Made by a program: the position numbers and the translations under genes | Notes under the pieces: model-generated | The model's input: the letters and a program-made list of their open reading frames with translations, nothing else | What the model was told of the DNA's origin: nothing | Database searches by the model: none | Assembly (NCBI GenBank): GCA_028874995.1 | Contig: JAPPGM010000091.1 | Span: 1-39,955 of the forward strand | Source: Gemmatimonadota bacterium | Lineage (GTDB): Bacteria; Gemmatimonadota; Gemmatimonadetes; Longimicrobiales; Gaopeijiaceae | Direction: 5' to 3' | Length of the DNA stretch: 39,955 bases | Shown: piece after piece, positions 1 to 39,955 of the stretch | Numbering within the stretch: the stretch's first letter is position 1 | Layout: each line of letters starts with the position of its first letter

Positions 1-272
1 CCACCAACTCGGTTCTGAATCCACGCTTGCCCAACCGGGGGCGTCCACATACAGGACACGCCACGTTGAACGTGGCGGCTGGCGAGGGGTGGCTGCGCCC
101 CCCCTTCAGATCCCCCCTGCTGGCGGAGCGGCGGGCGACCGGCTTGGCCATCCCCGAAGCCCGCGGCGCGTGTGCTCACGGCGCCACCCGCCCCGCATAT
201 ATTCGGTGCTACATCGCCGGTCGGGAATACCACTTTGGGCCAAGGCCACCTGTGTCACAGTTCTTTCCGGCG
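1..272. other. Non-coding flank with inverted-repeat hairpins
   Basis: No convincing gene is seen here; the open frames look like chance readings of GC-rich DNA. Two hairpins stand out. One is a perfect 9-bp inverted repeat, CGCCACGTT/AACGTGGCG, at 59-77. The other is a 9-position stem with one mismatch around 85-105 (GAGGGGTGG against the following C-run). Read on the minus strand, these lie downstream of the DUF262 gene. They resemble a sequence upstream of that gene near 2450-2500, which shares CCCCTCGCCAGCC followed by a different but equally perfect hairpin. Confidence 0.45.
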
Positions 273-2153
273 TCATTCCTCCCACACATCGCCATCCGGT
301 CCCGGCCAGATGCTTGCAACCACGCCCGCCAGCCATTCTCCGCGCGCGCGGATCGCATCCTCGTTCCACACAGTTTCCTCACGCAGCCGGGCGTTCAGAC
401 GCAAATGTGAGTGTTTCTTCAGCGCCGTTTTCTTCTCCTTCCAAGGAGCGTTGCCCATCGCCGGGTTCAGGCGTTCGCTGACCAGTGTGAGGTTCCCGAT
501 GCGATGAACGTGGCCCGCCCTTTCCTGCTCAAGAACGATCTTCTCACCCGGATCCGTGGCCTCGATTTCCCAATGCTGCTGCCACTTTATCGGAAGTACA
601 TGCTCGACCTGTAGCGCGTCGTACTTGATTGGCTTGACCGGTTCTCCCTTGTGGTAGTCGTCACTCTGGAGCCGCGTATCGACCGCACCCAGCAGGAGTC
701 GAAGCCGATACTGCGCGATTCCGCCGTATCCGTAGTACGTCGAGCTTCGGAACTGTCCGACCAACTCTTCGTCCGTCGGCCATGGATATCCGTGCGGTCC
801 CCGCCGAAGGGCTTCCACGATAGCTCGTCCTGGATGCGCGTCCGCCTCCTGAGCTGCCCGAAGGACTTCGGCGAACGCTTGGCCGTAAGCACGAGTCTGG
901 GCCTTGATCGCCATGCGCCGAATAACGAACGATTCGATGGCCCGAAAGGCCATCTCTCTCTCATCGGGCGGTAGCTTGCCAGCGGGTAGTGTCAGAAGCC
1001 ACAGGAGCACGGGCGTCGCAACCGTAACGTTGAGTCGATTGATCCGTTGGAACGAGAGGCGCTCCCCGTCTGTCGCACCCTCCATACGGCCGTGGAGCCT
1101 CTCATAGGCATCCGCGTAGCGGTCGAGTCCATGAAGCGCGCTGAAGGCGGTGGTGCCGCTGGAGTGCAGCCAACTTCGGAACTCTCCGTACAGGCGACCG
1201 ACGTTAATGACCCGACCGCGCTGCGCAATCAGCCAGTCTCCCATCAGCCAATCCTGTCTGGCCCTTCGGGCGTGTCCGGCACCGATCGACTCCCGCCACC
1301 AATCGTCGGCTTTGTCGAATCGAGCCCAGACCTCGTCGTAGAGCTGCTGCGGATCGTGACCCCTCGTCTGGGCGCGCATGAAGAGCAGATTCTTCACCAA
1401 GTCCGTCGCCGAGAGCGGAGTGTTGCGAGCGTTAAGCGCCTCGAAGATGACCTGCGCGTCGTCGACATTCTCTAGATCGATCACTACGAGCTTAACGAGA
1501 GCCAACAGCGTGGACACGAGAAGCGATGCCCTGCGTTGGACCGAATCCCCCTCGCCATACGGATCCTCGGGCAGACTCTCGTCCTCCAGAAAGCCGATCG
1601 CTTGACTGAAGAAGAAGTCCCGCGCGGCCGCGAACACCGAGTCGTCCGCCAGCCCGGGTTCCTCGCCAACCGCCCTGCGGTAACGTTCGGACTCCATTTG
1701 GCGCGGCCAGACTTTGTACAGATCGTCGCCCGCCCAGATCTCTTCGTCGTTCCGGGTCAGCTTCCGCAGTTGAGCCAGTTGGAGCCTTGACGCGCCCGCG
1801 CTTCGCAGAGCATCGAGCGTCCCCATCAACAGAAGTTGCAGCGTGATAAGACGTTGCTGACCGTCCACTACAAGCCGAGTCGTGATGTCGAGGGGACCCG
1901 TGGGGTACGGTTCCACGACGATAGCTCCCAGAAAATGGGGAGCTGCCTCGTCGTCGGACGTGGATGCTGGCTTGTCGGCGTGGTACGACGCCTGTCGCGT
2001 CTCTACCAAGCGCACAGCGGTCGCCTCAACATCGGTCCAGAGAGGCTCCCACTGCCTCTCGCGGCTCCAGACGTACGGGCGCTGGTACACCGGAACGACG
2101 AAACGGCGGTCGCCGTGAAGCACATCTTTCAGCGTGTGGGTATCAGCGTTCAT
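273..2153 (-). CDS. DUF262/DUF1524 (GmrSD-like) putative restriction/defence nuclease
   Basis: The 626-residue protein carries the two halves of GmrS/GmrD in one chain. The N-terminal DUF262 (ParB-like NTP-binding) domain shows VPVYQRPYVW at about 20-29, VDGQQRLITL at about 96-105 and the FEALNARNTPLSATDLVKN-type motif. The C-terminal DUF1524 domain is a His-Me-finger nuclease with EHVLP at about 517-521, GNLTL near 553 and N...WKEKK after it. Family members restrict modified (glucosylated hydroxymethylcytosine or phosphorothioated) phage DNA; the actual target here is unknown. The ATG at 2153 puts the DUF262 motif at the usual distance from the N-terminus; a GTG at 2219 would add 22 residues. 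No Ssp, Dnd, BREX or methylase partner is visible, so it is a solitary copy. Its codons use more A/T at third positions than the housekeeping genes to the right, which fits acquisition by transfer. Confidence 0.88.
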   Translation of the reverse strand: MNADTHTLKDVLHGDRRFVVPVYQRPYVWSRERQWEPLWTDVEATAVRLVETRQASYHADKPASTSDDEAAPHFLGAIVVEPYPTGPLDITTRLVVDGQQRLITLQLLLMGTLDALRSAGASRLQLAQLRKLTRNDEEIWAGDDLYKVWPRQMESERYRRAVGEEPGLADDSVFAAARDFFFSQAIGFLEDESLPEDPYGEGDSVQRRASLLVSTLLALVKLVVIDLENVDDAQVIFEALNARNTPLSATDLVKNLLFMRAQTRGHDPQQLYDEVWARFDKADDWWRESIGAGHARRARQDWLMGDWLIAQRGRVINVGRLYGEFRSWLHSSGTTAFSALHGLDRYADAYERLHGRMEGATDGERLSFQRINRLNVTVATPVLLWLLTLPAGKLPPDEREMAFRAIESFVIRRMAIKAQTRAYGQAFAEVLRAAQEADAHPGRAIVEALRRGPHGYPWPTDEELVGQFRSSTYYGYGGIAQYRLRLLLGAVDTRLQSDDYHKGEPVKPIKYDALQVEHVLPIKWQQHWEIEATDPGEKIVLEQERAGHVHRIGNLTLVSERLNPAMGNAPWKEKKTALKKHSHLRLNARLREETVWNEDAIRARGEWLAGVVASIWPGPDGDVWEE

Positions 2154-2292
2154 GGAGCGCCTTGGTCGTTTCGCACTGTCCACCTCTGCTTTGAGTTGGA
2201 TCCGAGGATTGCCGGCCACCGAGCTTCCGACCGGCAGACCGGAGTGATCAAGCGGGGTCGGGTCGCGGGGGATACGGCTAGGCGGTATGGGG

Positions 2293-2332
2293 CCGAGTCA
2301 GGGTTATCGGGAGCGAGTCAGGGTTATCGGGA
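2293..2332. repeat. Tandem 20-bp direct repeat, two copies
   Basis: CGAGTCAGGGTTATCGGGAG occurs at 2294-2313 and again from 2314 with near-complete identity through 2332, a 20-bp period. It lies about 140 bp upstream of the DUF262 start. It could be a repressor site for that gene or the subterminal repeat of a lost transposon (IS21-family elements carry multiple terminal repeats). No transposase is present to decide. Confidence 0.6.
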
Positions 2333-2455
2333 GGAACCTATGGAATGATGTGGGCGGGTGTGACTGAGCCGCAAGGCGAATAGCTGTTGGGCCGGTCGGA
2401 AGGGAGGGCAGGCCGCTACTCTCGAAAACCTCCGAGAACGCGAGCCTGTGGGGGT

Positions 2456-2645
2456 CGAGGGGGCGAAGCCCCTCGCCAGCCCGGTGTCCTACACCGGGTA
2501 CTCTGGCTTGACCACCGACGCGTGGCTCAAGCCAGCCCTGCGCCTGCCCGCGAACCCCGCCCCGTGCGCCGCCAGAGACGGCGGTGGACGGGCCCGTTGC
2601 GAGCGAGCTTGCGGTCGCGGCCCGGTCGTCGGTGGATCGTCCGAC
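2456..2645. other. Multi-hairpin structured intergenic element
   Basis: At least six hairpins follow each other: CGAGGGG/CCCCTCG around a GAA turn (2456-2475); a perfect 8-bp CCCGGTGT/ACACCGGG (2480-2498); a perfect 9-bp CTGGCTTGA/TCAAGCCAG with an inner CCAC/GTGG (2503-2535); CCGCC/GGCGG (2569-2584); CGGGCC/GGCCCG (2589-2624) enclosing TGCGAG/CTTGCG; and GTCGG/CCGAC (2628-2645). GC-rich DNA gives hairpins by chance, but perfect 8- and 9-bp arms in tandem are more than expected. It could be a structured RNA, the end of a mobile element or a REP-like cluster. No family was recognised. Confidence 0.5.
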
Positions 2646-2686
2646 CGCGACGGCCAACGCATCGGAGACAAGGTGGAGGGGCGGGT

Positions 2687-2917
2687 TCACCCCCCAACCT
2701 CTGGGAACCGTTCCGACTGCTCGCCCGCCGGAATCTGGCGGAGCTTCCGCACGGCGCGCGACACGTCGCGGGCATCGGAGCGAATCAGGAGCCAGTCGTC
2801 ACCGAACCGGGTCAGGCGGACCCAACACAACCCGTCCCCGGCTTCGTCGATGGCGACCACTTCGCGGGCGTGGATCTTCCGTCCGTATGCTTCGCCGATG
2901 ATGCCGCTGTCGCTCAC
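2687..2917 (-). CDS. Candidate small hypothetical protein (76 aa)
   Basis: An open frame with high third-position GC encodes a balanced soluble protein (motifs WVRLTRFGDDWLLIRSDARD and VRKLRQIPAGE). No domain was recognised. The GTG at 2917 is preceded by GGGGCAGG, a usable ribosome-binding sequence; a TTG at 2938 would add seven residues but has none. The frame is closed upstream at about 2954, so it is not the tail of a long gene. It sits between the structured element and the divergent beta-propeller gene. It may be a chance frame; confidence is modest. Confidence 0.35.
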   Translation of the reverse strand: MSDSGIIGEAYGRKIHAREVVAIDEAGDGLCWVRLTRFGDDWLLIRSDARDVSRAVRKLRQIPAGEQSERFPEVGG

Positions 2918-3054
2918 GTTATTGCCTGCCCCATCCAATGCTGCACGGACGCGCTACTGCCGAGGGGCCTCGACAGTTTTCCAGAGTAAGTCTAGTACTC
3001 CGCCCTCCACCCCGGAACATTGACCGTCGATCCGAGCGTCGGATATCGTTAGGC

Positions 3055-4284
3055 ATGAACCGTTTGGACCACATCACGCTGAAGCCAACTCCTCGTGACC
3101 GGCTTGGGCCGAAGCGTAACTGGCGAGCGATGATCGTCTTGGCGTCTGCCGGTCTCGGAGGCGGCGCGGACCAGGAGTGCGCCCAACTGGTCGAGCAAGG
3201 CCGCATCGGTTCACTCGACGGCGCGCCCGAATACTCGTTCACGGAGATCAACTCCATCGCCGTCACCGAGTCGGGAACGGTGTATGTGGCCGACGCGCAC
3301 GAGTCGTCCATCCGGGAGTTCGGGGCGGACGGGAGGTTCGTGCGCTGGATCGGTCGAGAGGGCGAGGGACCGGGCGAATTCCGATCAATCGCCGGTGTGT
3401 CGGTCCTGCCGGACGGTCGTCTGGCCGCTTGGGACCGGGGCAACCGAAGGATCACCGTGTTCTCCACGGATGGCGTGTATGAGCAGGCAATCAGAACCGA
3501 AGGGGTGAATCCACCATATCCCTTCGTGGACCGAGCCTTCCTCACGGATTCCGCCGGTCGGTACTACCTGCGGATCTTTGCCAATCCGCCGTCCCTTGCC
3601 CCCGATCAGAGCGACATGGCCACGGTGCAGTACGGCTACCTGCGCCTGTCGCCGGATGGCACCGTCCTTGACACCATCACGGCTCCCAAGGCGATGCCGC
3701 GCGGGCTGGCCGAACCCATCGTGATCCATACTCGGGCGGGTCATCGCAGCCCCTTCCCGGAGGAGGTATTGGACGCGCTGAGCCCGTTCGGCCACCTCGT
3801 GGCGGGCCACAACGCGACCTACGCGTTCTCGATTCTGGATCCTGCCGGAAGGATCGAAGTGGAGCAGGAGGGATTCCAGCCCGTAGAGGTGAAGGCCGAA
3901 GAACGTGCGGAGTGGCGGGCGCGGGTCGCGTTCGCCGAGCGGAGGTCCCGTATTTCGTTCCGGGACGTTCCGACGCGCAAGCCCGCGTATCGGGACCTGT
4001 GGGTCGATCTGGACGGAAGGATCTGGGTCCACCGATACTCCGAGGCGGTCGATACCGGCGAGCCGATCCCGGAACTGTGGCTCGACTACCTCGAAGGCGA
4101 CGAACCCCGGATCACATGGGCGGAGCCGTCGCTGTACGACGTGTACTCAGCGGATGGCCGCGTGCTCTACTGTGTCCAAGCTCCGGCCGATGCGGAAGTG
4201 GTGACGAGCCGCGGATCGCTTGTCTGGGCGATCCTGCGGGGTGCTTTCGACGAAGAGTACGTGGTTGGCTGGCGGATCGAATAG
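3055..4284 (+). CDS. 6-bladed beta-propeller (NHL-like) exported protein
   Basis: The 409-residue protein has repeated propeller-blade motifs: SIAVTESGTVYVADAHESSI, then GREGEGPGEFRSIAGVSVLPDGRLAAWDRGN and ITVFSTDG. The GxGPGEF.. followed by PDGR..AWDRGN pattern is typical of the 6-bladed beta-propeller proteins abundant in Gemmatimonadota and Bacteroidota, which are usually exported and of unknown ligand. The N-terminus contains a weak hydrophobic stretch (AMIVLASAGLGGG, about residues 25-37) ahead of a cysteine, so it may be a poorly predicted lipoprotein or signal-anchored protein. ATG 3055 was chosen; ATG 3130 would start directly at the hydrophobic segment. The frame is open upstream to 2938 with no family match. 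It is a stand-alone gene converging on the lipoprotein at 4494. No enzymatic function can be assigned. Confidence 0.82.
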   Translation: MNRLDHITLKPTPRDRLGPKRNWRAMIVLASAGLGGGADQECAQLVEQGRIGSLDGAPEYSFTEINSIAVTESGTVYVADAHESSIREFGADGRFVRWIGREGEGPGEFRSIAGVSVLPDGRLAAWDRGNRRITVFSTDGVYEQAIRTEGVNPPYPFVDRAFLTDSAGRYYLRIFANPPSLAPDQSDMATVQYGYLRLSPDGTVLDTITAPKAMPRGLAEPIVIHTRAGHRSPFPEEVLDALSPFGHLVAGHNATYAFSILDPAGRIEVEQEGFQPVEVKAEERAEWRARVAFAERRSRISFRDVPTRKPAYRDLWVDLDGRIWVHRYSEAVDTGEPIPELWLDYLEGDEPRITWAEPSLYDVYSADGRVLYCVQAPADAEVVTSRGSLVWAILRGAFDEEYVVGWRIE

Positions 4285-4493
4285 GCCAGCACTGGAAGTG
4301 CCCATCCCCCCGCCGATGAGCCCAGTGCCCCCACGATTTACACTCACGGGGGACGCTCGCCACGGCTTGGCAGAAGTCCAAGGACCTCCGATGGCGTCGA
4401 TTGGATTCCAGTCTGAGAAGAGGGACAGAATGAGGTAATCGCTCGATAGCTAAATCTGTAAGTGTTTTTCTAACAGTGAGTTAGGTAGCAACA

Positions 4494-6236
4494 TCACATC
4501 TTCACCGTCACCGTGCCACGCGCCAGGGCGCTCACCGTTACCAGGTCTCCGAAGACGTGCGCGACGGCGACGGTGGAATCCGAAGACTCCGCAGCGAAGC
4601 GGAGCGTGTCCCCATCCGGATCCGCGAAGTGCCCGGACAGGTTGGTGACCGACTTCTCGCCAGCCTGCATTTCGAACTCGGGGAGGGGGTGCGTCCCCAG
4701 TGGCGGGCGGTTCGGGACCGTTACCAGGAAGCTCTCCTCAACCGCCAGGCCTTCGGAGTCCGACGCGGTGACCGTGACCGTCGTCTTACCCTTGGCAACG
4801 GCCACAACCGTCACCCGACTGTCGGAGATGCCCGCGGCGGCCACGGCGGGGTCCGACGACTCCGCCGCGAAGAAGAGATCGTCGCCATCAGGCTCCGTGA
4901 AGTGTTCCGTCAGGTCCGCCCCCGCCACCTCATCCACCTCGACGGTCACGTCGGGCAGCACTCCGGTCACCAGCGGTGGGCGGTTCGGCACCCGCACCTC
5001 AAAGGCGAGCACCGCGGCAAGTCCCTCCGGATCCTCCGCCCTCACCGTGATCGTGGACATCCCCTTCGCGACGGCGCGCACCGTCACCCGGTCATCGGCA
5101 ACGCCGACCGTAGCGACGGCTTCGTCGAACGACCCGGCCGCAAACGCGAGCGAGTCCCCATCCGGGTCCGCGAAGTACCGCGCCACCGTCGCCGACGCTT
5201 CATCGCCCACCTCCACCTCGATGTCCGGCAAGGTGTCCACCGCACGCGGCGCCCGGTTCGGGACCGTCACCGTGAAATCCTGCACGGCCGCCAACCCGCC
5301 CGGATCGGTCGCCGTCACCGTGATCGCCGCCATCCCCTTGGCAACGGCGCTCACCGTCACCTCGTCGCCGGAGACGGCCACCCCGGTCACCCCGCCATCC
5401 GACGATTCGGCCGCGTACGTGAGCGCTTCCGCATCCGGATCCGCGAAATGACCCGACATCCTCATGGTCGCCGCCTCCCCCACCTGCAGCTCGATGCCGG
5501 GGACCGGGTCCGTCGCCCGCGGTGCCCGGTTCGGAACCGTCAACTCGAAGTCCTGGGTCGTCGCCAGTCCTTCCGAGTCCGTCGCCACAACCGTGATCGT
5601 CGCCAATCCCGGCGAGTGCGCGGCCACCGTGACCTCGTCCGCGGCCAGCTCGACGGTCGCCACCCCGGCGTCGGACGTCTCCGCGGAGAAGGCGAGCGAA
5701 TCCTGGTCCGGGTCGGCGAAGTATCCTGCCAGCGCGGTCGCCACCCGGTCACCCACGAACGCTTCCGCGTCGGGGAGCGCAATCGTCACGCGCGGCGCCC
5801 GGTTCGGGACCGTAGCCGGGAACCCGTGGGTTGCGGTCGCGCCGTCCGGGTCGGTCGCCGTGACCGTCACCGTCGCCGACCCCTTGACGATCGCAACGAG
5901 GGTGACGAGCGCGTCGGCCAGATTCGCGCGCACCGCAGCCGTGTTGGAGGAGGTGGCCGTGAAGGTGAGCGCATCCCCGTCGGGGTCGGCAAAGTGCGCC
6001 ATCAGGTCCAGCACAACCGAGTCCTCGAAGACCTGGTGCGGGATCGGGCCGGTGAGCCGTGGCGACGAGTTCAGATCCGGCGGGATGTGATCGCCCTCGC
6101 AGGCAGCCACCGCGACGACCAGGAGGACCCGGAGTATCAGCCAGGTGGTACCGGTCTTGCTCGCCTCAATGGGAGGGCAATGCGTTCGGGAGCGACGCCG
6201 GCATGGGATCCGTCGCTGTCCAAAGGAGCGGTCCAT
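4494..6236 (-). CDS. Ig/cadherin-like repeat lipoprotein, C-terminally truncated repeat
   Basis: The 580-residue protein has a lipoprotein signal (WLILRVLLVVAVAAC, lipobox VAAC at about 38-46) and then six tandem repeats of about 91 residues. Each contains (H/Y)FADPDGD.L.F.A.SSD, a VTV.A.AKG....TVTA.D.EGLA block and a closing TVPNRAP. This is the putative-Ig/cadherin-like fold of cell-surface adhesion or scaffold proteins; the DPDGD motifs are typical Ca2+-binding linkers. The ATG at 6236 follows AGGA at a good spacing. The sixth repeat stops after its GTVTVKM strand, about 20 residues short of the full unit, and the DNA turns AT-rich immediately after the stop. This suggests loss of a 3' part. 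It probably follows the related lipoprotein 97 bp upstream in the same transcript. The role (adhesion or surface layer) is inferred. Confidence 0.82.
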   Translation of the reverse strand: MDRSFGQRRIPCRRRSRTHCPPIEASKTGTTWLILRVLLVVAVAACEGDHIPPDLNSSPRLTGPIPHQVFEDSVVLDLMAHFADPDGDALTFTATSSNTAAVRANLADALVTLVAIVKGSATVTVTATDPDGATATHGFPATVPNRAPRVTIALPDAEAFVGDRVATALAGYFADPDQDSLAFSAETSDAGVATVELAADEVTVAAHSPGLATITVVATDSEGLATTQDFELTVPNRAPRATDPVPGIELQVGEAATMRMSGHFADPDAEALTYAAESSDGGVTGVAVSGDEVTVSAVAKGMAAITVTATDPGGLAAVQDFTVTVPNRAPRAVDTLPDIEVEVGDEASATVARYFADPDGDSLAFAAGSFDEAVATVGVADDRVTVRAVAKGMSTITVRAEDPEGLAAVLAFEVRVPNRPPLVTGVLPDVTVEVDEVAGADLTEHFTEPDGDDLFFAAESSDPAVAAAGISDSRVTVVAVAKGKTTVTVTASDSEGLAVEESFLVTVPNRPPLGTHPLPEFEMQAGEKSVTNLSGHFADPDGDTLRFAAESSDSTVAVAHVFGDLVTVSALARGTVTVKM

Positions 6237-6333
6237 CGTTCCTACTGGTTGTTACACAAAGGTTTACGGAAAAACGGAGGGTCAATCTAACGCGAAGAGT
6301 CGAGCCACGGCCAACGCCCGGGATCGCCGTCTG

Positions 6334-7716
6334 CTACCTCCGGGTCCCGGCCCGCGACAACGGCTTGCCCGGCTCGAACATCCTGACGGCGCCGGAAGGG
6401 GTGTCGAGTCCGATCCGAGACAGCCGCGCGATCGGGTCGGCGTTGGCGTGGAATCGGTCAATGGACGATCCCTCCACCGGGATTCCGTCCAGTTCGATCC
6501 AATCGACGACCGCGGCATGACCGGTTGCGCAGCACTTGGGCCAACTCGCCAGTACCAGGTAAACCAGCTCGTCGGACAAACCGTTACTCTCCAAATCCAC
6601 CCGGACCAGCTCGGTCGACCCGGCATGCACCGTGAGATTCCCGCCCTGGACGGCAAGCGTCACCTCGGTGAGGTCGCCCACGCCCGCGATTCCCTCCGAC
6701 TGCCCGTACCAGCCATCCGTGTTCGTCCAGGACCGCTGGTCGGCATCATAGACGAAAAACCGATAGTTCGTCTGTCCGAGACCGGTTCCCACGTCCGGTC
6801 CGATCTGGATGAGGTAGGCGGTGTACCGCGTGTGGTCGATTCCGGCAACAAGCGACACGGAAACACTATCCGTCGAATTCGCCACCGATGCAGTGGCTCT
6901 CCATGGCTTTGCCGCGACCCCGATCCTGGCCCAGCCCGGAAGCCCGGCCACAACGTTGAAGAGCCGGAGGCTGCCCTCGGTGACAATCGCATCGGAATTG
7001 CCGTTCAGCTCCCAGCTGGACAGACTCGCGGCCGCTTCGAAGTCGTCCCTGAACACGCTGACGGGCATCCTCACGGTCGCCGTGGACTCCCCCAAGGCCA
7101 TCTCACCGAAGGGATCGGTCGCAGTCACAGTCACGATCGCTGACCCCTCGCCGACGGCATGGAGCACCAGCGCGTCACCGGAGAGCGAGGCCGATACCGA
7201 CGCCGGATCCGACGAGGTGGCCGAGTAGCTCAGCTCCTGGTCTTCGGGGTCGGCGAAGTAGTGGGAGAGCGGCCGCACGGACATGCCCTCGGGGAACAGG
7301 TCCACGTCCGGAATCCGTCTTCGCCGCCACGGCGGCCGGTTGGGCACCACGACGGTGAACTCCTCCGAGGTCGTCAGCAGGTCGGGATCCGTGGCGGTCA
7401 CCGTGATGGTGGCGCTCCCCACGGATATCGCCTCGATCCTCACGTGGAGCCCGACCATCGATGCCGTGACGATCGTGGTGTCCGAAGACTCCACGCTCAG
7501 CGTGACCCCACCCATCTCCGGATCTTCAAAACAGGGAGTGACGCGCCGGCTCTGACGCACAAACATGGTGTGGTCTTCCAGAGTGTCGCACGAGACCGGG
7601 GGTTTGAGCCCCTCGCAGGCGGAAAGCACAAACACGGCGGGGAGCGCCGGGATCGCAGGGAAGCAGGTGCGGCGACTCCTGGACGAGTATGGACCCGAAA
7701 ACAACAGGTGTCTCAT
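6334..7716 (-). CDS. Lipoprotein with two Ig/cadherin-like repeats and a C-terminal LamG-like domain
   Basis: The 460-residue protein starts at the ATG at 7716, only 4 bp after the thiI stop. A signal peptide ends in the lipobox LSAC (FVLSACEG). Two degenerate repeats follow, related to those of the downstream lipoprotein: VTVTATDP..., VPNRPP, then SHYFADPEDQELSYSATSSDP. The C-terminal half (about 220-430) starts FRDDFEAAASLSSWEL and continues through alternating strands (TAYLIQIGPDVG, YRFFVYDADQRSW, VDWIELDG). This resembles a concanavalin/LamG-like carbohydrate- or polymer-binding jelly roll, like the DUF1080/3-keto-disaccharide group. A frame extending 25 residues further upstream lies inside thiI and is unlikely. 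It is probably a surface protein; the ligand is unknown. Confidence 0.75.
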   Translation of the reverse strand: MRHLLFSGPYSSRSRRTCFPAIPALPAVFVLSACEGLKPPVSCDTLEDHTMFVRQSRRVTPCFEDPEMGGVTLSVESSDTTIVTASMVGLHVRIEAISVGSATITVTATDPDLLTTSEEFTVVVPNRPPWRRRRIPDVDLFPEGMSVRPLSHYFADPEDQELSYSATSSDPASVSASLSGDALVLHAVGEGSAIVTVTATDPFGEMALGESTATVRMPVSVFRDDFEAAASLSSWELNGNSDAIVTEGSLRLFNVVAGLPGWARIGVAAKPWRATASVANSTDSVSVSLVAGIDHTRYTAYLIQIGPDVGTGLGQTNYRFFVYDADQRSWTNTDGWYGQSEGIAGVGDLTEVTLAVQGGNLTVHAGSTELVRVDLESNGLSDELVYLVLASWPKCCATGHAAVVDWIELDGIPVEGSSIDRFHANADPIARLSRIGLDTPSGAVRMFEPGKPLSRAGTRR

Positions 7717-7720
7717 AGGG

Positions 7721-9277
7721 TCAGCGTGCCTCCTCCGTGCTCGCACGGGTTGGTCCGGGACCCGACTCATGTCGCAGGGCCCCGGTTCCACCCCTCAGCG
7801 CATAGGCCTCATACCCCACCGTCTGCAGAAGGTTCGCAAGTTGCGCAGACTGGGTACCGTTGTCGCAGAACAGGACGTAACGGTCGGTCTTGTGCAGCTT
7901 CTCCGCGAGATCGGGAAACTCGGAGGGGAGGATCCGGCGGGACCCGGGATAGCGCCAGCCGTCGTCCTGGTGCGCGGGCCGACAATCGATCACGCGCGAG
8001 TCGTGCTGAACCATGTCCGTCCAGACGTATTGGCGATTCAGGTCCACATCATCCACACTCCTCACGTCCAGCACCTTGCGCTCCGCGACCGCCCGGTCCA
8101 CAAGCTTCAGATCCACCGGTGCCTCCTCCCGGTCCACCGCGCCCACCTTCGCCGCCGTGACCGGCTTGCCGGCCAGGATCGCGCAGTACTCGCGGACGCG
8201 TGCCGAAAGCGCCGCCGTGCCGATGTGCTTCGCGATGCGGATGATCTCCTCCTTGTCGAACCCGACCAGCGGGCGCAGCACCGGAAGCTCCGCCACAGCC
8301 TCGATGGCCCGCAGGTTGCGTAGCGTCTGGGACGACACCTGGCCGAGCGATTCGCCGGTCACCAGCGCATCCGCGCCGGTCTCACCGGCCACCCGACCGG
8401 CCGCCCGGTACATCAGCCGCTTGAGGACGACCTGCCAGTAGCGCGGCGTCACCCGGTCCTGCAGCGCACGCACCACGTCCCCGAAGTCCACCACATGCAT
8501 GCGGGGGCGGTGCCCGTAGCTCCACCGGTCGGCGAGGACCCTGGTGACCTGGATCACCGACCGCTCGAAGGCGGGCCCGGCCAGGTTGCAGAAGACGTAG
8601 TCGAGGGCGACGCCACGCTTGAGGAGCAGCCACGCCGCCACCGCCGAATCGAAGCCGCCGGAGATGAGGCACACCGCCCGCCCCTGCACGCCGAGCGGCA
8701 ACCCTCCCGGGCCCTCGACGCGGCCGGAGAAGAGGTATGCCCGATCGTCGCGCACCTCGACCGAAACGGTGACGTCCGGGGCGGTCAGGTCGACGGTGCC
8801 GTACGGGTTGAGCGCCGCGCCCAGCTCCACCCGGATGGCCTGAGACGAGAAGTTCTGGCGGCCGGTGCGGCGGGCGGCCACCGCGTACCGGCGGCCCGTG
8901 ACCGCGTCGCGGTACGATTCGTGCCCGGCCCGCACGATGGTCTCCAGGTCGGCGGGCACCACGGCATCCACCTCGGAGAAGGAGCTGACTCCGAAGACGC
9001 GCCTGGCGGCCGACATGGCGCCCGCATCCGGAACCGTCACGAACAGTCGGCTCCAGCGGTCGCTCACGCTGCCTCCAGTGCTACTTGAACTCAATGCATC
9101 TTTCAGATTGTCCACCAACTGCTTGTGGAAGCGGCGGCGTGTACGATTCGACTTACTGGCGACCTCGGCCGCAAGGCGCACGATGAATCGGGCCTCGCCG
9201 CTGGCTGCGGGATCCGCCGGAGGGTTCCCGCCATCGGCCACCCGGCCGTCCGCTCCGGTGTCCGGCGTTTCGCTCAT
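7721..9277 (-). CDS. thiI: tRNA 4-thiouridine synthase ThiI with rhodanese domain
   Basis: ThiI adenylates U8 of tRNA and transfers sulfur from its persulfidic rhodanese cysteine, making s4U; in some bacteria it also feeds sulfur to thiamine thiazole. The 518-residue chain has an N-terminal ferredoxin-like/THUMP region (about 30-180), the PP-loop ATP motif LISGGFDSAVAAW at 205-216, a conserved Cys in REYCAI at 365 (equivalent to E. coli C344) and a C-terminal rhodanese domain with the catalytic Cys in LFCDNGTQSA at 471 (E. coli C456 position). Both catalytic cysteines are present, so it is the full two-domain form. About 29 extra residues precede the usual start. It lies 33 bp downstream of the dehydratase and 4 bp upstream of a lipoprotein gene, so all are probably co-transcribed although functionally unrelated. 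Confidence 0.95.
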   Translation of the reverse strand: MSETPDTGADGRVADGGNPPADPAASGEARFIVRLAAEVASKSNRTRRRFHKQLVDNLKDALSSSSTGGSVSDRWSRLFVTVPDAGAMSAARRVFGVSSFSEVDAVVPADLETIVRAGHESYRDAVTGRRYAVAARRTGRQNFSSQAIRVELGAALNPYGTVDLTAPDVTVSVEVRDDRAYLFSGRVEGPGGLPLGVQGRAVCLISGGFDSAVAAWLLLKRGVALDYVFCNLAGPAFERSVIQVTRVLADRWSYGHRPRMHVVDFGDVVRALQDRVTPRYWQVVLKRLMYRAAGRVAGETGADALVTGESLGQVSSQTLRNLRAIEAVAELPVLRPLVGFDKEEIIRIAKHIGTAALSARVREYCAILAGKPVTAAKVGAVDREEAPVDLKLVDRAVAERKVLDVRSVDDVDLNRQYVWTDMVQHDSRVIDCRPAHQDDGWRYPGSRRILPSEFPDLAEKLHKTDRYVLFCDNGTQSAQLANLLQTVGYEAYALRGGTGALRHESGPGPTRASTEEAR

Positions 9278-9310
9278 CCACTCAGGTCCCCGGCGGCTCC
9301 ACCGATCGAT

Positions 9311-10354
9311 TCAGTTCCAGGACAGTCCGCGCAACTGTTCCACATCCAGATTGCCCCCGCTCAGCACACACACCGTCTTCGTCCCCGGAGCCGAGTCCAC
9401 CAACCCATCGAGCAGCGCCCCCACCGGCGACGCGGCAGCACCCTCCGTCACCAGCTTCGCCCTCGTCATCAGCCAGAGCACGGCGTCGAAGATCCGTTCG
9501 TCCGGCAGCGTCACGATCTCGTCCACGAATCGGGAGACGACCGAACAGGTGTTGTCCCCCACCCGCTTCACGCGCAGCCCGTCGATGATGCAACCAACCT
9601 CGTCGAGCACGATGCACCGCCCCGACTCCACGCTGCGCTGCATGGCCGGCGCCCCGGACGACTCGACCCCGATCACGCGAATACCCGGCTTCACCGACTT
9701 GACCGCCATCGCGATCCCGGAGATGAGCCCTCCGCCACCGATCGGCACGACCACCACTTCGGCCTCCGGGAACTGGTCCATGATCTCGAGCCCCACCGTC
9801 CCCTGCCCCGCGATCAGATCCGGGTCGTCGAAGGGGTGGATGTAGGTGAGCCCCTCCGTCTCGACCAGCTCGAGGGCCTTCTCGTTGGCCTCGTCCCAGA
9901 TGCTGCCGTGGAGCACCACCCGGGCGCCGTACCCCTTCGTGGCGGCGATCTTGGAGCGCGTGGCGTTCTCGGCCATGACCACCACCGCGCGCACGCCGTA
10001 GTGCCGCGCCGCGATCGCCACCCCCTGCGCGTGGTTGCCCGCCGACGAACAGATCACGCCCCTGGCCCGCTCCTCGCCGGTGAGCCGGGCGATCTTGTTG
10101 AGCGGCCCCCGCACCTTGTACGACCCGCCCCGCTGGAACAGCTCGGCCTTGAGCCGCACATCGAACCCGCACGCCTCGCTCAGCGAGCGGCAGGTCAGCA
10201 TGGGCGTCCGGTACACGTGCGGGGCGACGTGGCGGCGCGCGGCCTCGAAGTCGGCCAGGGTCAGGGTGAGACCGGGTATGCCCGCCCGCCGGATCCCGGC
10301 GCCATCCGCCTTCCCATCGCCCTCCGCCACCGCAACCCTCCCCTGCCCGTTCAC
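9311..10354 (-). CDS. PLP-dependent threonine/serine dehydratase (TdcB/IlvA short form)
   Basis: The 347-residue fold-type II PLP enzyme shows QRGGSYKVRGPLNK (Schiff-base lysine in SYKVRG), SSAGNHAQGVA, the phosphate-binding loop VPIGGGGL and a C-terminal VLSGGNLD. It would deaminate L-threonine to 2-oxobutanoate and/or L-serine to pyruvate; serine racemases share the same motifs. It lacks the C-terminal ACT-like domain of biosynthetic IlvA, so no isoleucine feedback is expected. The GTG start at 10354 overlaps the aldo-keto reductase stop (GTGA), which implies translational coupling. A second paralog of similar length is at 23522. Which amino acid it prefers cannot be read from the sequence. 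Confidence 0.88.
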   Translation of the reverse strand: MNGQGRVAVAEGDGKADGAGIRRAGIPGLTLTLADFEAARRHVAPHVYRTPMLTCRSLSEACGFDVRLKAELFQRGGSYKVRGPLNKIARLTGEERARGVICSSAGNHAQGVAIAARHYGVRAVVVMAENATRSKIAATKGYGARVVLHGSIWDEANEKALELVETEGLTYIHPFDDPDLIAGQGTVGLEIMDQFPEAEVVVVPIGGGGLISGIAMAVKSVKPGIRVIGVESSGAPAMQRSVESGRCIVLDEVGCIIDGLRVKRVGDNTCSVVSRFVDEIVTLPDERIFDAVLWLMTRAKLVTEGAAASPVGALLDGLVDSAPGTKTVCVLSGGNLDVEQLRGLSWN

Positions 10355-11364
10355 GAGCTGATCCCCGGCAGCTGCACGGGCCCGTCCAGCCACCCGCGCA
10401 CCGCGTGCGGCCTGTAGGGTGCCTCCATTTCCGCGCACTCCTCGTCGGTGAGCGCGAGATCCACCGCCGCGCACGCCGATTCGATCTGCTCCACCCGGGT
10501 GAATCCCACGACCGGCGCCACCACCGCCGGCCGCGACAGCAGCCACGCCAGCGCCACCTGCGCGGGCTCGTCTCCCCGCCGCTCCGCCACGCGCACCGTG
10601 GCGTCCACCACCTCCCAGTCGCTCTCGTGATCGTAGAGTTCGCCGGCCAGGTCGTCGTTGGCGTCCCGGAGCGAGGCGGCCTGTTCCGCGCGCCTGCGCT
10701 TCCCCGTCAGCAGCCCCCGCGCGAGCGGCGACCACGGAATGACCCCGATCCCCTCCGCCGCGCAGAGCGGCATCATCTCCCGCTCCTCCTCGCGGTAGAC
10801 CAGGTTGTAGTGGTTCTGCATTGAGACGAAGCGCGCCCACCCGTTTCGTTCCGACACCGACAGCATCTTCATGAGCTGCCACGCGTACATCGACGACGCG
10901 CCCAGGTAGAGGACCTTCCCCTGGCGGACGAGCTGGTCGAGCGCCGAGAGCGTCTCCTCGACCGGGGCGTACGCGTCCCAGCGGTGGATCTGGTACAGGT
11001 CGATCCGCTCCACGCCCAGGCGCCGGAGCGAGGCCTCGCACGACTGGATGATGTGCTTGCGCGACAGGCCGCCCCGGTTCGGCCCCGGTCCCATGCGCAT
11101 CTTCACCTTGGTGGCGACGACCGCCTCGTCGCGGGACGCGAACTCGCGCACCGCCTTCCCGGTGATCTCCTCGCTCACCCCAAGCGAATACACGTCGGCC
11201 GTGTCGAAGAAGTTGATGCCGAGCTCGACGGCGCGCCGGAAGAAGGGCATGGCCTCGTTCTCCTCGAGGATCCACGGGCGCCACGCGCGGCTGCCGAAGC
11301 TCATGCAGCCGAGCGCGATGCGCGAGACGATCATGCCGCTGTCGCCGAGGCGGGCGTATTGCAA
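10351..11364 (-). CDS. Aldo/keto reductase
   Basis: The protein of about 337 residues is an NADPH-dependent (beta/alpha)8-barrel oxidoreductase. The catalytic tetrad is visible: Asp and Tyr in FFDTADVYSLG, Lys in VVATKVKM and His in LYQIHRWD. The closing PVVGFTRVEQIESAC binds the cofactor. It resembles the AKR group of YajO/Tas/voltage-gated-channel beta-like enzymes, so substrates are probably small aldehydes or ketones. The start is uncertain. TTG 11364 begins at the family's usual LQYARLGDSGM and has GGAG upstream; ATG 11442 would add 26 Pro-rich residues not normal in the family. Its stop overlaps the dehydratase start, so the two are made together; removal of a reactive 2-keto product is a possible link, but only inferred. 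Confidence 0.9.
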   Translation of the reverse strand: MQYARLGDSGMIVSRIALGCMSFGSRAWRPWILEENEAMPFFRRAVELGINFFDTADVYSLGVSEEITGKAVREFASRDEAVVATKVKMRMGPGPNRGGLSRKHIIQSCEASLRRLGVERIDLYQIHRWDAYAPVEETLSALDQLVRQGKVLYLGASSMYAWQLMKMLSVSERNGWARFVSMQNHYNLVYREEEREMMPLCAAEGIGVIPWSPLARGLLTGKRRRAEQAASLRDANDDLAGELYDHESDWEVVDATVRVAERRGDEPAQVALAWLLSRPAVVAPVVGFTRVEQIESACAAVDLALTDEECAEMEAPYRPHAVRGWLDGPVQLPGISS

Positions 11365-11522
11365 GGGGGTGACTCCGGGGTTGGGGTGAAGGGGGTGAAC
11401 GGACGGAGGTGGATGATACCGCCTGGCGGGGTTGGGGCACACCCCCCGGCAGTCCGTGGACGGATGCGCGCCGGCAACGAGAGCGGTCAGCGGTCATGCC
11501 GGCAAGGCGCGACGCCAGACCT

Positions 11523-12002
11523 TCAATACAACCGCGGATCCCAGCGCACGTCCACCACCTCGGCCACCCGCACCCGGGCGAAGTCGGGGTGGGCCGGATT
11601 CAGCACGACGTTGCGGCCCCAGGGCTGGGCCACCAGCGAGGGCACGACCAAGGCGAGCGTCCGACCCGAGTCGACCCACTCCCGCCCCACATCGTGGGAG
11701 CGACGCCATCTGCGCCAGTCCGCGTGCCCGGTTTCGTCGAAGGTGTGCAGCTCGGCGTCCGCGGGAAGCACGATCCGGGATGCGACGTGGTCGGCGGGCA
11801 TACCTCTCGCGACCACCCGAGCCAACATCTCAAGGATGGTGCCTTCGTAAGCCACCGATGTATAGACCACGGGAATCCCCGGCGGATTCCACCTTCCGCC
11901 ACGGATTGCGGCCCCCCCACCGCTCAGCGCAGGGAAGCGGCGGTCGTGGATCCTGTAGACTTCCCGGGGCTTCAAACCGGCAAGCCGTAGTGGATTCCCC
12001 AC
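11523..12002 (-). CDS. RES-domain toxin (type II toxin-antitoxin)
   Basis: The 159-residue RES-domain protein shows the expected conserved features: VYRIHDRRF near the N-terminus, GGRWNPPGIPVVYTS (the R of RES), the glutamate in ILEMLARV and the VPSLV...VVLNPAHPDF block with the serine. Characterised members (MbcT, Res) deplete NAD+ by phosphorolysis or hydrolysis and halt growth. The gene overlaps its antitoxin by 31 bp, the usual antitoxin-first order. It appears full length with no frame break, so it is probably active and neutralised by its partner. Confidence 0.9.
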   Translation of the reverse strand: MGNPLRLAGLKPREVYRIHDRRFPALSGGGAAIRGGRWNPPGIPVVYTSVAYEGTILEMLARVVARGMPADHVASRIVLPADAELHTFDETGHADWRRWRRSHDVGREWVDSGRTLALVVPSLVAQPWGRNVVLNPAHPDFARVRVAEVVDVRWDPRLY

Positions 12003-12436
12003 AGCATGTCCTCCACCTGCCGCACTCCCACCTCCGAAAGGGCCAGCTCGATGGGCACGGCACCCCCCAACAACGGGTGCGGATGCGTCAGAAACTCCGC
12101 CGCCCTCTCTTCCTCACCCCAGACGTAGACGGCCAGCGCCACCGTCGCGGCGACGCGCAATACCGCTTCCCCTTCCTCCCGCTTGAGCCGCTTCCGCCGC
12201 TTCCGGGTGGCCCGGGGGACGATCCTGTTCACGAACTCGGAGGCGCGCCGCACCCCGAAACGCTTCAACTCGCCCTGAAGAGCCTTCACCGCCTCCACCG
12301 GGAGTCCCGCTTCCGCCGCATGGCGCAACTCCTCCAGGCTTGCCGGGTCGCCGTACACCGGTCGCGCCTCGCGCACCAGCCGGGCCGGCAGATCCGCGGG
12401 GGCGTAGGCGCAGGAGCGTCTTGTTGATTCGTCCAT
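11972..12436 (-). CDS. Xre/MbcA/ParS-type antitoxin
   Basis: The 154-residue partner of the RES toxin. The C-terminal half has the DUF2384/MbcA-ParS-Xre toxin-binding pattern: a run of basic residues at the end of the HTH-like part, then AVYVWGEEERAAEFLTHPHPLLGGAVPIELALSEVGVRQVEDMLWGI. The N-terminal half (LPARLVREARPVYGDPASLEELRHAAEAGLPVEAVKAL) is helical and probably the DNA-binding part. The ATG at 12436 is embedded in one of three CATATG boxes, consistent with autorepression. Loss of the antitoxin would be expected to free the NAD+-depleting toxin. The assignment rests on the C-terminal pattern and the toxin neighbour. Confidence 0.88.
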   Translation of the reverse strand: MDESTRRSCAYAPADLPARLVREARPVYGDPASLEELRHAAEAGLPVEAVKALQGELKRFGVRRASEFVNRIVPRATRKRRKRLKREEGEAVLRVAATVALAVYVWGEEERAAEFLTHPHPLLGGAVPIELALSEVGVRQVEDMLWGIHYGLPV

Positions 12437-12461
12437 ATGACCCCCATATGTGGTTCATATG
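12434..12461 (-). promoter_or_regulatory. Triple CATATG operator at the toxin-antitoxin start
   Basis: The palindrome CATATG occurs at 12434-12439, 12445-12450 and 12456-12461, an exact 11-bp period that puts all three on nearly one face of the helix. The first contains the antitoxin ATG, with GGGGG just upstream serving as ribosome-binding sequence. The spacing and position suggest an autoregulatory operator for the antitoxin. The function is inferred; the repeats are directly visible. Confidence 0.6.
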
Positions 12462-12509
12462 AACGTAATCCTGCATGGCGGGCCTGTCAAAACCCCCCGA
12501 AATGTCCGC

Positions 12510-13130
12510 CTACGGATACAGCCGCCGCACCTCCCACTCCCCCACCCCACCCCGCCGGTACTCGAACCGGTCGTGCAGCCGCGCTGCCCCCTCCTGCCAG
12601 AACTCGACCGCTTCGGGCACCACGCGGTAGCCGGACCAGTGGGGCGGCCTGGGAACTTCGCGGTCCGCATAACGCGCCTCCACCGCCGCGAGCCGGGCCT
12701 CGAGCGCGGCGCGGCTGTCGAGCACCCGGCTTTGGTCCGACGCCCAGGCGCCCAACCGGCTGCCCCGCGGGCGGCTGGCGAAGTAGGCATCCGCCTCCGC
12801 AGCCGACACCGCCTCGACCGAGCCGCACACCCGGACCTGCCGCCCCGGCGGCTGCCAGTAGAAGGTCAGGGCGGCCCGCGGGTGCGCGCCCAGCGAATGG
12901 GACTTGGCCGATTCCAGGTTGGTGTAGAAGACGAAGCCCCGCTCGTCGAAGTGCTTCAACAGCACCATCCGGCCTTCGGGGGTGCCTCCGGGGCCCAGCG
13001 TGGAGAGGCAGACCGCCTCGGCGAAGACGATCCGAGGGTCGGCCTCCGCTTCGGTGAACCAGCGGCCGAACTGCTCGATGGGACCGGGCGAGAGGTCGTC
13101 GCGTTTCAGGGGAGCGCTTGCTGATGACAT
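12510..13130 (-). CDS. pdxH: Pyridoxamine 5'-phosphate oxidase
   Basis: The 206-residue FMN enzyme oxidises pyridoxine or pyridoxamine 5'-phosphate to pyridoxal 5'-phosphate, the last step of PLP synthesis and salvage. Family motifs run through the protein: RMVLLKHFDERGFVFYTN, SAKSHSLGAHPRAALTFYW (FMN phosphate binding), RQVRVCGSVE, SRPRGSRLGAWAS and the C-terminal substrate-binding HDRFEYRR...W.VRRLYP. ATG 13130 gives the usual length; a longer open frame upstream lies inside the epimerase gene. It starts 13 bp after the epimerase stop. PLP from this step is the cofactor of the dehydratases and aminotransferase in this window. Confidence 0.95.
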   Translation of the reverse strand: MSSASAPLKRDDLSPGPIEQFGRWFTEAEADPRIVFAEAVCLSTLGPGGTPEGRMVLLKHFDERGFVFYTNLESAKSHSLGAHPRAALTFYWQPPGRQVRVCGSVEAVSAAEADAYFASRPRGSRLGAWASDQSRVLDSRAALEARLAAVEARYADREVPRPPHWSGYRVVPEAVEFWQEGAARLHDRFEYRRGGVGEWEVRRLYP

Positions 13131-13143
13131 GGTGGCGCGAGCA

Positions 13144-14529
13144 CTACGAATCGGGCGCGGCCCGGCCGAGCTGAAACGCCAGCGATTCGCCGATGCCCTC
13201 GAAGTCGAACCGGAAGCCGCTGCGCAGCGCCGCCTCGGGGAACACGCGCTGGCCATCGAGCAGCAGCGCCTTCCCCATCTCGCCGAACATGCCGCGCACC
13301 GCCAGCGACGGCACGGGCAACAGGGTGGGGCGGCGGAGCGCGTGACCGAGTCTGGTGGTGAAGGTGGCGTTGGTGACGGGGTGGGGGGCGGTGCCGTTGA
13401 CCGGTCCACGCACGGAGGTATCGACTAGCGCGTGGAAGATGAGGGCGACGAGGTCGTCGTGGTCGATCCAGCTCACGTACTGGCGACCCGACCCCAACCG
13501 CCCCCCTATCCCCATCTTGAAGGGCAGGAGCATCGTGCCGAGGGCGCCCCCCGCAGGACTCAGCACCAACCCGGTCCTGAGGGTCACCACGCGCACCCCC
13601 GACCGCCTCGCCTTGAACGCCTCGCTCTCCCACTCGCGGCACAGTTCCGCGAGGAAGCCGCTTCCGGGCCGGCTCCGCTCGGCGAGCTTTTCGCTGCCGC
13701 GGTTCCCGTAGTACCCGATCGCCGACGAGGACACGAAGACGCGTGGCGGACTCGCCAACCGGTTCAGCGCATCGGCAAGCACTCGCGTCCCCACGATCCG
13801 GCTCTTCCAGATCGCCCGCTTCCTGGCCGGGTTCCACCGCCCCTTCGACAGGCTCTCGCCCGCCAGGTGAACCAGCGCGTCCACGCCCTCCAGCCGGCTC
13901 CCCTCGATCTTTCGCTCCATCGGGTCCCAGTAGATTTCGCCCAGTTCCCGGTCCGGCCGGCGGCGCACGATGGGCAACACCTCGTGGCCACCCGTCGTCA
14001 GGAAGTGGCGAAGGGCCGAGCCGATGAAGCCGCTCGCCCCGGTGATCGCCACTTTGAGCCTGGGTCCGTCGTGGGCGGCGTGGCGCGCGAGGTCCTGGGC
14101 CAGGCGCCGGTTGCGGAAGCGGAAGAGGCGTTTCATCTCGCCTTCGAGGGTGGACCCCGCAAGGGCCGCGGCTGCCGCGCCCAGGGGCGGGTCGTAGCTG
14201 ATGCGGTCACGGAGAAGGCAGGCACCGCTACCCCTGGGCTCAAACTCGTGACGGTGTTCCCACGATCCCATCGGGCCCGAGACCTGCTCGTCGGTGAAGA
14301 GGCGGCCGGGCTCGAAGTCGGTGTGGCGAGCCTTGAAATGGAGCTTCACCGGTCCCCGCCGCACCCTCAGGTGCACCGTGCCGCCGTCGGCGATGTCCCC
14401 CTCGCGGCCGATCACCCGCGCGTCTTCCCAGGGCGGCATCAGGCGCTCGAGGGCACCCGGGCGCATATGCCAGTCCCAGACCCGTTCGACCGGAAACGGC
14501 AGCTCCTGCTCGTGGACCAGTCGGGCCAT
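13144..14529 (-). CDS. SRPBCC domain fused to TIGR01777 SDR39U1-type epimerase
   Basis: In this 461-residue two-domain protein, residues 1-150 form an SRPBCC/START-like ligand-binding fold (MARLVHEQELPFPVERVWDWH, GPMGSWEHRHEF, DRISYDPPLG). Residues of about 158-455 are an atypical short-chain dehydrogenase with the Rossmann motif VAITGASGFIGSALRHFL, DALVHLAGES, SSSAIGYYG and a C-terminal GxLLLDGQRVFPEAAL typical of TIGR01777 (YfcH/SDR39U1). Some relatives are involved in cell division or surface functions, but the substrate is unknown. The fusion is known in several phyla. It sits 9 bp after rpe and 13 bp before pdxH in one transcript with rpiA. Confidence 0.9.
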   Translation of the reverse strand: MARLVHEQELPFPVERVWDWHMRPGALERLMPPWEDARVIGREGDIADGGTVHLRVRRGPVKLHFKARHTDFEPGRLFTDEQVSGPMGSWEHRHEFEPRGSGACLLRDRISYDPPLGAAAAALAGSTLEGEMKRLFRFRNRRLAQDLARHAAHDGPRLKVAITGASGFIGSALRHFLTTGGHEVLPIVRRRPDRELGEIYWDPMERKIEGSRLEGVDALVHLAGESLSKGRWNPARKRAIWKSRIVGTRVLADALNRLASPPRVFVSSSAIGYYGNRGSEKLAERSRPGSGFLAELCREWESEAFKARRSGVRVVTLRTGLVLSPAGGALGTMLLPFKMGIGGRLGSGRQYVSWIDHDDLVALIFHALVDTSVRGPVNGTAPHPVTNATFTTRLGHALRRPTLLPVPSLAVRGMFGEMGKALLLDGQRVFPEAALRSGFRFDFEGIGESLAFQLGRAAPDS

Positions 14530-14538
14530 GGCGACGCC

Positions 14539-15228
14539 TCAGCCCCCCCCGCCCCACCAGCGGATCCCCGAGATCGACGACCGGATGGCCTCGACGCCCG
14601 CCCCCGGTCCACCCGGGTGGCCGAAGACGGCCGAACCCGCCACCAGGACCGTCGCTCCGGCCTCCACCAGCGCCGGGGCGGTCCTGGCGCTCACGCCGCC
14701 GTCCAGCTCCACCTCCACCCGGCCCCCGGAGCGCGCCTCCACCATGTTGCGCGCACGCGCCACCTTGTCCACCGACTGCTCGATGAAGGCCTGGCCACCG
14801 AATCCCGGGTTGACCGACATGATGCACAACAGGTCGATCTCATCGAGCACTTCCTCCACCGCCGCGAGCGGCGTCGATGGGTTGAGCGCGACGCCCGCAC
14901 GCTTCCCCAGTTCCCGGATCAGGCCCAGCGTGCGGTGCAGATGGACCGTCGCCTCGGCGTGGACCGTGATCACGTCCGCGCCCGCCCGGGCAAAATCCTC
15001 GATGTAGCGGTCTGGGTGCTCGATCATGAGGTGCACGTCCACCGTGCGCGCGGTGACCTGTCGCACCGCTTCGGCGATGAGCGGCCCGATCGTGATGTTC
15101 GGCACGAAGTGCCCGTCCATCACGTCGACGTGAATCCATTCCGCACCGGCCTCGTCGACCGCGCGCACCTCGCGGCCCAGCTCCGCGAAGCGGCAGCTCA
15201 GAATCGACGGGGCGATCCTGATGCTCAC
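14539..15228 (-). CDS. rpe: Ribulose-phosphate 3-epimerase
   Basis: The 229-residue TIM barrel interconverts ribulose 5-phosphate and xylulose 5-phosphate in the pentose phosphate pathway. All core motifs are visible: IAPSILSCRF at the N-terminus, WIHVDVMDGHFVPN (catalytic Asp and metal ligands), VDVHLMIEHPD (metal His), MSVNPGFGGQAF and VELDGGV (second catalytic Asp). The GTG at 15228 overlaps the rpiA stop as GTGA, so the two pentose-phosphate enzymes are coupled. The C-terminus ends in a Gly-rich run. The longer open frame upstream lies within rpiA and is not used. Confidence 0.95.
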   Translation of the reverse strand: MSIRIAPSILSCRFAELGREVRAVDEAGAEWIHVDVMDGHFVPNITIGPLIAEAVRQVTARTVDVHLMIEHPDRYIEDFARAGADVITVHAEATVHLHRTLGLIRELGKRAGVALNPSTPLAAVEEVLDEIDLLCIMSVNPGFGGQAFIEQSVDKVARARNMVEARSGGRVEVELDGGVSARTAPALVEAGATVLVAGSAVFGHPGGPGAGVEAIRSSISGIRWWGGGG

Positions 15229-15935
15229 GGGCTGCTGCCCCTGCGCATGCGGCGCACGCCCCCCTTCCCCGCCACCACCGCCTCCGTCGCCAGGTTGAGA
15301 AACAGTCCCGATTCGACCACGCCCGCGCGGCGTGCCAGCTGCCGCTCCAGCCCGACGGGGTCCTCGATCCCCCCGGCGAAACGGCAGTCGACGATCAGGT
15401 TCCCGTTGTCGGTAAGGTAGGGGTGGCCGTTGCCTCCGGCCCGCACCGTGGGCTCGGCCCCGAGGTCCCTCAACCACCCCATGTGGCTCGCGTGGCCGAA
15501 CGGCACCACTTCGACCGGCAAGGGCGCGATCTCACCCAGCCGCCCCACCAGCTTGGAGTCGTCCACGACCACCAGCATCCTGTCCGAGGCCTGGGCCACC
15601 ATCTTCTCCCTGAGCAGCGCGCCTCCCAGCCCCTTGACGAGGTCGAGCCCGGGATCCACCTCGTCCGCGCCGTCTACGGTCAGGTCGAGGGCGCCGAGGC
15701 CCTCCAGAGTGGCAAGGGCGACGCCCAGCTCACGCGCGGCCTTTTCCGTGCGCACCGAGGTCGGTACCCCCACCACGCCGGTTAGTTCTCCGCGGGCGAG
15801 GCGCGCGCCCAGATGCTCAAGGAAATGAGCCACGGTCGAGCCGGTGCCCAGGCCCAGACGCATGCCGGAGACGACGCTGCGGGCGGCGTCGCGTCCCGCC
15901 ATGCCTTTCATCTCGTCTACGGAGTTTCGGGCCAA
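15225..15935 (-). CDS. rpiA: Ribose-5-phosphate isomerase A
   Basis: The protein of up to 236 residues interconverts ribose 5-phosphate and ribulose 5-phosphate. Family motifs are MRLGLGTGSTVAHFLEHLG (phosphate loop), VDGADEVDP (catalytic region with Asp and Glu), VKGLGGALLREKMVA (catalytic Glu/Lys) and NGNLIVDCRF. ATG 15935 gives a slightly long N-terminus; ATG 15911 (MKGMAGRDAAR) is also possible. It is the first gene of the minus-strand run rpiA-rpe-epimerase-pdxH and is divergent from the DAHP synthase gene, so its promoter lies in 15936-16194. Confidence 0.95.
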   Translation of the reverse strand: MARNSVDEMKGMAGRDAARSVVSGMRLGLGTGSTVAHFLEHLGARLARGELTGVVGVPTSVRTEKAARELGVALATLEGLGALDLTVDGADEVDPGLDLVKGLGGALLREKMVAQASDRMLVVVDDSKLVGRLGEIAPLPVEVVPFGHASHMGWLRDLGAEPTVRAGGNGHPYLTDNGNLIVDCRFAGGIEDPVGLERQLARRAGVVESGLFLNLATEAVVAGKGGVRRMRRGSSP

Positions 15936-16194
15936 TGCCTCGCGGGGTCGGGGGGGCTTCGGGAGGATTGCGCGGCGAAATCTATCGGTTCCGGGGAGTC
16001 ATGGGAATGCGAGGCGGCTCATCTCCAGGTTTGACGGCGGTTCATCTCCCGGGTGGAAATCGCCATCTTCCTTGGCGCGCCGCGGGACCTCGCCAAGCGG
16101 GGGCCCCGACAGCGGATCCCCGGTAAACCCGCCCGCGGCTCCCGTCCACGCCACTTCGAATGGATCTCATGCCGGGATCCCGGGAACAAGACCC
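15936..16194. promoter_or_regulatory. Divergent rpiA / DAHP synthase control region
   Basis: This non-coding gap contains two near-identical 14-bp direct repeats, GGCGGCTCATCTCC at 16013-16026 and GGCGGTTCATCTCC at 16036-16049 (one mismatch, 23-bp period, about two helical turns). They may be sites for an aromatic-pathway regulator or part of a leader. A 63-codon frame with ATG runs through them, but no run of Trp, Tyr or Phe codons indicates attenuation. No convincing -35/-10 pair was found. Confidence 0.4.
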
Positions 16195-17211
16195 TTGATC
16201 ATCGTAGCCAGGAAGAACATCACCGCCGACCAGCTGGACCACATCCGGGAACGGATCGAGTCGCTGGGAATGCGGACCCACATCTCGAAGGGCGTGAGCC
16301 GCACGATCATCGGCTGCATCGGAGACGAGGCGCGGCTGGTCGGCGTATCGCTGCTCTCGATTCCGGGGGTACGCTCGGTGCACCCGGTCATGCGCCCCTA
16401 CAAGCTCGCCGCTCGGGATTTCTCGGCGGACCCGACCTCGCAGGTGCAGGTTGGCAACCGCACATTCGGCGGGCCGGCCTGTCTGGTTGCCGCCGGTCCG
16501 TGCTCGGTGGAGGGCGCCGGGATGATGGCCGAGACGGGGCGTGCGGTGGCTGCGGAGGGGGCCGCGCTGCTGCGCGGGGGAGCGTTCAAGCCGCGTACCT
16601 CGCCCTATTCCTTCGACGGCCTCAAGGAGGAGGGTCTGCGGATCCTCGAGCGCGTCCGGGAAGAGACCGGCCTCCCGGTAGTCACCGAGGTGCTCGATCC
16701 CCGCCACGCCGAACTGGTGGCCGGATACGCCGACATGCTGCAGATCGGGGCCCGCAACATGCAGAACTTCGCCCTCCTGAGGGAGATCGGGCAGCTGCGG
16801 CGCCCCGTCCTGCTGAAGCGGGGAATGTCGGCGACGCTCAAGGACTTCCTGCTCGCGGCCGAATACGTCATGAGCGGCGGCAACATGGACGTGGTGCTGT
16901 GCGAACGGGGAATCCGCACTTTCGGGGGCGAGATGCGCAACACCTTCGACCTGGCGGCGATCCCCTGGCTGAAGCTGGAGACGCACCTTCCGGTGATCGC
17001 CGATCCCTCGCACGCCGGCGGGCGCCGGGATCTGGTGGCGCCGCTCGCCTTCGCGGCCCTGGCCGCGGGTGCCGACGGGCTGATCGTGGAGGTGCACCCC
17101 GACCCGGAGACGGCAGCCTCCGACGGCGACCAGTCGCTGACCTTCGCGGAGTTCGCGGACATGATGCATGGACTGCGGGGGTTCGCGAAGGCGGCGGGCC
17201 GGTCGTTGTAG
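16195..17211 (+). CDS. aroF: 3-deoxy-7-phosphoheptulonate (DAHP) synthase, type I-beta with N-terminal regulatory domain
   Basis: The enzyme condenses phosphoenolpyruvate and erythrose 4-phosphate, the first step of the shikimate pathway. The TTG start at 16195 gives 338 residues, the length of the Thermotoga maritima enzyme. Residues 1-75 are a ferredoxin/ACT-like domain (MRTHISKGVSRTIIGCIGDE, MRPYKLAARDF) used for tyrosine or phenylalanine feedback in relatives. The barrel has AAGPCSVEG, LLRGGAFKPRTSPYSF, IGARNMQNF, LLKRG, LCERGIRTF, DPSHAGGRRD and EVHPDPE..SDG. No ATG or GTG occurs in frame nearby and the Shine-Dalgarno match is weak, which suggests low or regulated translation. It converges on argH with an 8-bp gap. 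Confidence 0.93.
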   Translation: MIIVARKNITADQLDHIRERIESLGMRTHISKGVSRTIIGCIGDEARLVGVSLLSIPGVRSVHPVMRPYKLAARDFSADPTSQVQVGNRTFGGPACLVAAGPCSVEGAGMMAETGRAVAAEGAALLRGGAFKPRTSPYSFDGLKEEGLRILERVREETGLPVVTEVLDPRHAELVAGYADMLQIGARNMQNFALLREIGQLRRPVLLKRGMSATLKDFLLAAEYVMSGGNMDVVLCERGIRTFGGEMRNTFDLAAIPWLKLETHLPVIADPSHAGGRRDLVAPLAFAALAAGADGLIVEVHPDPETAASDGDQSLTFAEFADMMHGLRGFAKAAGRSL

Positions 17212-17219
17212 CTCGCTAC

Positions 17220-18668
17220 TCAGGGCGAGGCGATGGCCGCCTCCAGCACCCTGTCCAACGCCTCGAACTGCGCTCCCAGCGCCCCCTTCGCCGTCCCGCC
17301 CCGGACCGCGCGCGACTCCACCGAGGCCGCCGGTTCGAAAACCGCCAGCACGTCGCCGTCGAAAGCCGGGTGCGCCGCGTTCAATTCCTCCAGGGTCAGC
17401 TGGCTCAACTCCCTTCCCGCATCCTCCGCGACCCGGACCAGCGCGCCAGCCACATGGTGGGCCTGCCGGAACGGCACCCCCCGGCGCACCAGATAGTCGG
17501 CCAGGTCGGTGGCAAGCATCTGCGTCCCGAGCGCTTCCTCGATACGGGAACGGTCCAGGGTCAGGGTTCCGACCGCCCCGGTCATGGCTGGCAGGACGAC
17601 CAGGAGCGTGTCCACCGAGTCGAAGACCGCCTCCTTGTCCTCCTGCAGGTCCCGGTTGTAGCCGGTCGGCAGCCCTTTCAGCACGGTCAGCATACCCACC
17701 AGGTTCCCCACCAGCCGTCCCGACTTCCCGCGTGTCAACTCGGCGACATCGGGATTGCGCTTCTGCGGCATGAGCGACGAACCCGTCGTGTACCCTTCGC
17801 CCAGCCGCACGAAGCCGAACTCGCTGCTGGAAAAGAGGACCAGGTCCTCGGCCAGCTGTGAGAGATGCACGCCCGTCATCGCCGCGCCGAAGAGCAGCCG
17901 CACCGTCCAGTCGCGGTCGGAGACGGTGTCGATGGAGTTCTCGGAGACCCGCCCGAAGCCGAGTTCGGCCGCCAAAGCCTCCCGGTCGACGTTGAAGGGA
18001 CACCCCGCCACCGCGCCCGCGCCCAGCGGGAGGACGTCACATTCCCTGAGCACCGCGCGGAGGTGTTCCAGGTCGCGCACCAGCGGCCAGGCACGCGACA
18101 GCAGCCAGTGACCTGCCGGGACCGGCTGCGCCTGCTGCAGGTGGGTGAACCCCGGCATCACGATGTCCGAGTTCTCCCGCGCCTTGCGGGCGATCTCCCT
18201 CACCAGCGCCGTCATCCGGTCGCGCAGCTCGCCGATCGCGTCCTTCCCCCAGAGGCGAAAGTCGGTGGCGACCTGGTCGTTGCGCGAACGCCCGGTGTGC
18301 AGCTTGCCCCCCACCGGGCCGATCTCCTCGATCAGCATGCGCTCGACGACGGTGTGGATGTCCTCCTCGGGCAGACCGGCCGGACCCGGCAACGCTTCCA
18401 GACGGGAGGCGACTTTCGACAGACCCGCATCGATCCGGCGGGCGTCGTCGCGAGAGAGTATCCCGGCCCGCTCGAGTCCCCGCGCCCACGCCCGGCTCCC
18501 CCGTACGTCTTGGGGCCACAGGAGCCAGTCGACATCGAGGGACCGATTCAGCACCTCCATCTCGTCGGCGAGGCCTCCCTCGAAGCGCCCGCCCCACAAG
18601 GCGTGGGCCGCACGGTCGCGCGGCGCGCCGGACCCGACGGGGGAGGACGAACCGGCCAGGGCTGTCAA
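17220..18668 (-). CDS. argH: Argininosuccinate lyase
   Basis: The 482-residue fumarase-superfamily enzyme cleaves argininosuccinate into arginine and fumarate, the last step of arginine synthesis. Motifs are LWGGRFEGGLADEM, EDIHTVVE, LHTGRSRNDQVATD, MPGFTHLQQAQP and the signature loop GSSLMPQKRNPD. The start overlaps the argG stop by 4 bp (ATGA), a coupled pair. The N-terminus has about 20 extra residues (SSSPVGSGAPRD) before the family's usual start. The C-terminal KGALGAQFEALDRVLE part is complete. Regulation by ArgR through the site upstream of argG is likely. Confidence 0.96.
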   Translation of the reverse strand: MTALAGSSSPVGSGAPRDRAAHALWGGRFEGGLADEMEVLNRSLDVDWLLWPQDVRGSRAWARGLERAGILSRDDARRIDAGLSKVASRLEALPGPAGLPEEDIHTVVERMLIEEIGPVGGKLHTGRSRNDQVATDFRLWGKDAIGELRDRMTALVREIARKARENSDIVMPGFTHLQQAQPVPAGHWLLSRAWPLVRDLEHLRAVLRECDVLPLGAGAVAGCPFNVDREALAAELGFGRVSENSIDTVSDRDWTVRLLFGAAMTGVHLSQLAEDLVLFSSSEFGFVRLGEGYTTGSSLMPQKRNPDVAELTRGKSGRLVGNLVGMLTVLKGLPTGYNRDLQEDKEAVFDSVDTLLVVLPAMTGAVGTLTLDRSRIEEALGTQMLATDLADYLVRRGVPFRQAHHVAGALVRVAEDAGRELSQLTLEELNAAHPAFDGDVLAVFEPAASVESRAVRGGTAKGALGAQFEALDRVLEAAIASP

Positions 18669-19993
18669 TCCCCCTGGGCGTGCACCACCTCGGCGGATGG
18701 CCGCCAGCCTGAGGTGGATGCCTCGGGCGCTACCATGGCGGTTCCGGGTTGGGGCGGTGCGACCGGCATGTCCCGGGCGTTGCCGGTCGCGCTCACTGCA
18801 GCCACCCGACGCTGTGCCGCCACCGCCCGCTGGGGAAGGGTGAAGAGCTTCACGAATCCGGAGGCGTCGGCGTGCGCGTAGCCCTCCGAAGCTCCGAAGG
18901 ACGCCAGGTCCAGATCATAGAGCGACACGGGCGCCTGCCGTGCGAGAACGGTTGCCTGTCCCTTGAAGAGGCGAAGCCGCACCGTGCCCGTGACGTTCGA
19001 CATGAGCGAGTCCACCGTGGCGTCGATGGCTTCCCGCTCCGGCGTCCACCACCGCCCCTCGTACACCAGATCGGCGTAGCGCGGCGCGAGCGAGTCCTTG
19101 AGCGCGAGTGCACTCCGCGACAGCACCAGCTGTTCCAGCTCCTGGAGCGCCGTGAGCAGGATCGTGCCGCCCGGGGTTTCGTACACGCCCCGCGACTTGA
19201 TGCCCACAACCCGGTCCTCGACGATGTCGGCGCGCCCCACGCCGTGCTCCGACCCCACCTCGTTCAGCTCGGTGAGGAACGCAAGGAGCGACATCGCGCG
19301 CCCGTCGATCGAGACCGGGACGCCGGCCTCGAAGCCCAGCTCGAGCTCGACGGGCCGGTCGGGCGCGTCCGCGGGATCGCGCGTCCACACGAACACGTCG
19401 GGCCCGGGCGCGTTGGCCGGGTCTTCCAGGGGGCCGCCCTCGTGGCTGATGTGCCAGAGGTTCTCGTCGCGCGAGTAGAGCTTTTCCTCGTCGATTCCGT
19501 CGAGTGAGATTCCCCGTGCCCGCGCATAGGCGAAGGCGTCCTCACGGGAAGTGATGTCCCATTCCCGCCACGGGGCGACCACCTGCAGATCGGGCGCCAG
19601 GGCGGCAAAGGACAATTCGAAGCGGAGCTGGTCGTTCCCCTTCCCGGTGCATCCGTGCGCCAGGGCGCCGGCCCCGGTGCGGCGGGCGACCTCGACCATG
19701 CGGCGCGAGATGACCGGCCGGGCCATGGCGGTGCCCAGCAGGTACTTGCGGCTGTAGACCGCGCCGGCGCGCAGCACCGGAAGGATGTAGTCCGCCAGGA
19801 ACTCCTCCCTCAGGTCCTCTCCGAAGAACGCGGATGCCCCGGTGGCGAATGCCTTCGTCGCCAGCTTCTCCACTCCGCCCCGCTGCCCCACATCGGCCGC
19901 CATGCAGACAACGTCCGCCCGATAGTTTTCCCTCAGCCAGGGCACGATGACCGACGTGTCGAGCCCTCCCGAGTATCCCAGTACGATCTTCAC
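18665..19993 (-). CDS. argG: Argininosuccinate synthase
   Basis: The enzyme joins citrulline and aspartate using ATP. The N-type ATP pyrophosphatase motif is at the very start (VKIVLGYSGGLDTSVIVPWL), followed by GCTGKGNDQLRFE, WREWDITSREDA and EGRWWTPEREA. The GTG at 19993 gives 442 residues beginning at the family's normal position; ATG 20047 would add 18. About 45 residues after the conserved core (from roughly FTLPQRAVAAQRR) form a Pro/Ala-rich tail not found in standard ArgG of about 400 residues. The tail overlaps argH coding only at the final ATGA. The gene is preceded by an ARG-box-like site. Confidence 0.95.
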   Translation of the reverse strand: MKIVLGYSGGLDTSVIVPWLRENYRADVVCMAADVGQRGGVEKLATKAFATGASAFFGEDLREEFLADYILPVLRAGAVYSRKYLLGTAMARPVISRRMVEVARRTGAGALAHGCTGKGNDQLRFELSFAALAPDLQVVAPWREWDITSREDAFAYARARGISLDGIDEEKLYSRDENLWHISHEGGPLEDPANAPGPDVFVWTRDPADAPDRPVELELGFEAGVPVSIDGRAMSLLAFLTELNEVGSEHGVGRADIVEDRVVGIKSRGVYETPGGTILLTALQELEQLVLSRSALALKDSLAPRYADLVYEGRWWTPEREAIDATVDSLMSNVTGTVRLRLFKGQATVLARQAPVSLYDLDLASFGASEGYAHADASGFVKLFTLPQRAVAAQRRVAAVSATGNARDMPVAPPQPGTAMVAPEASTSGWRPSAEVVHAQGD

Positions 19994-20148
19994 GGATTGC
20001 AGCGATTCCTGTCCGAGTGATCCCGAATCGAACGCGGGCCGGAACATGGGGGCCGTACGTCTCCCGCCAAGGCCGTACGGTACTATCGATCCCCATGCTC
20101 CGGACCCGCTGATCGGTGTCGGGTCGTGGCAATAGCATGCAACTTCAA

Positions 20149-20162
20149 TGAAACAATATGCA
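20149..20162 (-). promoter_or_regulatory. ArgR binding site (ARG box) upstream of argG
   Basis: On the minus strand the sequence is TGCATATTGTTTCA, matching 11 of 14 positions of the ARG-box core TGAATWWWWATTCA. It lies in an AT-rich patch (about 20130-20165) that stands out in this GC-rich genome, between argR and argG. A weaker second half, TGAAGTTGCATGC, follows directly. The site probably lets ArgR control argGH in response to arginine. The exact promoter elements were not resolved. Confidence 0.55.
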
Positions 20163-20189
20163 TCACTCGGCCCAGTGTCAAGCGCACCG

Positions 20190-20657
20190 TCAGTCCGGGC
20201 CCCACCCGGCCAGCTCGCGGATCACGGCCGCGATGTCCCGCGCGGCACGCTCATCCCGCAGAATCACCAGCACCGTGTCGTCCCCCGCGATCGTCCCGGC
20301 CAGCCCCTCGAACTCCTCCCAATCGATCCCCGACGCCACCGCCTGTGCCGCCCCGCTGAGCGTCCTGACCACGATCAGATTGCCGACGGGCTCGGCGGAT
20401 ACGAACAGCGTGGGCAGCACCTCGTCCAGCGGCGCAACGCTCTCCCATTCGTCGGGGAGCGTATAGTGGGGCTTCCCGTCGGCGCCGACCACCTTGACCA
20501 GCCGCAGGTCGCGGATGTCCCGGGACAGGGTCGCCTGCGCAACCGGGAATCCCTGTTCGGCCAGGCGTGCACGCAGGGCCTCCTGGTGCGGGACCCGGTG
20601 CTTGCGAATGATCCGCAACACCCTGGCCTGCCGCCGTCGCTTTCCCCCCGACTTCAC
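20190..20657 (-). CDS. argR: Arginine repressor ArgR
   Basis: The 155-residue protein has an N-terminal winged helix (LRIIRKHRVPHQEALRARLAEQGFPVAQATLSRDIRDLRLVKV; the recognition helix is in ATLSRDIRDL) and a C-terminal arginine-binding, oligomerising domain with the diagnostic AGTIAGDDTVLVI near 125. As an arginine-bound hexamer it represses biosynthesis genes. It sits directly upstream of argG on the same strand with an ARG-box-like site between them, so it could also repress argGH locally. It begins 29 bp after the TonB receptor stop and may be read from that promoter too. Confidence 0.95.
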   Translation of the reverse strand: MKSGGKRRRQARVLRIIRKHRVPHQEALRARLAEQGFPVAQATLSRDIRDLRLVKVVGADGKPHYTLPDEWESVAPLDEVLPTLFVSAEPVGNLIVVRTLSGAAQAVASGIDWEEFEGLAGTIAGDDTVLVILRDERAARDIAAVIRELAGWGPD

Positions 20658-20686
20658 CCGGCTTCCGGTCTCCGCCGACGCGTCGG

Positions 20687-23377
20687 TCAGAAGTCGTACT
20701 GCACCCGCAGCAGCAGGAGCCGTCCCACCTCCGGCGCCCCCACGAACTCGCGGTGCATCTTGTTCAGGATGTTGTTGGCGGTCAGCGACAACCTCGTCCC
20801 GCGCCGGAACGGCAACTCGTAGCCGATCGCTGCATCGACCACCTCGTATCCCGTGACTTCACCGATATAGACGCCGGAATTCATGGGGAAGTCGTCCGTC
20901 ATGCGAACGCGCCCCTGCAGCGTAAAGCCCAAGGCACGGTCGTCGAACGTGAAGCCGAACGAGCCCTTGCTGCGCGGGGCATTCAGCGCGATGTCGTGCA
21001 AGCCGCTGCAGTCTTCGCCGTCGTCGTCGGAGAAGCAATCCTCGTTCAGGAAGGAGTAGTTGGCACTGATCCGAAGGCGGTCCGTAACCAGGACATCGGC
21101 CGCCAGGTCGGCTCCCCAGTAGTCGACCTCACCGAAGTTCCGGTAGGTCACCATCAGGTTGTGGTCCTCCGACTGGTCCGGCACGACGGTGCCGATCGGG
21201 ACCGCGCTCAGGTTCGCAACGATGTCGTTGGCAATCGCCTCGGTGATGATTCCCGCCTGTATCAGCGCTGCGAGACGGGCGAAGACGAACGCGTGGGTGG
21301 AGCCCGGGTCGAGGAAGACGCTGGGCGTCTCCACGCGGAGGGGACCGACGAAGTTCTGGATGTTGGCCTTGTACACATCGGCCGCCAGCAGCACCCGGCC
21401 TCCCAGCAACCCCTTGTAGCCTCCCTCGAAGGTGGTGTAGATGGTGGGCTTAATGGGGTCGACCGCGGTTGGACCGTTGTCGGGCCGGAATTCCTGGCTG
21501 TTGATGTCCAGCCGCGCGAGAACGGTGCCGATCTCCGGATCGCCGGGGATGGCGCCGGGCATCTGCAGGAATGGCTTGATGGGTGCGAGCTCGGGCGCGA
21601 GCTGAACCAGGAGGTCGATCAGGCCGTCCCAGAAGAGCGCCGCGTTGGCGGGCAGCTGTCCCGGTGCCAGCGGGGAGCGCATGCACAGGGACATGAACCC
21701 ACCCGTGCACGTGTTGTTGAAGGTATAGCCGGTCGACGGGACGCCGCGCGCCTGCACGGCGTAGAAGTTGATGGGAGGCGGAAGCGTGGCCGCGGTGATG
21801 TCGAGGAAGAGGTTGTTGGTGCTCGGTGTGGCGAAGGCCCGGTTGTACGTAAGGCGGAAGTTCTGGCTGTCGGCCGGCTTGAATACCAGGGCGGCCCGCG
21901 GCGAGATGTTGAGATCGTCAAGCCGGCTGTGCTTGTCGACCCGGATGGCCGTGACCAGATCCAGCATGTCTCCCAGCGATGTCTCCGAGTGCACGTACCC
22001 ACCTATCTCCGAAATGAGGTCGTCTTCCTCGTTGCGGCCGTTGATCGTGCCGCCGGTGCGGGGCTCCGTCCTCTGCCAATCGACACCGTAGATGAAGCTC
22101 TGCCGGGAACCCACGTCGAGGCCGTACTGGAACTGCGCGGCCATGGTACGGGACTGGTCGACCACCGCCTCCCCGGTGCGCAGGCCGAAGGTGCCCTCCG
22201 TGACGGGAGTGCCCGCGTCCGCCCCGGAGTTGGTCATGTTCAGGAAGTACTGGGCAAAGAGACGGCCCTTCGAAAACCGCGACTGCAGGTAGTTGTACCC
22301 CCAGTTCTTCACCTGGAAGGCGCCGATGCCGGTCATCTCGACCCCGCTGGCCAGCGTCGAGGTTCCCCCGTTGATCACAAGGTCGCCGTCGTCGGCGACA
22401 CGGAAATCGAGACGCGCATCCACGGAGTAGCGTTCGGAATCGTAGTCTCGAGTACAGATGCGGCACCCCCCGTCGCGAGCGCCCTTTTCCGCGGGGTCAT
22501 CGTATTCCCAGTCCTCGCCGCGCATGTACTGTCCCGAGATCTTGAGGCCGAAGTTTTCCGTGGGCGCGTGCGCCGTGCGGAACTGGCCGTGGAAGAGCGA
22601 CCGCTCCCCCCCGGCGAGAGAGACCGTCGACCCCTGCTCGTCGAGAGGCGACGAGGTGATGAGGTGCATGACGCCGGAGGCGGCGTTGGGGCCGTAGAGA
22701 GCCGCCCCCGGACCCAGCGAGACCTCGATCCGGTCGATGTCGAGGTCGGTGGTCGGGAACATGCTGTAGGCGTTGAAGCGAAGCGACGGAACACGCGCGT
22801 AGCGGTTGTCGATGATGGTCAGCAGCGTGCCCGAAAAGACGTTGTTGAAGCCGCGTGCCACCACCGTGCTCTGGGCCAGGCCGGTCTGGGCCCTGTCGAT
22901 CCCGGGAAGCGCCGTCACGTGATCGGCCACGGTGGTCGCCGCGATCCTCTCGACCTCTTCGGCGGAGACGGTCGCAATCGATGCCGGCGCGTCCAGCGCC
23001 TTCTCCTGGCTGCGTGACGCCGTGACGACCACCGGATTGAGCACCAGCGCCTGGGAACGGAGCGCGATGTCGACATCCGCGCTGCCCCCGGCGGGCACGC
23101 TCACGCCGTCGACGCGCATAGTCTCGTAGCCGATGAGCCTCACGACCAGTGAGTGCGTTCCCGCCGAGACCGTCAGGCTGAACCGGCCCTCCTCGTTGGA
23201 GCCCTGCGGGCCTCCCTGCCCGATCGCTTCGACCGAGACCCCCGCGAGCGGCTCGCCCGTCTCGGCGTCGGTGACCCGGCCGCTGATCGTCCCCTGTTGC
23301 GCAGTAGCGGCCCCTGCCGGGAGACTGATGGCGAGGGCAACCGGAAACAGAGTGGCAAAACGGGATGCAATACTCAT
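20687..23377 (-). CDS. TonB-dependent outer-membrane receptor with carboxypeptidase-regulatory-like N-terminus
   Basis: The 896-residue outer-membrane receptor has a signal peptide of about 26 residues (SIASRFATLFPVALAISLPAGAATAQ), then a carboxypeptidase-regulatory-like (CarbopepD_reg_2) domain (GTISGRVTDAETGEPLAGVSVEA). A plug domain follows with VVVTASRSQEKALDAPASIATVS, GIDRAQTG and IEVSLGPGAALYGPNAASGVMHLIT, and then a long 22-strand barrel ending in LRVQYDF with the usual terminal aromatic. ATG 23377 follows GGAAGGG. An acidic loop (CFSDDDGEDC, with two Cys) and a Cys pair near CRICTRD are in extracellular-type loops. Such receptors import siderophores, cobalamin, glycans or peptides. 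The ligand is not evident; sitting upstream of argR-argGH suggests, but does not show, an amino-acid or peptide link. Confidence 0.93.
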   Translation of the reverse strand: MSIASRFATLFPVALAISLPAGAATAQQGTISGRVTDAETGEPLAGVSVEAIGQGGPQGSNEEGRFSLTVSAGTHSLVVRLIGYETMRVDGVSVPAGGSADVDIALRSQALVLNPVVVTASRSQEKALDAPASIATVSAEEVERIAATTVADHVTALPGIDRAQTGLAQSTVVARGFNNVFSGTLLTIIDNRYARVPSLRFNAYSMFPTTDLDIDRIEVSLGPGAALYGPNAASGVMHLITSSPLDEQGSTVSLAGGERSLFHGQFRTAHAPTENFGLKISGQYMRGEDWEYDDPAEKGARDGGCRICTRDYDSERYSVDARLDFRVADDGDLVINGGTSTLASGVEMTGIGAFQVKNWGYNYLQSRFSKGRLFAQYFLNMTNSGADAGTPVTEGTFGLRTGEAVVDQSRTMAAQFQYGLDVGSRQSFIYGVDWQRTEPRTGGTINGRNEEDDLISEIGGYVHSETSLGDMLDLVTAIRVDKHSRLDDLNISPRAALVFKPADSQNFRLTYNRAFATPSTNNLFLDITAATLPPPINFYAVQARGVPSTGYTFNNTCTGGFMSLCMRSPLAPGQLPANAALFWDGLIDLLVQLAPELAPIKPFLQMPGAIPGDPEIGTVLARLDINSQEFRPDNGPTAVDPIKPTIYTTFEGGYKGLLGGRVLLAADVYKANIQNFVGPLRVETPSVFLDPGSTHAFVFARLAALIQAGIITEAIANDIVANLSAVPIGTVVPDQSEDHNLMVTYRNFGEVDYWGADLAADVLVTDRLRISANYSFLNEDCFSDDDGEDCSGLHDIALNAPRSKGSFGFTFDDRALGFTLQGRVRMTDDFPMNSGVYIGEVTGYEVVDAAIGYELPFRRGTRLSLTANNILNKMHREFVGAPEVGRLLLLRVQYDF

Positions 23378-23521
23378 GAAACCCTTCCTTGGCCAATGGG
23401 ACGCATGTTGTCCTGTCTCCCGAAGGTACGGAAGCGGACACGCGAACACAATTGAAAACGGACCATCGGGCCCCGTTTCGGCACGACCCGCCGGACGGGC
23501 CGGAGTCAAGGGGGCAGGTGG

Positions 23522-24514
23522 ATGGCAAGCTGGTTGAGACGGGAGGATTTCGTGGCGGCCAGACGCCGCGTGGCAGACGCCGTTCACCGCACCCCCCTGC
23601 TGCGCTTCCGCACTCTGGGCCGGTCCAATGGCGCGAGACCCTGGCTGAAGTGCGAGAACCTCCAGAAGACCGGCTCCTTCAAGGTGCGGGGCGCCCTCAA
23701 TTCAATCGCGTCGCTGAGCCGCCGTGAGCGCGCCCGCGGTGTGATCACGATCTCGGCCGGGAATCACGCGCAGGCGGTGGCGTGGGCGGCGGGGCGGGCG
23801 GGTGCGCGCGCCGTCGTGGTAATGCCCGAGGGGGCGGCGCGGTCGAAGGTGGAGGCGGCGATCGGCTACGGCGCCGAAGTCGTCCTGCACGGGAACGCTG
23901 CCGAGGCCTTCCAGGAGGCGCGGAGGCGCGCGGACGAGGAAGGGCTGGTCTTCCTGCACCCCTTCGACACGGCCCCGGTGATCGCGGGCCACGGCTCGAC
24001 CGGGCTCGAAGTGGGGGAGGACATCCCGGGAGAGGCGGTGATCGTGGTGCCGGTGGGGGGCGGGGGCCAGATCGCGGGGATCGCGGGTGCGCTGGCCGCG
24101 ACGGGAAGGCTGACCGGGCCGGGGCGCGTGCGCGTCGTCGGGGTGGAGCCCGAGGGGGCGCCCGGAATGCGCAGGAGCCTCGACGAGGGCCGCGCCGCCA
24201 CCCTCGACGGCACCGACACCATCGCCGACGGGCTGGCGCCACCCATGGCGGGGGAGCTCAACTACCGCTATGTGGCCGAGTTCGCCGAGGACGTGGTGCT
24301 GGTGAGCGACGCGGAGATTCTGTCCGCGATGCGCCTCCTGCTGACCCGCGCCAAGCTGGTGGCCGAGCCGTCGGGGGCCGCGGCGGCGGCCGCGGTGATG
24401 TATGGGCGGGTTCGGGTGACCGCGGGCGAGACGGTGGTGGTCCTGGTCTCGGGCGGCAATGTGGATGACGGGCTGATCGTCCGCGCACTGCGGGAGGGCG
24501 CGCCGTGGCCCTGA
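23522..24514 (+). CDS. PLP-dependent threonine/serine dehydratase (second copy)
   Basis: The 330-residue fold-type II enzyme has the Schiff-base lysine in KTGSFKVRGALN, SAGNHAQAVAWAAG, HGSTGLEVGEDI, the phosphate loop VPVGGGGQ and LVSGGNVDD near the C-terminus. It is clearly paralogous to the gene at 9311 and also lacks a regulatory ACT domain. Candidate activities are threonine ammonia-lyase, serine dehydratase, serine racemase or a hydroxy-amino-acid lyase (e.g. hydroxyectoine or hydroxyaspartate). Its 3' end overlaps the ABC ATPase start by 10 bp, so it is the first gene of a three-gene coupled unit with an importer. This suggests it acts on what the importer brings in, or on a product of that compound. 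Confidence 0.88.
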   Translation: MASWLRREDFVAARRRVADAVHRTPLLRFRTLGRSNGARPWLKCENLQKTGSFKVRGALNSIASLSRRERARGVITISAGNHAQAVAWAAGRAGARAVVVMPEGAARSKVEAAIGYGAEVVLHGNAAEAFQEARRRADEEGLVFLHPFDTAPVIAGHGSTGLEVGEDIPGEAVIVVPVGGGGQIAGIAGALAATGRLTGPGRVRVVGVEPEGAPGMRRSLDEGRAATLDGTDTIADGLAPPMAGELNYRYVAEFAEDVVLVSDAEILSAMRLLLTRAKLVAEPSGAAAAAAVMYGRVRVTAGETVVVLVSGGNVDDGLIVRALREGAPWP

Positions 24515-25233
24515 TCGAGATCGACGGGGCCGAGAAGCGCTACGGAGACGCGGTCGCACTGGACGGCGTCTCCTTGCGGGTGGGCGCCGGGGAGTGCGTG
24601 GCCCTGGTGGGAGAGAGCGGTTCCGGCAAGACCACGCTGCTGCGCACGATCAATCGCCTCACCGCGCTCGACCGGGGGCGGGTGGTGGTGCGGGGGGAGG
24701 CCGTGGACGAGGTGGATCCGGTGGCCTTGCGCCGCTCGATCGGGTACGTGCAACAGGACGGCGGCCTGATCCCGCACTGGACGTGTCTCGCCAACGCGGC
24801 CCTGGTCCCTGAGCTGCTCGGCCACCCGGATGCCGAACGGCGCGGCCGCCGGGCCCTTGACACGGCCGGACTCGATCCGCAGGTGTTCGCGGCGCGCTAT
24901 CCGCGCGAGCTGTCGGGCGGGCAGCGCCAGCGGGTGGCCATCGCACGGGCAATTGCCGCCGATCCCGACATCCTGCTCATGGACGAGCCGTTCGGAGCGC
25001 TCGACGCAATCACCCGTCACGAAGCCCAGGAAGCGTTCATGGCCTTGAGGTCGTCTGCCCGGGTCACCGCCGTGTTCGTTACCCACGACCTCGGCGAGGC
25101 GCTCCGGGTCGCGACCCGGGTCGCGGTCATGCGAGCGGGCAGGATCGTGATTGAGGCGCCCGCCGCGGAGGTGGCCGGAAAGGCGACCGGCTATGCGGCG
25201 GAGTTGCTGGCCAGGTCCGGAGTGTCGGCGTGA
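24505..25233 (+). CDS. ABC transporter ATPase, quaternary-amine/OpuC-EgtV type
   Basis: The 242-residue nucleotide-binding subunit has Walker A ALVGESGSGKTTLLRTINRL, a Q-loop in IGYVQQDGGLIPHWT, signature LSGGQRQRVAIARA, Walker B ILLMDEPFGALD and H-loop FVTHDLGEAL. This is the ProV/OpuCA subgroup (the LIPH.TV.eNv-type segment and EPFGALD). The CBS domains that sense ionic strength in ProV/OpuA are absent, so osmotic gating is not expected. The start overlaps the dehydratase and the stop overlaps the fused binding-protein/permease gene (GTGA), giving a tightly coupled operon. Confidence 0.93.
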   Translation: MALIEIDGAEKRYGDAVALDGVSLRVGAGECVALVGESGSGKTTLLRTINRLTALDRGRVVVRGEAVDEVDPVALRRSIGYVQQDGGLIPHWTCLANAALVPELLGHPDAERRGRRALDTAGLDPQVFAARYPRELSGGQRQRVAIARAIAADPDILLMDEPFGALDAITRHEAQEAFMALRSSARVTAVFVTHDLGEALRVATRVAVMRAGRIVIEAPAAEVAGKATGYAAELLARSGVSA

Positions 25234-26867
25234 CGGGCCGTGCGTGGTACGCGAGTTGCGGCCGGGTACGGCTGGCTGCCACCGTGTTCGCAGTCGCCAC
25301 ACTCCGCGCACTCGCCCCGTGTCCGGTACACGCACAGGAAGGACCCCGCCCCGTGGTGGTGGCCTCCAAGCCCTTCGCCGAGTCGTACCTGCTTGCCGAG
25401 GTCTTTGCGCAACTCCTCGAGGCCCACGACTACCCTGTCGATCGCCGCCCCGGACTCGGAACCACCGAACTGGTGCTGCAGGCGCTGCGCGCCGGAGACA
25501 TCGACGTCTACCCCGAGTACACGGGCACCGGGCTGGCGGCGGTCCTCGGGGAGACGGCCGAGGGCGGGTCGGCCGTCGTGTTCAGACGGGTCAGCGACGA
25601 GTTCGAGGCGCGCTGGGGGGTGCATTGGCTGCCGCCCCTCGGGTTCGAGAATACGTACGCCATTGCGATGCGCCGTTCCCTGGCGGATTCCCTGGGTGTG
25701 CGGACGCTCTCGGGGCTGGCGGTACTCGCCGGGAGGCTCACCGGCGGCTTCTCGCCCGACTTCATCGGACGCGCGGACGGTCTGGACGGCCTCGCCGCCA
25801 CCTACGGAATCGAGTTCCGCGACACGCACAGCCTCCTGCAAGCCGTGAAGTACCAGGCGCTGGCAGAGGGCGAGGTCGACGTGATCGACGGCTATTCGAC
25901 CGACGGCGCCATCTCCCGCTACGACCTGGCCGTGCTGGCCGACGACCGCGGCTTCTTCCCCCCGTACGACGCCGCCCCTCTGGTGGGCAGCGCCTTCTAC
26001 GAGGAGTTCCCCGGGGCGGTCGTGGTGCTTGCCCGCATGGCCGGGAGGATCGACGAGGCGGCCGTCCGGCGGGCCAACGAGCGGGTCGAGGTGGAGGGCG
26101 CGTCGATTGCGGATGCCGCACGGGAACTCCTGGGTGCCGTGGGACTGGGGGAACCCGCGGACGCCGCGGAGCCGGGCCGTGCGCGCGACGTAGCCGTTCA
26201 ACGGCGGAACGACCGTTTGCTCGCCTCCCTTCCCGTCCACATGTGGGAGAACCGGATGGCGCTGTCGCGTCAGGTGGCGCGCCATCTGCTGCTCGTTCTC
26301 GTCTCGCTGGGCGCGGCGATCCTGGTGGCGCTCCCCGCCGGCGTGGCGCTCGAGCGGCGGCGCGGGCTGGCCGAGAGCGCGATCCGCGTGGCCGGACTCC
26401 TGCAGACCATCCCGGGCATCGCGCTGCTCGCCTTCATGATTCCGTTCTTCGGGATCGGTGTGGCTCCCGCCGTCGTGGCCCTCTTTCTGTATTCGCTCCT
26501 GCCCGTGCTTCGCAACACCTACACGGGAATCATCGAAGCCGCACCCGACGCGGTGGCGGCCGGACGGGCGCTCGGCATGACCGAAGGGCAGCTGCTCAGA
26601 CGGATTCGCCTGCCGCTGGCCGCGCCGATCATCATGGCCGGTGTGCGCACGGCGGCCGTCATCAACGTGGGGACGGCGACGCTGGCGGCCTTCGTGGGGG
26701 CGGGCGGACTGGGAGACCCGATCGTGGCGGGGCTCACCCTCTCCGATCCCGTCCTGATCCTGTCCGGCGCGGTGCCGGCGGCCGTGCTCGCGCTCCTCGT
26801 CGACTGGGGGCTGGCCAGAGCCGAGGCCGGTGTTGCGCCGAGAGGGGTGGCGGAATCCACACTGTAA
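25230..26867 (+). CDS. Fused substrate-binding protein and permease of an OpuC/EgtU-like ABC importer
   Basis: In this 545-residue protein a signal or anchor segment (about 12-35, ending HAQ) is followed by an OpuAC-type binding domain at about 40-300: ASKPFAESYLLAEVF, GLGTTELVLQALRAGDIDVYPEYTGTGL, YQALAEGEVDVIDGYSTDGAI and FFPPYDAAPLV. The permease at about 345-535 has five membrane segments and the EAA loop (EAAPDAVAAGRALGMTEGQLLRRIRLPLAAP) that contacts the ATPase. Relatives import glycine betaine, choline, carnitine or ergothioneine. In OpuF/EgtU-type fusions the membrane part usually comes first; here the binding domain is N-terminal. The start is GTG in a GTGA overlap with the ATPase. 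The ligand cannot be set from sequence alone. Confidence 0.9.
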   Translation: MTGRAWYASCGRVRLAATVFAVATLRALAPCPVHAQEGPRPVVVASKPFAESYLLAEVFAQLLEAHDYPVDRRPGLGTTELVLQALRAGDIDVYPEYTGTGLAAVLGETAEGGSAVVFRRVSDEFEARWGVHWLPPLGFENTYAIAMRRSLADSLGVRTLSGLAVLAGRLTGGFSPDFIGRADGLDGLAATYGIEFRDTHSLLQAVKYQALAEGEVDVIDGYSTDGAISRYDLAVLADDRGFFPPYDAAPLVGSAFYEEFPGAVVVLARMAGRIDEAAVRRANERVEVEGASIADAARELLGAVGLGEPADAAEPGRARDVAVQRRNDRLLASLPVHMWENRMALSRQVARHLLLVLVSLGAAILVALPAGVALERRRGLAESAIRVAGLLQTIPGIALLAFMIPFFGIGVAPAVVALFLYSLLPVLRNTYTGIIEAAPDAVAAGRALGMTEGQLLRRIRLPLAAPIIMAGVRTAAVINVGTATLAAFVGAGGLGDPIVAGLTLSDPVLILSGAVPAAVLALLVDWGLARAEAGVAPRGVAESTL

Positions 26868-26903
26868 AGCCGGGTTTACAAAATGTCATGTCCAGTATAC
26901 ATT
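26863..26903 (+). promoter_or_regulatory. Palindrome-rich promoter/operator of the YkvI-like gene
   Basis: TGTAAAGCCGGGTTTACA (26863-26880) is a perfect 6-bp inverted repeat that includes the stop of the transporter gene. Its right arm TTTACA can serve as a -35, with TATACA at 26896-26901 or TACATT at 26898-26903 as -10. A second inverted repeat, AATGT...ACATT, spans 26882-26903. The AT-rich patch in a GC-rich region and the overlap of palindrome with promoter suggest a repressed promoter separate from the upstream operon. Confidence 0.5.
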
Positions 26904-26932
26904 CCACCCCGATCAAACGGAGGTAACCCACG

Positions 26933-28027
26933 TTGAACACGCTGCGCCGCTACCTGCTCCCGGGCTTCGTCTTCCAGTCGGTGGTGATCGCCGGCGGATA
27001 CGGGACCGGCCGCGAGCTGGCCGAGTTCTTCCTTTCGCGCGGCCCACTGGGGGGACTTCTGGCGATGGCCCTGTCCACGGCCGTGTGGAGCGCCGTGTGC
27101 ATCGTGAGCTACGAGTTCGCACGGGTCTTCCGCGCCTACGAGTACCGGAGCTTCTTCCAGAGATTGCTCGGACCCGGCTGGGTGGCCTTCGAGGTGCTAT
27201 ACATCGCCCTCATGATGATCGTGCTGGCGGTGATCGCCGCGGCCGCCGGATCGATCGCGGAAGAAACGTTCGGACTCCGCTACCTGGCGGGGGTCGTGGG
27301 CATTCTGACGCTCGTCGGGTTCCTCGTCTTCGGCGGCAACCGGTTGATCGAGCGGGCTTTCGCGGGGTGGTCGGGGGTTCTCTACCTGGTCTACTTCGTC
27401 TTCTTCGTGATGTGCGTGCGGAGCTTCGGCCCGGCCATCCAGGCGTCCCTTTCGGGCGGCGGAATCGAGGGCAGCTGGATCCTGGGAGGCCTCGAGTACG
27501 CCGGGTACAACCTGGGCGTGCTCCCGGCCGTACTCATCACGATCAGGCATCACCGCAACCGCCGGGACACCTTCATCGCGGGACTGCTGACCGGTCCCAT
27601 CGCGATGATCCCGGCACTGCTCTTCTTCTGCGCAATCGCGGGCGAGTATCCCGGAATCCTGACCGCGTCGGTACCGGTGAACCACATGCTGGAGCTGCTG
27701 GGTTCGCGCACCTTCCAGATCGTCTTCCAGGTCATGCTCTTCGGCACCCTCGTCGAGACGGGAGCCGGGCTGATCCACGCCGTCAACGAACGCATCGCCC
27801 GGACCTTCGCGGAACGCGACCGGCCGATGCCGGCGCGAATCCGGGTGGCCGCAGCGCTGGGACTGCTGGGACTCGGCGCGGTGATCGCCCAGTTCGGTCT
27901 GATCGACCTCATCGCCAAGGGCTACGGGATGATCACCTACGGCTACCTCGCCGTCTTCGTCCTGCCGGTCCTGACCTGGGGGATCGTGCTCATTCTCCGC
28001 CAGGGCGCAGCCGCGCAAAACGCCTGA
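26933..28027 (+). CDS. YkvI-like (COG3949) polytopic membrane protein
   Basis: The 364-residue protein has about ten hydrophobic helices, starting LLPGFVFQSVVIAGGYGTGRELAEFF. The glycine-rich unwound segment GGYGTGRE in helix 1 is what the YkvI family and other LeuT-fold transporters show at the substrate site. The family is uncharacterised; transport of an amino acid or amine is plausible given the fold and neighbouring genes. TTG 26933 is supported by a strong GGAGG nine bases upstream; no ATG fits. The last 38 bp overlap the convergent MFS gene end to end. Confidence 0.82.
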   Translation: MNTLRRYLLPGFVFQSVVIAGGYGTGRELAEFFLSRGPLGGLLAMALSTAVWSAVCIVSYEFARVFRAYEYRSFFQRLLGPGWVAFEVLYIALMMIVLAVIAAAAGSIAEETFGLRYLAGVVGILTLVGFLVFGGNRLIERAFAGWSGVLYLVYFVFFVMCVRSFGPAIQASLSGGGIEGSWILGGLEYAGYNLGVLPAVLITIRHHRNRRDTFIAGLLTGPIAMIPALLFFCAIAGEYPGILTASVPVNHMLELLGSRTFQIVFQVMLFGTLVETGAGLIHAVNERIARTFAERDRPMPARIRVAAALGLLGLGAVIAQFGLIDLIAKGYGMITYGYLAVFVLPVLTWGIVLILRQGAAAQNA

Positions 28028-29240
28028 TCGCGACGATTCCGGCCGCCGGCCCGAGCGCCAGCACCGCGAAGGCCCACCGCCACCCCACCACCTCCGCCAG
28101 GGGCGGCACCGCCTGAACGGTCACAGCGGCCAGGAGGAATCCCACGCACGTCTGCAACGTCAACGCTGTGCCCACCGTTCCCTCGGGCGCCACCTCGGTC
28201 ACGAGCGCGCTGAACTGCGCCGAATCCGCAACGACGAAGAAGCCCCACACCATGGTCACGGCCGCCACCAGCGCGAAGGCCGACCCGAAGAGCGGACCGA
28301 CCACCACACAGCACAGCCCGCTCACCGCCATCGCCCACACCACCAGGCGCTCCCGCCCCATGCGGTCCGCGGCCCACCCGCCCCACACACACCCCACGCC
28401 GCCGGCGGCCAGCGCCCCGAAGCCGGCCAGCTCCACGAAGGCGTGCCCGTGCCCCGCCGCTTCGCTCGAAGCCGCCAGGAAGGCCGGCACCCACGCCCAC
28501 ATGGCGTAGAGTTCCCACATGTGGCCCAGGTAGCCGGCCGTGGCCAGGCGCGTCTCGCGGTGGCGCACCACCCGGGCCGCGAGTCCCCACGAGAAACGTC
28601 CGCGGGAAAAGGTAAACGGACCATCGCGGTAGAAGACCGCCACCAGCACGGCCCCCAGCGTCGCGCCGGCGGAAGCTCCCAGCACAACCCCCTCCACCCC
28701 CGCGTCCGGGAACCCCTTGATCAGGTACGGCATCGCCTTTCCCACCGTCAGCGCCCCCACGATCGTGCCGATCGCCAGCCCGCGGGCCGACCGGAACCAG
28801 GTCGCCGCCATCTTCATCGCCGGCGGGTACACTCCGGCGAGCAGGAAGCCCGTCGCGAAGCGCAGCCCCAGTGCAACCGCGAAGCCCGGGGCCACGAGCA
28901 CCGCGGCGTTCGCCAACGCGGCCAGAACCGCCGCCACCGCGAAGTACGCGCGCGAACGCAAGATGTCCGCAAGGTTCAGAACCGCCGCCACCGCGGTTCC
29001 GGCCACGAACCCCAGGTTGACGACGGTCGCGAGCCAGCCGACCTGCCCCGGTGAGAGGCCCCACCTGGCACCCAGCTCGCCGGACACGGCCGTGGCTGTA
29101 AACCACAGGGACATGCCCAGGAGTTCCGCCACTGCCAGCAGGGCGAGCATTCGCCATCGGCGGGGATCGGTGTCCCGCGGCCGGGACGAAGCGTGGTCCG
29201 GGCCCGCGCTCACTTTCCATTCGCCGCTCTTGCCCTTCAC
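27990..29240 (-). CDS. Major facilitator superfamily transporter
   Basis: The 416-residue protein has about 12 membrane segments. It opens with a soluble stretch (about 1-28), then RMLALLAVAELLGMSLWFTATAVS and the MFS arrangement LSPGQVGWLATVVNLGF. The loop 2-3-type motif is degenerate; GGWAADRMGRERLVV between helices 8 and 9 matches the repeated motif A. It resembles CynX/NarK-like nitrate, cyanate or sugar carriers (TATWFRSARGLAIG-like segment), but the substrate is not clear. Its ATG overlaps the stop of the sigma-4-like protein (ATGA), suggesting coupled translation and possibly a regulator-transporter pair. The 3' end overlaps the YkvI-like gene by 38 bp. Confidence 0.9.
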   Translation of the reverse strand: MKGKSGEWKVSAGPDHASSRPRDTDPRRWRMLALLAVAELLGMSLWFTATAVSGELGARWGLSPGQVGWLATVVNLGFVAGTAVAAVLNLADILRSRAYFAVAAVLAALANAAVLVAPGFAVALGLRFATGFLLAGVYPPAMKMAATWFRSARGLAIGTIVGALTVGKAMPYLIKGFPDAGVEGVVLGASAGATLGAVLVAVFYRDGPFTFSRGRFSWGLAARVVRHRETRLATAGYLGHMWELYAMWAWVPAFLAASSEAAGHGHAFVELAGFGALAAGGVGCVWGGWAADRMGRERLVVWAMAVSGLCCVVVGPLFGSAFALVAAVTMVWGFFVVADSAQFSALVTEVAPEGTVGTALTLQTCVGFLLAAVTVQAVPPLAEVVGWRWAFAVLALGPAAGIVAIRRFARLRPGGE

Positions 29241-30733
29241 ACCCCCGGCTTCTCGGCCAACAACCCCGAACCTGTCTCGAGCAGCCGCAGTCCATCCCCA
29301 CCCAGCAGCACAAAGGCCTCTTCGCCCGGCTGCACGCCGAACTCCAGCAACGCCTCGCGCAACCGGCCGATCTCGGGCCCGTTCGGGTCGTAGGACCGCC
29401 AGATCACCGACGCATCGTCCACGCCGTGCGGACGCTGGAACGGGATCTTCGCGGACCCGTCGAGCCCCACGCCGAGGTGCTGGGCCACCGCCACCGACAC
29501 CTTCTGGCTGTTGCCTCTGAGGTGATGCATCCCGACCACGAAGCGGAGCACGGGCGTGCCGTCGGGCGACCAGACGATGTCGCGGGCTTCACCGAGGTCC
29601 CGCATCGGGGCAACCGGCGCGGCGACGACCCGCACCCTGTCGCCGTCCACCTCGAACTTCCGCGTGCCCAGGTAGTTCCGGACCGTTGCGGGAAGGACCT
29701 CGAACCGGGCCGGGATATCTTCGACCAGCGCGGCGACGCTCGCCTCGCCGCCGGCCTCCTCGATGCGCTTCACGATCGCATCGACGACACCTTCATAGGG
29801 GTCGTCGGTCCAGTCGCTCAACCCCCACTTGTCCTTCGTGAACCGGACGAAGAGGGAATCCGAGGAGAGAAGGCTGGACAGCGACGAGTTGTCGAGGAGG
29901 CCGGCGACATCCGCGATCAGATCTCTTCTGGCAGGCTCGCCGATTCGGCGCAAGGCGAGGAACACCCGGGCGCGCCGCGTATCGCGCAGCATGAGGCTGT
30001 CTCCGAGCCGCACCAGCCCCGCGTTTCGCGCCAGGGCACTCCACTCCGGAACACCCGTCGCCCCGAGCCTCTCCCGCAAGCCGTCCTCGTCGATCACCCC
30101 CGCCCTGGTCGCAAATCCTGGAGCAAGGCGGCGGACCCGCTCGATCAATTCCCTGAACGCCTCGCTGCCCACCACCCCGTCCAGGTACTCGTAGCCACCC
30201 TCCTTCATGATTGCGACTTCGACCGCCGCCCTCCACTGAAGCGGAGCATCGCCAACCAGCAAGCCCAGAATCTTCTCGAACTTCTCAGGCCTGGCGGCAA
30301 TCCCCACCGCCTTCTCCAACCAGGCCGCCGCCCTCCCGACCGTGTGCGACGCCGCCTTTTCCACCTCCCAGCGGAGCCTGACTTCCAGCTGGCGCACCCT
30401 TTCCCGGCTTACCCCGAACTCCCTGCCCAGCACCGCCAGCTTGTCGGGTACCCGCGCATACGTTCGCCGGCGCGCGATGGTGCGGCGGCGCTGGTCCATG
30501 CTCTCCAGGACACTTGCAAACTCCCGTCCGATCTGGATCTCGGCCCGGAGGGCGTCGGCAGCGGAAAGGAACTCGAGATTGTCCGCCGCGTCACCTAGTC
30601 CGCTCTGCTCGAGAAGGGTCCCGATGTCGATTTCCGCCAGGTCCGCAAGGGTCTCCGCGCCGTGGAACAGGACGGCGCAGCCGAGCAGCCGCTCCATTGC
30701 GTCGTGGTAGTCGCGATCGGGTGTCGGGCTCAT
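29237..30733 (-). CDS. Sigma-70 region 4-like helix-turn-helix protein
   Basis: The 498-residue protein has, at about 95-140, LAVLGREFGVSRERVRQLEVRLRWEVEKA, a near-textbook sigma region 4 helix-turn-helix (-35 recognition). There is no region 2, so it is not a complete sigma factor. The N-terminal part (about 10-70, ETLADLAEIDIGTLLEQSGLGDAADNLEFL) is short-helical and reminiscent of helix-hairpin-helix/alpha-CTD modules. The middle and C-terminal parts contain winged-helix-like segments (SVAALVEDIPARFEVLPATVRNYLGTRKFEVDGDRVRV) and a beta-rich end. Similar large HTH proteins of unknown role occur near defence or regulatory loci. It shares a 4-bp overlap with the MFS transporter. The function is unknown; DNA binding is inferred from the HTH. 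Confidence 0.75.
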   Translation of the reverse strand: MSPTPDRDYHDAMERLLGCAVLFHGAETLADLAEIDIGTLLEQSGLGDAADNLEFLSAADALRAEIQIGREFASVLESMDQRRRTIARRRTYARVPDKLAVLGREFGVSRERVRQLEVRLRWEVEKAASHTVGRAAAWLEKAVGIAARPEKFEKILGLLVGDAPLQWRAAVEVAIMKEGGYEYLDGVVGSEAFRELIERVRRLAPGFATRAGVIDEDGLRERLGATGVPEWSALARNAGLVRLGDSLMLRDTRRARVFLALRRIGEPARRDLIADVAGLLDNSSLSSLLSSDSLFVRFTKDKWGLSDWTDDPYEGVVDAIVKRIEEAGGEASVAALVEDIPARFEVLPATVRNYLGTRKFEVDGDRVRVVAAPVAPMRDLGEARDIVWSPDGTPVLRFVVGMHHLRGNSQKVSVAVAQHLGVGLDGSAKIPFQRPHGVDDASVIWRSYDPNGPEIGRLREALLEFGVQPGEEAFVLLGGDGLRLLETGSGLLAEKPGV

Positions 30734-30835
30734 CCGGGAGTCGATGCGGTGTGGAGTGATCGGCTCCTAACATACCAGAGAAGGGTCCATTCCGTCAACT
30801 AGCAAGCCCACGGGGCTGCGCTTATGCTTTCAGGC

Positions 30836-31996
30836 ATGAGCCAGCGCACGGCCGTCCGCACCCACACCTTCACCGAATCGGTCATCCGCGACATGACCCG
30901 CGTCGCCCGGCGGCACGGCGCGATCAACCTGGCACAGGGCTTCCCCGACTTTCCCTGCCCACAGACGCTGAAGGACGCCGCCTGTCGCGCCATACAGGAC
31001 GACGTAAACCAGTACGCGATCACCTGGGGCACGCCGGGTCTCCGCGCCGCCCTTGCCGCGAAGTACGCCGAGTGGTACGGACTCGAGGTGGACGCCGAGA
31101 GCGAAATCACCGTCACCTGCGGGGCCACCGAGGCCATGGCGGCCGTCATGCTCGCGGCCATCGACCCGGGCGAGGAGGTGGTCATCCTCGAACCCTTCTA
31201 CGAGAACTACGGCCCCGACGCGATTCTATGCGACGCGGCCCCGGTGTTCGTGCCCCTGTCCCCACCCGAATTCCGGCTCGACCACGGGCGTCTCGCCGAC
31301 GCGATCACGGGCCGGACGCGAGCCATCGTCATCAATACGCCCAACAACCCGTCGGGACGGGTCTTCGACCGTGAGGAACTGGGCGCGGTCGCCCGGATCT
31401 GCAACGAGCACGACATCCTCGCGATCACGGACGAGATCTACGAGCACATCGTTTTTGACGGGGAGCACATCCCGCTCGCTGCGCTTCCCGGCATGCGCGA
31501 AAGAACGGTCATCATCTCCGGCGCGTCCAAGACCTTCAGCGTCACCGGCTGGCGAATCGGCACGGTCGTGGCGCCGCCGGCCCTGAACTCGGCGATCCGC
31601 AAGGTTCATGATTTCCTGACCGTCGGCGCCCCGGCACCGCTCCAGGACGCCTGCGCGGCCGGCCTCGACCTGCTCGGGAGCGACTACTACGAGGACCTCG
31701 CACGCGACTACCGGAAGCGGCGGGACATCCTCTACCAGGGGCTGCGCGACGCCGGCTTTCGCTGTCGGCCGCCCGAAGGCGCCTACTACATCATGGCGGA
31801 CTTCTCGGCTTTGAGCGCTCTCGACGATACCGCCTTCAGCAGATTCCTGGCTCGGGAGTGCGGGGTCGCTCCGGTGCCGGGGTCCTCCTTCTACCACCGG
31901 CCCCGGGACGGGCGCAACCTTGTGCGTTTCGCGTTCTGCAAGCGGACTGGGACCCTTGAACGGGCGGTGTCGCGACTGCGCCGGTTTTTCGCATGA
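30836..31996 (+). CDS. Class I/II PLP-dependent aminotransferase (methionine/aromatic, YbdL/KAT-like)
   Basis: The 386-residue fold-type I enzyme has INLAQGFPDFPCPQ, YAITWGTPGLR, TCGATEAMAA, NTPNNPSGRVF, ITDEIYEHIVFDGEH and the Schiff-base lysine in SGASKTFSVTGWRIG. The GFPDF and NQYAITWGTPGLR patterns are typical of the methionine aminotransferase/kynurenine aminotransferase-glutamine transaminase K group, which transaminates Met, aromatic and related amino acids. ATG 30836 (MSQRTAVRT) fits family starts; ATG 30824 adds four residues. The stop overlaps the next gene (ATGA). Exact substrates are uncertain. Confidence 0.92.
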   Translation: MSQRTAVRTHTFTESVIRDMTRVARRHGAINLAQGFPDFPCPQTLKDAACRAIQDDVNQYAITWGTPGLRAALAAKYAEWYGLEVDAESEITVTCGATEAMAAVMLAAIDPGEEVVILEPFYENYGPDAILCDAAPVFVPLSPPEFRLDHGRLADAITGRTRAIVINTPNNPSGRVFDREELGAVARICNEHDILAITDEIYEHIVFDGEHIPLAALPGMRERTVIISGASKTFSVTGWRIGTVVAPPALNSAIRKVHDFLTVGAPAPLQDACAAGLDLLGSDYYEDLARDYRKRRDILYQGLRDAGFRCRPPEGAYYIMADFSALSALDDTAFSRFLARECGVAPVPGSSFYHRPRDGRNLVRFAFCKRTGTLERAVSRLRRFFA

Positions 31997-32559
31997 CACG
32001 GCCGCCCCGCCCCCGCTTCCTCGCCGCGGTCTCCCGCCCGGGTGCCGTCGTGGCCGGGATTCTGGCCCTGCTCGCGGGCGGATTCGTGCTCGTGGGAATC
32101 CTGCTTCCCGGGACCGTCGAGGTGACACGGTCGGTCGAGATCGAGGCCGCGCCGGAAGCCGTCTTTCCGCTGCTCAACGACCTCGAGCGCTGGGCCGAAT
32201 GGACGCCGTGGGGCGAGGTGGAATCACGCGTCGAAGGGCCTGCCAGGGGTTCCGGCGCCCGCCGCGTGTGGGACGATCCCGAGTTGGGATCGGGCTCGCT
32301 CACCCTGGTGGAATCGCGTCCGCCATTCGGGGTCGACTACGAGGTCGAAGTGGAGGACGGGGCGATCCGGTTCGCGGGCACGATCTCGGTCGAGGCAAGA
32401 GGCGCAGGTTCGCTCGTGACCTGGACCGAGCGCGCGGACCTGGGGTGGAATCCCCTGCTGGGATGGACCGCTCTGACCATGGACGAATCGCAGGGGCGAC
32501 AGCTGCGGGACGGACTGGACCGGCTGAAGGCGCGGGTCGAGGCGGCAGCATCGCGGTAG
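31993..32559 (+). CDS. Membrane-anchored SRPBCC (polyketide-cyclase-like) protein
   Basis: The 188-residue protein has one N-terminal membrane helix (about 14-38, GAVVAGILALLAGGFVLVGILLP), then an SRPBCC ligand-binding fold: TRSVEIEAAPEAVFPLLNDLERWAEWTPWGE, LVESRPPFGVDYEVE, TWTERADLGWNPLLG and the C-terminal helix GRQLRDGLDRLKARVEA. Such proteins bind hydrophobic ligands; members beginning like this are widespread and uncharacterised. It is translated from an ATGA overlap with the aminotransferase. Whether the two act together is unknown. Confidence 0.85.
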   Translation: MTRPPRPRFLAAVSRPGAVVAGILALLAGGFVLVGILLPGTVEVTRSVEIEAAPEAVFPLLNDLERWAEWTPWGEVESRVEGPARGSGARRVWDDPELGSGSLTLVESRPPFGVDYEVEVEDGAIRFAGTISVEARGAGSLVTWTERADLGWNPLLGWTALTMDESQGRQLRDGLDRLKARVEAAASR

Positions 32560-32560
32560 A

Positions 32561-32578
32561 GACGGCGCGCCCGCCGTC
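32561..32578. terminator. Hairpin between convergent SRPBCC and rho genes
   Basis: GACGGC (32561-32566) and GCCGTC (32573-32578) form a perfect 6-bp stem around GCGCCC, directly after the SRPBCC stop and before the rho stop. There is no U-tract on either strand, so it is at most a weak bidirectional terminator or RNA 3'-end stabiliser. Confidence 0.3.
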
Positions 32579-32610
32579 AATCACCACGGGCGGGGCCTGT
32601 CGACGAGCTG

Positions 32611-34038
32611 CTACAGCCTCTCCAGCGCCCGCGTGATCAGTTCGTCGTTGGTTTCGGTCTGGCGCATGACGCGGAGCAGTTCGTCCATCGCCTCGGCCGG
32701 AAGCGACGAGGACAGCTGGCGCCGCATCGCGCGCGACACCCGTAGCGCCTCGGGCGAAAGGAGCAACTCCTCCTTGCGGGTCGCCGACGCCCGCAGGTCG
32801 ATGGCGGGGTAGATGCGCCGGTCCGCCAGCTCCCGGCTCAGCACCAGCTCGCTGTTCCCCGTCCCCTTGAACTCCTCGAAGATGACCTGGTCCATGCGCG
32901 ATCCGGTGTCCACGAGCGCGGTGGCGATGATCGTCAGCGACCCGCCCCCCTGGTCCTCCTTGATCAGCCTGGCGCTCCCCAGGAACCGCTTCGGCTTCTC
33001 GAGCGAGCTGGCGTCGAGCCCGCCCGAAAGCGTCCGGCCGCTCCCCTCCTCGACGGTGTTGTGGGCCCGGGCCAGACGGGTGATCGAGTCGAGGATGATC
33101 ACGACGTCCTTGCCGGCCTCGACCCGGCGCCGGGCGCGGGCGAGCGTCATTTCGGCGACCTGGCAGTGGCGCTCGGGAGTCAGGTCGAAAGTGGACGCGA
33201 TCACCTCGCCGAAGCCGCACATCTCCATCTCGGTGACCTCCTCCGGACGCTCGTCGACCAGGAGGATGATGAGCTCGCACTCGGGGTGGTTCTTCTCCAC
33301 GCCTTCGGCAACGGCCTGAAGGATGGTCGTCTTCCCCGCCTTGGCCGGCGCGACGATCATCGCCCGCTGTCCCTTCCCCATCGGACAGAAGAGGTCGACG
33401 ACGCGGTTGGTCATGTCCGGCTCCCCGGCGTGGAACCGGCCGCACTCCAGCTTGAGCTGCTCGCGGGGGTGCATGGCGCTCAGACGGTTGAAGTCCGGTC
33501 TGCGGGCCGCGCTGTCGGGGGCCAGTCCGTTGACCAGATCCAGGAAGCGCAGCGGGGGACTCTTTCCGTTTCGAGGCCGGCGCCCGACGATTCCCGCCAG
33601 CTCGTCGCCGGTGCGGAGTCCGAATCGGTGGATGAGGCGGGACCCCACGTAGATGTCGTTCTTCCCCGGCACGTACCCGTCGTCGGCGCGGCGAATGAAG
33701 CCGGAGCCGCTGGGGAGCACCTCAAGGATGCCGAGGAGTTCTCCCGGCTCCCGGTCACCGCCCCGCATCGGGTCCTCGTGCTGGTGCGACGGCCCCCGCC
33801 GGCGGCGCGGACGACCCCGGCCACGCCGGGGGCGCCGCTGATGCCGGGCCGGCGGTGTACCGGGACCCCGCCTTGTTTCCGTGGCAGCGCCAGCCTCGGG
33901 CGCCGGCGCCGGTTCCGGGGCCGCGGAGGTCCCGGGGCCTGGCGTTGCAGCGGCAGTCCGGTCCGCTCGAGCGGATGTGGACTCGGTCGCCTCGCCCCCA
34001 GCGCCTGCGGTTTCTTCGGGTGTAATGTGATCGGTCAC
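32611..34038 (-). CDS. rho: Transcription termination factor Rho
   Basis: The protein has about 475 residues. The C-terminal ATPase has GQRAMIVAPAKAGKTTILQ (P-loop), LVDERPEEVTEME, DSITRLARAHNT, GGLDASSLEKPKRF (Q-loop region) and FKGTGNSELVLSR. The RNA-binding cold-shock-like domain begins at about 100 (LLGILEVLPSGSGFIRR, then VGSRLIHRFGLRTGD). The roughly 95 residues before it are Ala/Pro/Glu-rich and then Arg-rich (RRPRRGRGRPRRRRG) and replace the small helical Rho-N bundle of E. coli. Similar disordered insertions in other phyla add RNA affinity. GTG 34038 with GGAAGG upstream is preferred; TTG 34071 would add 11 residues. It is a single gene, convergent with the SRPBCC gene and divergent from the secreted protein. 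Confidence 0.96.
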   Translation of the reverse strand: MTDHITPEETAGAGGEATESTSARADRTAAATPGPGTSAAPEPAPAPEAGAATETRRGPGTPPARHQRRPRRGRGRPRRRRGPSHQHEDPMRGGDREPGELLGILEVLPSGSGFIRRADDGYVPGKNDIYVGSRLIHRFGLRTGDELAGIVGRRPRNGKSPPLRFLDLVNGLAPDSAARRPDFNRLSAMHPREQLKLECGRFHAGEPDMTNRVVDLFCPMGKGQRAMIVAPAKAGKTTILQAVAEGVEKNHPECELIILLVDERPEEVTEMEMCGFGEVIASTFDLTPERHCQVAEMTLARARRRVEAGKDVVIILDSITRLARAHNTVEEGSGRTLSGGLDASSLEKPKRFLGSARLIKEDQGGGSLTIIATALVDTGSRMDQVIFEEFKGTGNSELVLSRELADRRIYPAIDLRASATRKEELLLSPEALRVSRAMRRQLSSSLPAEAMDELLRVMRQTETNDELITRALERL

Positions 34039-34550
34039 GGTCGTTGCACCTTCCGGAAGAACGCCTTCCAACTTGAGCGGTCGTACGGACCCCGCCGGGC
34101 CTGCTGGTCCCTCGACGGCGAAGGTCGGCCCCTTCGCACGGGTAGGAGTCTTGCGCAGACATCACCCGGGAGCGGGCCTGAGGGTCCGAAAAGCGTGCCG
34201 CGCGGAGCATCATCACGCGTTGGTGGTACAGCGCGGCACCGATGTAAACAAGATTCACTTCCGTCGCGCCGTTGGCAAGTGCCGGGAGAATGACAGCCGG
34301 GAGAATGGCGGCCATTGGCTGGCAAACTCGCCCGTGCTGCCCCGCTTCACCGCGAGCGGATGCGGCAGCGTCCCCGCCATTGCTGTCCTCGTCTCCCCGC
34401 GCACCTGTCCCGATATCTGGACAGGAACCCGGCCACCCGAAGTGACATCCTCCGCTAGATTACTGTAGAATAACAAGTTAGCAACATGCGGGATTCTGGC
34501 ACGGTGAATGCATCATGGGGTTGGCGAACCCTGTTTCGGGAGGTGTTGAC
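34039..34550. promoter_or_regulatory. Divergent region between rho and the secreted-protein gene
   Basis: No convincing gene is present. Reading toward rho, the DNA has several GC-rich fold-back segments that could form a long leader, as for the autoregulated rho of other bacteria; this is not proven. A 12-bp direct repeat GCCGGGAGAATG lies at 34281-34292 and 34296-34307. A perfect 7-bp inverted repeat, CCTGTCC/GGACAGG, spans 34404-34425. The right end becomes AT-rich and holds the promoter listed at 34442-34471. Confidence 0.4.
34442..34471 (+). promoter_or_regulatory. Sigma-70-like promoter of the secreted basic-tail protein
   Basis: GTGACA (34442-34447, five of six against TTGACA), an 18-base spacer and TAGAAT (34466-34471, five of six against TATAAT) lie about 80 bp before the ATG, in an AT-rich pocket. 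The 7-bp inverted repeat at 34404-34425 sits just upstream where an activator or repressor could bind. Confidence 0.55.
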
Positions 34551-35831
34551 ATGAAGAACACGAGACGAATCCTGGTGTCGGCCGCACTGCTCGCCCTTCC
34601 GGCGGCCGCGACGGCGCAGCTGACGGGCCATGTGTCGATAGGCATCGGTCTGGCGACGTGGAACAATCCCGCTGCGTGGGCCGGGTCCGGAATCGGCCTG
34701 GCCCACCACTCTGTTCACGATGGAGGCTACGCGGGTGTACGCTTTTCCGCAGGCCTCGGCTTTTCGAGCTACGGCGGCGGCGATGGCTACGGTCATCATC
34801 ACGGCTGGGGTCACTACGACTGCCGGGACTACCTGTGGTACGAGGTATGGTACGAGCCGTGGATCGATTGCGATCCGTACCACCCGATGGGCTACTTCGG
34901 ACCCTGGTGGGGCTGGCATCGCCCGGCGTGGGGGTTCTTCGGGTTTTTCGGCTGGCCGTCGTACCGGGTCGTGCACCATCACTGGTACGGATTCCCGCCG
35001 TTCCGGTACGGTGGATGGAGCTGGTATTCCAACCACTACGGCTGGGGCTGGGACCGGTACCGGTACCGTTACCGGCCGCCGATTCGCTACGTGCATGATC
35101 CGTACGACGGGGGCGGATATGCGACGCCGCGCGGATACCTGTCGGGCCGGCGTGCGACGCCGCGCGGCGACACCGGCGGGGACCGAATCGTGCGGGGCTC
35201 TCCTCTCTTCGGTCCCCGCTACAAGGAGAATCCGCGGAAGGTCGTTCCCCGGGGCGGCGCCAAGGCCGCGACGACACGCGCGGGAACTCGTCCGGATAGC
35301 AGAACCGACGTGCCCAGGACCAGAGGGACCCCGACCAGGACCGCAAAGCCCAAGACGACGCGCACCACGCGTCCGAAGCTGACAACCCGTCCCGTGACCA
35401 CAACCCGGGTCCGGCCCACGTCTACGCGAGGGTCGACCCCAAAGGCGAAGCCCAGGAGCGGGCGGACCACGCCCACGGTCAGAGTACCCACGCGGCGCAC
35501 GACGCCTGTGGTGCGCCCGCCCACAACCGGGCGGCGCACGCCTACCGCGCGCCCCACCCGTACCCGAATCCCTGCGCCGAAGGCAAAACCAACCTCCAGG
35601 CGCTCCACCGCCAAGGCGCGTCCGGCCCCGTCCAGGCGATCCGCGCCCAAGGTCCGGCCGGCTCCCTCGAAGCGGCCTGCGTCCAAGCCCAGGGCGTCCG
35701 CCCCCAAGCGGGCACCAAAGCCCAAGGCGTCTCCCCCGAAACGGCCACCGGCCAAACCCAAGGCGCGTCCGCCGTCGAGGCGCTCAGGCGGTTCAAAGAA
35801 GCCCCCCCCGAGGCGAGGAGGCAAGGACTGA
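34551..35831 (+). CDS. Secreted protein: aromatic/His/Gly-rich domain plus long Lys/Arg/Pro/Thr tail
   Basis: The protein has 426 residues. The ATG at 34551 has GGGAGG seven bases upstream. A signal peptide (KNTRRILVSAALLALPAAATAQ) leads into about 180 residues very rich in Trp, Tyr, Phe, Gly and His (GHHHGWGHYDCRDYLWYEVWYEPWIDCDP; FGPWWGWHRPAWGFFGFFGWP). From about 205 to the end the chain is low-complexity and strongly basic, built of TP, KP and RP units (TTRPVTTTRVRPTSTRG; KPRASAPKRAPKPKASPPK), like histone H1-type or mucin-like tails. No family was recognised. Possible roles are cell-surface or polyanion binding, a matrix protein, or a metal site using the His cluster and two Cys. The frame stays open and GC3-rich throughout, which supports a real gene. 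Confidence 0.8.
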   Translation: MKNTRRILVSAALLALPAAATAQLTGHVSIGIGLATWNNPAAWAGSGIGLAHHSVHDGGYAGVRFSAGLGFSSYGGGDGYGHHHGWGHYDCRDYLWYEVWYEPWIDCDPYHPMGYFGPWWGWHRPAWGFFGFFGWPSYRVVHHHWYGFPPFRYGGWSWYSNHYGWGWDRYRYRYRPPIRYVHDPYDGGGYATPRGYLSGRRATPRGDTGGDRIVRGSPLFGPRYKENPRKVVPRGGAKAATTRAGTRPDSRTDVPRTRGTPTRTAKPKTTRTTRPKLTTRPVTTTRVRPTSTRGSTPKAKPRSGRTTPTVRVPTRRTTPVVRPPTTGRRTPTARPTRTRIPAPKAKPTSRRSTAKARPAPSRRSAPKVRPAPSKRPASKPRASAPKRAPKPKASPPKRPPAKPKARPPSRRSGGSKKPPPRRGGKD

Positions 35832-35861
35832 TCCACCAGGGTCGATTCTTCTTCCGAACCT

Positions 35862-35917
35862 CATCTGCATCCCGCAGATGTCAAGTGGTCTTTACAAAAT
35901 GTAAAGACCACTTGACA
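35862..35917. terminator. Tandem perfect hairpins at the convergent 3' ends
   Basis: CATCTGC/GCAGATG (35862-35880, 7 bp) abuts a perfect 18-bp stem (TGTCAAGTGGTCTTTACA and its complement, AAA loop) at 35879-35917. The latter ends one base before the hutI stop. Position between convergent genes suggests bidirectional termination, but neither strand has a clear U-tract, and arms this perfect could instead be an operator. It shares the 12-mer TTTACAAAATGT with the promoter region at 26875-26886. Confidence 0.55.
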
Positions 35918-35918
35918 C

Positions 35919-37160
35919 TTAAGAGCCCTTGGAACCGCGTACGGGGACACCGTCCTTGACCAGCGACGTCAGGGGGCTCGCACCCATCCAGTAGCATAGC
36001 TCCGCCGGGTCGGCGACGCGCCACAGGGCCAGGTCGGCGCGACGTCCAGCCTCCAGCGTTCCGCGGTCGCGTTCCAGGCCCAGGACCCTCGCCGCGGCGG
36101 CGGTGAATCCCAACAGCGCCTCCTCGGGGGTGAGTCCGAAGAGGATGCACCCCAGGTTGAGAATCATCCCCACGTTGGTGATCGGCGACGAGCCTGGGTT
36201 CGCGTCGGTGGCGAGCGCCATCGTCACGCCGGCCCGGCGCAGGGTGGCGACGGGCGGCCTGCGGTCCGCCCCCAGGGTGTAGGCCGCGCCCGGGAGGAGG
36301 ACCGCGCACACATCCGCCTCCGCCATCGCTTGGACACCGTCGGGGGACAGGTATTCGAGGTGGTCCGCGGAGTGGGCCCCCACGGCGGCGGCCAGCGCGC
36401 CCCCGCCCAGGTCCGAGAGCTGGTCGGCGTGGAGACGGCCGTGCAGCCCCGCCTCGATCCCGGCCTCGAGGATCGCGCGGGACTCGTCCGGGGTGAAGGC
36501 GATATCCTCGCAGAAGACGTCGATGGCCGTCGCGTGGCCCTGGTCGAGCGCGGCCGGGATCATCTCGTTCAAGACGAGGCGTACGTAGTCGTCGCGACGG
36601 CGCGCGTACCCGGGCGGGACGGTGTGCGCGGCCAGCAGAGTGGGCGAGATATCGGCGGTGACACTACGCGCGAGTCCGGCGGCCACATCGAGCATTCGCA
36701 GCTCCGTGTCCAGGTCGAGGCCGTAACCGGACTTGACCTCGATGGTGGTGACGCCCCAGGCGGACAGCTCCCCGGCGCGTGCGGCGGCGCGCAGGGTGAG
36801 GTCCTCGTCCGACGCGGCGCGGGTGGCGCGCACCGTGGACATGATGCCTCCGCCCGCGCGCGCGATCTCGGCGTAGGACTCGCCCCGCAGACGGCGGCGG
36901 AAGTCTCCGGTCCGGTCGCCACCGAAGACGATGTGCGTGTGGCAGTCGATGAAGCCGGGGGTAAGCCAAGCGCCACCGCAGGGGATCACCTCGGAGGCGA
37001 GGCGCTCCGGCGGCGCGGCGAGGTCGGCGGCGCGTCCCACCCAGGCGACCCTGCCTCCGCTGGCGGCGATCGCACCGTTCCGCACGATGCCTAGCGAGGG
37101 GTCGGTCATGGTGGCCAGGTGGACATCGGTCCAGAGGCGGTCCCATCGGGTTTCGGGCAT
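35919..37160 (-). CDS. hutI: Imidazolonepropionase
   Basis: The 413-residue amidohydrolase hydrolyses 4-imidazolone-5-propanoate to N-formimino-L-glutamate in histidine degradation. Motifs are WLTPGFIDCHTHIVFGGDR (metal HxH), IEVKSGYGLDLDTELRML, HADQLSDLGGGALAAAVGAHSADHLEY and ALATDANPGSSP (metal Asp). The ATG at 37160 (MPETRWDRLW) fits the family start; a frame 20 residues longer has no family support. It is divergent from hutF, so the two share the 37161-37295 control region. It is followed by the perfect hairpins at 35862-35917. Confidence 0.96.
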   Translation of the reverse strand: MPETRWDRLWTDVHLATMTDPSLGIVRNGAIAASGGRVAWVGRAADLAAPPERLASEVIPCGGAWLTPGFIDCHTHIVFGGDRTGDFRRRLRGESYAEIARAGGGIMSTVRATRAASDEDLTLRAAARAGELSAWGVTTIEVKSGYGLDLDTELRMLDVAAGLARSVTADISPTLLAAHTVPPGYARRRDDYVRLVLNEMIPAALDQGHATAIDVFCEDIAFTPDESRAILEAGIEAGLHGRLHADQLSDLGGGALAAAVGAHSADHLEYLSPDGVQAMAEADVCAVLLPGAAYTLGADRRPPVATLRRAGVTMALATDANPGSSPITNVGMILNLGCILFGLTPEEALLGFTAAAARVLGLERDRGTLEAGRRADLALWRVADPAELCYWMGASPLTSLVKDGVPVRGSKGS

Positions 37161-37295
37161 GAGTGGTCGGCCGCCTCCCTCCGGGCCAGATTGATGCACG
37201 CGCGATTCGCTGGATCGCAAGATGGACGGTTACGCGCGCGGTCGGCAAACGCCACCCGCTTCGTGAAACTCCGCGTATGCTGAGGGAGGAAGACA
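37161..37295. promoter_or_regulatory. Divergent hutI-hutF control region
   Basis: This 135-bp gap must hold both hut promoters. GAGGGAGGA at 37282-37290 is the ribosome-binding site for the hutF GTG, and GGAGGGAGG lies upstream of hutI. A weak TATGCT (37275-37280) could be a -10 for hutF. No clear HutC-type palindrome was seen. Confidence 0.4.
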
Positions 37296-38696
37296 GTGTC
37301 GCCGATGGACCCCCCCCGCCGCGCCTTCCGCTTCGAGCGGCTCCTGGCAGGAGACCGCTGGGCGCGCGATGTCCGGGTCGAGGTGGACACCGCCGGCCGG
37401 ATCGCGTCGCTCAGGACGGACGGTGCGCCGGACGGGTGCGAAACGGTGACGGGATGGGCGGTGCCGGGAGTGCCCAACGTACACAGCCATTCGTTCCAGC
37501 GGGCGCTCGCGGGCCTCGCCGAGGGACGGGGACCGGACTCGTTCTGGGGTTGGCGCGAAGTGATGTACGCGTTTCTGGAGCGGCTGACGCCGGACGATGT
37601 GGAGGCGATCAGCGCGCAGCTCTACGTCGAGATGCTGAAGGCGGGCTTTACCTGTGTGGGCGAGTTTCATTATCTGCACCACCCGCCGGGAGGGGGCCGG
37701 TACGAGGATCCGGCCGAGATGAGCCGCAGGATTCTGGCGGCGGCGCGGACCGCGGGGATCGGGCTGGTGCACCTGCCGGTGGTGTATGAGAGGGGAGGGT
37801 TCGGGGGGGAGGGGCTGGAAGGCGGACAGCGGCGGTTTCGGATGGATTTGGAGGGGGTGGGGCGGATGCACGACGAGTTGGCGGGGGACTTCGCGGCGGC
37901 GGGCGCGGGGCTCGGGTGGGCGTTGCACAGTCTGCGGGCGGTGTCGGAGGGGTCGGTGGGGCGGGTGGAGGAGTTGGTCGGGGGATCGCAGATGCCCGTG
38001 CACATCCATGTGGCCGAACAGGAGAGGGAGGTGCGCGAGTGTCTGGCGGCACGCGGGGCACGGCCGGTCGAGTGGCTGCTCGGCCGCGCTCCGGTGGACG
38101 AGAGGTGGTGCCTGGTACACGCGACGCACGTCAACCGGGAGGAGATCGCGGCGGTGGCGGGGTGCGGGGCGGTGGTGGGGCTCTGTCCCACGACGGAGGC
38201 GAATCTGGGGGATGGGCTGTTCCCGCTGGGAGAGTTCGCGCGGGCCGGGGGGCGGTTCGCGATCGGGACGGACAGCCACGTGTCGCGCAGCCCGGTGGAG
38301 GAGTTGCGGTTGCTGGAGTATGGGCAGCGGTTGGTGACGAGGAGCCGGGCGGGGTTGGGGGGCGGGGGGCGGGAGGAGGGTGTGTTGGGCGGGGCGGGAG
38401 GCGCCTTGCTGGCGCACGCGTGGTCGGATGGTTGCCGCGCGCTGGGGTGGGAGGGGGGAGGGGTGGAGATCGGGAAGCGGGCCGATGTGGTGGTCCTGGA
38501 TGCCGGGCACCCGGCGCTGGTGGGGCGCGAGGGGGCGGCCGTGCTCGATTCGTGGGTTTTTTCGGGGACCGAGACCCCCGTGCGGGACGTGATGGTGGGG
38601 GGGGAGTGGGTGGTGACGGGGGGGCGGCACGTGCGTGAGGAGGTGGTGGCGGGGGCGTTCAGGGCGTCCGCCGGCGCTACCCCAACGGAATCCTGA
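37296..38696 (+). CDS. hutF: N-formimino-L-glutamate deiminase
   Basis: The 466-residue amidohydrolase converts formiminoglutamate to N-formyl-glutamate and ammonia, the branch used instead of direct HutG formiminase. Motifs are [21 protein letters not shown] (metal HxH with HSFQRA), [40 protein letters not shown] and [28 protein letters not shown] 37296 has GGGAGGA six bases upstream. From about 37780 the coding strand becomes extremely G-rich (many GGG, GTG and CGG codons, a G-quadruplex-type run near 38350-38400), unlike the C-rich third positions of its neighbours. The last 20 bp overlap hutU tail to tail. Confidence 0.95.
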
Positions 38697-39955
38697 TCCC
38701 CTTCGCCCGCGCCGTGGCCAGCGCCTCCTCGTAGCCCGCGTCCGCGTGCCGGGCCACGCCCAGCCCGGGGTCGTTGGTGAGCACGCGCTCGATCCTGGTG
38801 CGCATTTCCGCGCTGCCGTCGGCCACGAGCACCTGGCCCGCGTGCAGCGAGTCCCCGATCCCCACCCCGCCCCCGTGGTGGAACGACACCCAGCTCGCGC
38901 CCGACGCCGTGTTCAGCAGCGCATTCAGGACAGGCCAGTCGGCCACCGCGTCGGTGCCGTCCTTCATCCCCTCGGTCTCACGGTATGGAGACGCGACCGA
39001 GCCCGTGTCCAGGTGGTCGCGCCCGATCACGATGGGCGCGGTGATCTCGCCGCTGGCGACCAGATCATTCATGGCCATCCCGAAGCGCGCCCGCTCCCCC
39101 TGCCCCAGCCAGCAGATGCGCGCCGGCAGCCCCTGGAAGGCGACCTGTTCGCGCGCCATGCGGATCCAGCGGCAGAGGTGCCCGTCGCCGGGGAACATCT
39201 CGAGAACCAGATCGTCGGTGCGGTGGATGTCTGCGGGGTCGCCCGAAAGCGCCACCCAGCGGAAGGGCCCCTTGCCCTCGCAGAAGAGGGGGCGCACGTA
39301 GGCCGGGACGAAACCGGGATAGGCAAAGGCGTCCTCGAATCCGGCCTCCCGCGCGTAGCCACGCAGGTTGTTGCCGTAGTCGACCGCCACCGCACCCCGC
39401 CTCATCATCTCCACGATCGCTTCGCAGTGCCTGCGGATCGATTTCATCGAGTGTAAGCGATATTCGTTTCGATCACGATTTCGTAAGACGGTTGCCTCAT
39501 CGATCGAGAAACCGCAAGGCACGTACCCGTCCACCGGGTCGTGCGCCGAGGTCTGGTCGGTGACGATGTCGGGGTTCACCCCGCGCTCCAGCAGCTCCGG
39601 AAGCACCTCGGCGCAGTTGCCCACCAGCCCCACCGACACCGCCTCCCCCGCCCCCGCCGCCCCCAGCACCCACGCGATCGCATCGTCCAGGCTGCGCGTC
39701 ATCCGGTCGCAGTAGCGCGTCTCGATCCGCCGCCGGATACGCTCCTCGTCGACCTCCACCACCAGAATCGCCGCCCCGTTCATGGTCGCCGCAAGCGGCT
39801 GCGCACCCCCCATCCCCCCCATCCCCCCGGTCAGGATCCAGCGCCCCGCGAGCGACCCGCCGAAGTGGGTGCGCGCCATCGCCCCGAAGGTCTCGTAGGT
39901 TCCCTGCAGGATCCCCTGCGTGCCGATGTAGATCCACGAGCCCGCGGTCATCTGG
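38677..39955 (-). CDS. hutU: Urocanate hydratase, N-terminal part beyond the window
   Basis: About 425 residues of the C-terminal part are present; urocanases are near 555 residues, so roughly 130 are missing and the true start lies past 39955. The enzyme hydrates urocanate to imidazolonepropionate using tightly bound NAD+. Motifs are [40 protein letters not shown] (NAD-binding glycine loop), [43 protein letters not shown] (active-site Cys), [16 protein letters not shown] and [21 protein letters not shown]. The first in-window ATG at 39951 is internal, not the start. It converges on hutF with a 20-bp overlap. Confidence 0.96.

What the first reader, a model, noticed from the sequence alone, without database searches (positions are those of the whole stretch)
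51..2505. DUF262 nuclease gene bracketed by related structured repeats in opposite orientation
Minus-strand sequence near 51-125 and plus-strand sequence near 2445-2505 share the block CCCCTCGCCAGCC preceded by a G-run with GGGGGCG.AGCC. In both, the block is followed directly by a perfect hairpin whose sequence differs but whose pairing is preserved (CGCCACGTT/AACGTGGCG versus CCCGGTGT/ACACCGGG), then TGTCCTG or TACTCTG. Compensatory change in the stems implies selection on structure. The pair encloses one putative defence gene with atypical codon use, so it could mark the ends of a mobile cassette or a family of structured repeats.
Basis: partly seen in the sequence, partly recalled or inferred. 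Interest (0 to 1): 0.68.

Follow-up and report, generated by a model that had tools for sequence, protein, structure and literature searches.

The report
Orphan transfer origins flanking a defence gene
The two matching hairpin repeats around the defence gene are very probably copies of a ColE1-type origin of transfer, the spot where DNA is nicked so it can be passed to another cell, and this sponge-associated bacterium and its relatives carry many such copies, most without their own transfer enzymes.

Summary
The repeats are real. They belong to a multi-copy family found in 22 of 23 genomes of the genus and in MAGs or isolates of several phyla. The most likely identity is an origin of transfer (oriT) of the ColE1/MbeA mobilisation type. 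All 34 MobC genes that lie within 500 bp of a listed copy are divergent from it, at 177-250 bp. On a Halomonas plasmid the copy sits 26 bp from mobC. The relaxase beside mobC is related to ColE1 MbeA (E=2e-27). The hairpin is followed by CTGGCT, the core of the published ColE1 nic sequence CTGGCTTA, and its compensatory changes hold across the family. At least 117 of 151 listed copies have no detected MobC neighbour. The window genome has at least 13 copies, one MobC and no detected relaxase, so its copies are mostly orphan oriTs needing a helper. The 'bracket' does not mark the ends of the mobile unit: neighbouring copies occur in every orientation, and at the one clean empty site the oriT lies inside a ~13.6-kb island. 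The left copy is interrupted just before the predicted nick by an IS110-family element; the right copy is intact. New points: copy number, spread, and nearby defence genes. Function is inferred, not tested.

The parts
1..51 (-). End of an IS110-family insertion sequence that interrupts the left oriT copy; the contig starts inside it
   Evidence: Same end (TGTGGACGCCCCCGGTTGGGCAAG) beside an IS110 transposase in L070 (Transposase_20); the opposite IS end lies at contig C158:1-51
52..115 (-). Left oriT copy, truncated just before the predicted nick (...GTGTCCTG|IS110)
   Evidence: R1 hit 77-115; inverted repeat 60-76; the inferred continuation GGCTTAGGACC..AGCCAGCC lies on contig C158
273..2219 (-). 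GmrSD-type (DUF262 + HNH) type IV restriction protein, the cargo gene; an ATG start at about 2153 is also possible
   Evidence: Pfam GmrSD_N 3.4e-30 and GmrSD_C 1.2e-23; PADLOC Orf5 1.5e-81, mREase_IV 5e-61
2450..2481 (+). Right oriT copy: G-rich hairpin GGGGGC-GAA-GCCCC and GCCAGCC arm
   Evidence: R1 52.8 bits; aligns in order with the ColE1 oriT
2482..2497 (+). Variable-sequence inverted repeat CGGTGT-CCTA-CACCGG, the presumed relaxase-binding hairpin
   Evidence: Covariation over 21 distinct copies
2498..2510 (+). nic region GTACTCTGG^CTTG; predicted nick between 2506 and 2507
   Evidence: CTGGCT in 104 of 105 copies of intact layout; CTGGCTTA holds the ColE1 nick (PMC5703827)
2505..2537 (+). 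Downstream hairpin GGCTTGACCACC..GTGGCTCAAGCC(AGCC), start of the 'D0' flank shared by many copies
2617..2940 (-). Separate high-copy module with a small minus-strand ORF; occurs without oriT elsewhere
   Evidence: no Pfam match for a relative
3000..3010 (.). Probable right boundary of the acquired region; synteny with G021 resumes at about 3005
   Evidence: window 3005-4284 = L104:8641-9919, 87% identity, no long alignable stretch to its left

Best explanation
Each repeat is an origin of transfer (oriT) of the ColE1/MbeA mobilisation family. A MobC protein and an MbeA-like relaxase would bind the hairpins, and the relaxase would cut one strand at CTGG^CT so that the strand enters a recipient through a helper's conjugation channel. 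The DUF262 gene lies in an acquired chromosomal region with two such sites, the left one broken by an IS110-family insertion and the right one intact. Neither has its own mobC or relaxase, so transfer would need these in trans (an 'iOriT'-type hitchhiker). Shown: the repeat family, covariation, fixed divergent position relative to mobC, homology of the adjacent relaxase to MbeA, motif order and nic sequence as in ColE1, and island-borne presence/absence for another copy. Inferred: that the site is nicked, that the region can excise, and that it is mobilised in trans.
For: 34 of 34 MobC hits within 500 bp of a listed copy are divergent from it at 177-250 bp. On Halomonas sp. Y3 plasmid NZ_CP099976 the 85-bp core (9525-9609) lies 26 bp from mobC (9635-10036). 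Five Halomonas/Vreelandella loci, the plasmid included, have a MobC-like ORF starting 26-30 bp from the core. The relaxase after mobC hits NCBIfam relax_MbeA_E1 at 5.3e-28, aligns with ColE1 MbeA at 30% identity, 2e-27, and hits PF03432. The ColE1 oriT has the same order GGTGTC-GGGGCGCAGCCC-CCAG-GTAtaCTGGCTTAACCA. CTGGCT is in 104 of 105 copies of intact layout; CTGGCTTA is the published ColE1 nick sequence, and inverted repeats of differing sequence at a similar distance are known from a related plasmid (PMC5703827). The hairpin covaries. Copies occur in several phyla.
Against: No nicking or transfer has been shown. Overall DNA similarity to the ColE1 oriT alone is borderline (41.5, equal to the best of 300 shuffles). 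The window genome has only one MobC hit and no PF03432 relaxase. No VirB4 (PF03135) was found in the 23 genomes, so the helper is unknown. The ends of the DUF262 region were not fully resolved because the contig starts inside an IS.
Confidence: 0.9

Rival explanations
1. The repeats are recombination sites (attC-like or transposon ends) of a tyrosine recombinase and the pair delimits a mobile cassette containing DUF262.
For: A 2.3-2.7-kb element with a tyrosine recombinase is bracketed by two outward copies in three genomes. Flanks on both sides of the core are shuffled between copies. P4-type integrases lie on the D0 side.
Against: MobC at a fixed divergent position and an MbeA-like relaxase beside the copies; neighbouring copies in all orientations; the copy lies inside the island at the one clean empty site; most copies are single.
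Confidence: 0.06
2. A structured RNA or bidirectional terminator placed at operon ends.
For: G-rich hairpin followed by a covarying hairpin in intergenic DNA.
Against: No Rfam match at gathering threshold or convincing weak match; no T-run after the stem; strict position relative to mobC on a plasmid and in chromosomes.
Confidence: 0.02
3. A passive REP- or MITE-like repeat spread by a transposase, with no transfer role.
For: High copy number and frequent position near contig ends.
Against: Linked to a mobilisation operon in distant phyla; the nic sequence is preserved.
Confidence: 0.02

Closest known systems
ColE1 oriT-mbeC-mbeA mobilisation module (MOBP5/HEN)
   Same: Order of oriT blocks, nic core CTGGCT(TA), orientation relative to mobC, MobC (PF05713) and an MbeA-like relaxase
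   Different: Chromosomal, many copies per genome, hairpin sequence strongly variable; the relaxase has H..H.H where ColE1 MbeA has H..E.N
iOriT / mobilizable genomic islands (oriT only, mobilised in trans; PMC11389934)
   Same: Integrated regions with an oriT and no relaxase or mating channel; a copy shown inside an island with empty sites
   Different: Many orphan oriTs in one chromosome; helper not identified; excision not shown
oriT mimicry on staphylococcal plasmids (pWBG749 family, PMC8136818)
   Same: oriT subtypes with diverged sequence carried by elements without transfer genes
   Different: Different element family (my own knowledge), plasmids rather than chromosomes
Integron attC arrays
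   Same: Structured sites of variable sequence and conserved pairing next to accessory genes
   Different: No IntI/attI array seen; the site lies beside mobC-relaxase

Membership tests
ColE1/MbeA-type oriT | nic sequence CTGG^CTTA or close variant next to an inverted repeat | tested here: met
   CTGGCT in 104 of 105 copies of intact layout; right window copy CTGGCTTG; left copy interrupted before the nick
ColE1/MbeA-type oriT | Adjacent mobC transcribed away from the oriT | tested here: met
   34 of 34 neighbouring MobC hits; Halomonas plasmid. The two window copies themselves lack it
ColE1/MbeA-type oriT | Cognate relaxase homologous to MbeA | tested here: met
   NF047848 5.3e-28, though far below its curated cut-off of 500 bits; BLASTP 2e-27
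ColE1/MbeA-type oriT | HEN catalytic motif in the relaxase (defines the HEN subgroup) | tested here: not met
   HRERGGGGHVHV against ColE1 HQDKGRLELN: a relative of MbeA, not a strict HEN member
ColE1/MbeA-type oriT | Strand-specific nicking and transfer | not testable with these tools
   Needs biochemistry or mating assays
iOriT (oriT-only integrative mobilizable element) | oriT in an integrated region without its own relaxase | tested here: met
   Window copies lack mobC and relaxase; G000 has 1 MobC hit and 0 relaxase hits
iOriT (oriT-only integrative mobilizable element) | Integrase and defined attachment ends | tested here: inconclusive
   P4-type integrase on contig C158, probably joined through the IS; right boundary near 3005; no att repeat established
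iOriT (oriT-only integrative mobilizable element) | Presence/absence as a unit in relatives | tested here: inconclusive
   Shown for the G013 copy, not for the window locus
Integron cassette / attC | Integron integrase and attC core sites at cassette ends | tested here: not met
   Sites sit beside mobC-relaxase and inside an island; no RYYYAAC/GTTRRRY layout seen by eye

The most novel reading that the evidence does not exclude
Outward-facing oriT pairs form small functional 'oriT cassettes' by which a relaxase moves or shuffles single defence genes and integrases between chromosomal sites and across phyla within the sponge microbiome, with crossover at the nick; this would explain why flanks on both sides of the core are reshuffled.
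Probability: 0.12. Interest if true: 0.82.

Novelty: new variant of a known kind. Interest (0 to 1): 0.55.

Why it matters
If right, it gives a sequence handle (a 32-nt motif plus covarying hairpin) for finding mobilisable islands in genomes without recognised conjugation genes. It suggests that defence genes in sponge symbionts of several phyla share one transfer signal, and it makes the question of how such islands move testable with one oriT, one MobC and one relaxase.

Tried and rejected
Rfam: no match. tRNA attachment sites: only two tRNA predictions within 3 kb of any of 145 copies. Viral contigs: 0 matches to the pattern. The small ORF at 2617-2940 was first taken as part of the unit, but it occurs independently. 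The attachment-site (attC-like) reading was dropped after the mobC and relaxase evidence. A first attempt to align ColE1 used the wrong stretch, corrected. 'Every gene is bracketed' was tested and rejected. Exact direct repeats of 10 bp or more near the ends of the G013 island: none.

Full report
Observation. Both copies exist as described. The core reads GGGG(T/A)C-G-rGGGGC-nnn-GCCCC-yCGCCAGCC, then a hairpin, then GTAn-GCTGGCT. A pattern search of the own genome found further copies, several at contig starts. A covariance model from eight copies (R1) found copies in 22 of 23 genomes of the genus at E<=0.1, up to 32 in one genome; at most 150 candidates per genome were scored, so copies can have been missed, while the weakest hits may be chance. 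Across the phylum it hit 20 of 150 genomes and 5 of 74 genera at E<=1e-4, so the hits are not a by-product of high G+C. An exact pattern over GTDB contigs found 114 stretches in Gemmatimonadota, Gammaproteobacteria (including Halomonas and Vreelandella isolates), Acidobacteriota, Chloroflexi, Alphaproteobacteria and one Acidimicrobiales record; a few of these, such as those in Neoroseomonas, Oceanicola and Acidimicrobiales, lack the second hairpin and may be chance.

Structure. Among 21 distinct short-hairpin copies, 96.3% of cells pair, with 30 double-sided changes against 10.0 +/- 2.3 in shuffles; sliding the partner by 1-3 columns drops pairing to 28-44%. A second class has a longer hairpin. 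The pairing, not the sequence, is kept. The structure was partly chosen from these sequences, so the slide control leans in its favour.

Identity. On Halomonas sp. Y3 plasmid NZ_CP099976 the 85-bp core is 26 bp from a MobC gene. In the genus, 89 MobC (PF05713) matches were found; 34 lie within 500 bp of a listed core, and all 34 are divergent from it with the G-rich end facing mobC, at 177-250 bp. The relaxase that follows matches PF03432 and NCBIfam MbeA at 5.3e-28, and aligns with ColE1 MbeA at 30% identity, E=2e-27. The ColE1 oriT has the same blocks in the same order and ends in TACTGGCTTAACCA. Its DNA alignment score alone is borderline, so the argument rests on the combination. A published plasmid, pSDH-1, has CTGGCTTA identical to ColE1, 52 bp upstream of mobC, with inverted repeats of different sequence at a similar distance (PMC5703827), which is the pattern seen here. 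In the copies analysed, 105 keep the intact layout and 104 of these read CTGGCT. The exact nick position CTGG^CTTA in ColE1 is from my own knowledge.

The window locus. The cargo is a GmrSD/DUF262-HNH type IV restriction protein with no close relative in the genus (best 34% identity). The right copy has an intact nic region (2498-2510). The left copy ends at GTGTCCTG and continues into an IS110-family end at 1-51. The other end of that IS is at the start of contig C158, followed by GGCTTAGGACC..GGTCCTGAGCCAGCC, a NUDIX-like gene and the C-terminus of a P4-type integrase (the last two named by reading the translation). The join C158-IS-C189 is inferred, not sequenced; it would restore an oriT whose nic region reads CTGGCTTA with one G shared or duplicated. 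Synteny with G021 resumes at window 3005; in G021 a stretch related to the integrase C-terminus lies a few hundred bases upstream of that point. The window therefore probably holds the right part of an acquired region.

Does the pair delimit a unit? Among 14 neighbouring pairs under 20 kb, 7 are direct, 4 outward and 3 inward. Three of the four outward pairs flank a 2.3-2.7-kb element with a tyrosine recombinase; the fourth is the window. In G013:C5 a ~13.6-kb segment carrying one core, well inside it, is absent in G009, G002 and G001, where the flanks meet within about 10-57 bp. So the segment that differs is larger than, and not bounded by, the oriT there; whether it arrived in one event is not known.

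Orphans and cargo. At least 117 of 151 listed cores have no detected MobC within 500 bp. G000 has one MobC and no PF03432 relaxase; that MobC (C64) lies near a further oriT close to a contig end, so its relaxase may be off the contig. No PF03135 VirB4 was found in 23 genomes, though other VirB4 models were not searched. Genes upstream of orphan cores include type I, II and IIG methyltransferases and Hma-, DISARM- and BREX-like helicases: 82 proteins gave 147 PADLOC families, all 25 listed at 1e-44 or better, against 35 families, none below 1e-40, for 74 proteins from evenly spaced control loci. This is a suggestive, family-level comparison: the control comes from two genomes only, one protein can match many families, and members were not counted one by one.

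Judgement. An oriT of ColE1/MbeA type is strongly supported; orphan, trans-mobilised status is likely but untested. Known: ColE1 oriTs and oriT-only islands (PMC11389934). New here, as far as I could find: ten or more such sites in many chromosomes of one genus, their spread across phyla, a relaxase with H..H.H in place of HEN, and defence genes nearby. The literature search was limited to open-licence papers.

Noticed in passing
window 1-59; L078:201; L070:3440: Three oriT copies are interrupted at the same place, after CTG just before the predicted nick, by IS110-family ends of at least two sequence variants. Other copies of the same IS end sit at non-oriT sites.
   Followed up: partly
window 2617-2940: High-copy ~300-bp module with a small minus-strand ORF (...VRLTRFGDDWLLIRSDARDVSRAVRKLRQIPAGEQ...) present in many genomes of the genus, independent of oriT, no Pfam match.
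   Followed up: partly
L288:11460-12794; L064:14737-16272; L066:4157-5551: A tyrosine recombinase family present in about a hundred places or more over eight congeneric genomes, sometimes beside oriT and mobC.
   Followed up: partly
L001:43-75, L044, L078:17990, L193, L194: Tandem 4-bp expansions (GGCTGGCTGGCTGGCT or CTTGCTTGCTTG) directly at the predicted nick in several copies, as if by repeated cutting and rejoining or slippage.
   Followed up: no
L062 and relatives: MbeA-like relaxase with H..H.H where ColE1 MbeA has H..E.N.
   Followed up: partly
L068, L079, L126, L191, L288:1990-2080: A second repeat (AAATCACGGCAGGAGATC..TAAGTC..CAGGACTGCACGATCCGC) replaces the nic side of some oriTs and also lies at the left end of the G013 island: perhaps an attachment site.
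   Followed up: partly
L040, L049, L069, L203: A third repeat (GGACTCCCCACCATTTGTCAACGG..GGGGAGTC) joined to oriT cores before the nick; in L069 and L045 it separates two direct cores about 250 bp apart.
   Followed up: no
window 2289-2328: Near-perfect 20-bp tandem repeat (GAGTCAGGGTTATCGGG) upstream of the DUF262 gene, a possible operator.
   Followed up: no
L126: Another DUF262 + HNH gene and a methyltransferase-like gene (by reading the translation) near an oriT copy in a different genome.
   Followed up: no
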